From Terriglobus albidus (GTDB lineage Bacteria > Acidobacteriota > Terriglobia > Terriglobales > Acidobacteriaceae), in contig NZ_CP042806.1 in assembly GCF_008000815.1 (NCBI RefSeq), forward strand, positions 2,790,001 to 2,854,000: a DNA stretch of 64,000 bases, written 5' to 3'. Shown here in pieces: positions 1-64,000 of this stretch (position 1 is the first letter of the stretch; every line of letters starts with the position of its first letter). The notes under the pieces are model-generated. The model did no database searches. It was not told where the DNA came from and was given only the letters and a program-made list of their open reading frames with translations. Made by a program: the position numbers and the translations under genes.

Positions 1-65
1 TGTTTGGTCTAAACTCGGAAAAAGCAACTGGTTGCTGGTCAACTTCATCCCACTCCCATACACTC

Positions 66-872
66 ATGCGAATGAACGGAATTAGCCGATTTTTGCTGGC
101 AGGCTCACTTTTTTCCCTGTTGCCGCTCGTGTCCGCTGCGCAACCCGCCATCCACTCCGCTTCCGCTGAGTTTTTGCTGGCTGAGAGCGCGATGCCGGTA
201 CTGCCCGACAGCCCTGGTTTTGTACGTTCTGCTGCGCTGAAGGTTCCTGCAGAGAATGAAAGTACGCTCGACGCGGCAGATGGCGCTCCGGTTGTCAAAA
301 CCAATGTGGCAGAGAAGCATGCCCGTATCATTCAGCCGGGTCAGCAAGCCCAGCCGCTTACGCCCGGTGACAAGTTGATCTTTTCCATCCACAACCAGAC
401 CCGGCCGATGTCCCCCGTAAACTGGGTCGTTTCCGCGGGCTTGAGTCATCTCAGGGATGGACGTCCGCATTATGGAACTGACAGTGGTGCCTTTGGGGAG
501 CGTTTGGGGGCTGCGGCTCTAAAGCAGGGCACGCAGTCAATCCTGGTATTCGGCGTCTTCGCCAGTTTGTTTCACGAAGACCCGCGTTACTACAGGCAGG
601 GTAACAGCCACCCATTCATGAAGCGTGCGGTCTATGCCGCGTCGCGTATCGTCATTACTCGAACCGACTCAGGACAGCCGAGCATCAATTGGGCACGGAT
701 CTGCGGTATGGCCGGCTCCGCCGCCATGACCAATCTCTACTATCCTGAGCGCGATACCGGGTTAAATCCGACCTTGCGAAGCTATGGCGACTCCTTCGTT
801 ACCGGTGCGGCGACGAATGAGCTACGAGAATTTATGGCCGATGCTATCGCCATGATTCGTCGAAAAAGGTAG
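66..872 (+). CDS. Secreted conserved protein, acidobacterial family of unknown function
   Basis: 268 aa. The N-terminus has a basic start and a hydrophobic stretch of about 20 residues ending near Ala-Gln, which looks like a Sec signal peptide. Residues ~30-95 look like a low-complexity linker. The C-terminal ~170 residues contain motifs such as YGTDSGAFGERLGAA, FASLFHEDPRYYRQG and NLYYPERDTGLN. From memory, this pattern (acidic/aromatic HEDPRYY box, late hydrophobic helices) recurs in secreted proteins of Terriglobia with no assigned function. ATG at 66 was chosen; ATG at 72 is equally possible because no clear Shine-Dalgarno is visible. It ends 26 bp before the ABC exporter on the same strand, so the two may be co-transcribed. 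I do not assign a function. Confidence 0.75.
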   Translation: MRMNGISRFLLAGSLFSLLPLVSAAQPAIHSASAEFLLAESAMPVLPDSPGFVRSAALKVPAENESTLDAADGAPVVKTNVAEKHARIIQPGQQAQPLTPGDKLIFSIHNQTRPMSPVNWVVSAGLSHLRDGRPHYGTDSGAFGERLGAAALKQGTQSILVFGVFASLFHEDPRYYRQGNSHPFMKRAVYAASRIVITRTDSGQPSINWARICGMAGSAAMTNLYYPERDTGLNPTLRSYGDSFVTGAATNELREFMADAIAMIRRKR

Positions 873-898
873 AAAATAGGACCGGGCTGGGCACTCAT

Positions 899-2752
899 AT
901 GCCGAACGTCGCATCCGAGACGCGCCGCGAGCTGACCATCCTTGGGCTGCTTTCGCCCTATAAGAAGCAGCTTTGGCTCGGTCTGCTCGCAATCGCCGGT
1001 GAAAGCATCGCCGGCTTGCTCGAGCCGTGGCCTCTGAAGATCGTTCTCGACAATATCTTCAAGGGCAAGGATATGAGTGGCTGGCTCAACCGGTTTGTCC
1101 ATTTCACTGCCGGTCAGTCCACGCAGGGCATGTTGACCTTTGCCTGTGTTGCAGTCCTCGTCATAGCGGTCATGGATGCGGGCTGCAGCTATGCGGAGAA
1201 GTACCTCACTACCAGCGTCGGTCAATGGGTGACGCACGACCTGCGCCGCATGATCTACACCCAGGTACAAAGGCTCTCGCTCTCGTATCACGATCAGCAG
1301 CCGACCGGCGACCTTATCAGCCGCGTCACCAGTGATATCGATGCTATCCAGACGTTTATCGTCTCCGGTCTGCTCGGCATCCTGGTGAACGTCGCCACAC
1401 TGGTGGGCATGATCGGCGTGATGTTTTACATCAACTGGGAGTTCACGCTCATCGCGCTGGCGGTTGTGCCTGTGCTCTTCAGCATCGTCTACACCTATAC
1501 CCGCAAGGTGAAGAAGGCCTCCCGCGAGGTCCGCAAGAAGGAGGGCCGCCTCATCTCCATCGTTGCCGAGGTGGTGAACTCGGTCCGTGTGGTAAAGGCA
1601 TTCTCCCGGGAAGACTACGAGGTCAGACGCTTTGAGGGGGAAAGCCTGGAAACGGTACAGGCGGCGCTCACCGCTCGAACCCTGAAGGCGAGGCTAGTGC
1701 CGATGGTAGACATCATCACCGCGGTAGGGACGTGCGCGGTACTGTGGTTTGGCGCGCGGATGGTTCTGACCGGAGACCTGAGCGCCGGTTCCATGGTCGT
1801 CTTCATCTTCTACCTGGGCAAAATGTACAAGCCCATGCAGGAGATCTCCAAGACAATGGACGCCTATTCCAAGGCCGAGGTCGGGTACGAGCGTGTCCAG
1901 GAGATCCTTACCAGTCATGAGGAGATTCTGGATGTCCCCGGCGCCAAAGTTGCTCCATCGTTTCACGGCGAGATCGATCTGGAGAACATCGACTTCTCCT
2001 ATAACGAACAGAAGAAGATCCTGTGCGGCGTGAACATGCACGTGGAGGCCGGGACGATGGTGGCGCTCGTCGGCCCTACAGGCTCGGGTAAGACAACGAT
2101 CGTCAACCTGATCGCGCGTTTTTATGAGCCGGAACACGGTATCGTGAAGATCGACGGCACCGATATCCGTGACTTCAAGCAGAAGTCGCTGCGCTGCCAG
2201 ATCAGCTTCGTACTGCAGGATACGGTTCTCTTCAGCGGAACGATCTGGGACAACATCGCTTACGGACGGCCCGATGCAACCGAGGCGGAGATCGTGAGTG
2301 CGGCCGAGGCCGCCAACGCCATGGAGTTTATTCAGAAGATGCCGAATAAGTTCAATACCGTTGTCGGTGAACGCGGCATGACGCTCAGCGGAGGCCAACG
2401 GCAGCGTATCGCGATTGCCCGCGCCATCATTCGCAATGCACCCATCCTGATCCTCGACGAGCCGACCTCAGGCCTCGATGCCGCCTCTGAGCATCTGGTC
2501 TTTGACGCGCTCGACCGCTTGATGGAAGGCAAGACCGCCATCGTGATTGCTCACCGGCTCTCGACCATCCGCAAAGCGACTTGTATCTATGTTGTCGACG
2601 ATGGCCGCATCGTCGAATCTGGAACACAGGAAGAGCTTATGGCGCGCGAAGACGGAGTCTTCCGCAAGCTGCACGATATCCAGTTTTCCGAGGAGCCGGA
2701 GAGCGCCGGCCTTTCTCAAGGGACGCCTCAGGGCGTGTCATCAAACTCCTGA
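899..2752 (+). CDS. MsbA-type ABC exporter (fused TMD-NBD half transporter)
   Basis: 617 aa, the normal length for a type IV (MsbA/Sav1866-like) ABC half transporter that acts as a dimer in the inner membrane. Residues ~20-330 hold the six-helix transmembrane domain with the coupling-helix region LSYHDQQPTGDLISRV. The nucleotide-binding domain has Walker A GPTGSGKTT (about residue 392), Q-loop VLQDTVLFSG, signature LSGGQRQR, Walker B ILILDEPTS and switch AHRLST. The substrate cannot be told from sequence; lipid, lipid A precursor or drug export are usual roles. ATG at 899 lies 26 bp after the preceding gene. The last ~25 residues are a Ser/Gly-rich tail. The next gene converges from the opposite strand. 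Confidence 0.93.
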   Translation: MPNVASETRRELTILGLLSPYKKQLWLGLLAIAGESIAGLLEPWPLKIVLDNIFKGKDMSGWLNRFVHFTAGQSTQGMLTFACVAVLVIAVMDAGCSYAEKYLTTSVGQWVTHDLRRMIYTQVQRLSLSYHDQQPTGDLISRVTSDIDAIQTFIVSGLLGILVNVATLVGMIGVMFYINWEFTLIALAVVPVLFSIVYTYTRKVKKASREVRKKEGRLISIVAEVVNSVRVVKAFSREDYEVRRFEGESLETVQAALTARTLKARLVPMVDIITAVGTCAVLWFGARMVLTGDLSAGSMVVFIFYLGKMYKPMQEISKTMDAYSKAEVGYERVQEILTSHEEILDVPGAKVAPSFHGEIDLENIDFSYNEQKKILCGVNMHVEAGTMVALVGPTGSGKTTIVNLIARFYEPEHGIVKIDGTDIRDFKQKSLRCQISFVLQDTVLFSGTIWDNIAYGRPDATEAEIVSAAEAANAMEFIQKMPNKFNTVVGERGMTLSGGQRQRIAIARAIIRNAPILILDEPTSGLDAASEHLVFDALDRLMEGKTAIVIAHRLSTIRKATCIYVVDDGRIVESGTQEELMAREDGVFRKLHDIQFSEEPESAGLSQGTPQGVSSNS

Positions 2753-2782
2753 CCCCAGGAATTTGATGATGCGACTTATGCC

Positions 2783-3841
2783 CTACAGCTCCTTCAACTC
2801 GCGGATACGGCTTTCGACAATCTCCACGTAGGCATCGATCTGATCGGCAGGGAAGTGCCCGGCACGGAAGGCATCCACCAGTTGCTTGTGGCTCAGCCGC
2901 CCTAGCATCTCTCCCATCCAACGCGCATCATTCCGGGGAATCTTGTTGCCAATCCAGTCGAGATGGATGCGCATCGCATATTGTTTGGGATTAGCGGAGC
3001 CAATCAGGAAGTTCGGTTGTTTCGGTGTCGCGAAATCGACGTCGGTGTCGCCGATACGGGTGATGAACTTCGATTCCCGGAAGCTGTCGATATTGCCCTT
3101 GGATCTGGCTTTGGTCCAGCTCAAACCATTGGTGCCGAAGGTTGCGCCGACATCATTGACCAGGAAGATCTGTTTGCCTGATTTCTTGTCGGAATAAACG
3201 GAGTTGTTCTCGTCTTTCAGGTCCCAGTTGTTCATCACCGCCATCATCACCCGCAGACCGTTGAACTCGCGTGTGCCCGTAAAGGGATTATCCCCCCACA
3301 TCCAGATACCGATCTTGTCCTGCCCGCCCGGTTTGCGCGAGAAGCGGGCCTGCCGAATATGGCCCTTCTTCGCCTCATCGTCGCCGCGTGAAAGCTTGAT
3401 GCCGGGGATCTCAGTAGCCTCCAGGACGTAATCGTCGTTGACGTAATAGCCCACCGCCCATAACAGGCGCGACGCCACCACCTCCGGCCGCGCTTCCTCA
3501 CCCAGCTTCACACGCCATTTTTTGTTGCGGGCGTCGCGCACATCGAACTTGGGGTTAGTACCGTCGGTCTCCTCATCCAGAAACGTGAATGGCTCAGCTG
3601 GGGCCTTGTCCTTTCCTCCCTGGCCGCCGTACAGGTCCAGCGACTCGATCTTTCCGGGTTCGTGCCACAGGATTGGTTTGTGGATCGCCGAGGCGGGGAG
3701 CGGAGCGTTCTTCGTCGCCTTAGAAGCTGCCTCCGGCGGATTCGTTTCTGCCGGCGATATTGCAGGCTGCTGTTGTGAAACAGCCATAAAAGAGAGAAGC
3801 GACAGGCTAAGGCTTAGTACAAGGCTGGCAGGGCGAGGCAT
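2783..3841 (-). CDS. Exported protein with kinase-fold-like motifs, function unknown
   Basis: 352 aa. The start has a signal peptide (Arg near the N-terminus, hydrophobic Leu/Ser-rich core, cleavage near Ser-Gln-Gln). Residues ~25-60 are an Ala/Pro/Lys-rich linker. The body shows an ordered set of motifs that resembles HipA/FAM20-like atypical kinases: KWRVKLGEEARPEVVASRL (Lys followed by Glu), then MAVMNNWDLKDENN (an Asp...Asn catalytic-loop pattern), then FLVNDVGATFG (an Asp-x-Gly metal-loop pattern). Calling it a kinase is inference; it could also be a catalytically dead member of that fold. It is convergent with the ABC exporter and divergent from the PLD-like gene, with a ~70-bp shared upstream region. 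Confidence 0.7.
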   Translation of the reverse strand: MPRPASLVLSLSLSLLSFMAVSQQQPAISPAETNPPEAASKATKNAPLPASAIHKPILWHEPGKIESLDLYGGQGGKDKAPAEPFTFLDEETDGTNPKFDVRDARNKKWRVKLGEEARPEVVASRLLWAVGYYVNDDYVLEATEIPGIKLSRGDDEAKKGHIRQARFSRKPGGQDKIGIWMWGDNPFTGTREFNGLRVMMAVMNNWDLKDENNSVYSDKKSGKQIFLVNDVGATFGTNGLSWTKARSKGNIDSFRESKFITRIGDTDVDFATPKQPNFLIGSANPKQYAMRIHLDWIGNKIPRNDARWMGEMLGRLSHKQLVDAFRAGHFPADQIDAYVEIVESRIRELKEL

Positions 3842-3913
3842 GACGATCTCCGAACTAATTGCTTTTGATCTTTAAAGATTGGAAGCAGAATCAGGTGCCT
3901 CCGTTGGTATGGT

Positions 3914-5104
3914 ATGCATAGAAAACATCCAAGCAGTCAGGAAAAGCATCTGTCTTTTGTGAGCACTCAAGTGAAGCTCCTTGTCCAGCCCGACGACGGC
4001 ATCAAGCCTCTCCTCGCCGCCATCAATAAGGCAAAGGAAAGCATCCGAATCCTTATCTTCCGCTTTGACCGGTTTGAGATCCAGAAGGCTCTGGTCGCGG
4101 CCGTCGAACGCGGTGTCACCGTCCAGGCGCTGATCGCCTACACAAATCGCGGGGAAGAGAAGAACCTGCGCAAGCTGGAGATGCAGCTTCTCGAACGAGG
4201 CATCACGGTCAGCCGTACCTCCAACGATCTTGTGCGCTATCACGGCAAGATGATGATCGTTGACGATAAGGAACTCTACCTTTTCGCCTACAACTACACC
4301 CACATGGATATCGATCTAAGCCGGTCGTTCGGCGCCGCCATCAAGACGGCGTCTACGGTGAAAGAAGCGATCGAGCTCTTTGAGGCGGATGCCCATCGCG
4401 TTGCATTCAAGTCAAAGTCAAAGAACTCAGGCCTGGTCATCAGCCCGGTCAACGCCCGCGAGCGGTTGACCGACTTCATTCGCAAGGCGAAGAAGCGACT
4501 CTACATCTACGAGATGAAGATCAGTGACGCTGAGTTTATCCGCCTGCTGCAGAAGAAGATCTCGGAAGGGGTGGAGGTCCGCGTGCTCTCCCGCGCCTCT
4601 TCCAAGAGCGATATCCTCCCCGTCCGGAAGATTGCCATGCGTCTCCATGCCCGGGTCATTCTGCGCGATTCGGAATCCGCCTTTATCGGCAGCCAGAGCC
4701 TGCGCAAGCTCGAGTTGGAAGCCCGGCGAGAGATCGGCGTCATCTTCAAGGACACGAAGGTCGTACACCAGATCGAGCGCGTCTTCATGCGTGACTGGAA
4801 GAAGTCCGAGCCGATCGTTCCGGAAAATGCCATGGAGGCTGCCTTTGACGTTCCGGCGAAGAAGGTCGCCAAAGAGCTGGCCAAGAAGATCTCTGTCAAA
4901 CCGGTGATCGAAAGGGTGCTTGACCGGGTGATGGATATCCGCGAGGATGCTCCGTTTGAGCCGGATGAAGTGGTCCAGACCGTCCGCGACGCTGTCCGGC
5001 AGGAGGTCCACGAGGCCGTGGCGGAGGCTCTGCGTAACCTCGCCCTGGACTGTATCGGAACTGTCCCCGACGATCCAGGCCCCGAAAAGGGAAAAAAAGG
5101 ATAG
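3914..5104 (+). CDS. Phospholipase D-like (HKD) protein
   Basis: 396 aa. Two PLD-type halves are visible. The first has a full HKD motif, HGKMMIVDD at about residue 110, followed by a strand/turn with FAYNYTHMD. The second, at about residue 245, reads HARVILRDSESAFIGSQSL, with Arg in place of the HKD Lys. The last ~100 residues are charged and probably helical, rich in Lys/Glu and Val/Ala, outside the PLD fold. There is no signal peptide, so it is probably cytosolic. PLD-like proteins act as phospholipases, phosphatidyltransferases or nucleases, and the sequence does not decide between them. ATG at 3914 is used; GTG at 3959 is an alternative that would remove 15 residues. A structured repeat starts directly after the stop codon. 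Confidence 0.82.
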   Translation: MHRKHPSSQEKHLSFVSTQVKLLVQPDDGIKPLLAAINKAKESIRILIFRFDRFEIQKALVAAVERGVTVQALIAYTNRGEEKNLRKLEMQLLERGITVSRTSNDLVRYHGKMMIVDDKELYLFAYNYTHMDIDLSRSFGAAIKTASTVKEAIELFEADAHRVAFKSKSKNSGLVISPVNARERLTDFIRKAKKRLYIYEMKISDAEFIRLLQKKISEGVEVRVLSRASSKSDILPVRKIAMRLHARVILRDSESAFIGSQSLRKLELEARREIGVIFKDTKVVHQIERVFMRDWKKSEPIVPENAMEAAFDVPAKKVAKELAKKISVKPVIERVLDRVMDIREDAPFEPDEVVQTVRDAVRQEVHEAVAEALRNLALDCIGTVPDDPGPEKGKKG

Positions 5105-5204
5105 GGCATTTTTCCTGTAGGTGTCGTGCATCTATGGGCTTTTCCGCAATGAAAACGCCGCTGCACGCTCCTTCCGGGATACCCAGCAACAGGGAAAATG
5201 CTCT
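5105..5204 (+). repeat. Structured interspersed repeat, copy 1 of 4
   Basis: 100-bp copy starting the base after the TAG of the PLD-like gene. The ends form an inverted repeat (GCATTTTTCCTGT on the left; ACAGGGAAAATGC on the right). Inside are a CGTGCA/TGCACG pair and an inner hairpin GGCTTTTC/GAAAACGCC around CGCAAT. The other copies are at 6946, 7701 and 31944, all in the same orientation. It contains no plausible gene. A MITE/REP-like element or a 3'-UTR RNA structure are both possible. Confidence 0.85.
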
Positions 5205-5293
5205 AGCCGGTCATAAAGCCGCAAATTTCAGGTAGGCGAATTGGAAAGGCAGAACCCACCTTGTTGCGCTTAAGCGGCTATCCTTAAAGTGGT

Positions 5294-6394
5294 ATGCAGG
5301 TGGAGCCGCTTTTCGGGCAGAATCTGGGCGAATTGACCTCCAGGGTGGGTGGTGACACCCGTCGTGCGCGGCAACTGTGGCGGGCGCTCTACCACGACCG
5401 TATCGCGACACTCGATACGCTTGCAGCTCGTCTGCGGGTGCTGCTGCCTGGCGACACAGCGGTGGGTTTACCTGTCATTGCGCAGACGGCCGTCTCTGTC
5501 GACGGCACGGAACGCTACCTGATGCGCCTGGCGGATGGCGAAACCATTGAAACTGTCTGGATGCCGGAAGGGGAGGCCGACGATTTTGATGGACGCGATC
5601 TTCGCAATCGCGGCCGTCTTGCCGACCAGGGATATCAGCGTGCGACGATCTGTATCTCCAGCCAGGTGGGTTGCGCCGTTAACTGTCAGTTCTGTCTCAC
5701 GGCGAAGCTGGGAGTGAAACGCAATCTCACCGGCGGAGAGATCGCCGGACAGGTAGCAGTCGTGCTCAACCGGCACCAGATTCGTGTCGGTGTTGACCGC
5801 ATCAACCTGGTCCTGATGGGCATGGGCGAGCCCTTCCTGAACTACGACGCCGTGATGAAAGCGATCGGCCTGATCGTGCAGGGAATTGGCATCCCGGAAT
5901 CGCGCATTACCGTATCCACCAGCGGCATTGAGCCGGCGATTCGCCGTTTTGCAGTTGAAGCTATCCGGCCAAATCTCGCTCTCAGTCTGAATGCTCCAAA
6001 CGACGCCGTCCGCGAGCAAGTGATGCCCATCAACCGCAAGTGGAAGATCGCTGAGCTGCTCGAAGCGGTGAAGACGATCCCGCTCGGCAAGCGCGGCTGG
6101 ATCAACGTCGAGTACGTCCTTCTTGGGGGCATCAACGATCAGCCCGAGCACGCCTTGCAGGTGCTGGAGCTGTTGCGAGATGTCCAGGCGAAGGTCAACC
6201 TCATTGTCTGGAACCCTGGCCCGGGAATCGCTTACCGTCAGCCGGAGCCGGCCGATGTCACCCGTTTCCATCGCATTCTCGTCGATAACGGTATGCCGAC
6301 CTTTACCCGCCGCCCCCGCGGCCGCGATATCTATGCTGCCTGCGGGCAGTTGAAGCGGACGCTGGAGGAGCCGGAACTGGTTGCCCTTGGTTGA
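5294..6394 (+). CDS. rlmN: Dual-specificity RNA methyltransferase RlmN (radical SAM)
   Basis: 366 aa, usual RlmN length. The enzyme methylates C2 of adenosine 2503 in 23S rRNA and A37 of some tRNAs. The radical-SAM cluster motif is CAVNCQFC, Cys127, Cys131 and Cys134 (CxxxCxxC). It is followed by the family-typical GEIAGQV, NLVLMGMGEPFLNYD, STSGIEPAIRRF and LALSLNAPND blocks, then YVLLGGIND. The second catalytic Cys is in the C-terminal RGRDIYAACGQLK segment. ATG at 5294 gives a normal N-terminal accessory domain with RQLWRALYHDR. It is preceded by repeat copy 1 and followed by a Spy-like gene, so it is probably transcribed alone. Confidence 0.96.
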   Translation: MQVEPLFGQNLGELTSRVGGDTRRARQLWRALYHDRIATLDTLAARLRVLLPGDTAVGLPVIAQTAVSVDGTERYLMRLADGETIETVWMPEGEADDFDGRDLRNRGRLADQGYQRATICISSQVGCAVNCQFCLTAKLGVKRNLTGGEIAGQVAVVLNRHQIRVGVDRINLVLMGMGEPFLNYDAVMKAIGLIVQGIGIPESRITVSTSGIEPAIRRFAVEAIRPNLALSLNAPNDAVREQVMPINRKWKIAELLEAVKTIPLGKRGWINVEYVLLGGINDQPEHALQVLELLRDVQAKVNLIVWNPGPGIAYRQPEPADVTRFHRILVDNGMPTFTRRPRGRDIYAACGQLKRTLEEPELVALG

Positions 6395-6513
6395 TTCGGG
6401 GGCTGATTTTCGGCTGATTATGGTCTGGATTCCGCAACTATCCGGGGCTGTCTGGCTCTGAGTAGGATGAACGCCGCGTCCCGCCGCGAATTTTTAGAAG
6501 GAGGTCATCTTCC

Positions 6514-6945
6514 ATGAAGACCACCCGGGTTTATCTCGCTATCCTCCTCGCCATTATGGTCGTAACACCAGTCGTGATGGCTGTTGCTGCCCAGCAGCAG
6601 GAAGAGCAGGTCATCAATAAGCAGGTTCCCGGCCCTGAGCCGCCGGCGGATCGTATGCTGGCTCTCTACACCAGGAAGCTGAATCTCACGCCAGACCAGC
6701 AGGCGCAGATGAAGCCGCTTCTGGAAGAGCGGCAGCAGAAGCTGACCGCACTGCGCAACGACAGCTCGGTGCGGGGAAGGCAGCGCCTTCATCAGGTAAA
6801 GCAGATTCGCGATGACGAAGACAAGAAGATCAACACCATCCTGAACGACGACCAGAAGAAGCAATACGCCCAGCTGGAAGAACAGCAGATCGAGCGGATG
6901 CGGCAGCACCGTCAGGGCCAGCGGGCGCTTGACGAGGTGCAGTAG
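6514..6945 (+). CDS. Periplasmic Spy/CpxP-like (LTXXQ) small protein
   Basis: 143 aa. A strong Shine-Dalgarno (AGGAGGT, 6500-6506) precedes the ATG. The N-terminus is a signal peptide of about 28 residues ending near AVAAQQ. The mature part is almost wholly helical, Gln/Glu/Lys/Arg rich, with the family hallmark NLTPDQQAQMKPLLEERQQK and a second half NDDQKKQYAQLEEQQIERM. Spy/CpxP-type proteins are periplasmic ATP-independent chaperones or stress sensors. This family call is by motif only, and general acidobacterial members are uncharacterised. Repeat copy 2 begins at the base after its stop codon. Confidence 0.8.
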   Translation: MKTTRVYLAILLAIMVVTPVVMAVAAQQQEEQVINKQVPGPEPPADRMLALYTRKLNLTPDQQAQMKPLLEERQQKLTALRNDSSVRGRQRLHQVKQIRDDEDKKINTILNDDQKKQYAQLEEQQIERMRQHRQGQRALDEVQ

Positions 6946-7057
6946 CGCATTTCTCCTGTAGGTGTATTGCAGGGCTTGTGCATCTATGGGCGTTTTCCTC
7001 AATGAAAACGCCGCTGCACACTCCTCACGGGATACCCAGCAACAGGAGAAATGCTCT
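6946..7057 (+). repeat. Structured interspersed repeat, copy 2 of 4
   Basis: 112-bp copy directly after the stop of the Spy-like gene. The outer arms GCATTTCTCCTGT and ACAGGAGAAATGC pair perfectly. The middle arms TGTGCA/TGCACA and the inner hairpin GGCGTTTTC/GAAAACGCC around CTCAAT also pair perfectly. Relative to copy 1, both partners of the outer and middle stems have changed, so pairing is conserved rather than sequence. Confidence 0.87.
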
Positions 7058-7162
7058 AGTCCAGCGTTTACCGTTCCGGTACACCGTTCCTGTGGATCGC
7101 TGTTTCCGCATCTAACGGAACGTACTCTTGTACGAATACCTCCCCGGAGGATGGGATACGTG

Positions 7163-7678
7163 ATGAAGCCCCGTCTGCTTGTATTTGCAGCTCTTGTTTT
7201 AACTTTTTTCGTTTCTGGAAAGTCATCGCACGCGCAGGCGGTGTACGTCGAAGGAACAGCATCCCGCATCAGCAATTCTGCGAGTGATAACTGGGTCTTT
7301 GGGCCGACAGTTGGCGTTTACTTCGATCATGGCGGCGCTCTTCCGGCTCACATCGGTTTGGATGCGCGCGGCCAGTTTCTTTCCAAAGGTTCGACCAGTG
7401 TTAAGAACTTCATGATCGGGCCGCGGATCTCGTTCGTTCCACACGTCGTGCCCTTCAAGATCTATGGTCAGGCGGAGATTGGGTTTACCAATTACTCGGT
7501 CAACTCTGCCCAGATCGATCACACCGGTTTTGGGTATCAGCTCGACGCCGGGCTGGAGACAACCCTGCTTCCACACATTGACTGGCGTGTGATCGAGTTC
7601 GGGTATCAGAACCTTTCCACCGGTTCGACCACCTACCATCCGGTCAACCTCAGCACCGGCCTGGTATTGCGTTTTTAG
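7163..7678 (+). CDS. Small outer-membrane beta-barrel protein
   Basis: 171 aa from ATG 7163. An ATG at 7151 in the same frame abuts the GGAGG box (7146-7150), leaving no spacing, so 7163 is preferred. The signal peptide has a hydrophobic core and ends at SHAQA. The mature chain alternates polar and hydrophobic residues with Gly/aromatic turns (YVEGTASRIS, GPTVGVYFDH, FKIYGQAEIGF, VIEFGYQNLS) and ends in Val-Leu-Arg-Phe, a C-terminal aromatic typical of outer-membrane barrels. The size fits an eight-stranded barrel. The function is not known. It is bracketed by repeat copies 2 and 3. Confidence 0.78.
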   Translation: MKPRLLVFAALVLTFFVSGKSSHAQAVYVEGTASRISNSASDNWVFGPTVGVYFDHGGALPAHIGLDARGQFLSKGSTSVKNFMIGPRISFVPHVVPFKIYGQAEIGFTNYSVNSAQIDHTGFGYQLDAGLETTLLPHIDWRVIEFGYQNLSTGSTTYHPVNLSTGLVLRF

Positions 7679-7700
7679 GGCTGTTGGGGCCGTCTTCGCT

Positions 7701-7815
7701 AGAGCGCTTTCCCTGAGGGTGCCGTGTAGGGCTTCCGCATCCTATGGGCGTTTTCCGCGATGAAAACGCCGCTGTACGCCCCGTCCGGGATACCCAGCAA
7801 CAGGGGAAACACTCT
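7701..7815 (+). repeat. Structured interspersed repeat, copy 3 of 4
   Basis: 115-bp copy 22 bp after the stop of the barrel gene and ending 18 bp before the CysJ-like start codon. Its ends read AGAGCGCTTTCCCTG and CAGGGGAAACACTCT. The inner hairpin GGCGTTTTC/GAAAACGCC around CGCGAT is intact; the middle stem is weaker than in copies 1 and 2. The element would lie in the leader of the downstream gene if transcription reads through. Confidence 0.85.
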
Positions 7816-7833
7816 AAAATAAAAGACGGACCC

Positions 7834-8982
7834 ATGAGCACAGACAGTAAATACACCCGCAATAACCCGTACCATTCGCGCGTCCTTGTCAATCAGCGTA
7901 TGACGCTTGCCGACTCTGAAAAAGAGACGCGGCACTACGAGCTGGAGCTTGAGCCCGGCATGCATTACACCCCGGGCGATGCCATCGGCATTCTTCCTGA
8001 GAACCGCCCGCACGCGGTGCACGAGGTGCTGGAAACCCTCGGATATACCGGCGAAGAGCGCGTTCTGGACCACTACAAGGTTGAGATCTCCCTGCACGAG
8101 GCCGTGCGTACCCGCCTCGGCATCGGCAAGCTGTCTCGCGGTAGCGTGACCGCGCTGGCCAAGATGGCTGACGGCCATCCCAAGGCGGACGAGCTCCGCA
8201 AGTACACCCTTCCCGAGAACCGTTCCCTCGCGGAAGAGTATGTCTGGGGACGCGAATTCATCGATCTGATTACTGAATTCCCCGGCATTCTCAAGAATCC
8301 GCAGGATCTCTTTACTGTGCTGCAGCGTCTGACGCCGCGCATGTACTCCATCGCCTCCAGCCAGGAGATGAACCCGAACGCCGTGCACACCATCGTGCGC
8401 GTTATCCGCTATGACACCCATGGCCGCGAGCGCCAGGGACTCTGCAGCGGACACCTCGCCGAACGTGCCCCTCACGGGTACAAGATGCCTGTCTTCCTGC
8501 ACGAGAATAAGAACTTTCGTCTTCCCGAGGACACCAATGCCCCGGTCATCATGATCGGTCCCGGCACTGGAATCGCGCCCTTCCGCGCCTTCCTGCAACA
8601 TCGCCAGGCGCTCGGCCACAAGGGCAAGAACTGGCTCTTCTTCGGCGAACAGCGTCAGGCCTCGGACTTCCTGTACCAGAGCGACCTGGAAGCCTGGCAC
8701 AAGGACGGTCTGCTGAACAACTTCCACACGGCCTTCTCCCGCGACCAGAAGCAGAAGGTCTACGTTCAGGACCGCATGAGGGAGCATGCCGCCGAGCTCT
8801 ACAAGTGGCTGGAAGAGGGCGCGTACTTCTACGTCTGCGGTGACGCCAGCCGTATGGCCAAGGACGTCGAGAACGCTCTCCTGGACGCCATCGCCATGGG
8901 CAAGCATGGCACTCTTGATGATGCCAACGCCTACTTGGCCGAGATGAAGAAGCAGAAGCGTTACCAGCGCGACGTCTACTAG
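7834..8982 (+). CDS. Sulfite-reductase-flavoprotein-like FAD/NADPH reductase, no flavodoxin domain
   Basis: 382 aa from ATG 7834. The chain corresponds to the C-terminal two thirds of CysJ and related diflavin reductases. It has an FAD-binding domain with connecting subdomain (PGDAIGILPENRP; RMYSIASS at residue 169, the FAD RxYS motif; QGLCSGHLA), then an NADPH-binding domain (GPGTGIAPFRAF at residue 242, FFGEQRQASDFLY, YVCGDASRMAKDV), ending in RYQRDVY with the terminal Tyr seen in this family. The ~180-residue FMN flavodoxin domain normally at the N-terminus is absent, and upstream DNA is repeat copy 3, not a lost domain. It probably passes electrons from NADPH to a separate flavodoxin, ferredoxin or reductase subunit; the partner is not in this window. 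Confidence 0.88.
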   Translation: MSTDSKYTRNNPYHSRVLVNQRMTLADSEKETRHYELELEPGMHYTPGDAIGILPENRPHAVHEVLETLGYTGEERVLDHYKVEISLHEAVRTRLGIGKLSRGSVTALAKMADGHPKADELRKYTLPENRSLAEEYVWGREFIDLITEFPGILKNPQDLFTVLQRLTPRMYSIASSQEMNPNAVHTIVRVIRYDTHGRERQGLCSGHLAERAPHGYKMPVFLHENKNFRLPEDTNAPVIMIGPGTGIAPFRAFLQHRQALGHKGKNWLFFGEQRQASDFLYQSDLEAWHKDGLLNNFHTAFSRDQKQKVYVQDRMREHAAELYKWLEEGAYFYVCGDASRMAKDVENALLDAIAMGKHGTLDDANAYLAEMKKQKRYQRDVY

Positions 8983-9004
8983 AACCTGCTGTCCGAAACA
9001 AAGC

Positions 9005-9044
9005 AAGGCCCGGAGAAGATGCTCTCCGGGCCTTGTTGTTTTCG
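9005..9044 (+). terminator. Rho-independent terminator after the CysJ-like gene
   Basis: A 12-bp perfect stem (AAGGCCCGGAGA with TCTCCGGGCCTT), 6-base loop AGATGC, then a T-rich tail GTTGTTTTC. The convergent DUF6526 gene ends at 9058. Confidence 0.88.
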
Positions 9045-9057
9045 TTGAGATTGTAGG

Positions 9058-9495
<438 letters not shown>

Positions 9496-9568
9496 TCAGG
9501 CTCCTTGTACCGGAATTGTGGAAGGGAAGACGACTTTCACACTACACCATCGCCGTTATGCTGAAGAG

Positions 9569-10435
9569 ATGGCAACTGCAAAGAAGCGTATCGGCATTCA
9601 CCTCTCCACCACCGGCGGTGTGTACACAGCCGTTACCCGCGCCGTTGAATGCGGCGCTAATGCCTTCCAGATCTTTTCCGCCAGCCCACGTATGTGGAAG
9701 GCCGGCCCGGTGAAGCCGGCCGATGCCGCCAAACTCAAGGAACTGCGCAAGCAGCATGATGTCGGCCCCGTGGCGATTCACGCCAGCTATCTGATCAACA
9801 TGTGCTCGCAGACTGAGAGTGTGCGGGCGAACTCCATTGCCGCCTTCCGTGGTGAAGTGGAGCGCGCCCTGGCCCTGGGAGCGGAGTTTCTGGTTCTCCA
9901 CCCAGGAAGCTGGAAGGGTCTGAGCCGCGATGAAGGCCTGCGACTGGCCGCGCAGTCGATTGAGAAGGCGATTGACGGTCTGCCCTGTCAGGGAGCCGAT
10001 TTCCGGATCCTGATTGAAAATACCGCGGGAGCCGAGTTCTCCCTCGGTGGCTCCCTGGAGCAGGTCGCCGAACTGGTCGAGACTCTGCGTCCCTGCGCTC
10101 CGGTCGCCGTCTGCCTAGACACCTGCCACGTTCACGTCGCTGGATACGACATCGTCAGCGAAGAGGGCTACGCAGAGACCATGCGGCAGATCGAGACCAC
10201 CATCGGCTTCGAGACGGTCAAGATCTGGCACTGCAACGACGCTAAGGCTGAACGCGGTTCGAAACTGGACCGCCATGAGCATATCGGCGAGGGCACGATC
10301 GGAGCTCCGGCCTTCCGCCGCCTGCTGCGCGACGCCCGCTTTGCCCACTGTGCTTTCCTGGCGGAAACCCCGGTGGATGACCCCGGAGACGTCCTCCGTA
10401 ATGTCTCGGCGCTCTGGACGCTTGCCGCCGGGTAA
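9569..10435 (+). CDS. nfo: Deoxyribonuclease IV (AP endonuclease, Nfo)
   Basis: 288 aa from ATG 9569, matching the usual ~280 aa; an upstream in-frame GTG region would add a non-conserved tail. The enzyme cleaves 5' of abasic sites and removes 3' blocks in base-excision repair. Trinuclear zinc ligands of the TIM barrel are all visible in order: IHASYLINM, VLHPGSWKG, ILIENTAG, CLDTCHVHVAGYD, WHCNDAK, DRHEHIGEG and AETP. Start KKRIGIHLSTTGGV is the family N-terminus. It is a single gene between the divergent DUF6526 gene and a secreted-protein gene 76 bp downstream. Confidence 0.95.
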   Translation: MATAKKRIGIHLSTTGGVYTAVTRAVECGANAFQIFSASPRMWKAGPVKPADAAKLKELRKQHDVGPVAIHASYLINMCSQTESVRANSIAAFRGEVERALALGAEFLVLHPGSWKGLSRDEGLRLAAQSIEKAIDGLPCQGADFRILIENTAGAEFSLGGSLEQVAELVETLRPCAPVAVCLDTCHVHVAGYDIVSEEGYAETMRQIETTIGFETVKIWHCNDAKAERGSKLDRHEHIGEGTIGAPAFRRLLRDARFAHCAFLAETPVDDPGDVLRNVSALWTLAAG

Positions 10436-10511
10436 ATAAAGTTGCCCAGCGCGTCGTCTTCGCGCGACTTCGCCCGTCTAGATGGGGTAGAAGCAACCGG
10501 GGGAAGGTCAC

Positions 10512-11444
10512 ATGAAGCTTCGTTACATTACATTGACAGGTGCGCTCGCTCTGGCGAGCGTTGCGATCGCACAGCAGCCGGGCCCTGAGGCAGGTCCGCA
10601 GGGACCGGGAATGCGTGCCGGACATGGCAAGATGGGCCCTATGGGACGCGGCATGGGAATGCACCATGAGGTGGTCAGCAACGCTCCATATAGCGCCACC
10701 TTCACCGATACCCGTACCGAGAAGTTGCAGGACGGCTCCGTCCTGACCCACACCTCCACCCGCACCGTCGCCCGCGACACCCAGGGACGACTACGCGAGG
10801 AGATCACCTTTGAGCCCCGCCGCGGAGCGAAGGGCGCCGCTGCAACCAAGAAGACCGAAGTCGTTGTCTTTGATCCGGTCGCCCAGACCGTCACCCGCTG
10901 GAACAACGAGAACAAGATCGCCCATGTGATGTCTCTTCCGCAGGGTGGTCACCGCGGTCCTGGTTTCGGAGCAGGCCCTCAGGGCGGACCAGAAGCTGGT
11001 CCCCGTCCGGCCGGCTTTGAGCGTCCCGGCCGCGAGCGCGAGGGCGTAAGCTTCGCCTCCACCGACCTGGGCTTCAAGACGATGGACGGTCTGTCGCTTA
11101 GCGGCCGTAAGGTCACCCGCACTATTGCTCCCGGCGTTATGGGCAACGACAAAGAGATCGTCGTCTCCCGCGAGAGCTGGTACTCGAATGACCTGAAGGT
11201 GATGATCTCGGAGACGGATACCAACCCCTTCGCCGGCAGCCACACCCTGGTAACCTCGAACCTCTCCCGGAATGAGCCCGCGGCAACCCTTTTCAAGGCG
11301 CCCGAAGGCTACACCGTGCAGCAGGATCAACCCCGCTTCGGCAAGGGCGACGGCCGTAACTTCGGCCCGCGCCGCGGACCTGGCGGTCAGCAGGGACCGA
11401 TGGTTCCTCAGCAGGGTGGTCAGCAGCCGCCGGCCGGAGAATAG
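10512..11444 (+). CDS. Secreted Gly/Pro/Gln-rich protein, unknown function
   Basis: 310 aa. The signal peptide ends at AIAQQ. A Gly/Pro/Met-rich segment (residues ~22-55) precedes a conserved-looking domain with YSATFTDTRTEKLQDGSVL, TSTRTVARDTQGRLREE and VVVFDPVAQTVTRW. A second Gly/Pro-rich linker follows. A further domain carries LSLSGRKVTRTIAPGVMGND, VVSRESWYSNDLKVM and FKAPEGYTV, and the tail is Gly/Gln/Pro rich. Proteins of this layout (DG-x-R/REEI and APEGY boxes) are frequent in Acidobacteria; I know no function. ATG at 10512 is preceded by GGGGAAGG (10499-10506). A terminator follows. Confidence 0.72.
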   Translation: MKLRYITLTGALALASVAIAQQPGPEAGPQGPGMRAGHGKMGPMGRGMGMHHEVVSNAPYSATFTDTRTEKLQDGSVLTHTSTRTVARDTQGRLREEITFEPRRGAKGAAATKKTEVVVFDPVAQTVTRWNNENKIAHVMSLPQGGHRGPGFGAGPQGGPEAGPRPAGFERPGREREGVSFASTDLGFKTMDGLSLSGRKVTRTIAPGVMGNDKEIVVSRESWYSNDLKVMISETDTNPFAGSHTLVTSNLSRNEPAATLFKAPEGYTVQQDQPRFGKGDGRNFGPRRGPGGQQGPMVPQQGGQQPPAGE

Positions 11445-11467
11445 AGCCGTCCGATTCGTTTCTCCTC

Positions 11468-11500
11468 GAAGCCCGCCGGTTTATTGGCGGGCTTCCTCTT
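11468..11500 (+). terminator. Terminator-like hairpin before leuS
   Basis: A 10-bp perfect stem GAAGCCCGCC/GGCGGGCTTC, 8-base loop, then CTCTTTG. The T-run is short, so strength is uncertain. Confidence 0.65.
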
Positions 11501-11546
11501 TGTGCCGAAGTGCCGGAGTTGCCCTTTTCTTTACAATCGATGATGT

Positions 11547-14057
11547 ATGTCCATGGAAGAAAAGCAGCAGCGTTATAACCCCGCTGAGATTGAACCACGC
11601 TGGCAGCAGCGCTGGGACGCGGATCCCAACCTTTACGCCGCCGAGCCCGCAGGCAGCGGCAAGCCCAAGTATTACGTGCTGGAGATGCTGCCGTACCCCA
11701 GCGGCAAACTGCACATGGGCCACGTCCGTAACTACTCCATCGGCGACGCCCTGGCGCGCTTCATGTGGATGCGCGGGTACAACGTGCTGCACCCCATGGG
11801 ATGGGACTCCTTCGGCCTGCCTGCCGAAAATGCCGCGCTGAAGAACAACACCCCGCCGCGCGAGTGGACGCTCTCGAACATCGCTGAGATGCGCAAGCAG
11901 ATGAAGCGCATGGGGCTCAGCTACGACTGGCAGCGCGAGGTCACCACCTGCCTGCCCGACTACTACAAGTGGAACCAGTGGTTCTTCCTCCGCATGTTCG
12001 AGAAGGACCTGGCTTACAAGAAGAGCAGCAAGCTCAACTGGTGTCCGCAGTGCGCCACGGTGCTGGCCAACGAGCAGGTGATTGACGGCCGCTGTTGGCG
12101 GCACGAAGACCAGATCGTCGAACTGCGAGAGATGGACCAGTGGTTCTTCCGCATTACGCGCTATGCCGACCAGTTGCTCGAAGGCCTGGACAGCATGCCA
12201 GGCTGGCCCGAGAAGGTGCGCACGATGCAGCGCAACTGGATCGGCCGCAGCGATGGGACCCTCGTCGACTTCGCCGTGGAAGACCTCGACTGCCCGATCA
12301 CTGTCTTCACCACGCGCGTGGACACCATCTTCGGAGCCACCAGTGTGCAGGTCGCACCAGAACACGCCGCTGCCAAGGCCTTTGCCGCCGAGGACGCGGA
12401 ACTGGCGAAGAAGATCGAGGAGCTGCTCGCCCAGCAGCAGGCCGCGCGCGAGACCGGAGATATCGGCAACATCGAGAAGCACGGCTATCCCACCGGCCGC
12501 TTCGCCATAAATCCATATAACGGCGAGCGTGTACCGATCTGGATTGCGAACTACATCCTGGCCGACTACGGCACCGGCGCCATCATGAGCGTCCCGGCGC
12601 ACGATGAGCGCGACTTCGAGTTCGCCACGAAGTACGACCTGCCGATTCGGCGTGTCCTTGCGCCCAACGTCGATGTTGCTGAACAGCCCGAGCTTCCGTA
12701 CACGGCGGAAGATGATGCTGTGCTCATCGACTCCGGCGAGTTCACCGGCGAAGCCGCGCTCGAAGCGCAGCAGAAGATGGCAAAGCACGCCGAGACCCAC
12801 GGCTTCGGCAAAGCCACCATCACCTGGCGCTTGAAGGATTGGGGCGTCAGCCGTCAGCGGTATTGGGGTACGCCGATTCCGGTTGTCTATTGCGAGAAGG
12901 ACGGCATCGTTGCTGTTCCCGACGATCAACTCCCGGTCTTGCTTCCCGACAACATCGAGATCACGCAGCAGGGCGGTTCGCCGCTCGGCAAGGTCGCGGA
13001 GTTCGTCAATACGACCTGTCCCAAGTGCGGCGGCCCGGCACGGCGCGAGACCGACACCATGGACACCTTTGTCGACTCGTCCTGGTACTTCTATCGCTAT
13101 ACCGATGCGAAGAACGAAGGCGCGCCATTTGATTCTGCCACTACGAACTACTGGTTTCCGATCGATCAGTACATCGGTGGTGTTGAGCACGCCATTCTGC
13201 ACCTGATCTACTCGCGCTACTGGACTAAGGTGATGCGCGACCTCGGCCTCATCGACAACGATGAGCCGGCGACCCGCCTCTTTACGCAGGGCATGGTCAT
13301 CAAGAACGGCGCGAAGATGTCCAAGTCGAAGGGCAATGTTGTTTCGCCCGACGACATGATCGCGCAGTACGGCGCCGATGCTACGCGTATGTATGCTCTC
13401 TTCGCTGCGCCTCCGGATCGTGATCTGGAATGGCAGGAGGAAGGCGTTGCCGGCATCAGCCGTTTCCTCTCGCGCGTCTATCGCCTTACCACGAAGTACG
13501 CTCCTGGAATTGCGACGATCGAAGACAACGGTGCAAACCAGGCGCTCACACCCGCCGGCCTGAAGCTGCTCCGCAAGCTGCATCAGACCATCGCCAAGAT
13601 CTCGCAGAACTTCTCCGGCCGCTGGACCTTCAACACCTGCATTGCCGCCGTCATGGAGCTGGTGAACGCGATCGTCGATGCAGAGCCGGCGATGGACTCC
13701 GGCGAGGTCTCGACCGCAACGCAGAAAGAGGTCTTTACCGCCCTCGTACTTCTGCTCGCTCCGTTTGCTCCGTTCCTGTCGGCGGAGCTGTGGGAGGTCT
13801 TAGGACACTCCGGAGTTGTCTTCCGCCATGCGTGGCCCGAAGCTGACGAAGAGCTCGCCAAGGAAGACGAACTGGAGATCCCGGTACAGATCAACGGCAA
13901 GCTTGCGAATGTCGTCAAAGTGCCTGCCGGCTCCAGCGAGGATGCCATCAAGGAAACGGCGCTCGCCGATGAAAAGGTGGCTGCACGTATCGCCGGTAAG
14001 ACCGTGGTGAAGATCATTTACGTGCCGAATAAACTGCTGAACATCGTCGTGAAATAG
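11547..14057 (+). CDS. leuS: Leucyl-tRNA synthetase
   Basis: 836 aa class I synthetase charging tRNA-Leu. The nucleotide fold has the HIGH box as HMGH within PYPSGKLHMGHVRNY (about residue 50) and the KMSKS loop as AKMSKSKGNVVSP (about residue 590). The CP1 editing domain sits between them with FTTRVDTIFGATS and YGTGAIMSVPAHDERD, including the Thr-rich and Asp residues of the editing pocket. A zinc-knob-like pair CPKCG precedes the DTMDTFVDSSWYF block. The C-terminal anticodon and VQINGKL region is complete. It begins ATG TCC ATG, and either Met could be used. It is followed one base after the stop by a long nested palindrome. Confidence 0.97.
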   Translation: MSMEEKQQRYNPAEIEPRWQQRWDADPNLYAAEPAGSGKPKYYVLEMLPYPSGKLHMGHVRNYSIGDALARFMWMRGYNVLHPMGWDSFGLPAENAALKNNTPPREWTLSNIAEMRKQMKRMGLSYDWQREVTTCLPDYYKWNQWFFLRMFEKDLAYKKSSKLNWCPQCATVLANEQVIDGRCWRHEDQIVELREMDQWFFRITRYADQLLEGLDSMPGWPEKVRTMQRNWIGRSDGTLVDFAVEDLDCPITVFTTRVDTIFGATSVQVAPEHAAAKAFAAEDAELAKKIEELLAQQQAARETGDIGNIEKHGYPTGRFAINPYNGERVPIWIANYILADYGTGAIMSVPAHDERDFEFATKYDLPIRRVLAPNVDVAEQPELPYTAEDDAVLIDSGEFTGEAALEAQQKMAKHAETHGFGKATITWRLKDWGVSRQRYWGTPIPVVYCEKDGIVAVPDDQLPVLLPDNIEITQQGGSPLGKVAEFVNTTCPKCGGPARRETDTMDTFVDSSWYFYRYTDAKNEGAPFDSATTNYWFPIDQYIGGVEHAILHLIYSRYWTKVMRDLGLIDNDEPATRLFTQGMVIKNGAKMSKSKGNVVSPDDMIAQYGADATRMYALFAAPPDRDLEWQEEGVAGISRFLSRVYRLTTKYAPGIATIEDNGANQALTPAGLKLLRKLHQTIAKISQNFSGRWTFNTCIAAVMELVNAIVDAEPAMDSGEVSTATQKEVFTALVLLLAPFAPFLSAELWEVLGHSGVVFRHAWPEADEELAKEDELEIPVQINGKLANVVKVPAGSSEDAIKETALADEKVAARIAGKTVVKIIYVPNKLLNIVVK

Positions 14058-14058
14058 T

Positions 14059-14215
14059 TGGGTGGGAGCCGCGGGCTTCAGCCCGCGGTTATCGGCCAGA
14101 AAGAATTTGGGCTTTAGCCCTGGGCTTTCTACTCGGATAAGTGAAAGGCCCAAGGCTAAAGCCTTTGTTATTTTGATCTGCCATTCAGCGGGCTGAAGCC
14201 CGCTGCTCCCACCCA
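14059..14215. repeat. 157-bp nested palindromic element after leuS
   Basis: The outer arms TGGGTGGGAGC...GCGGGCTTCAGCCCGC and GCGGGCTGAAGCCCGC...GCTCCCACCCA are near-perfect reverse complements. Each arm is itself palindromic (GGGCTTCAGCCC type). A second inverted pair lies inside (TGGGCTTTAGCCCTGGGCTTT against AAAGGCCCAAGGCTAAAGCC, each shown as a core). No coding potential was seen. GGGCTTCAGCCC-type elements are, from memory, frequent between genes in acidobacterial genomes. Confidence 0.85.
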
Positions 14216-14252
14216 GCCCTTAAACTGGAACCAAGGAAGGCGAAGCAAACCC

Positions 14253-15170
14253 TTGTCCACCTACGAGAGCCAGTCCAGTAAGACCATTCGCGGTACCCAG
14301 AGCTTTGTCGGCACGATGTCCTGGGTATGGAAACATCCTCTCTTGGTAGGTCTGGAGATCCTCTGGCGCTGGCTCTGGGGTATTCCCGCGCTGTGGCTCA
14401 CCGCGCGCACCGCAAAACGAATTCTCGATCAACATCCCGTCGACTGGACCGCACTGCAGCACGCCTCGCTGCTCGATCCCATGCACGCTGCTGAGGTCGC
14501 CGGGGCAATCATCACCGTACTCGCCGCACCAGTCACGGAAGCGCTCACCTGGTTGCTTCCTCTATTGATGCTCACCTGGGTAGCGGCGCATACCATCGGC
14601 CGCACCATTGTGTTGCACCGTATCGACGCGGAGCTGATACCTCGCCCGGCTACCTTCCTGCTGCTTACACTGCTGCGTCTCGTCGCACTAGCCCTTGCGT
14701 TCGCTGTATGGTGGCGTTCATTGCTCTGGTCGTCGACCATTACTATCGCCAATCCCATCGCGCAAGGCAGGGAACCGAACCTCGTCGGCTACTGCGCGCT
14801 GCTCATCATTTTTTCCATGGGCGTCTTCGTCCTGTGGGGTGTGGTGAGCTGGATCTTCTCTATTGCTCCCTTGCTCGCGGTGGTGCGTCAACTGACTGCC
14901 GCACAGGCCATCCGTGAGTCCTTCCGCCTCGGCGCACTGCGGCAGAAGCTGGTCGAGATCAACCTGGTGATGGGGATCGTCAAAATCACGCTGATAGTGC
15001 TCGCGATGGTCTTCTCGGCGACGCCCTTGCCGTTTCAGTCCGTGGCGACAGACAGCTTCCTGCACACGTGGTGGGCCGGTGTTACCGTCGCTTACCTGAT
15101 CGCCTCAGACTTCTTCCACGTGGCGCGTGCCGTAGCGTACCTCCAGCTCTATCGCCGTGCTACTGGGTAA
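14253..15170 (+). CDS. Multi-pass membrane protein, unknown function
   Basis: 305 aa with a TTG start at 14253; an AAGGAAGG box (14233-14240) lies 12 bases upstream. About six hydrophobic helices are visible (residues ~30-50, 85-115, 125-150, 165-200, 235-260, 270-295), with few charged residues between them. Motifs include GVVSWIFSIAPLLAVV and TAAQAIRESFRLGALRQKLVEINLVMG. I do not recognise the family. The TAAQAI-RES-L pattern, a short helix between membrane segments, is seen in several uncharacterised glycerophosphoryl-type membrane proteins, but this is weak. A 56-aa membrane gene follows 62 bp downstream. Confidence 0.7.
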   Translation: MSTYESQSSKTIRGTQSFVGTMSWVWKHPLLVGLEILWRWLWGIPALWLTARTAKRILDQHPVDWTALQHASLLDPMHAAEVAGAIITVLAAPVTEALTWLLPLLMLTWVAAHTIGRTIVLHRIDAELIPRPATFLLLTLLRLVALALAFAVWWRSLLWSSTITIANPIAQGREPNLVGYCALLIIFSMGVFVLWGVVSWIFSIAPLLAVVRQLTAAQAIRESFRLGALRQKLVEINLVMGIVKITLIVLAMVFSATPLPFQSVATDSFLHTWWAGVTVAYLIASDFFHVARAVAYLQLYRRATG

Positions 15171-15232
15171 AGTGGAAAGCACAACGCCGCTCGTTGCTAC
15201 CGCATCCTACTGCCGCAGCAAGGAGGGACAGT

Positions 15233-15403
15233 ATGTCCTTTGCCCTGTATCTGATTGGATATCTCCTCTTCATCGCCGGTGTCGCCTATGCGGCCCATCT
15301 GGCGCATGTCCCGCAGCATTGGATCTTCGCGCTGATTCTGATTCTGGCCGGTGCCGGCGTCCTGACGGGCGTCAAGAACACGCGACACAAAGACCCTGTA
15401 TAG
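15233..15403 (+). CDS. Small two-helix membrane protein
   Basis: 56 aa from ATG 15233 with an excellent Shine-Dalgarno (AGGAGGG, 15221-15227, 5-base spacing). The protein is almost entirely two hydrophobic helices separated by AHLAHVPQHW, with a basic tail VKNTRHKDP. No family was recognised. The ribosome-binding site and lack of any overlapping gene support it as real. It precedes guaA by 59 bp; a set of alternative stems covers that gap. Confidence 0.68.
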   Translation: MSFALYLIGYLLFIAGVAYAAHLAHVPQHWIFALILILAGAGVLTGVKNTRHKDPV

Positions 15404-15460
15404 GCCCGGGCTGGATTCCGGCCTATTTCGAGGGGCGATTGCGCACATCGTAAAATAGGC
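15400..15460 (+). promoter_or_regulatory. Alternative stem-loops in the guaA leader
   Basis: Three related segments lie in order: ATAGGCC (15400-15406), GGCCTATTT (15420-15428) and AAATAGGC (15453-15460). The middle one can pair with the first (7 bp) or with the third (8 bp), but not both. The third ends two bases before the GTG start of guaA, where the ribosome must bind. A known purine-riboswitch core was not seen. Regulatory role is inference. Confidence 0.4.
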
Positions 15461-15462
15461 TC

Positions 15463-17076
15463 GTGGACTCCCAAATAGCCGCTGACGCCGCATCGACTTC
15501 CACCATCGTTATTCTCGACTTCGGATCGCAATACACCCAGCTCATTGCTCGCCGCATCCGCGAGTTCAATGTCTTCTCCGTGGTGTTGCCTTGCACCGCT
15601 CCGCTGAGCGATGTGCTTGCCCTGAATCCGAAGGGCATCATCCTTTCGGGCGGTCCCAGTTCGGTCTACGACGCCGATGCTCCTGCCGCTGATCCTAAGG
15701 TGCTGACCACCGAACTGCCGATTCTCGGTATCTGCTACGGCCTGCAGTTCATCACTCACCATCTCGGCGGCAAGGTTCATCCCGCGGACAAGCGTGAGTA
15801 CGGCCACGCGCGCGTACAGATCGCCAACCACAACCGGCTTTTCGCCGGCCTGCCGCAGGAGATCAACGTGTGGATGTCCCACGGCGATTCCGCAGTGCAG
15901 CTCCCCGAAGGCTTTACCCAGACCGCCCAGACCTCCAGCGCCCTGGCCAGCATCGCCAACGAAGAGAAGCGCATCTGGGCGGTGCAGTTCCATCCCGAGG
16001 TCAACCACTCGGAAAAGGGAAGCGAGCTGCTGCGCAACTTCGTCATCGAGATCTGCGGCGCCAAACCTGACTGGACTCCGGAACACTTCATTCAGTCCAC
16101 CGTCGAACGTGTGCGTGCCCAGGTTGGTCCCAAAGGACACGCCATCTGCGGTCTCTCCGGTGGCGTGGACTCGTCCGTCGCTGCCGTTCTAGTCCACAAG
16201 GCTATCGGCGATCGCCTCACCTGTATCTTCGTGAACAACGGCGTCCTGCGTAAGGAGGAGTTTGCAAAGGTGCAGGCCACCATGCGCGAGAAGCTCGGCC
16301 TGAAGGTCATCGCGGTCGACGCGGGCGAACGCTTCCTCTCGCGTCTCTCCGGCATTACCGATCCCGAGGCAAAGCGCAAGATCATCGGCAACGAGTTCAT
16401 CGCGGTCTTCGACGATGAGGCAGAGAAGATCCTGAAGGACCTCGAAACCAAGGGCGTTGCCGAGCACGACGCCGAAGGCAACGAAGTCGCCTGGCTGGTG
16501 CAGGGAACGCTGTATCCCGACGTGATCGAATCGTCCTCAGTAAAAGGCCCATCGCAGACCATCAAGAGCCATCACAACGTCGGCGGCTTGCCGGAGAACA
16601 TGAAGCTCAAGCTGATTGAGCCACTGCGCGATCTCTTCAAAGACGAAGTCCGCCGCATCGGCCGCGACCTCGGCATGCCGGAAGAGATCCTGGAGCGCCA
16701 GCCCTTCCCTGGTCCCGGGTTAGCTGTCCGTATCCTGGGCGAGATCACGCCAGACCGCGTCGCCATCCTGCAGGAGGCGGACGCCGTTGTGGTCGAAGAG
16801 GTCAAAGCCGCAGGCCTCTACCGCCAGCTCTGGCAGAGCTTCGCCGTGCTGCTCCCGGTGAAGACGGTAGGTGTAATGGGCGACCAGCGCACCTACGCCT
16901 ACACCTGCGCCATCCGCGCGGTGACCAGCGAAGACGGCATGACCGCCGACTGGGCTCCGCTCCCCTATGAGGTGCTGAAGACTATCTCCAGCCGCATCGT
17001 GAACGAGGTACGTGGCATCAACCGCGTGGTCTACGACATCACCTCGAAACCACCGGGCACCATCGAGTGGGAGTAG
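15463..17076 (+). CDS. guaA: GMP synthase (glutamine-hydrolysing)
   Basis: 537 aa; converts XMP to GMP with ATP and glutamine, the last step of guanylate synthesis. The N-terminal class I amidotransferase has the nucleophile in GICYGLQ (Cys91) and the His/Glu pair in FHPEVNHSE. The ATP-pyrophosphatase domain has the PP-loop [10 protein letters not shown] (about residue 230) and the C-terminal dimerisation domain ends KPPGTIEWE, as in known GuaA. The start is GTG at 15463; the extra ~15 residues before [16 protein letters not shown] are short and polar. No strong Shine-Dalgarno is visible at this GTG. It is followed by a terminator at 17171. Confidence 0.97.
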
Positions 17077-17170
17077 CAACGAACGAGAGGTGTACTGAAT
17101 GCCCTGGGTGACTGACATCGAGGCACTCAGGCTTCGCTCGTTGGGTAAAGATACGCGGCGCGTATGTAGG

Positions 17171-17200
17171 CGGATCGAGCCTAAGCTCGATCCGTTTTTC
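17171..17200 (+). terminator. Terminator downstream of guaA
   Basis: A 10-bp stem CGGATCGAGC/GCTCGATCCG with loop CTAA followed by TTTTTC. It lies about 95 bp after the guaA stop. Confidence 0.8.
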
Positions 17201-17205
17201 TTTCT

Positions 17206-17243
17206 TTGTCATTTCGTAGCGCAGCGAAGAAATCTGCTTCTCC
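17206..17243 (-). repeat. Interspersed ~38-bp repeat, copy A
   Basis: The minus strand reads GAGAAGCAGATTTCTTCGCT then GCGCTACGAAATGACAAAG. The same sequence with a few changes occurs on the plus strand at 54375. It lies immediately downstream (in the minus direction) of the POTRA pseudogene remnant. Confidence 0.7.
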
Positions 17244-17285
17244 GCATGCTTGGTCCGGAGTTCGTTTCGTAGGAAGGGTGGCTTG

Positions 17286-17507
17286 CATATCGTCGAAGGT
17301 GCCGGTGTCGACCAGTCGCTGGGCTGCAGCCTGCAGGGCCTCATTGTTCAGGGTCTCTCCCGGTTTGAGACCGGAAGCGGCCCCGAGTTCCGTCTAGGGA
17401 GAAAGATTTTGACCATCGAAGACGATTTTCTTGATGATGTACTGTGCGTGGGCGGCAGAAACGGCAAAAAACAAAGCAGTTATGCGGATAAGCGAGCGCA
17501 TGAACAT
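17286..17507 (-). pseudogene. Remnant of a POTRA-domain outer-membrane assembly protein
   Basis: On the minus strand an ATG at 17507 (or 17501) opens a signal peptide RSLIRITALFFAVSAAHAQ followed by YIIKKIVFDGQNLSP. A TAG at 17394-17396 then stops the frame. The same frame continues past the TAG with TELGAASGLKPGETL, ALQAAAQRLVDTGTFDD and Met, which together with the first part make one POTRA repeat (F-x-G..., GL-x-G..., L...DTG-F pattern of BamA/TamA/FhaC-type proteins). After 17286 the reading is unrelated and runs into an interspersed repeat and the guaA terminator. So only the first ~75 codons survive, with an internal stop. A very short expressed peptide cannot be excluded. Confidence 0.72.
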
Positions 17508-17601
17508 GGCGATGCTATCCCGCGTCGAAGTGGGACACAATAAAACTTGCTCACCTTCTGGGTTGGCAGGCGTACATTCTGTGGCACAATACACCAAAGC
17601 T

Positions 17602-18012
17602 ATGCGCAAAACTCACCTCCTCGTACGAACGGCCTTGCTGATGGCTCTCGCCCTCGGCATGAACCTGCTCTCGTATGTGGATATTGCGCATGGCCGCCGG
17701 GCGCCCCATAGTTCGCGCATTGCCTATTCGCACGTTCCGCCACATGGATCGCACCGGCCGACCGGCCGCAGTGGACGCACGCTGCGTCTTGCCGCCGCCG
17801 ATAATCATGCTCCGGAAGTGGCCGAGGCTACGGTCATCCCCAAAATGAAGCCGATCGACCCGGTCGTTGTCTCGCCGGCCGTCGCTCTGCCGTATCTGGG
17901 GCCGATTCTTCAGCCCGAAATGATCTCCGAGCCTCTGGCTCAGGTCAATGAGATTGCCGCCGGTTCCGCTCCACGCGCGCCGGGTGGCTCCCGCGCACCT
18001 CCCATCGCTTAA
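17602..18012 (+). CDS. Small exported or membrane-anchored protein, unknown
   Basis: 136 aa from ATG 17602; an open frame extends upstream but overlaps the antisense pseudogene. The N-terminus RKTHLLVRTALLMALALGM is a basic start plus hydrophobic helix, so an uncleaved anchor or signal peptide. The rest is His/Pro/Arg rich (SHVPPHGSHRPTGRSGRT) and then Pro/Val/Ala rich (KMKPIDPVVVSPAVALPYLG), probably disordered. No family was recognised. Support is modest: a sensible signal sequence and no competing gene. It is followed by the carbonic anhydrase gene after ~110 bp. Confidence 0.5.
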   Translation: MRKTHLLVRTALLMALALGMNLLSYVDIAHGRRAPHSSRIAYSHVPPHGSHRPTGRSGRTLRLAAADNHAPEVAEATVIPKMKPIDPVVVSPAVALPYLGPILQPEMISEPLAQVNEIAAGSAPRAPGGSRAPPIA

Positions 18013-18125
18013 TTTCTCCGCTCGCAAAGCCCCTGTGTTTGTGAGCGCCTTCGTGTATCTACACACCGGCGTTCCCATAGACGCACCCGCTTATTCGATG
18101 TGCACCATTTAGGAGATTGCAAACG

Positions 18126-18782
18126 ATGCAACGCCTTCTCGACGGGTACGCCCGTTTTCGGAACGAAGTTTTTCCAAATCATTCCTCGCTCTTTGCCCAG
18201 CTCGCCCGCGGACAGAAACCGGAAGTCTGCCTGATCACCTGCTCCGACTCACGCGTTATGCCGGAGATGATTCTGCAGTGCGATCCCGGCCAGATCTTCC
18301 CTATCCGCAATGCAGGCAACCTGGTACCGCCTCCGGGAGAGTCGCATAGCGGCGTCACCGCGACGGTGGAGTACGCCGTCAAGGCGCTGAAGGTGGCCGA
18401 TATCGTGGTCTGCGGTCACACTGGCTGCGGCGCGATGAAGGAGTTCCTGGAGCGCAAGCACGTTGAGGAACTGCCTCTCGTACACGCATGGCTTCGCCAT
18501 GCCGGACCATCCGCCAAGTGGCTGCGCAGCCTCTTTGAAGAGGCGGGTGCGATCTCGCTTGAGAAGCAGACCGAGCTCCTCATCCAGGCCAACGTTATGA
18601 CCCAGCTCAACCATCTGGCCCAGCAACCGGCGGTCGCCGAAGGTTTGGCGAACGGTACGGTTCGTCTGCACGGATGGGTTTATGACATCGCAACCGGCGA
18701 GATTATCGCTCTCGACAATGAATCCGGCGCTTTCCTTCCGCTTACGGTCGGCGCCGATGACGAAAACCGTCGTATCGCATAA
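18126..18782 (+). CDS. Beta-class carbonic anhydrase
   Basis: 218 aa from ATG 18126, preceded by AGGAG (18111-18115). It interconverts CO2 and bicarbonate with a zinc ion. Ligands and dyad are visible: Cys39-Ser-Asp41-Ser-Arg43 (CSDSRV), His98 and Cys101 (GHTGCGAM), plus the family blocks FPIRNAGN and LHGWVYDIATGEI. No signal peptide, so cytosolic. It sits 11 bp upstream of a SulP transporter. The pair suggests bicarbonate uptake coupled to intracellular CO2/bicarbonate conversion, a well-known pairing in bacteria; the substrate here is inferred. Confidence 0.95.
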   Translation: MQRLLDGYARFRNEVFPNHSSLFAQLARGQKPEVCLITCSDSRVMPEMILQCDPGQIFPIRNAGNLVPPPGESHSGVTATVEYAVKALKVADIVVCGHTGCGAMKEFLERKHVEELPLVHAWLRHAGPSAKWLRSLFEEAGAISLEKQTELLIQANVMTQLNHLAQQPAVAEGLANGTVRLHGWVYDIATGEIIALDNESGAFLPLTVGADDENRRIA

Positions 18783-18793
18783 AGGAAATCATC

Positions 18794-20320
18794 ATGAAGA
18801 ACACAGTCTCGCAGCCGGCAAACGGCGCTCTGGTGAAAGACCTTTCAGCGTCGTTGGTTGTATTCCTTGTAGCCCTGCCATTGTGCATGGGCATCGCTCT
18901 GGCATCCGGCGTTCCGCCGGCCCGAGGTATTGTTACCGGCATCATCGGCGGTATCATCGTCGGTCTGTTCTCCGGTTCGCCGCTGCAGGTCAGCGGCCCG
19001 GCTGCGGGACTGGCCGTTATCGTCTTTGAGCTGATCCACGAGCATGGTATCTCCGCGCTCGGCCCCATCCTCATCCTTGCCGGGGCCATGCAGCTCACCG
19101 CGGGGCTACTCAAGATGGGCCGCTGGTTCCGCGCCATCTCCCCTGAAGTGATTCACGGCATGCTCGCCGGCATCGGCGTCCTCATCGTGATTCAGCAGTT
19201 CCATGTCGTTCTGGATCGCTCGCCGAAGTCCAATGGCCCGGCAAATATCATGGCTATGGGCGAAGCCGTCTTCGGCGGTATCTTTCCGCTGAATGGCAGC
19301 AGGGAAGAGGCGGCAGCTCTTGTCGGCATCATCACACTGGGTGTCATGCTGCTATGGGAACGCTTCCGTCCTGCTAAGCTGCGTCTGCTTCCCGGAGCCT
19401 TGCTTGGTATCGCTGCCGGAACCACCGTGGCACAGGTCTTCCATCTCGGTGTAAACCGCGTCAACGTTCCCTCAAACCTGAGCGATATGGTCAGCATCAC
19501 CGGCCCGTCGACGATCGCGTCGGTCAACTGGTTCAGCCTGATCGGCACGGCCGCCGCTCTCGCCTTTATTGCTTCCGCGGAGACGCTGCTCTCGGCTGCT
19601 GCCGTCGACCAGATGCAGACGCGGGTGCGGGCAAACTATGACAAGGAGCTCGCGGCCCAGGGTGTCGGCAACATGCTCTGCGGCTTCGTTGGCGCCCTGC
19701 CGATGACCGGTGTCATCGTGCGCAGCTCCGCCAATGTGCAGGCCGGCGCTGAGACCCGCAAGTCCACCATCCTTCATGGCCTCTGGCTGCTGCTCTTTGT
19801 GTTGGCAATGCCTTTCGTCCTGCGGATGATTCCAACCGCCAGCCTTGCCGCTGTACTGGTGCTTACGGGCATCAAGCTGGTGAAGCCGAAGGATGTGCTG
19901 CATCTGCGCCGCTTCGGCTGGGCTCCGGTTGGCATTTACCTGCTCTCCATGGGCACCATTGTGGCAACCAACCTGCTGACAGGCGTTCTGGTTGGCATCG
20001 GTCTCTCGCTGCTGCGCGTACTCTGGAAAGTGACGCACCTTGAGACTCACGTCGAGGAGAAGGACGACCTGACCGAGGTTCACTTCTCCGGCGTCGGTAC
20101 CTTTCTGGCGATTCCGAAGATTACCGCCGCGCTCGATCAGGTGTCTGTGGACAAACCTGTTGTTGTCCATACACACTCTCTGCGGTATGTCGATCACGCG
20201 TGCATCGAGGTGATCGAAAACTGGGTCGAACGCCGCCAGGAGCGTGGGAGTATCGTCCACTTAGAGGTTGAGATGCTGCATCGCCGCTACCATACGCCGG
20301 TCAGCCGCAGCGTCGCGTAA
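18794..20320 (+). CDS. SulP-family anion transporter (likely bicarbonate)
   Basis: 508 aa inner-membrane protein of the SLC26/SulP family. The N-terminal membrane domain begins at LSASLVVFLVALPLCMGIA with the family pattern of a Pro-containing first helix, then SGSPLQVSGPAAGLAVIVF, VIHGMLAGIGVLIVIQQFHV and SAETLLSAAAVDQM. GNMLCGFVGALPMTGVIVRS and SSANVQAGAET are also typical. The C-terminus after ~400 is a short STAS-like domain with VHFSGVGTFLAIPKI. AAGG before the ATG at 18794 is the only ribosome-site candidate. Coupling with the carbonic anhydrase 11 bp upstream makes bicarbonate the likely substrate, but sulfate is not excluded. Confidence 0.92.
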   Translation: MKNTVSQPANGALVKDLSASLVVFLVALPLCMGIALASGVPPARGIVTGIIGGIIVGLFSGSPLQVSGPAAGLAVIVFELIHEHGISALGPILILAGAMQLTAGLLKMGRWFRAISPEVIHGMLAGIGVLIVIQQFHVVLDRSPKSNGPANIMAMGEAVFGGIFPLNGSREEAAALVGIITLGVMLLWERFRPAKLRLLPGALLGIAAGTTVAQVFHLGVNRVNVPSNLSDMVSITGPSTIASVNWFSLIGTAAALAFIASAETLLSAAAVDQMQTRVRANYDKELAAQGVGNMLCGFVGALPMTGVIVRSSANVQAGAETRKSTILHGLWLLLFVLAMPFVLRMIPTASLAAVLVLTGIKLVKPKDVLHLRRFGWAPVGIYLLSMGTIVATNLLTGVLVGIGLSLLRVLWKVTHLETHVEEKDDLTEVHFSGVGTFLAIPKITAALDQVSVDKPVVVHTHSLRYVDHACIEVIENWVERRQERGSIVHLEVEMLHRRYHTPVSRSVA

Positions 20321-20324
20321 AGTT

Positions 20325-20382
20325 TGCTCTTTGCTGTGTGCCGGTTCTGCCAGAGGACGGGCGCCATTCAAAGCAAAGAGCA
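20325..20382 (+). other. 11-bp inverted repeat in the sulP 3' region
   Basis: TGCTCTTTGCT (20325-20335) pairs perfectly with AGCAAAGAGCA (20372-20382) around a 36-base GC-rich loop. It directly precedes the terminator stem, so the transcript could end in two stacked hairpins. Confidence 0.6.
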
Positions 20383-20411
20383 GGGCCCGCCAATTTGGCG
20401 GGCCCTTTTTC
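20383..20411 (+). terminator. Terminator after the CA/SulP operon
   Basis: A 9-bp perfect stem GGGCCCGCC/GGCGGGCCC with loop AATTT, then TTTTTC. The convergent aldolase gene ends at 20431. Confidence 0.9.
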
Positions 20412-20430
20412 TTTCTACTGCTGAGGCTCT

Positions 20431-21441
20431 TTAACCCAGTTCTTCCAGGCTGTTGGCGCCGAACTTCACATACCACGGTGTTGCTGCCTGCAGCGCCTTG
20501 TTCACGTTGTTGATGTTCTCCACGCCGGTCGTGTTCAACCAGTCCTCAAAGGCCTTGGCGCCCTGCTTGGCGAAGATGGGGATGCCGTCGTACCAGGTGG
20601 CGCGGCCGCAGAGTACACCGTTGAACTTTGTTCCTGATTCGGCCGAGAGCTCCAGCGTCTCGATAAACACCGGATTGGTCACACCGGCAGACAGATAGAT
20701 GAAAGGCTTGTGCGTCATCGATTCCGCATCGCGGAAGTGCTGCAAGGCCTCAGCGCGGGAGTATGCCTTCTCTCCCTTGAACGCCCGTGTGCCTTCCACG
20801 AAGGCCATCTCCACCGGAACCTCGACCTTCAGCACATCGACGCCATAGCGTTCCTTGCCGAACTCCGCCATCGATCCGGAGACGACCTCAGGCTTCTTCT
20901 TAGCGTACACCAGTGTCTTCTCTCCGCCGCCGTTCTCGTCGTAGCCAACCGTCTCCAGGAAGAAGGGAATGTCATGGCATCGGCACTCATCGCCAATACG
21001 CTCCACCCAGGCATGCTTCAGGTCATTGACGGTGCTGTCTTCGAAGGGAGTGTAGTAGAGCAGGATCTTGATACAGTCTGCTCCGGCCTCCTTCAGGCGG
21101 CGGACGCTCCATACATCCAGCAGGTCCGGCAGTCTACCTGGAGTATTGGCGTCGTAACCAGTCTTTTCATAGGCCAGCAGAAGGCCGGCCTTATTGCGAT
21201 GCTCCGCCGCGGGAAGCCCGAACTCCGGATCCAGAAGGATAGCCGAGGCATGCTTCGTCAGCACCGAGGTGACGTGAACCTTGAACTCCTCCAGGTCATG
21301 GGCAGTGGCGGTTCCCCCGCGCTCTTTGGCGATGGACTTCTGCAGCGATCCACGCTGATCCATGGCCGCGGCTGCAATGACGCCGCGCTTATCCGATACC
21401 GCCTTCAAACCTGCCAATTTGCCGGGTGTGGGCTTGGTCAT
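20431..21441 (-). CDS. Tagatose 1,6-bisphosphate aldolase (LacD-like, class I)
   Basis: 336 aa. The start KLAGLKAVSDKRGVIAAAAM, then DQRGSLQKSIAKE, is the hallmark of the LacD family, a class I TIM-barrel aldolase cleaving tagatose 1,6-bisphosphate to DHAP and glyceraldehyde 3-phosphate. Other visible blocks are SAILLDPEFGLPA, GLLLAYEKTGYDA, DCIKILLYYTPFED (with the Schiff-base Lys in CIKILLYY), VLKVEVPVEM, and IYLSAGVTN. The ribosome site AGGAGA sits 5 bases from the ATG. Orthologues in soil bacteria often lack a lac operon, as here, so the true substrate may be another ketose bisphosphate. It is a single gene, convergent with SulP. Confidence 0.88.
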   Translation of the reverse strand: MTKPTPGKLAGLKAVSDKRGVIAAAAMDQRGSLQKSIAKERGGTATAHDLEEFKVHVTSVLTKHASAILLDPEFGLPAAEHRNKAGLLLAYEKTGYDANTPGRLPDLLDVWSVRRLKEAGADCIKILLYYTPFEDSTVNDLKHAWVERIGDECRCHDIPFFLETVGYDENGGGEKTLVYAKKKPEVVSGSMAEFGKERYGVDVLKVEVPVEMAFVEGTRAFKGEKAYSRAEALQHFRDAESMTHKPFIYLSAGVTNPVFIETLELSAESGTKFNGVLCGRATWYDGIPIFAKQGAKAFEDWLNTTGVENINNVNKALQAATPWYVKFGANSLEELG

Positions 21442-21595
21442 AAGGTCTCCTGCTTGTCTGTTCCTTTGTGATCGGTTGGTGTTCGAATGGGGAATCTTCG
21501 TACCTGCGGTGTAGACACTAAACGAGCCCGAAGACTCCTGTCGAATTCGTGCTTACCACTGTACAACAACGTTCGATAATCGCGGAAAGTTGCGA

Positions 21596-22324
21596 TTATC
21601 GGACAGTGTGCCGCTGCAACTCGAAAAGATGCCGAATGCCGATCTCGGCAAAGTCCAGCATTGTGCCTAACTGTTCCCGGGTATAAGGATGGCGTTCTGC
21701 TGTCGCCTGGGTCTCCACCAGGCCGCCGCTTTCGGTCATGACGACATTCATATCTACTTCGGCCTGTGAGTCCTCTTCATAGCAGAGATCAAGCAGCACA
21801 TTGCCTTCGACGATGCCGACGCTGGTGGCCGCGACCAGTTCGCGCATCGGGTTCTGCGGCAGCGTGCCTGCCTCCACCAGCTTGTTCAGCGCAATGGCAA
21901 GCGCCGCGCATGCACCGGTGATTGCCGCCGTTCTGGTTCCGCCATCGGCCTGCAGAACGTCGCAGTCCAGAATCACAGTCCGTTCGCCGAGCGCCGTCAT
22001 ATCGACCACCGAGCGCAGCGACCGTCCAATCAGACGTTGGATCTCATGGGTGCGTCCGCCGATCTTGCCCCTCTCGGCCTCGCGCGGGGTGCGGGTGAGG
22101 GTAGCCCGGGGCAGCATGCCATACTCAGCCGTTACCCATCCGCGCCCGGAGTTGCGCAGCCAGCCGGGTACGCCATTCTCGATGGTGGCGTTGCACAGTA
22201 CGCGGGTATAGCCGGCCTCAATCAGAACCGACCCTTCCGCCATGCCGACGAAACCGGGGGTAAGGGAGGTAACGCGAAGCTGATCGGTCTTACGATCGCC
22301 AGGACGAAGAAACGGAGTTGCCAT
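21596..22324 (-). CDS. rph: Ribonuclease PH
   Basis: 242 aa using ATG 22324; an open frame runs upstream (ATG 22348, 22432), but the family begins at this PFLRPGDRK-like point. A phosphorolytic 3'-5' exoribonuclease that trims tRNA 3' ends. Conserved blocks: [96 protein letters not shown], and [14 protein letters not shown]. Active-site Arg residues (in [14 protein letters not shown]) and Asp (in [11 protein letters not shown]) are present. It is divergent from the NtrC-type gene with ~315 bp between. Confidence 0.95.
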
Positions 22325-22640
22325 GGAGCGATTGTAATGAGCCTCCATCGATTGCCGTCGACAAGCCTCAGGCTGGACCATTTTGGGAGCAACCGGGAAC
22401 GGATTTCGATACGCTGAATCGACCAGCGCCATGGGGGACGGTGTAATGCCTTTGACAACATCTTTTTTGTATTTTGTTTTGAATCACTTACCAAATTGGT
22501 ACAAGGAATGTGAAAATATCCATATTGTCGTGATATAAGCAAGCTCTCTGGAGGTGTCTGCCAATGCGGGCGATCTTGTTGAGCTGTTCCGCCAACCCTA
22601 TTCAAATCCTCCGTATCCTCTCCTCTCAAGGAGGGCTGAG
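22325..22640. promoter_or_regulatory. Divergent intergenic region between rph and the NtrC-type gene
   Basis: About 316 bp with no convincing gene. The part 22450-22545 is markedly AT richer than its surroundings. It holds a TTGACA hexamer (22452-22457) with no good partner, a 13-bp dyad TACCAAATTGGTA (22489-22501) and an extended -10-like TGATATAAG (22531-22539). No -24/-12 sigma-54 promoter was seen. Confidence 0.45.
22511..22539 (+). promoter_or_regulatory. Candidate extended -10 promoter of the NtrC-type gene
   Basis: TGATATAAG at 22531-22539 fits an extended -10 (TGnTATAAT type). A weak -35 TGAAAA lies at 22511-22516 with a 17-bp spacer. The predicted leader is about 95 nt. Confidence 0.35.
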
Positions 22641-24128
22641 ATGAGAGGTCAAGCGTCTATGCCAACTCCTGTCCCTCGTTGGAAAACAGCTCAACCCGCC
22701 GCTCGGACTGTTGCACCGCCAAATGGCATGAACCTGCTAGTCGTTGATGACGACTCCGCCGTTCGCCACGCCTGTTGCGAAATCGGTAAGAGCGCCGGCT
22801 TCCAGATCTTTGCCTCGGGAACCATCGCCGAGAGCGAAGCGATTCTCAATGAACAGGCGATTGATATTGTCCTGCTCGACCTTCGTGTGCCCGGCGGCAG
22901 CAGTCTCGATCTCCTGGAACGTGCCCGCTCGGCGCATCCGGAGCTGGTTGTCATCCTGATGACGGCATTTGCCACGGTCGCTTCTGCAGTAGAAGCGATG
23001 CGCAACGGCGCATCGGACTATCTGACCAAGCCTTTTGCGCTGGAAGAACTGATGCAGGTTCTCGACCGCGCCAGGCGACGCCGGACCTTTGAGCTGGAAG
23101 CCCGCCGCCTGCGGGAGGGGACCGGAGAGTCGCGTTCGCTGTCGAGTCTGTTAATTGGCAACACCGCCGCGATGCAGCAGCTTTCGCGCATGATCACCAA
23201 AGTGGCGCAATCGTCGCACCCGGTACTCATTCTGGGCGAAACTGGAACCGGCAAGGAACTGGTTGCGCGAGCCGTCCATGAGGGTGGTGCTCACGCTGAC
23301 CGACCTTTTCTCGCCGTGGACTGCGGCGCCCTGGTGCCGAGCCTGATTGAGAGCGAGCTCTTCGGCTACGTGAAAGGCGCCTTTACCGGCGCCGACAAGG
23401 CCAAAGACGGCCTGCTAGTAGCCGCGGATGATGGCACAGTCTTTCTGGATGAGATCGGTGACCTTCCTCTCGATATGCAGACGCGGCTCCTGCGCGCGCT
23501 TCAGGAAAAGGAAGTCCGTCCGATCGGCGCGTCCGAGCCAGTGGCAGTTCATGCCCGTATCCTGGCTGCCACCAACCGTGACCTGCCGGCGATGGTCGAA
23601 CAGGGAACCTTCCGCAAGGATCTCTATTTCCGGCTGAACGTCGTCAATCTGCGTGTTCCCCCGTTACGTCAGCGCCGCGATGATATTCCGCTGCTCGCTG
23701 CCCACTTCCTGGAGCGCATGCGCCGCGAAGATGGAGTCGACTATGTTGTCTCCGACGAGGCGCTTCGTGTGATGCACGAGTACGACTGGCCGGGCAATGT
23801 GCGGGAGTTGGAGCACGCGATTGAGCGTGCCTGCGCTATCTCTTCCGGGCCTGTCCTCACCATGGCGGAGCTGCCAACGCAGTTACAGGAGTACCGGGCG
23901 CAGACAGCGCGCGGCGGCTCAGTCATCGCGGTCGCACCTGCGGCTGAGAACGTAACTGTTGTCCACCAGTCGCCCGGCATCGTCTCCATCGCAGAGCTTG
24001 AAAAGCAGGCCATTCTCAACACGATTCAACAACTCAACGGCGACAAATTGATGGCGGCGCGCTTGCTCGGTATCGGCAAGACGACGCTCTATCGCAAGTT
24101 GAAAGAGTACGGCATCGAGCACATCTAA
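22641..24128 (+). CDS. NtrC-family sigma-54-dependent response regulator
   Basis: 495 aa from ATG 22641, chosen for its AAGGAGG box 5 bases upstream. The receiver domain (residues ~30-150) has the phospho-Asp80 in IVLLDLRVPGG, MTAFA switch region and Lys in YLTKPF. The AAA+ sigma-54 activation domain has Walker A GETGTGKE (199-206), the sigma-54 contact loop GAFTGA (about 247), Walker B GTVFLDEIGDLP, and R-finger region. The C-terminal Fis-type helix-turn-helix reads GDKLMAARLLGIGKTTLYRK. It activates sigma-54 promoters upon phosphorylation; the target genes are not evident here. No cognate kinase is adjacent; a pseudo-receiver gene follows after 11 bp. Confidence 0.95.
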   Translation: MRGQASMPTPVPRWKTAQPAARTVAPPNGMNLLVVDDDSAVRHACCEIGKSAGFQIFASGTIAESEAILNEQAIDIVLLDLRVPGGSSLDLLERARSAHPELVVILMTAFATVASAVEAMRNGASDYLTKPFALEELMQVLDRARRRRTFELEARRLREGTGESRSLSSLLIGNTAAMQQLSRMITKVAQSSHPVLILGETGTGKELVARAVHEGGAHADRPFLAVDCGALVPSLIESELFGYVKGAFTGADKAKDGLLVAADDGTVFLDEIGDLPLDMQTRLLRALQEKEVRPIGASEPVAVHARILAATNRDLPAMVEQGTFRKDLYFRLNVVNLRVPPLRQRRDDIPLLAAHFLERMRREDGVDYVVSDEALRVMHEYDWPGNVRELEHAIERACAISSGPVLTMAELPTQLQEYRAQTARGGSVIAVAPAAENVTVVHQSPGIVSIAELEKQAILNTIQQLNGDKLMAARLLGIGKTTLYRKLKEYGIEHI

Positions 24129-24139
24129 GGGAGAGACCG

Positions 24140-24643
24140 ATGGAAGCAACGATTCTGCTGGTCAGTGCTTCGGCAAAGGCGGAAGGCTGCGCGTCGTTCC
24201 TGTCAAAACGCCTCAACGCGTCGATTGAGATTGTCGCCAACCGCCGGTCGGCTTTGGCGACGCTGCGCCGCAATGAGTTCCAGGTTGTGATGGTCGATGC
24301 CGATCTGGCGATGCAGTATCCAGACGGCGCTGATCTCTTCTGGCAGCACTCCGGCCTGGCCCTGCCGATCTTGTTCCGTATGCCGGCGGAAGATTGCTCT
24401 GTGCTGCTCCGCGAGGTTCGTGCCGGGCTGGCACGCCGCGAACGGGAGCAGCAGCTCGCACGTCGCGCCGTTACTGCATCGCTCGAGGCTGAGCTGAAGT
24501 CGTCCGTGACCGGTATTCTGCTGGAATCGGAGCTGGCTCTGCGTGAACCCGGACTTTCGCCGGTTCTGGAGCGCCGTTTGCGGCACTTGACAGAGCTGGC
24601 CATCTCGTTGCGCGACCGCCTGCGTCCGGAGCCATCCAGCTAG
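24140..24643 (+). CDS. Receiver-like protein fused to a His-less DHp-like helix pair
   Basis: 167 aa. Residues 1-100 resemble a receiver fold (ATILLVSASAKAEG, QVVMVDADLAMQYPDGADLF, LPILFRMPAED). Asp53/Asp55 are candidate phosphoacceptors, but the conserved strand-5 Lys is not found. Residues ~110-165 read like a histidine-kinase dimerisation hairpin: LEAELKSSVTGILLESELAL, then LERRLRHLTELAISLRDRL. The usual HELK/HELR box appears as AELK, with Ala117 where the phospho-His should be. It lies 11 bp after the NtrC-type gene and probably shares its mRNA, suggesting an accessory or dimerising partner. This assignment is inference from pattern. Confidence 0.75.
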   Translation: MEATILLVSASAKAEGCASFLSKRLNASIEIVANRRSALATLRRNEFQVVMVDADLAMQYPDGADLFWQHSGLALPILFRMPAEDCSVLLREVRAGLARREREQQLARRAVTASLEAELKSSVTGILLESELALREPGLSPVLERRLRHLTELAISLRDRLRPEPSS

Positions 24644-24687
24644 CTGGTATGCTGAGCTTTCCATCTATCTAAGGAGAGCTACCCGGA

Positions 24688-24915
24688 ATGTCCGAAGTAT
24701 CGCCCGTCAAAGTCACTGTTCGCCCCAACGGCCCCCTGCGTGTGGAAGGCCCCATCGTTCTCACGGATGCCGATGGCAAAGAGTGGGATCTGACCGGAAA
24801 GCCTGCCGTTTCGCTCTGCCGTTGTGGCGCCAGTGAGAAGCGCCCCTTTTGTGATGGTTCGCATAACCGCGTGGGCTTTCAGTGTGCGGCCAGCCCTGCC
24901 GGAAATCTGACCTAG
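24688..24915 (+). CDS. CDGSH iron-sulfur domain protein
   Basis: 75 aa with AAGGAGA upstream of the ATG. The core CRCGASEKRPFCDGSH carries the three Cys and one His ligands of a [2Fe-2S] CDGSH cluster (C-x-C-x-nine-CDGSH pattern). It is a single-domain cytosolic protein, usual length for bacterial members, which are thought to act in redox or iron sensing. No partner gene identifies its role; it precedes the CocE-type hydrolase by 19 bp. Confidence 0.9.
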   Translation: MSEVSPVKVTVRPNGPLRVEGPIVLTDADGKEWDLTGKPAVSLCRCGASEKRPFCDGSHNRVGFQCAASPAGNLT

Positions 24916-24934
24916 TTCCTTTCGGAGTCTGCCG

Positions 24935-27079
24935 ATGATGATGCTGCGTTCGTACGCTCTTCGTAGCCTTGCCCTGCTTGCCGTATCCGCCCCCGTACTT
25001 GCTCAGAATGCCGATGAGGCCCTGTTGAAGGCTGCGGTGGGCGAGTACGCGCAGCACGCTGAGCCTGATGTCCTGGTGGCGGTTCGCTTCTCCGGCAGCG
25101 CGCTCACCCTTGAAGGGGAGCGCGCCCGCCGTGTGGCCCTTAAGCCTGAGGGAAGTGGTTTTACTACGGAGGGCGGCAACCAGGCCGTCGATTTCACGCG
25201 TGACGCCAGCGGAAAGGTCACAGGTCTAACCGTCGCGCGCGGCAACATGCATGTGGCGTACGACAAGATCGGTGACGCTCCCGTCACGGTCAGCCACTAT
25301 CGTCCCTACATCCGCACCGAGGCGATGATTCCCGCGCGCGACGGAGTCAAGCTCCACGTAGTCATCCTGCGGCCGGAAGGTTCTGAGAAGTCCGGGGAGC
25401 CGCTGCCTGTTCTGATGTCGCGTACGCCCTACGGCGCGGGCGGAAGCTCAGACATGGTGAATGGCTCTAAGCCGGAGCTGGCTGCCAGCGGCTACATCTT
25501 CGTCTACGCCGATATTCGCGGCCGTTATGGATCCGAAGGCCAGTTCGTCATGAATCGCCCGGTCGTTCATAAGTATGGCGATCGTACCGATACCAAGCTC
25601 GTAGATGAGAGCTCCGATACTTACGACACGGTCGAATGGCTGGTAAAGAACCTGCCGAACAACAATGGTCGCGTAGGTGTACTGGGTGTCTCGTATCCTG
25701 GCTTTCTTGCCATGATGGCGGGCGTAGATCATCATCCGGCGGTGAAGGCGATCTCTCCCCAGGCTCCGATGACGGATGTCTGGATGGGCGACGACTTCTT
25801 CCATAACGGAGCCTTCCGCGAGACCTATGGCTTCGATTATGTGCAGCAACTGGAGCGCGCCAAAGACGATCAGCGTGTCTCCATGAACGACGATCTCTTT
25901 GAGTGGTTCCTGAAGAACCGAAACTTTGAGGGCGCGGCAAAGGCAGCCGGCATGGATCATCTGCCGACGGCGAAGGCGTTTCTGACGCAGCCCAGCTATA
26001 CGAAGTTCTGGCAGGAAATGGCTGTACAGGCCCGCCTGACACAGATCGAAGTGCCAACTCTTGAAGTCGGCGGCTGGTGGGACCAGGAAGATATGTGGGG
26101 AACGCAGGCGGAGTACGCCGCGCTGCGCCCGCACGACGGCAAGAAGGACAAGCAGCATGCCGTCTTCATGGTTCTGGGGCCGTGGAACCACGGCGGCTGG
26201 GGAGCTACTTCGCGTCATCTGGGCGCGGTCGATTTTGAAGCGCCTGCAGGCGATCAATACCGCAAGACCATTGAAGCTCCGTTCTTCGAGTTCTACCTGA
26301 AGGACAAACCCGGCTTCGATCTCAAGGACACTGCCAGCTTCCGCACCGGTGAAGACCGGTGGCATCGTTATGACGTCTGGCCGCCGAAGACCGGCTTCAA
26401 GACGGCGAAGCTCTATCTTGCTCCGCAGAAGAGTGTCAGCTTCGCAGCGCCGAAGGGAGACGACAAGTCTTCGGTGGTTACCTATGTTGCCGATCCCGCG
26501 AATCCTGTTCCGTATCGCGCACGGCCGATCCAGTCCACCTATGGCAATGGATCGAAGTGGCGGCAATGGCTGGTGGAAGATCAGCGTTTCGTGACCAGCC
26601 GTAACGACACGGCAGTCTTCCAGTCGCCTGTGCTCGATAAAGACACCACCATCACCGGCGATATCGTCGCTGACCTTTTCGCTTCCACGACCGGCAGCGA
26701 TGCCGACTGGGTTGTGAAGCTGATCGATGTTTATCCGGACGACGCTCCGGCGCCCATGGCCGGTTACCAGCTCATGATCGTCGATGAGATCTTCCGCGGC
26801 CGCTATAACAAGAGCTTCGAGAAGCCTGAGGCGATCACTCCGAACCAGGTCGCTGAGTTCAAGTGGAGTCTTCATGGGGCGGACCACACCTTCCAAAAAG
26901 GGCACCGCATTATGGTGCAGGTGCAGTCTTCGTGGTTCCCGCTCTATGATCGCAATCCGCAGACCTTCGTGGAAAACATCATGACCGCTCCCGCAGATGC
27001 GTACAAACCGCAGACGCAGAGCATCTATTTCTCGGCAGCCCATCCTTCGCACCTCGAAGTGCTGGTCCTTGCCGAGTAG
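24935..27079 (+). CDS. CocE/NonD-family exported hydrolase (peptidase S15-like)
   Basis: 714 aa; the start MMMLRSYALRSL plus hydrophobic stretch ending AQNADEA is a signal peptide, so periplasmic or secreted. An N-terminal ~100-residue extension precedes the alpha/beta-hydrolase domain. Visible are MIPARDGVKLHVVILRPEG, LMSRTPYGAGGS, YADIRGRYGSEGQF, and the nucleophile elbow GVSYPGF with Ser253. A C-terminal jelly-roll region with GDIVADLFASTTGSDADWV and FQKGHRIMVQVQSSWFPLYDRN is typical of X-Pro dipeptidyl-peptidase/cocaine-esterase-like acyl hydrolases. The substrate is unknown; peptide or ester hydrolysis is likely. It starts a tight run with the Nudix and thrC genes (7-bp gaps). Confidence 0.92.
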   Translation: MMMLRSYALRSLALLAVSAPVLAQNADEALLKAAVGEYAQHAEPDVLVAVRFSGSALTLEGERARRVALKPEGSGFTTEGGNQAVDFTRDASGKVTGLTVARGNMHVAYDKIGDAPVTVSHYRPYIRTEAMIPARDGVKLHVVILRPEGSEKSGEPLPVLMSRTPYGAGGSSDMVNGSKPELAASGYIFVYADIRGRYGSEGQFVMNRPVVHKYGDRTDTKLVDESSDTYDTVEWLVKNLPNNNGRVGVLGVSYPGFLAMMAGVDHHPAVKAISPQAPMTDVWMGDDFFHNGAFRETYGFDYVQQLERAKDDQRVSMNDDLFEWFLKNRNFEGAAKAAGMDHLPTAKAFLTQPSYTKFWQEMAVQARLTQIEVPTLEVGGWWDQEDMWGTQAEYAALRPHDGKKDKQHAVFMVLGPWNHGGWGATSRHLGAVDFEAPAGDQYRKTIEAPFFEFYLKDKPGFDLKDTASFRTGEDRWHRYDVWPPKTGFKTAKLYLAPQKSVSFAAPKGDDKSSVVTYVADPANPVPYRARPIQSTYGNGSKWRQWLVEDQRFVTSRNDTAVFQSPVLDKDTTITGDIVADLFASTTGSDADWVVKLIDVYPDDAPAPMAGYQLMIVDEIFRGRYNKSFEKPEAITPNQVAEFKWSLHGADHTFQKGHRIMVQVQSSWFPLYDRNPQTFVENIMTAPADAYKPQTQSIYFSAAHPSHLEVLVLAE

Positions 27080-27086
27080 GAGCTTC

Positions 27087-27647
27087 ATGTCGATCAAGAC
27101 CATCTCCTCCCGCGAGGTCTACCGCAATCCCTGGACACGCGTACGGGAAGACATCATCGAGCGCCCGGGCGGCGTGCGGGGTGTCTATGGCGTCATCGAG
27201 AAAGACCCGGCCTGCATCATCATCCCTTTGGAGCGCACGCCTGAAGGAGAGTTCGTCTACCTGGTGGAGCAGTATCGTTACACCATCGGTAAGCGGTTCA
27301 AAGAATTCCCCCAGGGTGGCTGGGAGACTGAAGATATCGTTCCCGAGGAGCTCGCTCATGGGGAATTGGGGGAAGAAACCGGCCTGATTGCCGGCCGCAT
27401 GACTCTTCTCAACGAGATGTGGATCGCTTATGGCGTGATGCGCCAGCGGCACTATCTCTATCTCGCAGAGGACTTGAAACAGGGCGTAACGGAGCGGGAT
27501 CCGGAAGAGCACGACCTCGAGATCTTTCGTGTCTCCGTCGCCGAATTTGAACAGATGATCCTGCGCAGCGAGATTCAGGATAACTGCACTCTCGCCGCGT
27601 GGGGCGCCTACAAAGTCTGGCGTGAGCATAACCCGCGCCCGGAATAA
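27087..27647 (+). CDS. Nudix hydrolase (ADP-ribose pyrophosphatase-like)
   Basis: 186 aa from ATG 27087, 7 bp after the preceding stop; the open frame upstream lies inside that gene. The Nudix box appears as GGWETEDIVPEELAHGELG then EETGL. Compared with GX5EX7REUXEEXGU, the first Glu is Ile and the Arg is Gly, while the catalytic E-xx-EE part is kept. The flanks YLVEQYRYTIGKRFKEFPQGG match ADP-ribose pyrophosphatase-type proteins, which clear ADP-ribose. The exact substrate is uncertain. Confidence 0.85.
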   Translation: MSIKTISSREVYRNPWTRVREDIIERPGGVRGVYGVIEKDPACIIIPLERTPEGEFVYLVEQYRYTIGKRFKEFPQGGWETEDIVPEELAHGELGEETGLIAGRMTLLNEMWIAYGVMRQRHYLYLAEDLKQGVTERDPEEHDLEIFRVSVAEFEQMILRSEIQDNCTLAAWGAYKVWREHNPRPE

Positions 27648-27654
27648 AGGAAAT

Positions 27655-28821
27655 ATGCCGTCGATCAAGCATCTTGAATGTTCGCGCTGCGGCCACACGG
27701 CCAGCGCATCGGTCCCGCAGAATGTCTGTCCGCAGTGCGCAGGCTCCTACTATGTCCGCTACGATCTCTCCGCGGCGAAAGGGCTTGCTGCCCGTGATCG
27801 CGTGACAGTGGACTATCCTCGCTCCACCGGCATGTGGCGCTATCGCGAGGTCTTGCCGGAGGTTACACCGGTTTCCCTTGGTGAAGGCTGGACGCCCATG
27901 TTGCCCAGCCGCCGCTACGGCAAGGTATGGGTGAAGGAAGAGGGCGCCAATCCCACTGGAACCTTCAAGGCGCGCGGCATGGCGATGGCCATCTCCATGG
28001 CGAAGCATCTGGGCATTCGCAAGGTCGCTGCTCCTTCCGCAGGCAATGCCGGAGGAGCGATGGCTGCCTATGCTGCTGCCGCCGGGATGGAAGCTCATAT
28101 CTTCATGCCGAAGGATGTCCCCCTGTCGAACCAGGTGGAGTGCCACATTCACGGCGCACATCTCACGCTGGTGGATGGACTGATCTCGGACTGTGGCCGC
28201 ATCGTCGCGGAGCGCAAAGACGCCGAGGGCTGGTTCGATATGTCCACGCTGAAGGAGCCATATCGTATCGAAGGTAAAAAGACGATGGGCTATGAGCTGG
28301 TAGAGCAGCTTGGCTGGCGCTATCCCGCGGCGGTCTTTTATCCCACCGGCGGTGGTGTGGGGATGATCGGCATGTGGAAGGCCTTTGAGGAGATGGAAGA
28401 GCTCGGCTGGGTCTCCGGTCCTCGCCCGAAGATGATTGCGGTGCAAGCCGCAGGTTGTGCGCCGATCACGGTCGCCTATGAGGCTGGCGAAAAGGCATCG
28501 GTAATGTATCCCAATGCTCAAACCTTCGCATCCGGCCTGCGCGTGCCAAAGCCTTATGGCGACTATCTGATTCTCGATATCGTCCGCGCCAGCGGCGGCA
28601 CTGTTGTCTCGCGAACTGACGATCAGATCTTTGACGCGCTCTCAGATTGGGGCAGGAACGAAGGCCTGCTGCTATCGCCCGAAGGCGCTTCTTCGATGGC
28701 GGCCTACGACTACCTGATCGAGACCGGCTTCCTGAAGCCGGACGATGAGGTGGTGCTCTTCAATACCGGTTCGGGGAACAAGTACACCGACGTCATCAGC
28801 CAGCGGCTGGGGTTGGGATAA
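27655..28821 (+). CDS. thrC: Threonine synthase (PLP-dependent)
   Basis: 388 aa from ATG 27655 (AAAGGAAAT upstream). It converts O-phosphohomoserine to threonine. An N-terminal zinc-ribbon-like segment, CSRCGHTASASVPQNVCPQC, is the type seen in archaeal-like threonine synthases. The PLP domain has NPTGTFKARGM with Lys105, and GNAGGAMAAYAAAAG with the phosphate-binding loop. GSGNKYTDV near the end is the final PLP motif. The last codons overlap the convergent ABC gene by 26 bp. It is the third gene in the CocE-Nudix-thrC run. Confidence 0.93.
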   Translation: MPSIKHLECSRCGHTASASVPQNVCPQCAGSYYVRYDLSAAKGLAARDRVTVDYPRSTGMWRYREVLPEVTPVSLGEGWTPMLPSRRYGKVWVKEEGANPTGTFKARGMAMAISMAKHLGIRKVAAPSAGNAGGAMAAYAAAAGMEAHIFMPKDVPLSNQVECHIHGAHLTLVDGLISDCGRIVAERKDAEGWFDMSTLKEPYRIEGKKTMGYELVEQLGWRYPAAVFYPTGGGVGMIGMWKAFEEMEELGWVSGPRPKMIAVQAAGCAPITVAYEAGEKASVMYPNAQTFASGLRVPKPYGDYLILDIVRASGGTVVSRTDDQIFDALSDWGRNEGLLLSPEGASSMAAYDYLIETGFLKPDDEVVLFNTGSGNKYTDVISQRLGLG

Positions 28822-30748
28822 CACTGGGGGCAGTGTCTCCCAGTTCCTGGTCCTTGTACTGCAACTGGTAAAGCTTCCAGTACAGGCCGCGATGCGCCAG
28901 CAACTGCTGATGCGTGCCTTGTTCGTGCAGATGTCCCTTGTGCATCACCAGGATGGTGTCAGCCTTTTGAATCGTAGAGAGCCGGTGAGCAATCATCACC
29001 GAGGTGCGTCCGGTAATCATGCGATCTACCGCCGAGCGAACCAGGAGCTCCGTCTCGGTATCGACGGAGCTGGTCGCTTCATCCAGGATCAGAATGCCCG
29101 GGCGGTGGGCCAGCGCGCGCGCAAAGGAGATGAGTTGTTTCTGGCCGGTGGAGAAGGTGGCTCCTCGCTCCACGACGGGTTCCTGCAGCTCGTTGGAGAG
29201 GCTGCGGATGAAGGCTCCGAGATTGACGTCTTCTACGGACTGCTGGAGCTGTTCGTCGGTGATCCAGTCGCTGCCCAGGCGGATGTTCTGAGCAATGGTG
29301 CCAGTGAACAGGAATGGATCCTGCAGGACGACGCCAAAGCGCCTGCGCAGGCGATTCAGATCCTGTAGCCGCACATCGACGCTATCCACCAGGACCTCGC
29401 CGCGCTGCACGTCGTAGAAGCGCATCATCAGGCTGGTGATGGTCGTCTTGCCCGCGCCGGTGTGGCCTACGATGGCGGCGGTTTCATCAGGAGCGATGAT
29501 GAAGGAGACCCCCTTCAGAATCCATTCAATCTGTGTGTCAGCCGCCAGCTCTTCATCCGTAGCGGAGGAGACGAAGACCTGCTGCGCCTCGGTCAGGCGC
29601 TGATAGGTGAACCAGACGTTGCGGAACTCGACCGAGCCGGAGTTGTCGCCGGCAATCGGCTGTGCAGGCGACTGGATCGCGGGAGCGGTATCCAGCAGCT
29701 TGAAAATGCGTTCCGCGGCAGCCATGGCAGCCTGCAGGATGTTGTACTTTTCGCTGAGGTCCTGGATGGGGCGGAAGAACCGCTGTGCGTATTGCATGAA
29801 GGCGATCAGCACGCCGATGGTGACATACCCAGAGAGGACTCCGCCTCCGCCGCGCCAGATCACCAGTGCAATGGCTGTCGCTGAGAGCAATTCGACGGCC
29901 GGGTAATACAGCGCATAGGCGAAGATCGCGTCGGTCCACGCCTGCTTGTTTTCATCGTTGACGGCGGAGAAGTCACGGAAGGCACGCTTCTCGCGGTTGA
30001 ACATCTGCACCACCGCCATGCCAGAGACATACTCCTGTGTGAAGGAGTTGATGCGCGCGGTTGCGCCGCGCTGGCGCCGGTAGCTGTTCCGCACATGGTC
30101 GCGGAACAGCTTTGTACAGTAGATGATGGCCGGAATCACCGAGAGCGTCATCAGCGCCAGCAGGGGATTCATCTGCACCATCACAATCACGATGAACAGC
30201 AGGACGAAAACGTCCTCGAAGATGGCCAGCACGCCCGAGGTGAACATCTCGTTCAGGGCGTCGACATCGCCGGTGACACGGGTGACTAGCCGGCCCACAG
30301 GGTTGTGGTCGTAAAAACTGACATCCATGCGCTGCAGATGCCGGAAGATCTGGCTGCGCATATCGAACATGACGCGCTGCCCGGTCCACTGCATCAGGTA
30401 GGTTTGCATGAACTCCAGGCCATAGCTCACCAGCAGGGCGATGAGGTACAGCGCCGCAAGCTGAGAGATACCGGTAATCGGGTCATGGCTCAGGTAGCGG
30501 ACGATCCAGGCCGGTTTGTGGCCTGCTTCGGGAGACATGTAGGCATCGACGCCGACCTTAACCAGGAACGGTCCTGCTACGTCCGCCCCCGCCTTCAACA
30601 GGATCGCCAAAGCAGAGATCAAGGCATGGCCTGTGTATGGCCGCAGATAGGTCAGCAAACGCCGCATCAGGCGTGAATCGAATGCTTTACCCGCCGGATC
30701 GTCGTCATGTGCCGACTTTTTCTTCTTGTCTTCTGCCTTGGCCGCCAT
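28796..30748 (-). CDS. ABC exporter, fused TMD-NBD, with NBD insertion
   Basis: 650 aa using ATG 30748; an in-frame ATG at 30790 is possible. The N-terminal ~30 residues are Lys/Asp rich. The six-helix domain (about 40-360) includes QRVMFDMRSQIFRHLQRMDV. The NBD has Walker A GHTGAGKTT (about 427-435), signature FSTGQKQLISF, Walker B ILILDEATSSVD and AHRLST. Between FRNVWFTYQ and LKGVSFIIAPDE lies an extra stretch of about 25-30 residues (EAQQVFVSSATDEELAADTQ) not usual in MsbA-type proteins. FSTGQ for LSGGQ is seen in some heterodimeric types. Substrate unknown. It is divergent from the HemW-like gene. Confidence 0.92.
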   Translation of the reverse strand: MAAKAEDKKKKSAHDDDPAGKAFDSRLMRRLLTYLRPYTGHALISALAILLKAGADVAGPFLVKVGVDAYMSPEAGHKPAWIVRYLSHDPITGISQLAALYLIALLVSYGLEFMQTYLMQWTGQRVMFDMRSQIFRHLQRMDVSFYDHNPVGRLVTRVTGDVDALNEMFTSGVLAIFEDVFVLLFIVIVMVQMNPLLALMTLSVIPAIIYCTKLFRDHVRNSYRRQRGATARINSFTQEYVSGMAVVQMFNREKRAFRDFSAVNDENKQAWTDAIFAYALYYPAVELLSATAIALVIWRGGGGVLSGYVTIGVLIAFMQYAQRFFRPIQDLSEKYNILQAAMAAAERIFKLLDTAPAIQSPAQPIAGDNSGSVEFRNVWFTYQRLTEAQQVFVSSATDEELAADTQIEWILKGVSFIIAPDETAAIVGHTGAGKTTITSLMMRFYDVQRGEVLVDSVDVRLQDLNRLRRRFGVVLQDPFLFTGTIAQNIRLGSDWITDEQLQQSVEDVNLGAFIRSLSNELQEPVVERGATFSTGQKQLISFARALAHRPGILILDEATSSVDTETELLVRSAVDRMITGRTSVMIAHRLSTIQKADTILVMHKGHLHEQGTHQQLLAHRGLYWKLYQLQYKDQELGDTAPSVIPTPAAG

Positions 30749-30815
30749 CTGGATAGATTGTAGATGCGGAGCCACCCGTCTCCGGTTCACCCTTTCCGGT
30801 GAAACAATAGAGAAG

Positions 30816-31961
30816 ATGTCCCCCGCCGGTCTCTATCTTTCGGTTCCGTTCTGCCGCGCCAAGTGCAGTTACTGCAACTTCGCGTCCGACGCCTTCGGCC
30901 CCGCCCGGATGGATGCGTATGTGGACCGTCTCTGCGAAGAGATCGCCCAGGCGCCGGCAAAGGCTTCCGGCATGGGGGCGACGTTACCCCGGGATGTGGA
31001 TTCGGTGTATTTCGGTGGAGGGACGCCTAGCCTGCTCTCTGCCGTGCACTTTCAGCGCATCTTTGAAGCCCTGCAGGCCGTTTTCTCGCTGCAAACCGAT
31101 GTTGAGCTCACGCTGGAATGCGCTCCGGGGCAGCTTGCGGACGATACCCTCGCGGAGCTGCTTCGTCACGGCCTTAACCGGGTCAGCCTGGGGGTGCAGT
31201 CCTTTGTCGACCAGGAGTCGCGTGCGGTCGGCCGCTTCCACACAAAGGATGTCTGCCTGGCCGAGATCGCCCGTCTGCGCTCCGCCGGCGTGCAGGAGAT
31301 CAATGTCGATCTGATCGCAGGTCTGCCGCATCAGACCCATGAAAGCTGGCGTATCTCTCTGGAGCAGGCCGCTGCGGCAGATGTGCCTCACGTCAGTGTC
31401 TATATGTTGGAGGTCGATGAGGAGTCCCGGCTCGGCAGGGAACTCATCGCAGGCGGCGTTCGCTATCACGCCCACCATGTGCCCGACGATGGCCTGGTGG
31501 CGGAGATGTATCTGGAGGCCTGTGAGTTCCTGGGGAACAACGGCATTCCTCAATACGAGATCTCGAACTTCGCCCGTCCGGGCCATGCCTCCCGCCACAA
31601 CCTTAAGTATTGGAAGCGACTTCCATACCTCGGTCTGGGGTTGGACGCACACTCCATGTTGGGCGGTTGGCGCTTCCAGAACACGGACGATCTGAATGCT
31701 TATCTCGAAGGCAAAGCAGCGCCCGACCCGGTTGTTGTCACGCCGCATGAGGCATTGGAGGAGGAGGTCTTTCTCGGCCTGCGGCTGAATGAAGGAATTC
31801 TTCTTCCTGAAGACGGTCCCGTCGTTCCAGTGCTGCAGCAGTTGGTTCGAGAGGGCCTGATGCAGCTTCAGGGAGAGCGGATTGCTTTGACGCCGAAGGG
31901 GCGTCTTCTCTCGAACGATGTCTTTACGGAGCTTCTAGGCGCTGGAGCATTTTCCCTGTAG
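30816..31961 (+). CDS. hemW: HemW-like radical SAM protein (heme chaperone / coproporphyrinogen-like)
   Basis: 381 aa from ATG 30816, the first Met that gives the family start GLYLSVPFC. The radical-SAM cluster is CRAKCSYC with Cys13, Cys17 and Cys20. Downstream are VDSVYFGGGTPSLL, LTLECAPGQL, LNRVSLGVQSF, INVDLIAGLPHQT and HVSVYMLEVDEESR, and then YEISNFARPGHASRHNLKYW, all typical of HemW, a protein that inserts heme into targets and was formerly taken for an oxygen-independent coproporphyrinogen oxidase. The last five residues GAFSL and the stop lie inside repeat copy 4. Shorter than some HemN, matching HemW. Confidence 0.9.
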   Translation: MSPAGLYLSVPFCRAKCSYCNFASDAFGPARMDAYVDRLCEEIAQAPAKASGMGATLPRDVDSVYFGGGTPSLLSAVHFQRIFEALQAVFSLQTDVELTLECAPGQLADDTLAELLRHGLNRVSLGVQSFVDQESRAVGRFHTKDVCLAEIARLRSAGVQEINVDLIAGLPHQTHESWRISLEQAAAADVPHVSVYMLEVDEESRLGRELIAGGVRYHAHHVPDDGLVAEMYLEACEFLGNNGIPQYEISNFARPGHASRHNLKYWKRLPYLGLGLDAHSMLGGWRFQNTDDLNAYLEGKAAPDPVVVTPHEALEEEVFLGLRLNEGILLPEDGPVVPVLQQLVREGLMQLQGERIALTPKGRLLSNDVFTELLGAGAFSL

Positions 31962-32056
31962 GTATAGAGTGGGGTTTCCGCATCTACGAGCGTTTTCCGC
32001 AACGAAAACGCCGCTGCACTCCTCTTCCGGGATACCCAGCAACAGGGAAATGCTCT
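31944..32056 (+). repeat. Structured interspersed repeat, copy 4 of 4
   Basis: 113-bp copy overlapping the 3' end of the HemW-like gene. Left arm GGAGCATTTTCCCTGTAG contributes the last codons and the TAG stop. Right arm ACAGGGAAATGCTCT pairs with the left. The inner hairpin GCGTTTTC/GAAAACGC around CGCAAC is intact. It ends 21 bp before the threonine aldolase start. Confidence 0.86.
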
Positions 32057-32077
32057 ACTGCCTGAGACAATACTGGC

Positions 32078-33115
32078 ATGGAGATTATCGAGCTTCGCAG
32101 CGATACGTTGACCCAACCCACCGCCGCTATGCGCCAGGCAATGGCTACCGCCGATGTTGGCGATGATGTTTACGGGGAAGACCCAATGGTCAACCGGCTG
32201 GAGGCGCGAGCCGCACAGGTCTTCGGTAAAGAAGCTGCGATTTTCGTTCCCACCGGGTCGATGGGTAATCTCACTTCCATCATGGTTCACACGCGGCCGG
32301 GGCAGGAGGTTATCTGCGAATCACGCGCCCATATTCTCGACTGGGAGATGGGATCGATGGTCTCCGTTGCCGGAACTGTGCCGCGCACCATCTTCGGAGA
32401 CCGCGGCGTGCTGACCTGGTCTCAGATCCGCGAAAAGATCGTCCTCAATACCGCCGCGTATTATCGCGCGCGTACGGGGCTGATCGAGCTCGAGAACTCG
32501 CACAACATGGCAGGGGGAACGGTCACGCCGCTCGATGTCTTTGAGGAGATCTGGGCTGGAGCCAAGGAGTGTGGCATTCCGACGCATCTGGATGGAGCCC
32601 GCATCTTCAACGCCGCTACCGCGCTTGGAGTTTCCGTCTCACGGCTGACCAGTGGCTTTGACACGGTCATGTTCTGCCTCTCCAAGGGCCTGGCTGCGCC
32701 CGTCGGATCGATGATCGTCGGCAGCCGTGCATCGATCGACCGCGCACGCGTCATCCGCAAAACGCTGGGCGGTGGCATGAGGCAGGCAGGTGTACTCGCT
32801 GCTCCCGGCTTGATCGCCCTGGAGGAGATGTCCAAACGGCTCGCGGAAGATCACGCGAATGCCCGCCTGCTGGCGGAGGCGATTGCTACCTCGCCAGCTG
32901 TGGAGATCGATCTTTCAGGTGTACAGACCAATATCGTGATCTTCCGCTTGGCCGGCCACGGGGATGCTCCAGGTCTTGTTCGCCGTCTGGAAGCAAACGG
33001 TGTTCGCTGCAGTGCCATCGGTCCACACTCAGTGCGGCTGGTAACGCACAACGATGTTTCGCGCTCGCAATGCGAGACCGCCGCGAAGCTGATTGTGGAA
33101 GAGCTGAGCGCCTAG
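32078..33115 (+). CDS. ltaE: Low-specificity L-threonine aldolase
   Basis: 345 aa PLP enzyme that cleaves threonine or allo-threonine to glycine and acetaldehyde. The family start is IELRSDTLTQPTAAM, then GDDVYGEDPMVNRLE and ENSHNMAGG. IPTHLDGARIFNA contains the PLP-contacting Asp, and FCLSKGLAAPVGS has the Lys203 that binds PLP. The ATG at 32078 has only a poor Shine-Dalgarno. Repeat copy 4 lies just upstream. It converges with the histidine kinase gene, separated by 7 bp. Confidence 0.94.
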   Translation: MEIIELRSDTLTQPTAAMRQAMATADVGDDVYGEDPMVNRLEARAAQVFGKEAAIFVPTGSMGNLTSIMVHTRPGQEVICESRAHILDWEMGSMVSVAGTVPRTIFGDRGVLTWSQIREKIVLNTAAYYRARTGLIELENSHNMAGGTVTPLDVFEEIWAGAKECGIPTHLDGARIFNAATALGVSVSRLTSGFDTVMFCLSKGLAAPVGSMIVGSRASIDRARVIRKTLGGGMRQAGVLAAPGLIALEEMSKRLAEDHANARLLAEAIATSPAVEIDLSGVQTNIVIFRLAGHGDAPGLVRRLEANGVRCSAIGPHSVRLVTHNDVSRSQCETAAKLIVEELSA

Positions 33116-33122
33116 GACTTGC

Positions 33123-34895
33123 CTAGGCAGTCTCTGCGGGTGCGTGCACGATGAACTTCCGCGGCAGGGTCACGGTCACCTTGACTCCCGTACCATCGGC
33201 GAAAGCTGGGCTTTCAAGCTCGATCCGGCCCCCATGCTTGCTTAGAATGCCGCGGCTGACCCACAGACCAAGGCCTGTGCCTCTTTCTCCCTTTGTTGAG
33301 AAGAAAGGCTGAAAGAGGCTCTGCTGGGTTTGTTCGTCGATCGCCGCTCCGCTGTTGGTTAGTATGACCCGTGCCCCATCGCCCAGCCTGATCAGTTCCA
33401 CGCGGACGGATCCTCCAGGGTCGGCGGCTTCGTAGGCATTGGTGATGAGATTGGTGAAGACCTGGCGCAGCTCCGCCGGATACCCTTCGACCAGTGCGGT
33501 CTCAGGCAGGATCTGCTCCAGCGTCACCTGGGCTCGCTGAATCTTATAGGAGATGAGCGAGATGAGGTCCTGGAGTAGTTCCCGAAGCTCGACCGGCACA
33601 GGCGTACGCGACTCACGATAAAGGGAGAGCATGGCGCGGCTGATCTGCGTCACCCGCGATAGCTCCTGGTCAGCCATCTCCAGTAGGTGGCGGCGCTCCT
33701 CTTCCTCGTAGGAGTCGGTGCGCAACAGGTAGAGAATATTGGCCACCGAGTCCAACGGGTTATGAATCTCATGCGCGATGGTGGCTGCTAGCCGCCCGGT
33801 GACAGCAAGCCGCTCGTTGGAGATAAGAATCCGCTGTGTTTGCTTCTCATGGGTAATATCGCGGAAGACAATCACAACGCCCACCATCAGGCCCTCTGCG
33901 TCGCGGATAGGAGCTCCTGAGTCGTCGATGTGAACCTCGGTCCCGTCGCGCCGCCGCAGAATGGTGTGGTTGGCAAGCCCAACCACGCGGTCCATGCGTT
34001 TTACGCGGGCGATCGGGCTCTCGATCGGCAGCCGAGTCTCTTCGTTGACGATATCGAAGACATCTTCGATGGGTTGGCCGAAGGCTTCATCGATCGTCCA
34101 ACCCGTCAGCTCCGATGCAATCGGATTCAGCATGGTCACCAGCCCATGTCCGTCGGTGACGATTACGCCGTCGCCAATCGAAACCAGTGTTGTTCGCAGC
34201 CGCTGCTCCGATGCAAAGAGCTGATCCGCTCGCTCCTGTAGTGACGTCACCGATGTCTGGAAGCTGAGAGAGACACGGTTGAGCTGATGGTTCATGTAGA
34301 TTGCGATCAAAGTGCCGGTCAGAAGGGAAAGGACAAGCAGGTAGACTCTGGTGATGCGTGCGCGTTCCTGCCAGACCCCTACGCTCTGCTGCCGCAGAAC
34401 GCTGGTCGCCTGCATAGTCTCGGAAAACTGGCTGCGGATGGTATCCATCTGCGCTTTGCCCCGCAGATTCACCTCAGCTGGATTCTCATCCTTACCTGTG
34501 CGTACAGCCTCTATCTGGAGATCAGCGAATTCATGTTTCCATTGCAGATAGGATGCCCGGAGATTACGGATGCGGGTGGTTTGCGGCAAGCTCAGGCCTG
34601 GTGTCTGTTCAACGTCATTCAATCTCTGGACGATCTCGCCTTCATGGCCGCGGTACAGATCGAGAAATTGTTCATCATGCGTGAGCTGGTAGCCCCGGAG
34701 TCCAGTCTCCTGGTCGAGAATAAGCTTCTGCGCCTGCCCCAGCCGTTGCAGGTTCCGGTCGATCAGTTGTAACTGGTTCACCGCCAGGTTGGCGGAACGG
34801 ATCTGCCACGACAGTACTCCGCTGACGATCAGCAATGCGGCAATCGGCAGTAGAAATGTCAGCAGAAGGATCCGTCGAAATTCACGAATGTTCAA
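33123..34895 (-). CDS. Membrane sensor histidine kinase (CHASE3-PAS-HisKA-HATPase)
   Basis: 590 aa. A transmembrane helix (about 10-28) is followed by a periplasmic domain with the CHASE3 pattern (LIDRNLQRLGQAQKLILDQE, then TGLRGYQLT) and a second helix near residue 190. A PAS domain (about 230-345) has LRTTLVSIGDGVIVTDGHG. The HisKA box is AHEIHNPLDSV with His375, then the ATPase domain with NLITNAYEAADP (N box), and GTGLGLWVSRGI (G2). No receiver domain. It lies 10 bp downstream of a single-domain receiver in the same direction, so the two are probably one operon. The ligand is unknown. Confidence 0.93.
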   Translation of the reverse strand: MNIREFRRILLLTFLLPIAALLIVSGVLSWQIRSANLAVNQLQLIDRNLQRLGQAQKLILDQETGLRGYQLTHDEQFLDLYRGHEGEIVQRLNDVEQTPGLSLPQTTRIRNLRASYLQWKHEFADLQIEAVRTGKDENPAEVNLRGKAQMDTIRSQFSETMQATSVLRQQSVGVWQERARITRVYLLVLSLLTGTLIAIYMNHQLNRVSLSFQTSVTSLQERADQLFASEQRLRTTLVSIGDGVIVTDGHGLVTMLNPIASELTGWTIDEAFGQPIEDVFDIVNEETRLPIESPIARVKRMDRVVGLANHTILRRRDGTEVHIDDSGAPIRDAEGLMVGVVIVFRDITHEKQTQRILISNERLAVTGRLAATIAHEIHNPLDSVANILYLLRTDSYEEEERRHLLEMADQELSRVTQISRAMLSLYRESRTPVPVELRELLQDLISLISYKIQRAQVTLEQILPETALVEGYPAELRQVFTNLITNAYEAADPGGSVRVELIRLGDGARVILTNSGAAIDEQTQQSLFQPFFSTKGERGTGLGLWVSRGILSKHGGRIELESPAFADGTGVKVTVTLPRKFIVHAPAETA

Positions 34896-34905
34896 TGAAC
34901 GGCAC

Positions 34906-35277
34906 CTATTGCGGACTGGGGTCCGAGAACAGGCGCTTCAGATTCGCCAGCAATGCGGGCGCGCCTTCTCCCTTGGTCATGTAAAGCGAGACATTCGCGG
35001 TTGCGTCTGCCGGCAGACCTACATAGGCAGAGAGTAGCAAAATAGGAAGGTCAGGACGCATAGCCCGCATCTGCCGTGCTACCTCATCCCCATCCATGCC
35101 CGGCATGGAGTAATCCAGAATCACAGCCTCCACGGGATGAGCCTCCAGCAGGGACAGGCCAGAAGGACCATCAGGAGCGCTCAGCACACGGTAGCCGGCG
35201 CGTTCCAGCAGCATGCTCCGAATCCGAAGACCAACGGCTTCATCATCGACACATAGGATTAGAGGTGCGTTCCGCAT
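34906..35277 (-). CDS. Single-domain response regulator
   Basis: 123 aa CheY-like receiver with no output domain. Acidic pair DDE (11-13), phospho-Asp55 in VILDYSMPGMDG, and Lys in LYMTKGEG are present, so it should be phosphorylatable. It lies 10 bp upstream of the histidine kinase gene on the minus strand and is divergent from the phoB-like gene. Probably the kinase's output partner or a phosphate sink; inference from neighbourhood. Confidence 0.9.
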   Translation of the reverse strand: MRNAPLILCVDDEAVGLRIRSMLLERAGYRVLSAPDGPSGLSLLEAHPVEAVILDYSMPGMDGDEVARQMRAMRPDLPILLLSAYVGLPADATANVSLYMTKGEGAPALLANLKRLFSDPSPQ

Positions 35278-35433
35278 CAGTGGGCCTGTGTGCCCACACT
35301 ACACCATCCCCTTCGTAGATGGCTCGTAAATCCGTTGCGAATCAACAGATCAGATGAGCAGATTCACACTATTTTTGCATTCCAGACCTTCGGTTGCGAT
35401 AGCCTAAGGCCGAACACAGGAGAAAAACGCTCT

Positions 35434-36132
35434 GTGAGCCAGACCATCTTTCTGCTGGAAGACGACCTCGATATCCAGCGGCTGGTGCAGTACCATCTGG
35501 AGGCTGCGGGCTTCATCGTCCGGGCTTTCAACGCGGCTACGAATGTAGCCTCTGACGCTGAGCGGCAACCCCCGGCCCTCTTCCTGCTGGACATCATGGT
35601 GCCCGGCGGTGACGGTCTGGATCTTTGCCGTCGTCTGCGCTCCAACCCCGCGCTGTCGACGATCCCCATCATTTTCCTCACCGCGCGCGCCAGCGAGAAC
35701 GATCGTGTGCTCGGTCTGGAATTGGGAGCCGATGACTACATCACCAAGCCTTTCGGCACCCGGGAGCTGTTGGCTCGTGTGAAGGCCGTGTTGCGCCGCT
35801 TTGAACGTCCTACTGCGCCAAGCATTGTCAGCTTCGACAATATTGAGATTGATCAGGCTGCCATGCAGTTGAAGGTAGGCGGTCACCTGCAGACGACGAC
35901 GGCGACTGAGTTTCGTCTGCTGGACTATCTGGCCCGCCATCCAGGCCGTGTCTTCACCCGCGATCAGTTGCTTGACGCCGTCTGGGGCGACGCTCGCTTC
36001 GTCACCCCGCGTTCGGTCGACGTCTATGTGCGGCGAATTCGCGAGAAGATTGAAGCCGATCCGGAAAACCCGCGTTACCTTAAAACCATGCGCGGCGCCG
36101 GTTATCGTTTCGAAATGCCGAAGACCGTCTGA
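35434..36132 (+). CDS. phoB: PhoB-like OmpR-family response regulator
   Basis: 232 aa with GTG start at 35434; AGGAG (35418-35422) is 11 bases upstream. The receiver has phospho-Asp53 in LLDIMVPGGDG and Lys in DDYITKPFGTRELL. The C-terminal winged helix shows FRLLDYLARHPGRVFTRDQL and VDVYVRRIREKIE, ending with the MRGAGYRFE wing. It heads a seven-gene run ending in phoU, so its role in phosphate-starvation control is well supported by context. The symbol is by context and length, not direct proof. Confidence 0.9.
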   Translation: MSQTIFLLEDDLDIQRLVQYHLEAAGFIVRAFNAATNVASDAERQPPALFLLDIMVPGGDGLDLCRRLRSNPALSTIPIIFLTARASENDRVLGLELGADDYITKPFGTRELLARVKAVLRRFERPTAPSIVSFDNIEIDQAAMQLKVGGHLQTTTATEFRLLDYLARHPGRVFTRDQLLDAVWGDARFVTPRSVDVYVRRIREKIEADPENPRYLKTMRGAGYRFEMPKTV

Positions 36133-36141
36133 GGGAACGCC

Positions 36142-37488
36142 TTGAAGCGGACCATCACTGGAATTGTGGTGCTGCTGTGCGTGGTTACGGCTCTGGCCGC
36201 ATTTGGCGCTGGTTGGGCTTTGTCCGGCTCGCCTGTGTGGCTGCGCTTCATCACGCTTGCCGCCATCATGCTGGGCATCTCTTTAGTTGCCATCGCGATT
36301 ATCAGCGGTGCGCTGCGGAGAGATGCCTCCACTCTTCGTCTGGCTATCGTGGCGTCCACGCCAGAGCAGCAGGCCAATCGGCCTGACCTGGGTGATTTTC
36401 AGGATCTCTGGCCTGCGTTTGACGCAGCCCGGCAGAAAGTTCGTTCCCAGATTGCAGCGATTGAAGAAGAACGGGCCAAGCTCGCAGCCGTCCTGGATTC
36501 CATGCAGGATCTGGTTGTCGCGGTGGATTCGGCGGGACGCATCCAGTGGGCGAATGAACCCATGCGTCGCGAGCTCGAAGGTGCGGTCCGCCACGGACAG
36601 GCGATTGTGCATACGATCCGTGATCCCGAGGTGCTGCTCTGCCTGCAGGTGGCTCTTGACGATGGCCTGGTGACACAGCGCCGGTCTACTTCGCTCAAGC
36701 CCGGTCGCATCTTCGAAGTGAACGCCGGTCCTATCCCCGGTGGCGGTGCTGTTGCCGTATTACACGACCTGACCCGCATCGAGCAGGTGGAGCGTACCCA
36801 ACGTGAGTTCATTGCCAATGTCTCTCACGAGCTGCGCACCCCGCTGACCTCCATCTCCGGTTACGTCGAGACCCTTTTGGACTTTGAGCGGTCGCTGTCT
36901 CTTCAGTCCAGGGAGTTTCTTGAAACGATTCTGAAAAATGCCACTCGCATGACCCGCCTGACCGAGGATCTTCTGGTTCTGGCCAGGGTTGAAAGTGGTG
37001 AGAATCCCATCCATCCCACGGTCGTTCCCGCGGAGAAGCTGGTACGTGATGCGGTCGCTGCTGTCCGCGGTATTGTGCGCGACGCGGGCGCCAAGCTCGA
37101 CATTGGAATCATGGACGCGATCAATGTAATGGCCGATGCTGATGCCACGACCCAGGTGCTCTCCAACCTGATCGAGAATGCGACGAAGTACGGCCGCGCT
37201 ACAACCGGCGAGCCTGCTCGGATCGAGGTCTCTGTCGAACAAAAAGGGGCCTATGCGGAGTTCCGCATCCGCGACTGGGGTGCGGGTATCGCCTCGGAGC
37301 ATCACGAGCGCATCTTCGAGCGCTTCTACCGTGTTGACAAGGCACGTTCCCGCGAGACCGGCGGTACCGGTCTCGGGCTCGCGATCGCGCGCCACATCGT
37401 GATGCAGCATGGCGGAAATATCTGGGTGGAGAGCCGGCTCACCCAGGGAAGCACCTTCGCGTTCACGCTGCCTGTGGTGCAGGGCTGA
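36142..37488 (+). CDS. phoR: PhoR-like sensor histidine kinase
   Basis: 448 aa with TTG start at 36142, 9 bp after the phoB-like stop. Two N-terminal membrane helices (about 5-28 and 33-55) with almost no periplasmic loop, as in PhoR. A PAS-like domain has AVLDSMQDLVVAVDSAG, then HisKA FIANVSHELRTPLTSI with His229, and the ATPase domain with NLIENATKYG (N), RDWGAGI (G1) and GGTGLGLAIARHI (G2). It probably senses the PstSCAB-PhoU complex. Position next to the phoB-like gene and ahead of pstS supports the name. Confidence 0.9.
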   Translation: MKRTITGIVVLLCVVTALAAFGAGWALSGSPVWLRFITLAAIMLGISLVAIAIISGALRRDASTLRLAIVASTPEQQANRPDLGDFQDLWPAFDAARQKVRSQIAAIEEERAKLAAVLDSMQDLVVAVDSAGRIQWANEPMRRELEGAVRHGQAIVHTIRDPEVLLCLQVALDDGLVTQRRSTSLKPGRIFEVNAGPIPGGGAVAVLHDLTRIEQVERTQREFIANVSHELRTPLTSISGYVETLLDFERSLSLQSREFLETILKNATRMTRLTEDLLVLARVESGENPIHPTVVPAEKLVRDAVAAVRGIVRDAGAKLDIGIMDAINVMADADATTQVLSNLIENATKYGRATTGEPARIEVSVEQKGAYAEFRIRDWGAGIASEHHERIFERFYRVDKARSRETGGTGLGLAIARHIVMQHGGNIWVESRLTQGSTFAFTLPVVQG

Positions 37489-37489
37489 T

Positions 37490-38545
37490 ATGGTGAGGGG
37501 TGTGCGCTCCGTTGTGCCCATCCTGCTCTCGTTTGCCCTGCTGACCGGCTGCAAATCACCAAAGCAGACGGGCGCTCCTGCCGCAGACCCACGCATACTG
37601 ACGATCAACGGCGCCGGGGCCAGCTTTCCCAATCCCATCTACTCCAAGTGGTTTGCCGAGTATGGCCGGTTGCATCCTGGTGTGCGCATTAACTATCAGC
37701 CCATCGGCTCCGGAGGCGGCATTCGGCAGGTCTCGCAGGGCATCGTCGATTTCGGCGCCTCTGATGATCCCATGACCGATACCCAGTTGCAGCAATCGTC
37801 CCATCCACTGCTGCATATCCCCACCGTGCTCGGAGCAGTGGTTCCGGTCTACAACCTGCCTGGCATCTCTGCGGAGGTGCGGTTTTCTCCGGAGGTACTG
37901 GCTGGGATCTACCTCGGAACGATTACTTTCTGGGACGACCAGAAGATCATTGCCGATAATCCCGGCATAAAGTTTCCGCATGAAGAGATTCTGCCGGTGT
38001 ATCGCTCCGATGGCTCCGGCACAACTTTCATCTTCACCGACTATCTCACCAAGGTGAGTTCAGCCTGGGCGCAGCAGGTGGGTAACTCCACTTCAGTGAA
38101 GTGGCCGGTCGGTATTGGACAGAAGGGCAATGAGGGCGTTGCGGGCATGGTGCGCCAGGCTCCCTACGCTTTCGGCTATGTGGAGCTGGTTTATGCCTTG
38201 CAGAACCATATGACCTTTGGTCTGGTGCGGAACGGTGCAGGCCAGTGGATCAAGGCCACTCCTGCGGCTGTCACGGCTGCTGCCGAAGCTCAGGCCGATA
38301 CGATCCCTGCGGATTTCCGGGTCTCCCTGGCGAATGCCGGCGGAACGGCCAGCTACCCGATCTGCTCGTTTACCTGGCTACTCGTTCCGCAGCAGTCGGC
38401 TGACGCCACCAAAGGCAGACAACTCCACGACTTCCTGCTCTGGATGATCTCTGAGGGAGAGCAGGAGGCTGCTGCCATGGGTTACGCTCCTTTGCCTCGT
38501 CCTGTAGCAGAGCGTTTAAAAAATACCGTCGCCAGTATCCGATAA
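37490..38545 (+). CDS. pstS: PstS phosphate-binding lipoprotein
   Basis: 351 aa from ATG 37490, one base after the kinase stop. A lipobox LLTGC with Cys21 indicates a lipid-anchored periplasmic protein. Phosphate-site motifs include INGAGASFPNPIYSKWF, YQPIGSGGGIRQV, DFGASDDPM and YRSDGSGTTFIFTDYL. It is the substrate-binding part of the PstSCAB high-affinity phosphate importer. It is followed by an 86-bp gap before pstC that holds a candidate PHO-box-like sequence. Confidence 0.95.
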   Translation: MVRGVRSVVPILLSFALLTGCKSPKQTGAPAADPRILTINGAGASFPNPIYSKWFAEYGRLHPGVRINYQPIGSGGGIRQVSQGIVDFGASDDPMTDTQLQQSSHPLLHIPTVLGAVVPVYNLPGISAEVRFSPEVLAGIYLGTITFWDDQKIIADNPGIKFPHEEILPVYRSDGSGTTFIFTDYLTKVSSAWAQQVGNSTSVKWPVGIGQKGNEGVAGMVRQAPYAFGYVELVYALQNHMTFGLVRNGAGQWIKATPAAVTAAAEAQADTIPADFRVSLANAGGTASYPICSFTWLLVPQQSADATKGRQLHDFLLWMISEGEQEAAAMGYAPLPRPVAERLKNTVASIR

Positions 38546-38570
38546 CACACGCAAAGCCTTATTAATCAAG

Positions 38571-38588
38571 CTGTTCATTCCGCGTTCA
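38571..38588 (+). promoter_or_regulatory. PHO-box-like direct repeat upstream of pstC
   Basis: CTGTTCA (38571-38577) and GCGTTCA (38582-38588) are 11 bp apart, the spacing of PhoB half sites (7 bp plus 4 bp). The match to CTGTCAT is partial. The motif TTCACAC...TTCCAGA also recurs upstream of the phoB-like gene (35363-35387). It suggests an internal Pho-controlled promoter. Confidence 0.35.
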
Positions 38589-38631
38589 CACATATTCCAG
38601 ATACTCTAAGAAGGGGATCTGGAAGAGCCGG

Positions 38632-39627
38632 GTGACGATACAGCACTCAGAGATGGAGGGGGCACGGGCTGCCTCAGAGGTACGCCGCTTTTTGATGCAG
38701 CGCGGCAGTGGCGGTGTGGCTGACCGCACTTTTGCAGCCCTGATGCTGGGGTGTGCCCTGAGCATCTTTGCTATCGTTGCTCTCATCCTGGGAATTCTGA
38801 TCCTACGCTCCAGGCTCAGCCTGCATGAGTTCGGCTTGAGCTTCTTTCTGCGTTCAGACTGGGATCCGGTCCGCGGCAGCTTCGGTGCGGTTCCATTCAT
38901 CTGGGGAACGCTTGCCTCCGCCTTCCTGGCTCTTTTGATTGCGGTGCCACTGGCGCTTGGCGTAGCGATCTTTATCAATGAAATGTGCCCCCGTGCTCTG
39001 CGCACACCGATTTCGTTTCTTACCGAGCTCCTGGCTGCGATTCCTTCAGTGGTCTATGGCTTGTGGGCTATCTTCGTCCTGGTGCCGATCATGCGGAGCA
39101 GTGTCGGGCCCTTTCTGAAGAAGTTTTTCGGCTGGACAGGCCTCTTCCATGGCCCGAACTTCGGCATCGGTCTGCTGACGGCCAGCATGATTCTGGCAAT
39201 CATGGTGTTGCCGGTCATCTCCTCCATCGCGCGCGATGTCATGAAGGCCGTGCCCAATACACAGCGCGAAGGTGTGCTGGCGCTGGGAGCCACCCGCTGG
39301 GAGATGGTACGTATCGGTGTGTTGCGCAATGCGCGCATCGGTATCGTCGGAGCCGTGATCCTTGGACTTGGCCGCGCTCTTGGCGAGACGATGGCCGTCA
39401 CCATGGTGATCGGCAACCATGCGGCGATTCCAAAGAGTCTCTTCGCTCCGGCCTATACGCTGGCTTCTGTCATCGCGAATGAATTTACTGAAGCCACCGG
39501 CGACCTCTATCTGAGTGCTTTGATTGAGATCGGCCTGGCGCTCTTTCTTGTCACCATTGTCGTGAATGCTATCGCTCGCTTGCTGGTCTTCATGGTGACG
39601 CGCGGCAATACAGCGAGGGCGGTGTAA
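38632..39627 (+). CDS. pstC: PstC phosphate permease subunit
   Basis: 331 aa with GTG start at 38632 (GGAAGAG upstream); ATG at 38653 is an alternative. Inner-membrane subunit of the phosphate importer, with about six helices. The binding-protein-dependent transport loop is visible as MKAVPNTQREGVLALGATRW, and ELLAAIPSVVYGLWAIF is a typical PstC helix. Its N-terminal ~30 residues are soluble. Confidence 0.94.
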   Translation: MTIQHSEMEGARAASEVRRFLMQRGSGGVADRTFAALMLGCALSIFAIVALILGILILRSRLSLHEFGLSFFLRSDWDPVRGSFGAVPFIWGTLASAFLALLIAVPLALGVAIFINEMCPRALRTPISFLTELLAAIPSVVYGLWAIFVLVPIMRSSVGPFLKKFFGWTGLFHGPNFGIGLLTASMILAIMVLPVISSIARDVMKAVPNTQREGVLALGATRWEMVRIGVLRNARIGIVGAVILGLGRALGETMAVTMVIGNHAAIPKSLFAPAYTLASVIANEFTEATGDLYLSALIEIGLALFLVTIVVNAIARLLVFMVTRGNTARAV

Positions 39628-39628
39628 C

Positions 39629-40498
39629 GTGCCTCATCGTCCATCGCGTGCCAATGTAGGCCGCCGCCAGGCGGCGAATCACTTGTTTACCATCCTGGCG
39701 ATATTGAGCACCGTGCTGGTGATCGCTCCATTATTCGCGATCCTGGTGTACTTGCTGTTTCAAGGTGTCCGCTCGCTCAACGTGGCTTTCTTTACGCATC
39801 TGCCGCGGCCCGTGGGAGAGCCCGGGGGCGGTATGGCCAACTCGATTGTCGGTTCGGGCATTATTCTTGCCTTGGCCAGCCTGCTTGGAATCCCGGTCGG
39901 TATCGGCGCAGGAATCTACCTGCATGAGTACGGCGGCGGCAAGACTCTAGCGAATGCGATCCGCTTTACCGCTGATGTACTGAACGGTGTGCCATCCATC
40001 GTGATGGGCATTGCGGCGTATTCGCTGATCGTTGTTCCACAGAGGCACTTCTCGGCGTTTGCCGCAGGTGTGGCGCTGGCCATCATGATGGTCCCGACGG
40101 TGACACGCACCACGGAAGAGATGCTGGCAACGGTGCCCAATGCAGTACGTGAGGCGGCGTTGGGGCTCGGCATTCCCAAGTGGCGCACGGTGATGACGGT
40201 CAGTTTGAAGACTGCCTCTCCCGGCATTATCACCGGTTGCATGCTCGCGTTTGCGCGTATCGCTGGGGAGACGGCGCCGCTGCTCTTTACTGCCTTCGGC
40301 AACCAGTTCTGGCCTACCAGCCTGAATGAGCCGATTGCAGCGCTGCCACTCCAGATCTTTGTCTATGCCGTCTCACCGTACGATGAGTGGCATCGTCTGG
40401 CCTGGGCCGGCGCTCTGGTGCTGATTGTGATGATTATGGTCTCCGTCACGCTGGTCCGGGTGGTGACCGGGCGTGGCATGCTCAAGGGAGGGCACTGA
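39629..40498 (+). CDS. pstA: PstA phosphate permease subunit
   Basis: 289 aa with GTG start at 39629, one base after the pstC stop. Partner of PstC in the inner membrane. Six helices and the EAA-like loop in TVPNAVREAALGLGIPKWRT; GIYLHEYGGGKTLANAI and DVLNGVPSIVMGIAAY are family motifs. The spacing shows tight translational coupling. Confidence 0.94.
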   Translation: MPHRPSRANVGRRQAANHLFTILAILSTVLVIAPLFAILVYLLFQGVRSLNVAFFTHLPRPVGEPGGGMANSIVGSGIILALASLLGIPVGIGAGIYLHEYGGGKTLANAIRFTADVLNGVPSIVMGIAAYSLIVVPQRHFSAFAAGVALAIMMVPTVTRTTEEMLATVPNAVREAALGLGIPKWRTVMTVSLKTASPGIITGCMLAFARIAGETAPLLFTAFGNQFWPTSLNEPIAALPLQIFVYAVSPYDEWHRLAWAGALVLIVMIMVSVTLVRVVTGRGMLKGGH

Positions 40499-41257
40499 GT
40501 GGGCGTCGGTATTGAAGTCGAAGACCTGAATGCGTGGTATGGCCAGACCCACACGCTGAAGGGCATCAATCTACAGATTCCCGCCAACTCGGCGACGGCG
40601 CTGATCGGCCCGTCCGGCTGCGGTAAGTCCACCTTTGTGCGCTGCCTGAATCGTATGCACGAAACCAATCCCGTCGCTCGTGCAGAGGGAACGGTTCGCG
40701 TCGGCGGCGTTGATGTCTACAAGGACGCTTCTCCGGTTGAGATTCGCCGCCGCATCGGCATGGTCTTCCAGCGGCCGAATCCGTTCCCAACGATGTCGAT
40801 CTACGACAACGTTGCCAGCGGCCTGAAGCTGAACGGTTTCCGCAACAAGCGGGTGCTCGATGAGGTCGTGGAGCGTTCGCTGCGGCAAGCGGCGCTGTGG
40901 GACGAAGTAAAGGATCAACTGAAGGCCAAGAGCGGCGCCTCGCTCTCCGGCGGCCAGCAGCAGCGTCTCTGCATTGCCCGAGCGATTGCCGTTGATCCTG
41001 AAGTGTTGCTGATGGATGAACCCGCGTCGGCGCTCGATCCGGTCTCGACCGCGAAGATTGAAGACTTGATCTTTCAACTCAAAGACGAGTACACCATCGT
41101 CATCGTGACCCACAATATGCAACAGGCGGCGCGTGTAGCGGAGAAGACGGGGTTCTTTTTGAGCGGCCATCTTGTCGAGTTCGATTCGACTCACAAAATC
41201 TTCACAAACCCAAGCGACAAACGGACCGAAGATTACATCACGGGCAGGTTCGGCTAA
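40499..41257 (+). CDS. pstB: PstB phosphate-importer ATPase
   Basis: 252 aa with GTG start at 40499, directly abutting the pstA stop. Walker [11 protein letters not shown]-loop [16 protein letters not shown], signature LSGGQQQR, Walker [14 protein letters not shown], switch [11 protein letters not shown], and the PstB-typical [14 protein letters not shown] and [18 protein letters not shown]. It hydrolyses ATP to drive phosphate import. Confidence 0.97.
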
Positions 41258-41922
41258 TGCGTATCCGGTTTCATCAGAGTCTGGATGAGTTGAAAGAAAA
41301 GCTGCTGGTCATGGCGGGCATGGCCGAGCAGGCGATTCAGCGTTCCATTGAGGCATATCGCACGCGTGATTTAGAGATCTGCGAACTGGTCTTCAAATCG
41401 GAGCCGGCCATCAATCGGCTGGAGCGTGAGATCGACCAGGCAGCGCTCGATCTGCTGGCGATGGAACAGCCCATGGCTATTGATCTGCGGTTCATTCTTT
41501 CCGTCATTCGCATCAATGCTGACCTTGAGCGCGTCGGTGACCAGGCTGTGAACATCGCCGTCCGCGTGCGAGAGATGGGGGCTTACTCGAATGTCGACCT
41601 CCCGGTAGACATTCCACGTGCCGCGTCCCTCGCTTCGGCTATGGTCCGCAAGGCTCTGCAGGCGTTCATCGAGGGCGATGCCGAGTTGGCACGTTCGGTG
41701 CTCGCGATGGACGATGAGGTGGATGCGATGAACGACGCTGCCTTTACCGCATTGAGCGCGCTTATCAAGCGTCAGCCGGAACTAACGCCACAGGCCCTGA
41801 ATGCCTTGATCATCTCGCGCAATCTGGAGCGCGTCGGAGACCACGCAACCAACGTCGCCGAGGACGTAATTTTCTGGGTGCGGGGCGCCGACGTGCGGCA
41901 TAAAGGCTCGGTAGCAAGTTAG
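41257..41922 (+). CDS. phoU: PhoU, Pho-regulon modulator
   Basis: 221 aa; its ATG overlaps the pstB stop by one base. Two PhoU repeats are seen: DLRFILSVIRINADLERVGD then QAVNIAVRVREM, and ALIISRNLERVGDHATNVAE. They bind metal clusters through the Glu/Asp-rich E-x-x-x-D pairs (LERVGD). PhoU signals the state of PstSCAB to the PhoR-like kinase. It ends the phosphate cluster. Confidence 0.97.
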   Translation: MRIRFHQSLDELKEKLLVMAGMAEQAIQRSIEAYRTRDLEICELVFKSEPAINRLEREIDQAALDLLAMEQPMAIDLRFILSVIRINADLERVGDQAVNIAVRVREMGAYSNVDLPVDIPRAASLASAMVRKALQAFIEGDAELARSVLAMDDEVDAMNDAAFTALSALIKRQPELTPQALNALIISRNLERVGDHATNVAEDVIFWVRGADVRHKGSVAS

Positions 41923-41989
41923 CCGCTCTGTTTTGTGTAGGTTACAGGTGGATAACCATCCAGGGGTCTGGTCAATCTAACCTAGAACG

Positions 41990-44434
41990 ATGAGCCAGTT
42001 TGTTCGACTCCTCTCTCTTGCCGCACTCTGTGCTGCTACCGCGGTCCAGGCGGACCCTGCCCGCTTCGATCTGACCGGCCCCAAAGTCGATATCCGCGTT
42101 ACGCGCGGCAGCCGGACGCTCCCGATCGCACAGGTTGCGAATCTGCAGCCAGGAGATCGGCTCTGGTTGCGTCCGGAATTGCCGGAGACCCAGTCCGTGC
42201 ATCTGCTGCTGATTGCGGCGTTTCTGCGAGGCACCACCAACCCTCCACCGGATGAGTGGTTTACCAAGATCGAGAGCTGGAACAAGAAGGTGAAGGAAGA
42301 GGGAGTCTTCGTCACTGTGCCGAAAGACGCGCAGCAGGCGTTGCTCTTTCTCGCTCCTGAGACGGGCGGAGACTTCGGCACGTTGAAGTCGGCTGTGCGC
42401 GGCCGTCCCGGTATCTTTGTCCGCGCCTCGCAGGACCTGACGGAGCTTGGCTTCGAGCAGGCCCGCATCGAGCGTTATCTGGCAGGAATGCGACAGATTC
42501 CGGCGACGAATGATACCAAGCTGCTTTCGGAGCGCTCTGAGGCCCTGGCTCGGACACTCGCTCTGAAGCCCAACTCCGATTGCTTCAACCAGCCTGCCGA
42601 GCAGCAGATTGTCTGCCTGACGCAGAGTGGGAATCAGACCCTGCTCGATGATGGCCATGGCGCCAGCATCGTAACGGAGCTAGCCAACAATGGCGGTGCT
42701 GACCTCGCTGGCGCTGCGGCTTCGACCGCTCCATTCGGTGGTGGCGCTTATAGTGCGTATGTCGGTGCGGTAGTGGATCTAACCAAGCTGTTGACCAACA
42801 TGCACACCGCGCAGTACCAGTACATTCCTGCGGTAGCGTTTCCTGATACCGACCACTTCAATCTCCGCCTCAATGCCGCTCCTTCGTTTCACAATCCAAA
42901 GTCGGTGATCGTGATTGCTCTGCCGGGCATTCAACCGACGAAGCTGCCACCGCTGCAGCCGGCCAACCCGAAGGAAGTGACCTGTCTGCTCAAACCGGAG
43001 GTAGTACTGCATCTGCAGAACGCGCCTTTGGTCTTCTCGACCGGTATTGCGCATGACCTGGTGCTGCATGTGAATACCCAGGAAGGAAAGGATATTCCGC
43101 TGGTTGCCGATGCCTCCAAGGGCGGACTCGTATTGACCGCTGCTGTGGAGGGAAGGCGGTCGATGACGGAGGATGACACCCCCACAACATCGAATCCTGT
43201 CCCCCCTTCACCTGACGGATTGACTGGTACTGTCCATGGTCAGTGGGGTTTTGATTCCTTCGATGGCCCTACCTTGCCACTGCAGAACGAACCCGGCAAA
43301 GGCTGGAAGCTGGTGTCGGAAGATGGCGTGATCGTGGGTCGCGAACACTCCTTTACTTTGGCTTCCACGGGCGCCGGTTGTGTCGAGAAGGTGCAGGTTG
43401 TCAGCGGTCCGAAGAAGATTAATGCGGACTTTCATCCCGGAGATCAATCAAGGCAGGTCATTGCGAAGGCTATCCTCAAGGATGTGAATCCAGGCGATCT
43501 GCGGGTCGAAGTAGAGCAATATGGCGACCAGCCGCCGCAACAGGTTGAGACCAAGGCCTACACAGAAGCTGCGAAACTTACCTCATTCAAGCTGCACGCC
43601 GGCGATACCACCGCCATCCTGGAAGGAACCTCTCTGGATCAGGTGCAGTCTGTCGAACTTAACGGCCTGACGTTCGCACCTACCGGCGAACCAGACCGCA
43701 TTCTGAACCTGGGTCTCCCGAAGGATGCCGCCGCACCGAAGCTCAAGGCGGGGGACGCGGCTACAGCCCATGCACACTTGAAGGACGGGCGTACCGTCGA
43801 TGTGCAGGCCACGGTCCTGGAGGCGCGTCCCACGGTGACCTTGGTGAATCGGTATATTACAGCGCCGAACGGTGGCACACCATCGATTCGTTTGTCCAAT
43901 AAAGACGACCTTCCTCTTTCAGATAGGTTGACTTTCTTCCTGAAAGCAAACGGGAACTTTCCACGCAACCAGAAGATTGAGGTGGCCACTAAAGATGGAT
44001 CTTTGAAGACGCAGCTCAGCTTCGAAGACGGCACGCTGGTGCTGCAGGACGTGTCCACCGCGATTGCGAACCTTGATCCATCGAAGGCGCTTGGGGCGTC
44101 TGCTTTCGGCAAGCTGCAATTTCGCGCCGTGGGAGCTGATGGTTCTCAGGGAGATTGGCAGCCGCTTGCCACACTGGTTCGAACGCCAACGCTGAAGGAG
44201 ATTCGCTGCCCAATCGATGACACCAAATCGTGCCATTTGGTGGGCAGCAATCTCTATCTGCTCAAGTCTGTAGCGGCAACCAGCAAGTTTGACAGCGCGA
44301 AGGAGGTACCGCCGGGCTTCGGCGACAGCCAGCTTGAAGTGCCGCGCCCCTATGGCACCGTGCTCTTTGTCAAGCTGTTGGATGATCCTGAGAGTGTCAA
44401 CGCAGTCGCCTTGCCGGTAACGCCGGAGTTCTAA
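41990..44434 (+). CDS. Large secreted protein of unknown function
   Basis: 814 aa. A signal peptide (LLSLAALCAATAVQADP) is followed by an N-terminal segment with RFDLTGPKVDIRVTRGSRTLPI, then APETGGDFGTLKSAVRGRPG. Later parts look like beta-rich repeats: TSFKLHAGDTTAILEGTSLD, VQSVELNGLTFAP, APTGEPDRILNLGLPKDA, in the manner of IPT/TIG-like modules. It ends with VALPVTPEF. I know similar large proteins in Acidobacteria with no assigned function. The gene is 67 bp after phoU with its own leader, and converges with nrdR. Confidence 0.75.
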   Translation: MSQFVRLLSLAALCAATAVQADPARFDLTGPKVDIRVTRGSRTLPIAQVANLQPGDRLWLRPELPETQSVHLLLIAAFLRGTTNPPPDEWFTKIESWNKKVKEEGVFVTVPKDAQQALLFLAPETGGDFGTLKSAVRGRPGIFVRASQDLTELGFEQARIERYLAGMRQIPATNDTKLLSERSEALARTLALKPNSDCFNQPAEQQIVCLTQSGNQTLLDDGHGASIVTELANNGGADLAGAAASTAPFGGGAYSAYVGAVVDLTKLLTNMHTAQYQYIPAVAFPDTDHFNLRLNAAPSFHNPKSVIVIALPGIQPTKLPPLQPANPKEVTCLLKPEVVLHLQNAPLVFSTGIAHDLVLHVNTQEGKDIPLVADASKGGLVLTAAVEGRRSMTEDDTPTTSNPVPPSPDGLTGTVHGQWGFDSFDGPTLPLQNEPGKGWKLVSEDGVIVGREHSFTLASTGAGCVEKVQVVSGPKKINADFHPGDQSRQVIAKAILKDVNPGDLRVEVEQYGDQPPQQVETKAYTEAAKLTSFKLHAGDTTAILEGTSLDQVQSVELNGLTFAPTGEPDRILNLGLPKDAAAPKLKAGDAATAHAHLKDGRTVDVQATVLEARPTVTLVNRYITAPNGGTPSIRLSNKDDLPLSDRLTFFLKANGNFPRNQKIEVATKDGSLKTQLSFEDGTLVLQDVSTAIANLDPSKALGASAFGKLQFRAVGADGSQGDWQPLATLVRTPTLKEIRCPIDDTKSCHLVGSNLYLLKSVAATSKFDSAKEVPPGFGDSQLEVPRPYGTVLFVKLLDDPESVNAVALPVTPEF

Positions 44435-44437
44435 ACT

Positions 44438-44468
44438 AAAAAAGGCACGGCGCTGGCCGTGCCTTTTT
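44438..44468. terminator. Bidirectional terminator between the 814-aa gene and nrdR
   Basis: AAAAAAGGCACGG and CCGTGCCTTTTT form a 7-bp GC stem flanked by A/T runs on both sides; loop CGCTGG. It can serve both convergent genes. Confidence 0.9.
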
Positions 44469-44483
44469 CTTGCATCTGGAGAC

Positions 44484-44951
44484 TTAGATTGATCGCTTCT
44501 CGCGATGGAGTAGCTCTTCGAGCTCTTCCTTGAACTCCCGCACATCCTTGAAATCACGATAGACGCTGGCGAAGCGGATATAGGCCACCGTATCCAGCTC
44601 TTTGAGGCGGGACATGATGAGTTCTCCGACCTCGGAGGTGCTGCGCTCGCGCTCCGGTGAGTCGACAACATAGGCTTCGGTCTCGTCGACCACGCGCTCC
44701 AGCTTTGCCGCCGAGACCGGACGCTTTTCGCAGGCGCGCAGAATGCCGGAAAGGACCTTCTGCCGGTCAAACTTCTCGCGGCGGCCGTCTTTCTTTACGA
44801 CCATGTAGGGAATCTCGTCGATGCGCTCATAGGTGGTGAAGCGCTTGTTGCAGCGCTCACATTCGCGCCGTCGACGTATGGAGTCGGCTTCTTTGCTTTC
44901 GCGGGAGTCAACGACCTTGTCTTGCGTAAATCCGCAGTAGGGACACTTCAT
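44484..44951 (-). CDS. nrdR: NrdR transcriptional repressor
   Basis: 155 aa, full length. The zinc-ribbon MKCPYCG...RRECERCNKRFTTYER, then the ATP-cone domain with VVKKDGRREKFDRQKVLSGI and LKELDTVAYIRFASVYRDF. It represses ribonucleotide reductase genes in response to nucleotide levels. It is followed on the minus strand by no other gene for ~30 bp (terminator). It is 18 bp downstream of the flippase-like gene in the same direction, so they may be co-transcribed. Confidence 0.97.
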   Translation of the reverse strand: MKCPYCGFTQDKVVDSRESKEADSIRRRRECERCNKRFTTYERIDEIPYMVVKKDGRREKFDRQKVLSGILRACEKRPVSAAKLERVVDETEAYVVDSPERERSTSEVGELIMSRLKELDTVAYIRFASVYRDFKDVREFKEELEELLHREKRSI

Positions 44952-44969
44952 CGGGATAACTTGATTTTA

Positions 44970-46007
44970 TCAAGCAGATGTCTCGGCTGCGTGCTCGCTG
45001 GCCTCAGCAACTTTACCGATCGAGACGCTTTCGATGCGCGAGAACACCAGGCCGACGGGAATGATGCTGAGCGAGGTCACAATCAGAAGCAGCGCTCCAC
45101 AGGCCGTAGAAGCCTCGATCGGGGCGCCATAAAAGGCCTGCATGGAGGCGGCTGTGGCAGCTATCTGGGTGAACCAGCCGATGACGGGAAGCTGCAGAAG
45201 CGAGCCGCCGAGCGATGCGGCCATCAGCAGCATCACGCTGGCAAAGGTGAGTGTTCCAAGCTCCGGAGTATGTACGAAGGCATGGGCCGTCTCCAGGTAC
45301 GCTCCGGCGATCATCGCCCACATGACGATGGAAAGAATGATGGTGACGACGAGCGAACCAATGCTGGGAATCGCGCCCAATCCGTCGCGAAAGCCAAGGA
45401 TCTTTTCGGCAACGGTTTCGCCGAGCCCCTCGGAGAGCTTGCCCAGAATTGCTTTGGCCATGGCTCCCAGTGCAGAACCGGCGATCCGAATGGCAATTGC
45501 AAAGATGGCGATTGCGATGGTTGCCGCAAGCGAGAAAGCGCCAACCCGGACAAAGGTCTCGTGGTGTGGCATGTTCTTTGGCAGAAAGAGCAGTGCCGTA
45601 GAAAAGACCAGCGCTGCCGAGCCCAGATCGAACATGCGCTCCAGCGTGTAAATCGCGATCTGGGGTGCGATCGAGGTCCTGGTGCGTTTGGCGATAATGT
45701 ATGGGCGTGACAGGTCCGCCAGACGTCCGAAGATGGCGACTGCGGTAAAGCCGATGAAGTGCGACCCCGTCAGCGAGAGCGGCGAAACCTTGCGGAGTTT
45801 CCCCAGCAGGATGGTCCATCGCCAGGAACGGAAAAGATAGGTACCCCAGATCAGGCCAATGCCGGCAGCGACGTGCCTGTAGTCGATCAGGTGAAGCTGG
45901 CGCACAAACAGCCCGAAATCGAAGTGGATCTTCGACCGGAAGAGATAGATCAGGATGGCAAGAACTGCGAGTACTGCCAGAGAGACCGGAGTTTTCTTGT
46001 CCTTCAT
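44970..46007 (-). CDS. LPG-synthase-TM/flippase-like membrane protein
   Basis: 345 aa with about eight hydrophobic helices. GTYLFRSWRWTILLGKLRKV then LSLTGSHFIGFTAVAIFGRLADLSRP (split here) are the pattern of the lysylphosphatidylglycerol synthase transmembrane / AglD family, also called flippase-like domain. Such proteins move or modify lipid-linked groups. The substrate is unknown. It overlaps the upstream lytic transglycosylase by 4 bp, so they are translationally coupled, which hints at an envelope role. Confidence 0.88.
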   Translation of the reverse strand: MKDKKTPVSLAVLAVLAILIYLFRSKIHFDFGLFVRQLHLIDYRHVAAGIGLIWGTYLFRSWRWTILLGKLRKVSPLSLTGSHFIGFTAVAIFGRLADLSRPYIIAKRTRTSIAPQIAIYTLERMFDLGSAALVFSTALLFLPKNMPHHETFVRVGAFSLAATIAIAIFAIAIRIAGSALGAMAKAILGKLSEGLGETVAEKILGFRDGLGAIPSIGSLVVTIILSIVMWAMIAGAYLETAHAFVHTPELGTLTFASVMLLMAASLGGSLLQLPVIGWFTQIAATAASMQAFYGAPIEASTACGALLLIVTSLSIIPVGLVFSRIESVSIGKVAEASEHAAETSA

Positions 46008-46699
46008 TGAGCCTGGGCCTGTGCCGTTACGTTACGGGTCTGCGCCTCGAGTTTACGCCGGTTAAATTCACGGATGACGCGGGCTACGTAGGCACGGGTC
46101 TCCCGGTAGGGAGGGATGCCATGATAGCGATCCACCGCTCCAGGACCTGCATTATAGGCCGCCAGAGCCATGGCCATATTGTCGTGATAACGGGTCAGCA
46201 GTGTGTCCAGGTAGGCCGAGCCTCCATTGACGTTTTCGCCAGGGTGGAAGCTGTTGTGAACGCCGAGCTCGCGGGCAGTGCCGGGCATGAGCTGCATCAG
46301 TCCCTGCGCTCCGGCGCGGGATACGGCGGCGGGCCGGTTGTTGCTTTCGGCACGAACGACCGCGGCCAGCAGGTCGGCGTCGACGCGATGTGCCGCCTCG
46401 GCTGAGGCCAGCAACTGGTGCAGCTCAGCGGGTGTCAGTGATGTCTCTTCTCTTGCCACGGCTTCTTTCGGCTCCGGTCGAATAGACGGCGCCGGGAGCT
46501 CGAAGAATTCAGCCTGAGTGATGGCTTCCTGTGGAACTTCCAGGTAGCTCTGTTCACTGGTGTAAAGCCGGACCCGGCCAGGCTCTGCCGCTGCTTCACG
46601 GCGGACGCAGTCCAGCGTAAAGCCGGTGCGCAGCGTGATGTGCTCGGCGGCGAAGGCGGTGGCGCTGAGCAGACAGAGACTTAGGACACGGACAAACAC
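46004..46699 (-). CDS. Lytic transglycosylase (SLT domain)
   Basis: 231 aa. A signal peptide of about 18 residues (VLSLCLLSATAFAAE) is followed by ~85 residues with a short hydrophobic N-terminal domain, then an SLT domain. The catalytic Glu is in VVRAESNNRPAAVS, with the typical GAQGLMQLMPGTARELGV and AMALAAYNAGPGAVDRYHG. It cleaves peptidoglycan glycan strands in the periplasm. It precedes and overlaps the flippase-like gene. Confidence 0.94.
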   Translation of the reverse strand: MFVRVLSLCLLSATAFAAEHITLRTGFTLDCVRREAAAEPGRVRLYTSEQSYLEVPQEAITQAEFFELPAPSIRPEPKEAVAREETSLTPAELHQLLASAEAAHRVDADLLAAVVRAESNNRPAAVSRAGAQGLMQLMPGTARELGVHNSFHPGENVNGGSAYLDTLLTRYHDNMAMALAAYNAGPGAVDRYHGIPPYRETRAYVARVIREFNRRKLEAQTRNVTAQAQAQ

Positions 46700-46746
46700 T
46701 GCTTAAGCCTACCGAATTTCCCGGGAAACGTCGCTTAAGAAAGCAT

Positions 46747-47472
46747 TTAACCAGCAATGAGACGAAGTAAAAAGAAGATCGCGACGCCGGCAAAGAAGAC
46801 TAGCGCCATGCGAATGCCGGGCTCACGGTTTACCTCCGGGACAAGGTCCGTAGCGGCCACATAGATGGTGACCCCGGCAGAGACCGGCAGACCAATGTGG
46901 ACCCATGAGGGGAAGATATTGATAAGAAAGACTCCCGCCAGGGTCGCCAGACCCAGCGAAAGGGCCGCATTCAACGCGGTCTTACGGGACTGCCCGCTAG
47001 CCAGCATGACCGAAGCCACGGTGAACCCCTCAGGCAGCTTGTGCAGGAAGACCGCCAGAAAGACGATGTAGCCCAGCCAGTTGGAGATCAGGAAGCCTGA
47101 GGCGATCGCTACGCCGTCGAAGAGCGTGTGGACTCCCAGTCCCAGCAGCACGGAGTACGACTTGTAGCGGGCGATGAACTCGTCGTGATGGGTTTCTTCA
47201 CCGAAGTGAAAGTGCGGCGTGATGGTGTGCTCAATCAGGTGAACGCCGCAGTAGCCCACAAGCACCAGCAGGGGAGCCCAGGTCGGGGCGAGTTTCAGGC
47301 TTTCAGGAAGCATCTCCAGAACGGCGGCCGCCAGCATGAAGCCCGAACCAAGGGCGACGAAATAACGCAGCGAGCGCGTCGTAGGCGAACGGCGCACGAG
47401 CAACAGGCCACCGAGGAAGTCGGCGAGACCGGCGACAGTACCGAGAGCAAGGCTTAAGGCAAAGGCAGACAT
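46747..47472 (-). CDS. ZIP-family metal transporter
   Basis: 241 aa with about eight helices. The histidine-rich loop GVHLIEHTITPHFHFGEETH and helix motifs GLGVHTLFDGVAIASGF and LHKLPEGFTVASVML carry the metal-site His/Glu of the ZIP family. It imports zinc or another divalent cation. A 47-bp gap separates it from the lytic transglycosylase. The metal is not certain. Confidence 0.93.
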   Translation of the reverse strand: MSAFALSLALGTVAGLADFLGGLLLVRRSPTTRSLRYFVALGSGFMLAAAVLEMLPESLKLAPTWAPLLVLVGYCGVHLIEHTITPHFHFGEETHHDEFIARYKSYSVLLGLGVHTLFDGVAIASGFLISNWLGYIVFLAVFLHKLPEGFTVASVMLASGQSRKTALNAALSLGLATLAGVFLINIFPSWVHIGLPVSAGVTIYVAATDLVPEVNREPGIRMALVFFAGVAIFFLLRLIAG

Positions 47473-47547
47473 CAGGAGGGTTCAGTTAAATGCTTTCCAT
47501 TCAATAGTCTCTCATTGGATGGGGTAGCGGAGGAAAGGGTGCAGGAG

Positions 47548-48066
47548 CTAGACAGCACGATCCTGTGGCAGATCCTCGCTCGCCATGGCCAGAGTGACGC
47601 CAAGGGCGCAAAAAAGAACGATCTGCTCCAAACGGGTGGAGACCTGGTGCAGACGATCAAAGTCCGCCCGCTCCGGGTTGGTAAGAGGCAGGTTCGTGAA
47701 ATCGCCGCCTACAAGCTGGCGATCATGCTCCATCAGCGGCATGATGTGGAAGCCGATATACATCGTCAGGCACAGCATGAGTGCGGTGAGGCTGACAATG
47801 GCCAGCATCTGCAGCCGGTAGCGGTGGCTGCGCTGGTAGAGCAGGACCGTGGTCAACGCAAGAACAACGCCGCAGCCAAGACCTACCCAGTGCAGCCGCG
47901 TAAGGCACAGGCCGACGATGATGCCGGGGATTCGTGTGTTGCCTTGTGTCATCTCCAGCACCTGCGGAGAGAAGATCGCAGGTGCGGCGATGGCGCCGAA
48001 GAAGACGATGCCGCCCATCCAGGCGACGAGCGAGAGCAGCCGGAGGGCACGAAGAAAGGCGACCAT
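47548..48066 (-). CDS. DUF4149-domain membrane protein
   Basis: 172 aa, about four helices. The N-terminus LRLLSLVAWMGGIVFFGAIA then APAIFSP is the DUF4149 signature; LHWVGLGCGVVL and LYQRSHRYRLQMLAIVSLTA follow. The role of the family is unknown. It is 47 bp downstream of the htpX gene, in the same direction. Confidence 0.88.
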   Translation of the reverse strand: MVAFLRALRLLSLVAWMGGIVFFGAIAAPAIFSPQVLEMTQGNTRIPGIIVGLCLTRLHWVGLGCGVVLALTTVLLYQRSHRYRLQMLAIVSLTALMLCLTMYIGFHIMPLMEHDRQLVGGDFTNLPLTNPERADFDRLHQVSTRLEQIVLFCALGVTLAMASEDLPQDRAV

Positions 48067-48112
48067 GCTTCAAGTTTCGTCGCAGTGGGGCTATCGGAGC
48101 AAGTTGGCTTGA

Positions 48113-48967
48113 CTAAATGCGCTCGCGGCCTATGAGACGCTCAACGCGCTTTTCCATCGGTGGATGTGTGCTGAAGAGCCCTGCCAGATCGCTGGCCCGC
48201 AGGCGCGGCGCAGAGATGAACAGGTGTGCCGTTGACGGCGTCGCGTCCATCGGAAGGCGGCGCGAGGATGCGTCAATCTTCTGCAGCGCGCGTGCCAGGG
48301 CGTGTGGGTTCCCGGTCAGCTCTGCTCCGGAGGCATCGGCGGCATACTCCCGCGAGCGCGATACCGCGAGCTGAATCAAAGTGGCGGCAATTGGCGCAAG
48401 AATCAGCATTAGAAGTGCGCCGATGCCGCCGCCACCGCGTTCACGACCGTCCCGGCCTCCATAACCGCCAAACATCATGGCGAAGCGGCCCATATGCGCC
48501 AGCAAGGTAATAGCTCCCGCGATGGTGGCGGCAATCGAGCTGGTCAGGATGTCGCGGTTGCGCACATGTCCAAGCTCGTGCGCGAGTACGCCTTCCAGCT
48601 CCTCGTCGTCCAGTAGATCCAGAATGCCTGCGGTTACAGCGACGGAGGCGTGCTTGGGATTGCGCCCGGTAGCGAAGGCATTGGGGGACTCGGTAGGCAG
48701 CAGGTAAATCTTTGGTACGGGCAAGCCTTGCTTGTAAGCAAGCTGCTCCACGATGGAGTACACACGGGGAAGCTGTTCCCGGGTCGCCGGCTGCGCGCGG
48801 TACATCGCCAGGGCGATCTTGTCCGAGAAGAAATAGCTGACGAAGTTCATAACGGCGGCCAGCAGAAATGCCAACACCATGCCATTCTGTCCACCGAAGT
48901 ACCCTCCCACGAACATCATCAGCAGGGTCAGGGATGTGAGCAGCACGGCAGTTTTCAGGGTATTCAT
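48113..48967 (-). CDS. htpX: HtpX-like membrane metalloprotease (M48)
   Basis: 284 aa. Two N-terminal membrane helices (about 8-50), then the zinc motif HELGH (His130, Glu131, His134) in [13 protein letters not shown]. Third ligand Glu is in the later [17 protein letters not shown] segment. A Gly-rich stretch ([17 protein letters not shown]) separates two further helices. It helps quality control of membrane proteins. It is divergent from the phosphoesterase gene, sharing ~97 bp. Confidence 0.94.
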
Positions 48968-49064
48968 GGCGGTCTTCGCCCTTCTGCATATTAGACGTAG
49001 TGGGATCGGCGGACGATGCTGGATCAGTTACCCGGCGTTCATACGCCGGTGATATACCAGGCTC

Positions 49065-50084
49065 ATGGAAAACCTGCATCTCGATCGTCGCCGCTTCCTG
49101 CGGCAGAGTTTTGCTTTCAGCGCGACGGCGCTGTGGGCTTCGCGCCATGGCCTGGCCAAGGTGATGCCGAAGGATCCGGCCGCAGCCGAGCTGCTGATGC
49201 TGGGCGACTGGGGATATCTGAATCCCGCTGCGCAGCAGGTCGTCGCCAAGGGAATGGCCGATTACACGCTCCGCGAAAAGCTGAAGCCCCAGGCCCTGCT
49301 GATGCTGGGAGACAACTGGTACGAAGCACTTGAGGGCGGAGTGGATTCCGAGCGCTGGAAGAGCGGCTTTGAAGAGATGTATCCGAAGAACGTCTTCGAT
49401 TGCACCGCATATGCTGTGCTGGGCAACCATGACTACCAGTGCTTTCCGGACAGCAAGGTCGAAGCAGAGCTGGAGTACTCGCGTCGCGGCCACAGCCGCT
49501 GGACCATGCCGGCGAAGTGGTACACCTTCGAGTTCCCGAAGAAGAATCCGCTGGTCACCTTCATCGCGCTCGACAGCAACATGCCGCATCCGATTGCTCC
49601 GCGGAAGGATGGCAAGCCGACGATCGACTTCACTTTGACCGAAGAGGAACGCATCGCCCAGCTCGCATGGCTTGAGGCGGAGCTGCAGAAGCCTCGCAAG
49701 ACCCCTTTTACGGTGGTGATCGCGCACCATCCCGTCTTCTCCGATGGGCCTCACGGCGATCACAAGATACTGATTCGGGATTGGGATCCGCTCTTCCGCA
49801 AGTACGGTGTGCACGCGTACCTGGCTGGGCATGATCACGATCTGCAGCATCTGGAGTTCGAAGGGCATCCGACGACCTACTTTCTCTCGGGAGGCGGCGG
49901 AGCGGACCTGTATGACCTCAAGGTCGATCCCACGGTACGTGGGCCATATGCACACAAGGTCTATGGTTTCAGCCGCCTCTCGGTCACCCCAAAGAAGCTG
50001 ACGCTGCAGCACCTGGACGGTGACGGCCGTCTGCTGCACGCCATTGACAAGACTCCGGAAGGAAAGCTCACGGTTCTGAGCTAA
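49065..50084 (+). CDS. Tat-exported metallophosphoesterase
   Basis: 339 aa. The N-terminus has a twin-arginine motif (DRRRFLRQSFAF) plus a hydrophobic region, so export by Tat. Metal-ligand motifs of the calcineurin-like/acid phosphatase fold occur in order: LMLGDWG, LMLGDNWYE, VLGNHDYQ, IAHHPVFSDGPHGDH and YLAGHDHDLQHLE. It resembles tartrate-resistant purple acid phosphatases. The phosphate cluster ~8 kb away makes phosphate scavenging possible, which is only inference. Confidence 0.9.
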   Translation: MENLHLDRRRFLRQSFAFSATALWASRHGLAKVMPKDPAAAELLMLGDWGYLNPAAQQVVAKGMADYTLREKLKPQALLMLGDNWYEALEGGVDSERWKSGFEEMYPKNVFDCTAYAVLGNHDYQCFPDSKVEAELEYSRRGHSRWTMPAKWYTFEFPKKNPLVTFIALDSNMPHPIAPRKDGKPTIDFTLTEEERIAQLAWLEAELQKPRKTPFTVVIAHHPVFSDGPHGDHKILIRDWDPLFRKYGVHAYLAGHDHDLQHLEFEGHPTTYFLSGGGGADLYDLKVDPTVRGPYAHKVYGFSRLSVTPKKLTLQHLDGDGRLLHAIDKTPEGKLTVLS

Positions 50085-50104
50085 TAGAAAAGAGCCACGA
50101 AAGA

Positions 50105-50136
50105 CTTGAGGCTGCCCTTGGGCAGCCTCAAGTTAT
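50105..50136. terminator. Terminator between the phosphoesterase and the convergent gene
   Basis: A 12-bp perfect stem CTTGAGGCTGCC/GGCAGCCTCAAG with a 4-base loop, followed by TTATTT on the plus strand; no comparable T-run follows on the minus side. Confidence 0.8.
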
Positions 50137-51405
50137 TTACGACCGGTTGATAGCGCGTTTGAGTACCACCTCAAGCGCGGCCTTCTGTTCCGTGTATTCC
50201 GCCTCGGTCAGCTTCCCGGTTGCGCGATCCGTTTCCAGGGCGAAGAGCTCGTCCTTGAGGGTCTGCAATAGGGGCGGAGCGGAAGGTGCAGACGGCACAG
50301 CTGGCGCAACTCCTGCCGCCGCGGCAGCAGGCTGCGCTGGTTTGCCGCTGAGGAAGAATCCTGCGGCGACTGCCAGCAGCAGCGCCAGACCGCTCAGAAT
50401 CCACCACTTGTACTTAGTCAACGGATCCGGAGTGTCGATCGGAGTTCCTAGTCCACCGCCCGGCTTGGTATCGGTCGCTGCCGATCCGCCTGCGGGTGCT
50501 GCCTGGCTGTCGCCGCCACCCGTAGCGGGCTGCCCATCAGCGCTCGTCTGTGCTGCATCGCGCGGCAGTTGGCCGGTACCGGAGACGGTAAATCCAAGCT
50601 TGGCGCCGGGAGCGATGTCACGCGCCACATAGGTCTGGGCATTCAGCTCTTCGACAAGGTTGTACTGCGCTCCCCCGGCTGCCTCGAACTTGAAGGTTTT
50701 CGGCATCATCAGGGCGATAGTGCCGGTCTTCATCGTCGGACGAGGTCCGAGCGTCAGCGTTCCGTTGTACGGAAGTTCATACGAGACCTGGAAGCGCGTC
50801 TCGCCGGGACGAATAGGGAAGACAAAGGCGTAGTGGCCCTTTTCTTCCAGAGGCATCGGCGAAGACTGCACCGGCATACCGCCCGGCCCAAGCGCGGCGG
50901 AGCCAGAGATGGTGGCATCGGTCGGCAGCCAGAAGTCAAAGGGACGGTCAGAGTACTGTGTCTTCTTCGGGTTGGAGTCATTCTTCACGAAGAAGTTCTC
51001 GACTACGCGCATCCGCTTTCCGCTCTCGTCGGTCTGCAGACGCATCACGTCTGCCTCCCACTCAATGCCGCTCACCTTGGGAGCGCTGTCGAAGACCTCT
51101 ACCTCAACGGACTCAGTTCCCGGAGGCGCAGGACGGAAGTACGGCGTCTTGTCATGCGTGACGCGCACCAGGTGAATGCCGGCGTCCGGCACTTGTAGTG
51201 TGAAGTTGCCTTTGGCGTCGGTAGTGGTCTTGGTGGACTCCTGCATGCCCTGCTGCAGGCGGATCAGCGTTACCTCGTCGCCGGCGGAAGGCTTATTGCG
51301 CGTCATGTTCTTGACGGTGCCGGTAATGGTGCCCTGCGCGGCGGCAATGGCGGGAATCGCGAAGAGAAGGGAAGCGCACAGGCGCTGAAACTTAGAGGAA
51401 GTCAC
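50137..51405 (-). CDS. Exported carboxypeptidase-regulatory-like protein with CcmI-like tail
   Basis: 422 aa using GTG 51405; an ATG at 51468 would add 21 residues and is less likely because the signal peptide (FQRLCASLLFAIPAIAAAQ) then lies far in. The N-terminal ~85 residues form a CarboxypepD_reg-like fold (GTITGTVKNMTRNKPSAGDE, DAKGNFTLQVPDAG). A middle beta-rich domain follows, then a single membrane helix (WWILSGLALLLAVAAGFFLS) near residue 345 and a C-terminal helix LKDELFALETDRATGKLTEA. That tail resembles the CcmI-like protein encoded at 54619. Role unknown, possibly tied to cytochrome c maturation. Confidence 0.75.
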   Translation of the reverse strand: MTSSKFQRLCASLLFAIPAIAAAQGTITGTVKNMTRNKPSAGDEVTLIRLQQGMQESTKTTTDAKGNFTLQVPDAGIHLVRVTHDKTPYFRPAPPGTESVEVEVFDSAPKVSGIEWEADVMRLQTDESGKRMRVVENFFVKNDSNPKKTQYSDRPFDFWLPTDATISGSAALGPGGMPVQSSPMPLEEKGHYAFVFPIRPGETRFQVSYELPYNGTLTLGPRPTMKTGTIALMMPKTFKFEAAGGAQYNLVEELNAQTYVARDIAPGAKLGFTVSGTGQLPRDAAQTSADGQPATGGGDSQAAPAGGSAATDTKPGGGLGTPIDTPDPLTKYKWWILSGLALLLAVAAGFFLSGKPAQPAAAAAGVAPAVPSAPSAPPLLQTLKDELFALETDRATGKLTEAEYTEQKAALEVVLKRAINRS

Positions 51406-51477
51406 CTCTTCAGGATAAAACGGACGGCCCCGGCTGCACGGTATTCGTACAGCCGGGCACCCAGACACGCTCCAGGT

Positions 51478-53742
51478 CTACTGCAGCGTGTCGCGCTTCT
51501 CCAGGTTGCCTTCCACATCCTTGCGGGTCAGCCACAGATCGCGCCACTGCTTGTCGCGGAGCAAAGGAAGCTGGTCGGTGTGGTGTTTGCAGCCCGGCTG
51601 CGAGCAGTTGCCATAGCTGACCAGCACCTTGGCATGCGGTATTTTTGTGAACTCCACCGCCATCGTGATGGTGTCGCCGTGTACCGGTGTCTTGATTCCA
51701 TTGGCGATCGGCCCGAAGGTGACGACGCGGAAGATGCCCAAGTTGCCGTAGCCTCCGTTGCCGGGCAGGTCTACGCCATCAATCGCCGCTCCGCGCTCGG
51801 CGGCGGTATTGCCGTCCGACTGTCCGTTGATCTGGAAACGCATGACCTCACCCCATGGGCGATCCATTGCGCCGTAGGTCTTGATGGTCTCGTCGATGGC
51901 TTCGTCCAGCAACTGCACGGCGTACTTCGGATCCTTCAGACCACGCGGAGTGGTCAGCGGTTCCTCCACCTTGTAGGGGACTGCGAAGTTGCGCGAGCCG
52001 GAGGCGGTGGAGATGGTCAACTGCGCGTTGGTGAACTTCTGCGCCCAGACGTAGAAGAGCAGGGCTCCCCGCGAATTGGCTTCGGCGTTGCGATCCCAGC
52101 TCTTTAGCATATCGGCAGCCTTCTTCGTGCTGTCGCTACCGTACTGGTTTACAGCTTCCAGGAGCTCAGGCAGCATGCGGTCGGCAAGCTCCATGTGGGT
52201 CGAGAGCTTCTTGGCGGCCAGCGCCTCGAAGTTGATCTTCTTCTCCTCCGAAAGCATGCGCAGGCCGCGGTCGGAACGGAAGTGTGGGAACTTCGGAGCG
52301 ACGTAGGCGGGATACTCCGCCGGATCCAACATCGTTGGCCAGCCCGCATCCCACGGAGGCTGGTTGGAGTTCTGCACATAGCCGGACGGCGGATCAATCA
52401 GCTTTGGCAGCTTCTCATAGGGCAGGTATTCGTTCCACAGATACTTCGATTCGTCGCCGGGAACCACGCCGCCCCAGAAGGCATAGTCACCCTCGCTGCG
52501 CTTCGGCAGGGTGGAGGCAAAGAAGTACATGATGTGCCCATCGCGGTCGGCGTACATCACGTTATACATGGGCAGTTGCAGGCGCTTGAGCTGTACTTCG
52601 TACTCGGCGAAGGAGTGGGAAATGTCCATGTGCCAGTACTGATCCAGCATCTGCGGCTTGTCCAGGCCGGCGACGCGTAGAGCGATAGGTGATCCATTGT
52701 CAGTTCGAACGATGGGACCGTGGACAGTGGACTTAATGGTGAGCCCTTGTTCTTTGGTGCTTCCATCCGGCTGCAGGACCTTCAACGTATGTGTCTCTAC
52801 CTTGAAGGGAAGCACCTTGCCGTCGAAGAGATAGCCTTCGTCCTTGAGGACAATTTTGTAGAGGTCGGCGCCGTCGTTGGTATTCACCGTGTTGGTGATG
52901 GCGTTGTAGGGAGAGAAGCTGAAGCGCAGGACTGGCAGGCCAATCTGTGTAGCGCCGGAGAGGTCGATGCCTGGCGCTGTGAGCTGCACCTGGAAATAGC
53001 TCTGCTCACCGGCCCAGGCCAGATGCGGATTCATCAGCAGCATTGCTTTGCCGCTGGCGGAGTGCGAGGGAGCGATGGCCCAACCGTTGGAGCCATCTTC
53101 CATATCCATGTTGGGTGCGGCGGGATCATCATCCGCAAACGGAGCCATGCGAGGATCCAACGCGGCATCGGCTGTGCCTGCATTGCGCGCCGGGAACATC
53201 AGGCGCTGGCCCGCCACGAAGGTGAAGTTTACGAACTTCTCTTGATGGGTGATGATGTCCAGCGTCGTCACGGGCAGGACACGTTTGGCTTCCACGCTCA
53301 GCGTGTCGCCATGGGCTGCGGCGAAGGCATTGATGCCGGCGGCAAAGGCATCCAGGTATTTGCGGAACTCAGGCGTCTGCGCCGCCAGCCACTCCTCGCC
53401 GCGTTGCGGAATCCCGTTGGTCCATACCCAGGTGTCGTTGTTGAGGTTATTCGCTGCGGGGCTGATGGGATTCCCTTTCGGTCCCCAGTACTCAGCTGCT
53501 CTGCCACGTGCGTTGCCGTAGACGGTTAGCAACAGGTTCCCGTGAGCCGCTGTTTGTGCCCATCCATAGGCGTAGAACATGTCTTCGACGGACTTCGCGT
53601 AGATGTGCGGAACACCCCACGTATCCCAAAGGATCTCGGTGCCCTTCTGCGGGGTGTATTTCGGCGGCTCATGGCTGGCCGCCAGCAGGGGAGAGGAGAG
53701 AAGCGAAGACACGACCAGCAAAGCAGTGCGGCGCAGACTCAC
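51478..53742 (-). CDS. Penicillin acylase-family N-terminal nucleophile hydrolase
   Basis: 754 aa with GTG start at 53742 (AGGAG 7 bases upstream). A signal peptide ends near AASHEP. The precursor is expected to self-cleave before Ser218, in MEDGSNGWAIAP, which becomes the N-terminal nucleophile. FSFSPYNAITNTVNTNDGAD, YNVMYADRDGHIMYFF and LPYEKLPKLIDPPSGYVQNS match the acylase family. It hydrolyses acyl amides in the periplasm (penicillins, acyl-homoserine lactones or other N-acyl compounds); substrate not deducible here. It ends 72 bp before the carboxypeptidase-regulatory-like gene start. Confidence 0.94.
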   Translation of the reverse strand: MSLRRTALLVVSSLLSSPLLAASHEPPKYTPQKGTEILWDTWGVPHIYAKSVEDMFYAYGWAQTAAHGNLLLTVYGNARGRAAEYWGPKGNPISPAANNLNNDTWVWTNGIPQRGEEWLAAQTPEFRKYLDAFAAGINAFAAAHGDTLSVEAKRVLPVTTLDIITHQEKFVNFTFVAGQRLMFPARNAGTADAALDPRMAPFADDDPAAPNMDMEDGSNGWAIAPSHSASGKAMLLMNPHLAWAGEQSYFQVQLTAPGIDLSGATQIGLPVLRFSFSPYNAITNTVNTNDGADLYKIVLKDEGYLFDGKVLPFKVETHTLKVLQPDGSTKEQGLTIKSTVHGPIVRTDNGSPIALRVAGLDKPQMLDQYWHMDISHSFAEYEVQLKRLQLPMYNVMYADRDGHIMYFFASTLPKRSEGDYAFWGGVVPGDESKYLWNEYLPYEKLPKLIDPPSGYVQNSNQPPWDAGWPTMLDPAEYPAYVAPKFPHFRSDRGLRMLSEEKKINFEALAAKKLSTHMELADRMLPELLEAVNQYGSDSTKKAADMLKSWDRNAEANSRGALLFYVWAQKFTNAQLTISTASGSRNFAVPYKVEEPLTTPRGLKDPKYAVQLLDEAIDETIKTYGAMDRPWGEVMRFQINGQSDGNTAAERGAAIDGVDLPGNGGYGNLGIFRVVTFGPIANGIKTPVHGDTITMAVEFTKIPHAKVLVSYGNCSQPGCKHHTDQLPLLRDKQWRDLWLTRKDVEGNLEKRDTLQ

Positions 53743-53815
53743 AGGAGGACTCCTGGATGGATTGTTCAGCTTTAAAAGGAATGTAACATTCGAACGGAGC
53801 TCGAACCCTGATTCA

Positions 53816-53847
53816 ATTCTTCAATCATTCAGTTCTTCAATTCGCCA
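53816..53847. repeat. Short tandem octamer array at the 3' end of the VOC gene
   Basis: Units ATTCTTCA, ATCATTCA, GTTCTTCA and ATTCGCCA follow each other in an 8-bp period. The third unit contains the TGA of the minus-strand VOC gene (53837-53839), and the fourth is its last codons. Confidence 0.6.
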
Positions 53848-54202
53848 TCGGTTGTCCGAAGGTGATCCAGAAACGATTGCAATCGCGCAGGATGAACTCA
53901 CGCATACCGTAATGCGTGTCATGTGGCGGTTCAACAATATCGACGCGTTCGTGAAGACGCTCGTAGAGCGCATCCGCGTCCGAGGCGTAAAGATAAAGAT
54001 CAACTTCACGCCGGAACGCATCGCTGGGGCGGCCTTCGATATTCAACATGATCTCGCTGGCGCCGTAACGCAGACGGGCCCAGTTCATCTCGCCGCACTC
54101 AATGTTTTCGCCTGTTTTGGTAAAGCCGAGGACGGAGACGTACCACTCCACTGTCGCTCGTACGTCCGGCACATGGATCATCGGGAAGATCGACTGGGTC
54201 AT
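53837..54202 (-). CDS. Glyoxalase/bleomycin-resistance (VOC) family protein
   Basis: 121 aa single VOC domain. The start IFPMIHVPDVRATVEWYVSV and the later NFGEMNWARLR-like region (GEMNWARLRYGASEIMLNIE), then FILRDCNRFWITFGQ, are typical of the beta-alpha-beta-beta-beta fold. Whether it detoxifies methylglyoxal, resists antibiotics or is a dioxygenase cannot be told. It is 94 bp upstream of the acylase gene in the same direction. Confidence 0.85.
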   Translation of the reverse strand: MTQSIFPMIHVPDVRATVEWYVSVLGFTKTGENIECGEMNWARLRYGASEIMLNIEGRPSDAFRREVDLYLYASDADALYERLHERVDIVEPPHDTHYGMREFILRDCNRFWITFGQPMAN

Positions 54203-54618
54203 ATCCCCTCCGCGAGTGCCACTATCGTAGCGCGGCGGACTTGGAAAAGGGGACAGTTAAATGCGGATTCCTTTGCCTGGGTGTGGACAAATTTGTTCGT
54301 GTGGTTTCGTTAGGAAATGGGGGGATTCCACACCCACCCTAGCGTTGCGAGGGTGGGGCACCCGGGGCAGAGATGAGAAGCAGATTTCTCCGCTACGTTA
54401 CGAATGACAAAACAAAAGGTGCCCTAGCTCTGAGCGCTGAAGGCGCGTTCTATATCAGCCTGGGGCAACGCCCCAGGTATCCGGCTCTATAACTCCGCAG
54501 CGAAGTAGCTGAAGAATTCCATCTGGCCATTCGTTTGGGTTGTGTACCTTGGGATGCATGGGGTATCGCGAATATGTCGATGCGCCCTGGTGCTGCGTGG
54601 CCGAAAGGAATGCTGCGG
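54203..54618. repeat. Repeat-rich gap between the VOC gene and the ccmI-like gene
   Basis: 416 bp without a gene. It holds a hairpin CCCACCCT/AGGGTGGG (54333-54357), copy B of the ~38-bp interspersed repeat (54375-54412), and a hairpin CCTGGGGC/GCCCCAGG (54459-54477). The sequence between them looks like the residue of several short elements placed side by side. Confidence 0.65.
54375..54412 (+). repeat. Interspersed ~38-bp repeat, copy B
   Basis: Plus strand reads GAGAAGCAGATTTCTCCGCT then ACGTTACGAATGACAAAAC. It matches, with a few substitutions, the reverse complement of 17206-17243. Confidence 0.7.
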
Positions 54619-54885
54619 TTATGCGCGTTCCAGGCGATCCATTTCCCCCATGATCTCTGCCGCTTCATTTTCCAGCAAAGACCGTTGGGTGACATAGTCC
54701 TCTTCCGGATATTTGCCGGCCTTGTACTCGAAGTTCAGGTCGCGCAGATTTTCGTACACGGCTTCTTTGCGCTCACGGAGATAGTCGAGCTGGGACTTGG
54801 CACGTTGCGAAAAAGGGTTCTCGGCCGGCCAGAAGATGTAGGCCAGTGAGGCGAGGGTCAGAATAGCAGCGGCAACCAGTCCCAT
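54619..54885 (-). CDS. CcmI-like small membrane protein
   Basis: 88 aa. One membrane helix (LVAAAILTLASLAYIFWP) and then a helical soluble part with YLRERKEAVYENLRDLNFEY, KAGKYPEEDYVTQRSLLENE. This is the pattern of the N-terminal half of CcmI/CycH, which guides apocytochrome c to the heme lyase. It overlaps ccmH by one base, so translational coupling is likely. Shorter than E. coli CcmI, lacking the TPR part. Confidence 0.75.
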   Translation of the reverse strand: MGLVAAAILTLASLAYIFWPAENPFSQRAKSQLDYLRERKEAVYENLRDLNFEYKAGKYPEEDYVTQRSLLENEAAEIMGEMDRLERA

Positions 54886-55403
54886 CAGTACTCCGTCTCC
54901 CGGCGAATGCGCTCACGCACCGCGTCGTTCTCCGGCAACTGAACCGGAATGCCCTCAGGTGTGGTCACGGTGTTTCTACGGCGGCGCACCCAGGTGCGTA
55001 CCAGTAAAGCCGTTCCGACGGTGGCCAGCAGGAAGACAACCACCGGGGTGATCCAGGCAACTGTATCGAAGCCGCCGCGGATCGGGGCAGCAAGAATCGT
55101 GGGACCGTACTTCGCGGCGAACCAGTTGAAGATCGAGGTATCGTCGCCGCCGCTCGCAACCTGTGTCCGCAACTCGCCGATCATGCGGTCAGAGTCCGGG
55201 CAGCCCACGTGGTTGCATTCCAGCAGAATCTGGCCGCAACCGCAGGCGCACATCATGGCGTGGCCAATCTTATTGAAGCGTGTACCGGTGTCATCCGCCG
55301 CAGCCATCAGAAGGACTGCTCCAAATAAAACCACGCAGAATTGCATCATGCGATGGCGAAACATTCGTGTGGAAAGGCGGTGTATGAAAGAACGGATCTG
55401 CAT
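54885..55403 (-). CDS. ccmH: CcmH-like cytochrome c maturation protein
   Basis: 172 aa. A signal/membrane segment (about 20-38) is followed by a Cys-rich loop MCACGCGQILLECNHVGC with Cys52, Cys54, Cys56, Cys63 and Cys68; the CxxC-type pair reduces apocytochrome c for heme attachment. A second helix (about 112-135) follows. Cys spacing differs from the classic LRCxxCQ but matches the ResA-independent forms known in several phyla. One base of overlap with ccmI-like and with ccmF. Confidence 0.88.
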   Translation of the reverse strand: MQIRSFIHRLSTRMFRHRMMQFCVVLFGAVLLMAAADDTGTRFNKIGHAMMCACGCGQILLECNHVGCPDSDRMIGELRTQVASGGDDTSIFNWFAAKYGPTILAAPIRGGFDTVAWITPVVVFLLATVGTALLVRTWVRRRRNTVTTPEGIPVQLPENDAVRERIRRETEY

Positions 55404-57454
55404 TAGTCACCGCTCCCGACTGCAACGGCTTCCGTATGCATGACACGAGAAGTTGCCAGCGCCGGTTTGATGGCCGGCGCGAGTGCGACGAAGGTTCCCA
55501 TGATGATGATCAATACGCCGATCCAGATCCAGGCGATCAACGGATTCAGGAAGGCCTTGATAATCGGCTTGCCTGTCTCTGGATTCTTGCCTTCATAGAT
55601 GACGTACAGATCGTGCTGCAGGGTTGAACGGTTCGCAACGATGGTGGAGTTCGTCTGGCTGGCGGCGTAGAAACGGTGCTCCGGCGCAAGCTGGGTCACG
55701 TATTTCCCATGACGATAAACATCCAGCAGAGCGTACTCGGTGTCGTAATTGGCGTTCGAGTCCTGGGTGTAGGACTGGCAGCGCAATTCATACGGTCCGA
55801 TGTTGATCTTGTCGCCGAAGCCTACCTCCTGTTCCGTCGACTGGTTGAAAGCTCCTCCAGCGATACCGACAATGATTACGACAACGCCAAAGTGAACGAT
55901 GTATCCGCCATAGCGGCGGGTGTTGCGCTGAATCAGTTGCAGCGAGGCTGCAAAGAGGTTCTTGCCGGTCTGTGTGCGGACAACATTAGCGCCGCGCAGA
56001 AACTCCGAAAGGATCGCGGTGACGACGCCCGCGCCGAGCGAGAAGGCCATCAGGGAGTAGAGCTCTGACTGATCTTCCCACGGGCGGATATGCGCAAACA
56101 TCAGGCCGATGGCGGTCGCAACCGTCGCGATGGACGGCAGAACAAAGTTCCGGCGAATCGTCCGCAATGTAGTGCTGCGCCATGCCAGCAATGGACCCAC
56201 ACCCGTAAGGAACAGAAGGAAGAGGCCGATCGGCAGGGCGACGCGGTTATAGAACGGAGCGCCAACTGTCGCCTTGGAGCCCTGTACGTACTCGCTCAGG
56301 ACCGGAAAGAGCGTGCCCCATAGCACCGTGAAGCAAGCGACCAGCAGAATGAGGTTATTGAAAAGGAAGCTGGACTCGCGGGAGACGATCGACTCGAGCT
56401 TGTTCTCCGTCTTCAGGTGATCGCGCTGCCGCGCAAAGACGAAGAGGCAGACGCAGAAGACGAGGACCAGGAAGCCGTAAAACCAGTTCCCGATGCTGGA
56501 CTGGGCGAAGGCATGGACGGAGCTGACCAGGCCGGAGCGTGTCAGCAACGTTCCCAGCACCGTAAGCATGAAAGTGGAGAAGATGAGCCAGACATTCCAG
56601 CTCTTCATCATGCCGCGCTTCTCCTGCATCATCACGGAGTGCAGGAAGGCCGTGCCGGTCAGCCACGGCATCAGGCTGGCGTTTTCAACCGGATCCCATC
56701 CCCAGTAGCCGCCCCAACCGAGCACCGAGTACGCCCAGTGCGCGCCCAGGAAGATGCCGACGGTCAGGAAGAGCCAGGTCACCATCGTCCAGCGACGGGT
56801 GATGTGGATCCACTTCTCGCCGGGATAACGCATGATCAGGGCGCCGAGGGCGAAGGCGAAGGGAACGGTGAAGCCAACATAGCCCAGGTAAAGCATCGGG
56901 GGATGGATCACCATCTCCGGATACTGCAGCAGGGGATTGAGACCGGCGCCGTCTGGAGGAATCTCTCCCGGCTGGATGGAAAACGGTGGAGCCGCGAAGA
57001 CCAACAGCAGCAGGAAGAATACCTGAACCCCAGCGAGGATCGTGGAGGCGTGGGCGGTCAGCCGGACATCGATCTTATGACGGAGCCGGAGGACGAAACC
57101 ATAGGCGGCCAGCAACCAGCTCCACAGCAGCAGCGAACCCTCCTGCCCGGACCATAATGCGGAGAATTTGTACGCCGGATGCAGGTCGCGGTTGGTGTGG
57201 TGGAAGATATAGGCCACCGAATAGTCATTGGTGAATGCCGCCCATACCAGGGCAAAGGCCGCGCAGGAGACGGCGGCGAAGGTCATGATGCCGGCGCGGC
57301 GGGCGGTCTCGGAGAGGCGCTCAGGGGCAATGCGTCCGGAACGGCCGGTTGCCATCTGCCAGAGCGATGCTCCGCCCATAGCCAGGGAGTAGACAGCAAG
57401 CACAAGGGCCAGCAGCAGGGAGAAACTGCCAAAGGTAGGCATGGGGTGCGGCAT
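55403..57454 (-). CDS. ccmF: CcmF-like heme lyase subunit
   Basis: 683 aa with 14-15 helices. The heme-handling WWD-type motif is GWGGYWGWDPVENASLMPWL, then TGTAFLHSVMMQEKRG. MGTFVALAPAI near the C-terminus and the periplasmic segment GDKINIGPYELRCQSYTQ are family features. It ligates heme to CxxCH sites of c-type cytochromes in the periplasm. The next genes (ccmH, ccmI-like) overlap by one base each, giving an operon. ccmABCDE are not within this window. Confidence 0.95.
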   Translation of the reverse strand: MPHPMPTFGSFSLLLALVLAVYSLAMGGASLWQMATGRSGRIAPERLSETARRAGIMTFAAVSCAAFALVWAAFTNDYSVAYIFHHTNRDLHPAYKFSALWSGQEGSLLLWSWLLAAYGFVLRLRHKIDVRLTAHASTILAGVQVFFLLLLVFAAPPFSIQPGEIPPDGAGLNPLLQYPEMVIHPPMLYLGYVGFTVPFAFALGALIMRYPGEKWIHITRRWTMVTWLFLTVGIFLGAHWAYSVLGWGGYWGWDPVENASLMPWLTGTAFLHSVMMQEKRGMMKSWNVWLIFSTFMLTVLGTLLTRSGLVSSVHAFAQSSIGNWFYGFLVLVFCVCLFVFARQRDHLKTENKLESIVSRESSFLFNNLILLVACFTVLWGTLFPVLSEYVQGSKATVGAPFYNRVALPIGLFLLFLTGVGPLLAWRSTTLRTIRRNFVLPSIATVATAIGLMFAHIRPWEDQSELYSLMAFSLGAGVVTAILSEFLRGANVVRTQTGKNLFAASLQLIQRNTRRYGGYIVHFGVVVIIVGIAGGAFNQSTEQEVGFGDKINIGPYELRCQSYTQDSNANYDTEYALLDVYRHGKYVTQLAPEHRFYAASQTNSTIVANRSTLQHDLYVIYEGKNPETGKPIIKAFLNPLIAWIWIGVLIIIMGTFVALAPAIKPALATSRVMHTEAVAVGSGD

Positions 57455-57582
57455 GAAGAGGCTCCACCGCTCATTTTCTCAGGCCAGAGGCATGCCGGGC
57501 AATGAGCTTGCGCGGTTAGCGGACTGATCGGCCGGAAATCGCGCGTCCGGCCAGCCCCGATTCGGTCCCAGCCACGTCCCAG

Positions 57583-57978
57583 CTAGGCGATATCGCGCTT
57601 TTCGTTCCCGTCGCCAGGGTTGATCAAACGGTGGACGCTGGCCAGAAGGTTATCCGGCAGAAGAGGTTTCAGGCGAAAGTTCACGTTCAGGTCCGCATAT
57701 TCCTCCTCTGCCTCTTCCATGCCGCTGATGACCAGCACTGGCAGAGCAGGGGCAAAGGTACGAAGCTCGCGCACGAACTCCGCCCCGGTCATGCCGGGCA
57801 TGATGTGGTCGGTAATCACCAGATCGATGACTGCGGGAAACTCGTTGGCTCGAAACTGTTCGAGGGCGCGCTGCGGATTTAAGGCGGGGATGACAAAGTA
57901 GCCGGCACGCTTCAGGATCGTCTGGCGGGTGGCTGCTTGTACCGCATTGTCGTCAATCAAGAGAACCGTAGGTTGCAT
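57583..57978 (-). CDS. Orphan single-domain response regulator
   Basis: 131 aa from ATG 57978, the first Met before VLLIDDNAVQ; ATG at 58005 would add nine residues and is not excluded. Acidic pair DDN near residue 9, phosphoacceptor Asp in LVITDHIMPGM, and Lys in RLKPLLPDN are present; the Thr in strand 4 is Ser. It has no DNA-binding output. It lies ~130 bp upstream of ccmF and has no adjacent kinase, so its partner is unknown. Confidence 0.8.
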   Translation of the reverse strand: MQPTVLLIDDNAVQAATRQTILKRAGYFVIPALNPQRALEQFRANEFPAVIDLVITDHIMPGMTGAEFVRELRTFAPALPVLVISGMEEAEEEYADLNVNFRLKPLLPDNLLASVHRLINPGDGNEKRDIA

Positions 57979-58256
57979 ACGTTTGTTCGGCAGGAAATGA
58001 AGCATAAGTAAAGCAATCTTTCATGGGCCTGTTCCCGAACAGCGGAGGGACACCGAGCTTCATATTAGCCTGACCGTCGTCCCGGGCCAGAGAGGCACGC
58101 GGCGCAGCCGAACTCTCCTGGTTAACGACCTACGATGCACCTCCCCCTCGGTAAGGTTGCCGACACCGAAGGAAGGGCTTCCGTGAGATATCAGTAATCC
58201 GGTTAGAATGAGCGCGATGACGATGTTGCCCAAAATCGTCAGGACTGGATTCCATA
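57979..58256. other. Intergenic region between the orphan receiver and the symporter
   Basis: About 278 bp. I see no gene. It contains several GC-rich potential stems (for example CCCGGGCC and GGCACGCGGCGC) that could form a leader or small RNA, but no riboswitch consensus was recognised. Confidence 0.35.
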
Positions 58257-60032
58257 GTGACCCTGACCTTCATTGACTGGCTGATCATGCTGGTCTACTT
58301 CGTTTTCGTGCTCGGCATCGGATTTACGCTGAAGCGTTACATGCGGACCAGCAACGATTTCTTCCTTGCCGGCCGCTCCATTCCGGCCTGGATCTGCGGT
58401 CTGGCCTTCATCTCAGCCAACCTGGGAGCCCAGGAAGTCATCGGCATGGGCGCCTCCGGCGCCAAGTACGGCATCGCCACCAGCCACTTCTACTGGATCG
58501 GCGCCGTCCCGGCCATGGTCTTTGTCGGCATCTTTATGATGCCCTTCTACTACGGCTCCAAGGCTCGTTCCGTGCCGGAGTACCTGCGGCTGCGCTTCGA
58601 TGAGAAGACCCGGGCGGTCAATGCCTTCAGCTTCGCCATCATGACGGTCTTCAGCTCGGGCATCTCCATGTATGCCATGGCGCTGCTGATCCAGACCCTG
58701 GGGCTGTTCCGCGGCATTATTCCCGACCAGTACATCTTCCATGTCTCGGTTCTGCTCAGCGCTGTCATCGTGCTGGCCTATATCTTCCTGGGCGGACTCA
58801 CCTCGGCCATCTACAACGAAGTACTTCAGTTCTTCCTGATTGTGGCCGGTTTCGCTCCGCTGGTCTGGGTGGGCCTGAAGAACGTCGGCGGATGGCATGG
58901 AATTCAGCAGCGCCTGCCCGGCGCGATGACCCATTCCTGGCAGGGCATGACCCACGCCAATACCAACCCCCTCGGCGTGGAGTGGTTCGGCCTGGTCATG
59001 GGACTCGGCTTTGTGCTCAGCTTCGGCTACTGGTGCACAGACTTCCTCGTCGTCCAGCGTGCCATGGCGGCTAATTCTGAGGAGAGCGCACGCCGCGTTC
59101 CCTTGATCGCGGCCATCCCCAAGATGTTCTTCCCCTTCCTGGTCATCCTGCCCGGCCTGATCGCAGTCAGCGTGCCTGCCGTGCAGCATGTCGCGGAGAA
59201 CCATCTGGTCGGTTCCAGCACTGCGGGAACGAGCCTTGGCATTATTCCGCAGAAGGTAAACCCGGTCAGCGGAGCTCCGATGCTCGACGACAAGGGCCAG
59301 CCGGTCTATAACTACGACCTCGCCATTCCGGCGCTGCTGCTCCACTATTTCCCCTCGGGTATCCTCGGCCTGGGACTTACTGCGCTGCTCGCCAGCTTCA
59401 TGTCAGGCATGGCGGGCAATGTGACCGCCTTCAACACGGTGTGGACCTACGACATCTACCAGAGTTACATCAACAAGCGCGCTACTGACGCCCACTATCT
59501 GATGATGGGACGCATCGCGACTATCGGTGGCATTTTGCTATCGATTGGCGCGGCGTACGCAGCGACCAGCTTCAACAACATCATGGACGCGCTGCAACTG
59601 GTCTTCAGCTTTGTGAATGCGCCTCTCTTCGCCACCTTCCTTTTGGGAATGTTCTGGAAGCGCACTACCGGACACGGAGCCTTCAGCGGTCTGATCCTCG
59701 GTACCGGAGCAGCTCTGCTGCATCATGGCCTGACACTGCCGCAGGATGCCGCTCCCGGCCTCCATGGCGCCTGGATCAAGCTCGTCCACACCTATCCCAG
59801 CGATATGGCGCAAAACTTCTGGACCGCAATTGTGGCCTTCTCTGTCAACCTGCTGGTGACCGTCGCTATCAGCCTGATGACGAAGCCTCGGCCTGAGCCC
59901 GAACTGGTCGGTCTGGTCTACTCACTCACACCCAAGCCGGTGGAAGAGCATCTCGCCTGGTGGCAGAAGCCGGCATCGCTGGCGATTGCTGTTCTGGTCT
60001 TGCTGGTGATTCTCAACCTGGTGTTCGCGTAA
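58257..60032 (+). CDS. Sodium:solute symporter (SSS/SGLT-like)
   Basis: 591 aa, GTG start at 58257. About 13-14 helices. FLAGRSIPAWICGLAFISAN then LGAQEVIGMGASGAKYGI is the SSS family signature near the start, and YYGSKARSVPEYLRLRF follows. SGMAGNVTAFNTVWTYDIYQ near residue 380 is typical of SGLT-type sugar symporters. Probably sodium-coupled sugar or organic-acid uptake; substrate not certain. A small membrane gene follows within 10 bp. Confidence 0.92.
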   Translation: MTLTFIDWLIMLVYFVFVLGIGFTLKRYMRTSNDFFLAGRSIPAWICGLAFISANLGAQEVIGMGASGAKYGIATSHFYWIGAVPAMVFVGIFMMPFYYGSKARSVPEYLRLRFDEKTRAVNAFSFAIMTVFSSGISMYAMALLIQTLGLFRGIIPDQYIFHVSVLLSAVIVLAYIFLGGLTSAIYNEVLQFFLIVAGFAPLVWVGLKNVGGWHGIQQRLPGAMTHSWQGMTHANTNPLGVEWFGLVMGLGFVLSFGYWCTDFLVVQRAMAANSEESARRVPLIAAIPKMFFPFLVILPGLIAVSVPAVQHVAENHLVGSSTAGTSLGIIPQKVNPVSGAPMLDDKGQPVYNYDLAIPALLLHYFPSGILGLGLTALLASFMSGMAGNVTAFNTVWTYDIYQSYINKRATDAHYLMMGRIATIGGILLSIGAAYAATSFNNIMDALQLVFSFVNAPLFATFLLGMFWKRTTGHGAFSGLILGTGAALLHHGLTLPQDAAPGLHGAWIKLVHTYPSDMAQNFWTAIVAFSVNLLVTVAISLMTKPRPEPELVGLVYSLTPKPVEEHLAWWQKPASLAIAVLVLLVILNLVFA

Positions 60033-60042
60033 GGAGGAATGC

Positions 60043-60291
60043 ATGGGACTCGATATCCGTTTTCCGCTCGGCCTGATGTTTCTTGTGACCGGCGGTCTGA
60101 TGACCGTCTATGGATTCTTCACCCGCGGCTCAGCCATCTATCAGAAGTCGCTGGGCGACAATCTGAACATCCAATGGGGAATCGTGATGTTCCTGTTCGG
60201 CGCGCTGATGTGGTATCTGGGCAAGCGCCAAAGCTGGAAGAACGATCCTGTGAATCCGCGTCCATGGGAGCGGCCACAGTATCCGCACTAA
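60043..60291 (+). CDS. Small membrane protein coupled to the symporter
   Basis: 82 aa with AGGAGG (60032-60037) five bases upstream. Two helices (about 8-28 and 48-65) and a Trp/Pro-rich tail NPRPWERPQYPH. No family name known. The 10-bp gap to the symporter gene suggests a co-expressed partner. A heptamer array follows 6 bp after its stop. Confidence 0.75.
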   Translation: MGLDIRFPLGLMFLVTGGLMTVYGFFTRGSAIYQKSLGDNLNIQWGIVMFLFGALMWYLGKRQSWKNDPVNPRPWERPQYPH

Positions 60292-60297
60292 GGTAAG

Positions 60298-60325
60298 AGT
60301 TAGAAGTTGCAAGTTGAAAGTTGAA
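60298..60325 (+). repeat. Tandem heptamer array (four units)
   Basis: AGTTAGA, AGTTGCA, AGTTGAA and AGTTGAA follow with no gap, then a lone G. It starts six bases after a stop codon. It resembles the short tandemly repeated repetitive (STRR) heptamers known from cyanobacteria. Confidence 0.7.
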
Positions 60326-60444
60326 GAGGTACGGCATGGGCGGGCGAAGTGATTTGCCCGCCCATGCCGTCTTTCGCGACGCGCAACTCAGCGCATGAGC
60401 CTGTGTTGAGTAAAGTTCCACAGCCGACTTGCGATAATCAAGAT

Positions 60445-62919
60445 ATGAAGCAACGACAGGTGGAGCAATATGAGATTGTCCGAAAGCTGGGCGCGGGCGG
60501 TTCCGGCGTCGTCTATCTTGCCACGGACACTCTGCTGCAACGTCCCGTCGTCCTTAAGCTGATCAAGCGTGGAGCTCTGACCGTCGAACAGATCCGGTCG
60601 ACCGTTCTGCGTGAGGCCCGGCTCGCCTCCGCCATCGATCATCCCAATGTTTGCGCGATCTATGACACGGGTGAGACCGAGGATGAAGCATTCATTGCCA
60701 TGCAGTACATCCCCGGCAAGGGCCTGGACAAGGTCATCGGCGAGGGTCCGGCGAGCCTGCAGCTCATCCTCTCGGCAGGCATGCAGATGGCAGACGGCCT
60801 GGCTGCCGCGCATGCGCTCGGTATCTTCCATCGCGATCTGAAGCCTGCCAACGTCATGCTGACGGATGGCGGCCTGATCAAGATTCTCGACTTCGGCCTC
60901 GCTCGCCGGCTCTCGGCGGAAGACATGCATTTTGACCCGGTGAAGCCTGGTGACAAGCGCGATGCCAATGCTCCCGTGGGGCCGACGTATACGGCACGCG
61001 GCGGAACCGTGGCTTACATGGCTCCGGAGCAGTTCGTGACCGGGCAGTCGAGCGTTCAGAGCGACATCTTTGCGTTGGGACTCATCCTGTACGAGCTCGC
61101 TGCCGGCCGCCATCCGTTCCATCGTCCCGATGCGCCGGAGTTCCAGTCCATTCGGGCGATTCAGTTCTCCGATCCGCCTCCACTACGCGAGATTGCGCCC
61201 TCGCTCCCACAGGAACTGGAGAGCGTTATCCTCCGCTGCCTGGAGAAACAGCCGTCGGCACGTTTCGGATCGGCAGTAGAGCTACGCGAGAGCCTGAAGA
61301 CCATTCTGACCACGATGCAGCTTGAAGCTGTCGTGGTGCCTGGCGGCTCACCGCTCGCCCGTCCGCTCGAGACGCCGCAGGAGGAAGAGAAGCGCTCCAC
61401 CGGCATTTTGTCGATGCTTGCCGAGCGTTTCCGCGACAGCGCCGAGACTCCTTCCAAGGAAAACTCGATCGTCGTTCTTCCGTTCGTGAACTTCGCTCCG
61501 GCAGGTGATGTCTCTCCGCTCTACGGGCATGCGCTCGCCGATGCTATGTCGGCCAGGTTGGCGCGTATCTCGGATCTAGTCGTGCGTCCCACCAGCGCCC
61601 TGATGAATGTGCCGGTGCAGCAGCTTGATCCGCTGGCTATCGGCCGCAAGCTGCTGGTGCAGTTTGTGCTCGCCGGAAACTTCCTGCGGTCGGAGAAGGG
61701 CTTTGACCTGAACTGGCAGTTACTGGACGTTGCCGGGCAGAGCATTCTCGCCGGCGGCGCCATCAGTGTGGCCTCGTTCGATCTGGTCGCCGTGCAGACG
61801 GAGATCAGTAATGAGGTCTTCGCCTCGCTGCAGGGCTTTGGCGGTCTGAAACGCAAGCGCGCCGCCGGAGTTCCGAGTACATCTTCACCGCTGACGGAAG
61901 ACACCTCAGAGGACTATCTCCAGGGCCGTGCGATTCTTTCCAGCTTCATGCAGACGACCGGATCGCGTGACGACCTTGATCGGGCTCGGAAGCTGCTGGA
62001 GGCGGTGGTAACGCGGAACCCGAACTTTGCTCCGGGATGGACTGGTCTCGGTATCGCGCAACTGCAGTATGCCCGTCATGGTCTGGGTGGCCAGATGCAT
62101 CTGCTGGAGGCACGCCGTGCCTTCGACAAGGCGTTGTCGCTCGATCCCGGATCGATTGAGGCGAATCTCTATCGCGTCTACATGCTGCTCTCACGTGGCG
62201 AGAAAGAGAGTGTTCGTCACGGGATCGAGAATCTGCTGCAGACCGCGGAAAACGAATGGAACGTGCACACCATCGCCGGCATCACCTTGCGGCTCGATGG
62301 CATGTACGAAGAAGCGCTCGATCAGTTCTCGACCGCCCTCCGCCTCAATCCCTCGGGAGCCCCGAATATCTACAACCATCGCGCCCGCGTCTATCAGTAC
62401 CAGAACCAGTTGGAGCTGGCCGGTGATGAGATTCAGAAGGGCCTGACACTGCAGCCCGATCACGCTCTGCTGCGCATCACCCAGGGATATCAGCTGATGC
62501 GCCGGGGAGAGTTGCAGAAGGCCGTAGAGACACTGGAGTCGGTGGTTGCGGACGATCCCTCGCTGCGCATCATGTCGCCGACGATTGCGATGTGCTACGT
62601 GCAGCTTGGAGACCGGCAGAAGGCCTCGACCTTCATCCTGGATGAGACGTTGGCGGCTGCCGAGGCCGACTCCGAGATGGCCTATCGCCTGGCTACGTAC
62701 TTCGCGGTAGAAGGCGATGAGAGCGAAGCATTGCACTGGTTGCGCCGCGCCATCTACCTGGGGAACGAGAATTATCCCTGGTTCTCAATCAACCCGGCAT
62801 GGAGCAAGCTGCGCGGCCACGCAGACTTCGAGCGCATTCTTGAAGACCTGAAGAAGAGCTTCCGGAGAAACCAGAAGAACTGGAAGCGCCTGCTCAGCAA
62901 CGTCCGCAAGCTAGGTTGA
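60445..62919 (+). CDS. Ser/Thr protein kinase with FlgO/TolB-like and TPR domains
   Basis: 824 aa from ATG 60445. The Hanks-type kinase domain (residues 8-290) has G-loop KLGAGGSGVVYLA, Lys38 in VVLKLIK, HRD loop FHRDLKPANVML (His129, Asp131), DFGLARR (Asp149), and APEQF. A domain with SIVVLPFVNFAPAGD and ALADAMSARLARI follows, a CadC/FlgO-type nucleotide-free fold often seen in this position. TPR repeats occupy about 520-800 (NPNFAPGWTGLGIAQLQYA, LNPSGAPNIYNHRARVYQYQ, LQPDHALLRITQGYQLMRRG). No membrane helix, so it is a soluble kinase. Probable role: signalling through TPR partners; unknown targets. Confidence 0.92.
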   Translation: MKQRQVEQYEIVRKLGAGGSGVVYLATDTLLQRPVVLKLIKRGALTVEQIRSTVLREARLASAIDHPNVCAIYDTGETEDEAFIAMQYIPGKGLDKVIGEGPASLQLILSAGMQMADGLAAAHALGIFHRDLKPANVMLTDGGLIKILDFGLARRLSAEDMHFDPVKPGDKRDANAPVGPTYTARGGTVAYMAPEQFVTGQSSVQSDIFALGLILYELAAGRHPFHRPDAPEFQSIRAIQFSDPPPLREIAPSLPQELESVILRCLEKQPSARFGSAVELRESLKTILTTMQLEAVVVPGGSPLARPLETPQEEEKRSTGILSMLAERFRDSAETPSKENSIVVLPFVNFAPAGDVSPLYGHALADAMSARLARISDLVVRPTSALMNVPVQQLDPLAIGRKLLVQFVLAGNFLRSEKGFDLNWQLLDVAGQSILAGGAISVASFDLVAVQTEISNEVFASLQGFGGLKRKRAAGVPSTSSPLTEDTSEDYLQGRAILSSFMQTTGSRDDLDRARKLLEAVVTRNPNFAPGWTGLGIAQLQYARHGLGGQMHLLEARRAFDKALSLDPGSIEANLYRVYMLLSRGEKESVRHGIENLLQTAENEWNVHTIAGITLRLDGMYEEALDQFSTALRLNPSGAPNIYNHRARVYQYQNQLELAGDEIQKGLTLQPDHALLRITQGYQLMRRGELQKAVETLESVVADDPSLRIMSPTIAMCYVQLGDRQKASTFILDETLAAAEADSEMAYRLATYFAVEGDESEALHWLRRAIYLGNENYPWFSINPAWSKLRGHADFERILEDLKKSFRRNQKNWKRLLSNVRKLG

Positions 62920-62943
62920 ACTATTCAACCATTCAACTATTCA
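62920..62943 (+). repeat. Tandem octamer array (three units) after the kinase gene
   Basis: ACTATTCA, ACCATTCA and ACTATTCA directly follow the TGA of the kinase gene and end just before the terminator. Confidence 0.75.
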
Positions 62944-62988
62944 GCGCAAAAGAAAGAGGCCGGGTTCTCCGGCCTCTTTCTTTTGCGC
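62944..62988. terminator. Bidirectional terminator with 20-bp stem
   Basis: A 20-bp perfect stem (positions 62944-62963 with 62969-62988; core AGAGGCCGG/CCGGCCTCT) and loop GTTCT. A/T tracts occur on both sides of the GC core, so it suits both the kinase gene and the convergent 63000 gene. Confidence 0.92.
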
Positions 62989-62999
62989 TTTAGCAGTCT

Positions 63000-63887
63000 T
63001 TAGTTGTGCAGGGGCGTGGTCATCATCGGCACGCTCAGCGCGAAGTCGATGGTGGAATCCTTCATGATGGTGAGCTGGCGGTCCTGCTTCAGCCAGACCA
63101 CGGTCGAGGCGCCGGCGCCGATACCTGCGCCTACCAGAGCCCCCACACCGCCGCCAATCATGGCTCCTGCAGCGGTGGCGCCACCGGTAGTAAGTCCCAT
63201 GGTAGCCAGGGTGCCCTTGGCGTGATCCCGGCGAACGATATCGCCTTCGCTGCCGATACGAGCGGTTCCTTGCTGGTCGGTATCGATGACCTGCGCATGG
63301 ACGACAAAGTGCGTTCCGTCAGGCAGGTTGATCTGCTGTGGCTCCAGGTGAATCAGGGCTGCACCGCGGATCCGCTTGCCACCACGTACTTCCGTCACGC
63401 GCCCGACCATCTCCGAACCGGCGGGGATGATGACATGGCCATCGCGCGAAACATCCTGAGCAATCCGGGCATGGAAGGGAGCGCCGAGCGGGGTATCGGT
63501 TGTGGAGATCTCATCGTTGAGGTGCACACGGATCAGCGTGCCCTGCGGAAGTTCACCCTTGGGGGAGGGGACGTAGGTCACTACACCGCTATCAGGGTCC
63601 GCGTCGGTATGCGTTTTCAGCTCAGCGACAGCGGTGGGAGCAGGGGCTGCCGGTACCGGCTTGGGAGCGGCAACGGGAGCAGGCATTGTCTGAACCGGAG
63701 CCGGAGCCGGTGCCTCGCCGAGGGCGGGCGGAACCGTGGCGACGGGCTTAGCTGCGCTGGGCTTCTGCGGGGCGGCGTCCTGCGTATAGTCCTCATTGGG
63801 GGGCACGGATACGCCGCTTTGCTGCGCAAACAGCGGCGCAATTGACAGAAGCAGGGCAGCGGTGGATACAGAGTGCTTGACGGACAT
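63000..63887 (-). CDS. Exported protein with Pro/Ala-rich linker and glycine zipper
   Basis: 295 aa from ATG 63887; a start at 63914 adds nine basic residues and is less likely. A signal peptide (VSTAALLLSIAPLFAQQ) is followed by ~90 residues rich in Pro/Ala (APAPVQTMPAPVAAPKPVPA). A beta-rich domain holds GTLIRVHLNDEISTTDTPLG, IIPAGSEMVGRVTEVRGGKR and IHLEPQQINLPDGTHFVVHA. The C-terminal end is a glycine zipper (GGATAAGAMIGGGVGALVGA). I do not recognise a named family; the beta domain is like those in conjugative TrbI/VirB10-type and outer-membrane anchoring proteins, which is only a resemblance. A -10-like TACAAT lies at 63914-63919 on the minus strand. Confidence 0.72.
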   Translation of the reverse strand: MSVKHSVSTAALLLSIAPLFAQQSGVSVPPNEDYTQDAAPQKPSAAKPVATVPPALGEAPAPAPVQTMPAPVAAPKPVPAAPAPTAVAELKTHTDADPDSGVVTYVPSPKGELPQGTLIRVHLNDEISTTDTPLGAPFHARIAQDVSRDGHVIIPAGSEMVGRVTEVRGGKRIRGAALIHLEPQQINLPDGTHFVVHAQVIDTDQQGTARIGSEGDIVRRDHAKGTLATMGLTTGGATAAGAMIGGGVGALVGAGIGAGASTVVWLKQDRQLTIMKDSTIDFALSVPMMTTPLHN

Positions 63888-64000
63888 AAAACCTCGCGCG
63901 CGCAAGAAGCGCAATTGTATAGACCAAGCGTAGCCCTATAGGTTGCGGATGTGACCACCCGGGAACCTCGGTTGCAAACACTGCTACGGCACCGTTAAAG

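What the first reader, a model, noticed from the sequence alone, without database searches (positions are those of the whole stretch)
5105..7815. Four-copy ~110-bp element with nested hairpins and paired base changes
Copies at 5105, 6946, 7701 and 31944 share outer arms (GCATTT-YCCTGT type), a middle stem and an inner GGCGTTTTC/GAAAACGCC hairpin. Between copies 1 and 2 the outer pair changes from GCATTTTTCC to GCATTTCTCC together with its partner, and the middle pair changes from CGTGCA/TGCACG to TGTGCA/TGCACA. Pairing is kept while sequence drifts, so an RNA or DNA fold seems to be under selection or the element replicates as a hairpin. All four copies have the same orientation relative to the upstream gene. 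I know of no named family with this sequence.
Basis: seen in the sequence. Interest (0 to 1): 0.8.

Follow-up and report, generated by a model that had tools for sequence, protein, structure and literature searches.

The report
Stop-codon-landing mini-transposon in soil acidobacteria
The four look-alike stretches are copies of a tiny, gene-less jumping DNA element that is present in a few hundred copies in this soil bacterium, inserts at the letters TA, and sits unusually often exactly on the stop codons of genes without destroying them.

Summary
In detail: four copies (element proper 5104-5203, 6945-7056, 7702-7814, 31945-32055), far beyond chance. They belong to a dispersed family: 200 core matches in the 6.4-Mb host genome, reversed control 0. 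Relatives lack individual copies: five of 54 flank-pair rows leave exactly one TA where the host has an element, one of them at window copy 2, and a second family (B) is inserted inside two copies. So this is a MITE-like non-autonomous transposon, mostly 110-113 bp, with ~15-bp inverted ends. Its target preference is asymmetric (CGNTAR). In 52 of 133 copies the TA is that of a stop codon, versus 10.6% expected from the motif; the element begins with G, so TAG is re-made. The 'paired changes' within this genome are subfamily markers, not significant against a tree-aware null; two of the five middle-stem pairs fail in most copies. Across genera, however, the inner hairpin persists with different sequences (35 of 44), so the nested fold is probably constrained. 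No transposase with these ends was found. New MITE family; mechanism of mobilisation open.

The parts
5102..5205 (+). copy 1 with flanking TA at both ends (element proper 5104-5203, 100 bp; 11-base internal deletion). Left TA plus first G form the TAG stop codon (5102-5104) of the upstream gene
6943..7058 (+). copy 2 with flanking TA at both ends (element proper 6945-7056, 112 bp; end type CTCC). Left TA plus first G form the TAG stop codon (6943-6945) of the gene 6514-6945
   Evidence: empty orthologous site in G015 and G008:
7700..7816 (+). copy 3 with flanking TA at both ends (element proper 7702-7814, 113 bp); old copy shared by G000, G008, G012 and G015
31943..32057 (+). copy 4 (element proper 31945-32055, 111 bp); left dinucleotide TG, right TA
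6990..7011 (+). inner hairpin of copy 2 (GCGTTTTC..GAAAACGC); counterparts at 5137-5158 (2 mismatches), 7748-7769, 31990-32011
7029..7046 (+). conserved right-arm core GGGATACCCAGCAACAGG of copy 2; counterparts at 5176, 7787, 32029
3914..5104 (+). ORF whose stop codon TAG is the insertion site of copy 1
6514..6945 (+). ORF whose stop codon TAG is the insertion site of copy 2

Best explanation
A non-autonomous mobile element of the MITE type (family A), mostly 110-113 bp, usually flanked by TA, with terminal inverted repeats of about 15 bp (GAGCATTTYYCCTGT; 17 with the TA) and an inner hairpin. Shown: it is dispersed in hundreds of copies; copies are present or absent at orthologous sites; where an unoccupied site could be read cleanly it has a single TA. 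Shown statistically: it prefers CGNTAR targets in one orientation and sits on stop-codon TAs far more often than motif and position predict. Because it begins with G (or A), TA|G re-creates a stop, so insertion at a stop codon leaves the protein unchanged (follows from the sequence). Inferred: a transposase encoded elsewhere, lost or not recognised here, acts on the two matching ends, which would explain why both ends change together in subfamilies (CTCC, TTCC, TCCC). Inferred, weaker: the inner hairpin is kept because it is needed for mobility or has an effect in the 3' ends of mRNAs.
For: 200 core matches, 94 + and 106 -, reversed-pattern control 0 and 0; the covariance model matched at all 150 places scored out of 2889 first-look candidates. 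Empty sites: of 54 flank-pair rows five leave exactly two bases, reading TA (window copy 2 in G015; L085:3979, L093:3165, L095:7572, and the B insertion in L069); others are empty with small slips (copy 2 and L093:3165 in G008, L101:8634, L043, L042). Window copy 2: GTGCAG-TA-GTCC empty, GTGCAG-TA-element-TA-GTCC filled; an extra copy before copy 3 in G008 and G012 faces AGGTTATTGGG in G015. Family B nested in A: with TA on both sides in L059; in L069 with altered flanks (GA and CA), where the G008 ortholog of that A copy has TA and no B. TA at both ends in 77 of 133 copies, at one end in 48, at neither in 8. Stop-codon TA in 52 of 133 (43 of the 116 full-length A copies) against 6.8% of intergenic TAs raw and 10.6% motif-weighted, p 1e-17; occupied stop-codon TAs 53 of 484 against 40 of 2383 TAs 11-119 nt downstream. 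In 34 of 34 sense stop insertions with left TA the next host base is A or G, as a native stop demands. Patchy: at least 55 matches (the number scored) in 4 of 19 same-genus genomes, 1 and 3 in two others, none in 13.
Against: No transposase with these ends was found: PF13358 (2 in host, 10 in 8 genomes), PF13340 (0 in host, 4 in 8 genomes), PF01609 (15 in host, 19 in 4 genomes) and 7 Y1 genes in the host; none of the fetched genes is bracketed by these ends, although for several no inverted repeat at all was recovered. Exact end patterns with other continuations pair into no long element in the host (by inspection); a partner whose ends continue like A itself was not tested. Target preference and end wear are asymmetric (left TG 17 of 133, mirrored right CA 3 of 133), unusual for a symmetric TA-duplicating transposase. 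A conserved interior hairpin is not required by a plain MITE. My gene calls cover only 77% of the sampled DNA, so the intergenic background is probably inflated by missed genes; the 11-119 nt comparison is less exposed to this.
Confidence: 0.87

Rival explanations
1. A single-strand (HUH/Y1, IS200/IS605- or TIRYT-like) element: the right TA belongs to the element, the left CGNTR is the target, there is no target duplication, and the nested hairpins are the substrate.
For: Asymmetric target and left TG excess; inner hairpin kept with different sequences across genera; 7 Y1 genes in the host; tyrosine transposases flanked by inverted repeats are described for Acidobacteria (PMC3733652, passages); head-to-tail arrays in T. 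albidus.
Against: None of the 7 Y1 genes is bracketed by this element; the inverted repeats found around them are other sequences, strong in L031, L032, L033 and L037. No replication-strand bias: 20 + and 22 - in the six 400-kb bins of positive GC skew, 42 + and 49 - in the ten of negative skew, Fisher p 1.0. Matching long inverted ends are not a feature of IS200/IS605 (recalled). I lowered this rival from 0.20 to 0.17 after making the strand test formal.
Confidence: 0.17
2. A structured RNA or terminator element used by the host at gene ends and kept by selection; dispersal is secondary.
For: 52 of 133 copies lie exactly at a stop codon; window copies fold better than shuffles; in 14 orthologous pairs (11 host copies) the hairpin differs at 20 of 374 sites against 61 of 540 in left arm plus spacer, p 0.002.
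Against: No general orientation bias (42 vs 30); the sense excess at stop codons (36 vs 17 events) equals what the target motif predicts (67%). No run of U after the hairpin, by eye. Covariation within the genome is not significant. Presence or absence differs between close relatives at the same site.
Confidence: 0.12
3. A recombinationally amplified palindrome without any transposase (gene conversion or template switching spreads it).
For: Head-to-tail arrays with near-identical neighbours in T. albidus; no transposase found.
Against: Single copies at TA in unrelated flanks, nested insertion and single-TA empty sites are not expected from homologous exchange.
Confidence: 0.03

Closest known systems
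RUP of Streptococcus pneumoniae (107 bp) (PMC2229807, passages)
   Same: about the same length, inverted ends, TA-containing targets, about a hundred copies or more, no protein
   Different: RUP ends resemble those of a resident IS630-Spn1; here no IS with these ends was found, and stop codons are favoured
ERIC/IRU/RU-1 (127 bp, enterobacteria) (PMC2229807, passages)
   Same: TA at the termini, target duplication, inverted ends; partner transposase unknown (last point recalled)
   Different: other phylum; no sequence comparison with ERIC was run beyond Rfam; end sequence differs as far as recalled
Correia/NEMIS elements of Neisseria (PMC2229807, passages)
   Same: inverted ends plus TA, 107-155 bp
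   Different: 24-bp inverted ends; sequence unrelated as far as recalled
YPAL/RU-2 of Yersinia (PMC2229807, passages; closeness to stop codons recalled, the 2006 paper is not held)
   Same: hairpin-forming miniature insertions with empty and filled sites, near stop codons
   Different: no terminal TA, target duplications of 3 to 26 bp
GTAG REPs and TIRYT-linked repeats (PMC3733652, passages)
   Same: palindromic; [quoted passage not shown] tyrosine transposases with inverted repeats reported in T. saanensis and other Acidobacteria
   Different: REPs are 20-40 bp with a GTAG tag; this element is ~112 bp, lies between TAs and does not bracket the host's Y1 genes

Membership tests
TA-specific bacterial MITE (ERIC/RUP/Correia kind) | short, with terminal inverted repeats | tested here: met
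   element proper 112 bp in 65, 111 in 28, 110 in 10, 113 in 8 of 133; ends match at 15.2 of 17 on average in 44 elements
TA-specific bacterial MITE (ERIC/RUP/Correia kind) | no coding capacity | tested here: inconclusive
   an open frame crosses the right half; conservation does not follow codon positions by inspection; no formal test
TA-specific bacterial MITE (ERIC/RUP/Correia kind) | TA on both sides when occupied, single TA when empty | tested here: met
   TA at both ends in 77 of 133; 5 exact single-TA sites in 54 flank-pair rows; alignment
TA-specific bacterial MITE (ERIC/RUP/Correia kind) | many dispersed copies, polymorphic between relatives | tested here: met
IS630/Tc1-mariner-derived MITE | resident IS630-type element with the same ends | tested here: not met
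   PF13358: 2 in host, 10 in 8 genomes; none bracketed by these ends
IS427/IS5-type-derived MITE | resident element with the same ends | tested here: not met
   PF13340: 0 in host, 4 in 8 genomes; PF01609: 15 in host, 19 in 4 genomes; none bracketed by these ends
REP/RAYT or TIRYT system | repeat flanks a tyrosine transposase gene | tested here: not met
   0 of 7 Y1 genes in the host; L031 has one A copy and L032 one worn copy at a distance
REP/RAYT system | 20-40 bp palindrome tagged GTAG | tested here: not met
   length and consensus
Conserved structured RNA family | match to a known Rfam family | tested here: not met
   window at gathering scores; five loci at E up to 1: none on the element
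Conserved structured RNA family | covariation beyond phylogeny | tested here: inconclusive
   not significant within the genome; compensated inner stems across genera, but those elements were found with a model that includes the pairs and no tree-aware test was made there
Conserved structured RNA family | transcribed with an effect on expression | not testable with these tools
   needs RNA data

The most novel reading that the evidence does not exclude
A family-wide class of acidobacterial elements that move as folded single strands (or through a circular form) and integrate at CGNTAR, so that stop codons are safe landing sites re-made by the element's own first base; the nested hairpin is the transposition substrate and the enzyme is an undescribed or reassigned transposase.
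Probability: 0.15. Interest if true: 0.75.

Novelty: new member of a known kind. Interest (0 to 1): 0.45.

Why it matters
It is a repeat family for which my library searches showed no name, with relatives in 16 of 79 genera sampled from one acidobacterial family and copies that differ between close relatives, so it is a source of insertion polymorphism and of false gene starts in annotation. The base-exact landing on stop codons, with the stop re-made by the element, is a clear, testable case of how a mobile element can live at high copy in a gene-dense genome. The retained inner hairpin without an identified enzyme poses a direct question about how such elements move.

Tried and rejected
Rfam: one match in the window at gathering scores, Acido-Lenti-1 elsewhere; none at E up to 1 in five loci. 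RAYT/REP: the best Y1 gene (L031) is flanked by a different palindrome. Partner transposase: PF13358, PF13340, PF01609 and two exact end patterns gave nothing. Plasmid and phage records: no match. Coding peptide: set aside by inspection of per-position conservation. RNA covariation within the host: rejected; RNAalifold gave an uninformative fold there. Replication-strand bias: none.

Rows dropped. The 133 elements are the distinct ones among the best 150 of 261 strand-wise matches; a few weaker ones (such as L049:4027, L065:4085, L107:11638, L113:4562) are outside the counts, and the 133 include three B copies and some truncated or cut-off ones. Covariation used 116 of 133, chosen by length and core. 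In one search, 14 of the 17 pairs were used; n4/L286 and n9/L187 were dropped because the elements differ far more than their flanks, n17/L252 because it is truncated; rows with other gap sizes were not used. The 14 pairs rest on 11 host copies. In the cross-genus set 42 of 47 searched loci were aligned (L125, L130, L131, L332, L351 left out). The first count of occupied stops (58 of 481) included genes whose called stop lies inside an element; the strict recount is 53 of 484.
Full report
Observation. The core GGGATACCCAGCAACAGG is found four times at up to three mismatches against 0.09 expected. The copies fold better than shuffles (z -2.6 to -5.6; 0, 0, 1 and 0 of 200 shuffles as good). With flanking dinucleotides they span 5102-5205, 6943-7058, 7700-7816 and 31943-32057.

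Genome-wide. The host genome (G000, 6,405,582 bases, one contig) has 200 core matches at up to one mismatch, 94 forward and 106 reverse, and none for the reversed control. The DNA search had 321 first-look candidates, 40 scored, 41 matches; the covariance model scored 150 of 2889 candidates and all 150 matched. I fetched stretches around listed core matches plus five 20-kb stretches at round coordinates; with the window, 887,575 bases gave 261 strand-wise model matches, of which the best 150 were aligned; these reduce to 133 distinct elements, among them three B copies and some truncated ones. The five round-coordinate stretches hold four full-length copies, which would scale to about 250 genome-wide. 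Most of the 133 come from stretches picked by a core match, so the core's own conservation is biased upwards.

Who carries it. Among 61 genomes (host included; strict filters) the model matched in 8: at least 55 places, the number scored, in G000, G008, G012 and G015, 1-4 in four more, none in 53. The host itself is unnamed. In 200 genomes drawn from the family 32 matched, 16 of 79 genera, many weakly, with 16 candidates scored per genome.

Mobility. Alignments of the window region with relatives show copy 2 missing in G015, where the site reads GTGCAG-TA-GTCC, and in G008; in the host it reads GTGCAG-TA-element-TA-GTCC. Copy 3 is shared by G000, G008, G012 and G015. An additional copy stands before it in G008 and G012, and G015 is empty there with a single TA. 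At copy 1 the flanks are too diverged for a clean statement; G012 has a truncated element there. Flank BLAST of the 133 copies against fetched relatives gave 54 rows; five leave exactly two bases, TA, between the flanks, and several more are empty with small slips; others are filled or cannot be read cleanly. A second family, B (different interior, same first bases GAGCATTTCTCCT), is inserted at the internal TA of family A in L059, flanked by TA on both sides, and at the same place in L069, where the flanks read GA and CA; the G008 ortholog of the L069 copy has TA there and no B. TA stands at both ends of 77, one end of 48 and neither end of 8 of 133 copies; ends were read from alignment columns, so some losses may be misalignment.

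Target choice. In the 45 copies that I did not place at a stop codon and that have left TA, the base after the right TA is A or G in 41, and the third and second bases before the left TA are C in 26 and G in 25: CGNTAR, read with the element. In 52 of 133 copies the TA is the first two bases of a called stop codon, 35 sense, 16 antisense, one both; in the 116 full-length A copies 43. Of intergenic TAs 6.8% are stop-codon TAs, 10.6% after weighting by the motif, against 39% observed, p 1e-17; the motif predicts 67% sense, and 36 of 53 events were sense. By strict recount, occupied stop-codon TAs are 53 of 484 (11%), against 12 of 181 at 1-10 nt and 40 of 2383 (1.7%) at 11-119 nt downstream. This nearby comparison argues against a mere difference in selection between gene and intergenic space. 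The element starts with G (sometimes A), so TA|G or TA|A is again a stop. In all 34 sense stop insertions with left TA the host base after the right TA is A or G, so the stop was native and not made by truncation: an in-frame TA codon inside a gene can only be TAC or TAT (inference). My gene caller found 697 genes covering 77% of the sample, so some background 'intergenic' TAs are probably coding; this inflates the enrichment, the local comparison less so.

Fold. In 116 full-length copies, against a null that replays the substitutions on a tree (12 replicates), the best stem pairs are outer pairs 11-104 and 10-105 at E 3.4 and 16, i.e. not significant; the pair of unpaired sites 27-36 ranks above both, and unpaired subfamily sites 35, 79 and 83 rank beside them. 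Two of the five middle pairs form in 35 and 46 of 116, the other three in 96, 100 and 104. The inner stem hardly varies. The three end types TTCC, TCCC and CTCC are matched left and right in 26, 26 and 11 copies; the other 70 of 133 are mixed, worn or unparsed. I read the matched types as subfamilies whose two ends must fit one enzyme (inference).

Across genera the picture differs. In 44 elements (two from the window, 42 of 47 searched relatives' loci) an inner hairpin with at least 8 Watson-Crick pairs is present in 35, against 0.5% of shuffled interiors, with stems such as GGCGTTTTC/GAAAACGCC, GCAGCTTTTC/GAAAAGCTGC, ATGGCTTTTT/AAAAAGCCAT and GGCATTTTC/GAAAATGCC. These elements were found with a model that contains the pairs, so the fraction is biased, and the shuffles kept base composition only; several rows come from one genome or genus. 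Family B in the host, first met by its nesting, shows GCCGTTTTC/GAAAACGGC. In 14 orthologous filled pairs (11 host copies) the hairpin differs at 20 of 374 sites and left arm plus spacer at 61 of 540 (Fisher p 0.002): modest evidence for constraint after insertion.

Mechanism. The data fit transposition at TA by an enzyme acting on both ends. I could not find it: 7 Y1 genes, 2 IS630-type, 0 IS427-type and 15 DDE_Tnp_1 genes in the host are not bracketed by these ends. The left dinucleotide is TG in 17 of 133, the mirrored right CA in 3, and the target is asymmetric, so a one-sided, single-strand mechanism is a real rival. It has no linked gene to support it, and there is no replication-strand bias (20/22 against 42/49, p 1.0).

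Comparison with print. Bacterial MITEs with TA ends are well known (Correia, ERIC, RUP; PMC2229807, passages). GTAG REPs often provide a TAG stop to flanking genes, and repeat-flanked tyrosine transposases are reported in Acidobacteria (PMC3733652, passages). Eight searches of the paper library (listings only, except for the two papers just cited) showed no description of this element; most subscription journals are not held. I file it as a new member of the TA-MITE kind, of unknown IS ancestry.

Noticed in passing
L139, L143, L155, L211, L218, L234, L253 (T. albidus DSM 26559 contigs): Eight head-to-tail arrays of 2-4 copies, period 114-116 (101 once), whose inner junctions read TGC-GANTA or (L143) TGC-GGTTA before (G/A)AGC, i.e. 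the right-end TC is replaced by three bases, while the outermost left ends that can be seen start like ordinary copies (L211 is cut). Suggests integration of a circular form or a special duplication; unexplained. A GGTTA junction also occurs in L239 (MAG SH_60_12); TA-sharing tandems occur in L065 and L183.
   Followed up: partly
L059 3840-3969, L069 3885-3985, L063 5714-5837: Second family B with the same first bases of the ends and a different interior and hairpin; 18 exact genome hits of an end pattern that excludes A, some of them B.
   Followed up: partly
L286 versus window 6943-7058; L187 versus L093 4004: At the same place with 95/96% (90/86%) identical flanks the resident elements of two genomes differ at many sites, which looks like independent insertion at one site.
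   Followed up: partly
L049 4027-4093: Short derivative (about 47 bp between TAs) made of two right ends facing each other.
   Followed up: no
L031 1303-1953: Y1 tyrosine transposase gene flanked by its own inverted repeat with a CCTGGGGCAACGCCCCAGG palindrome.
   Followed up: no
window 54433-54477: Acido-Lenti-1 RNA on the minus strand, 43.6 bits.
   Followed up: no
window 7744-8982: The longest ORF starts at an ATG inside copy 3, ahead of a more plausible start at 7834; elements can cause false gene starts.
   Followed up: no
G000, ten loci L305, L306, L308, L310-L316: Ten DDE_Tnp_1 transposase genes with the same score and a 361-aa frame, with ACAGTTTGCGGAAAAAC inverted ends in most of them: an IS of the host in many copies.
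   Followed up: no
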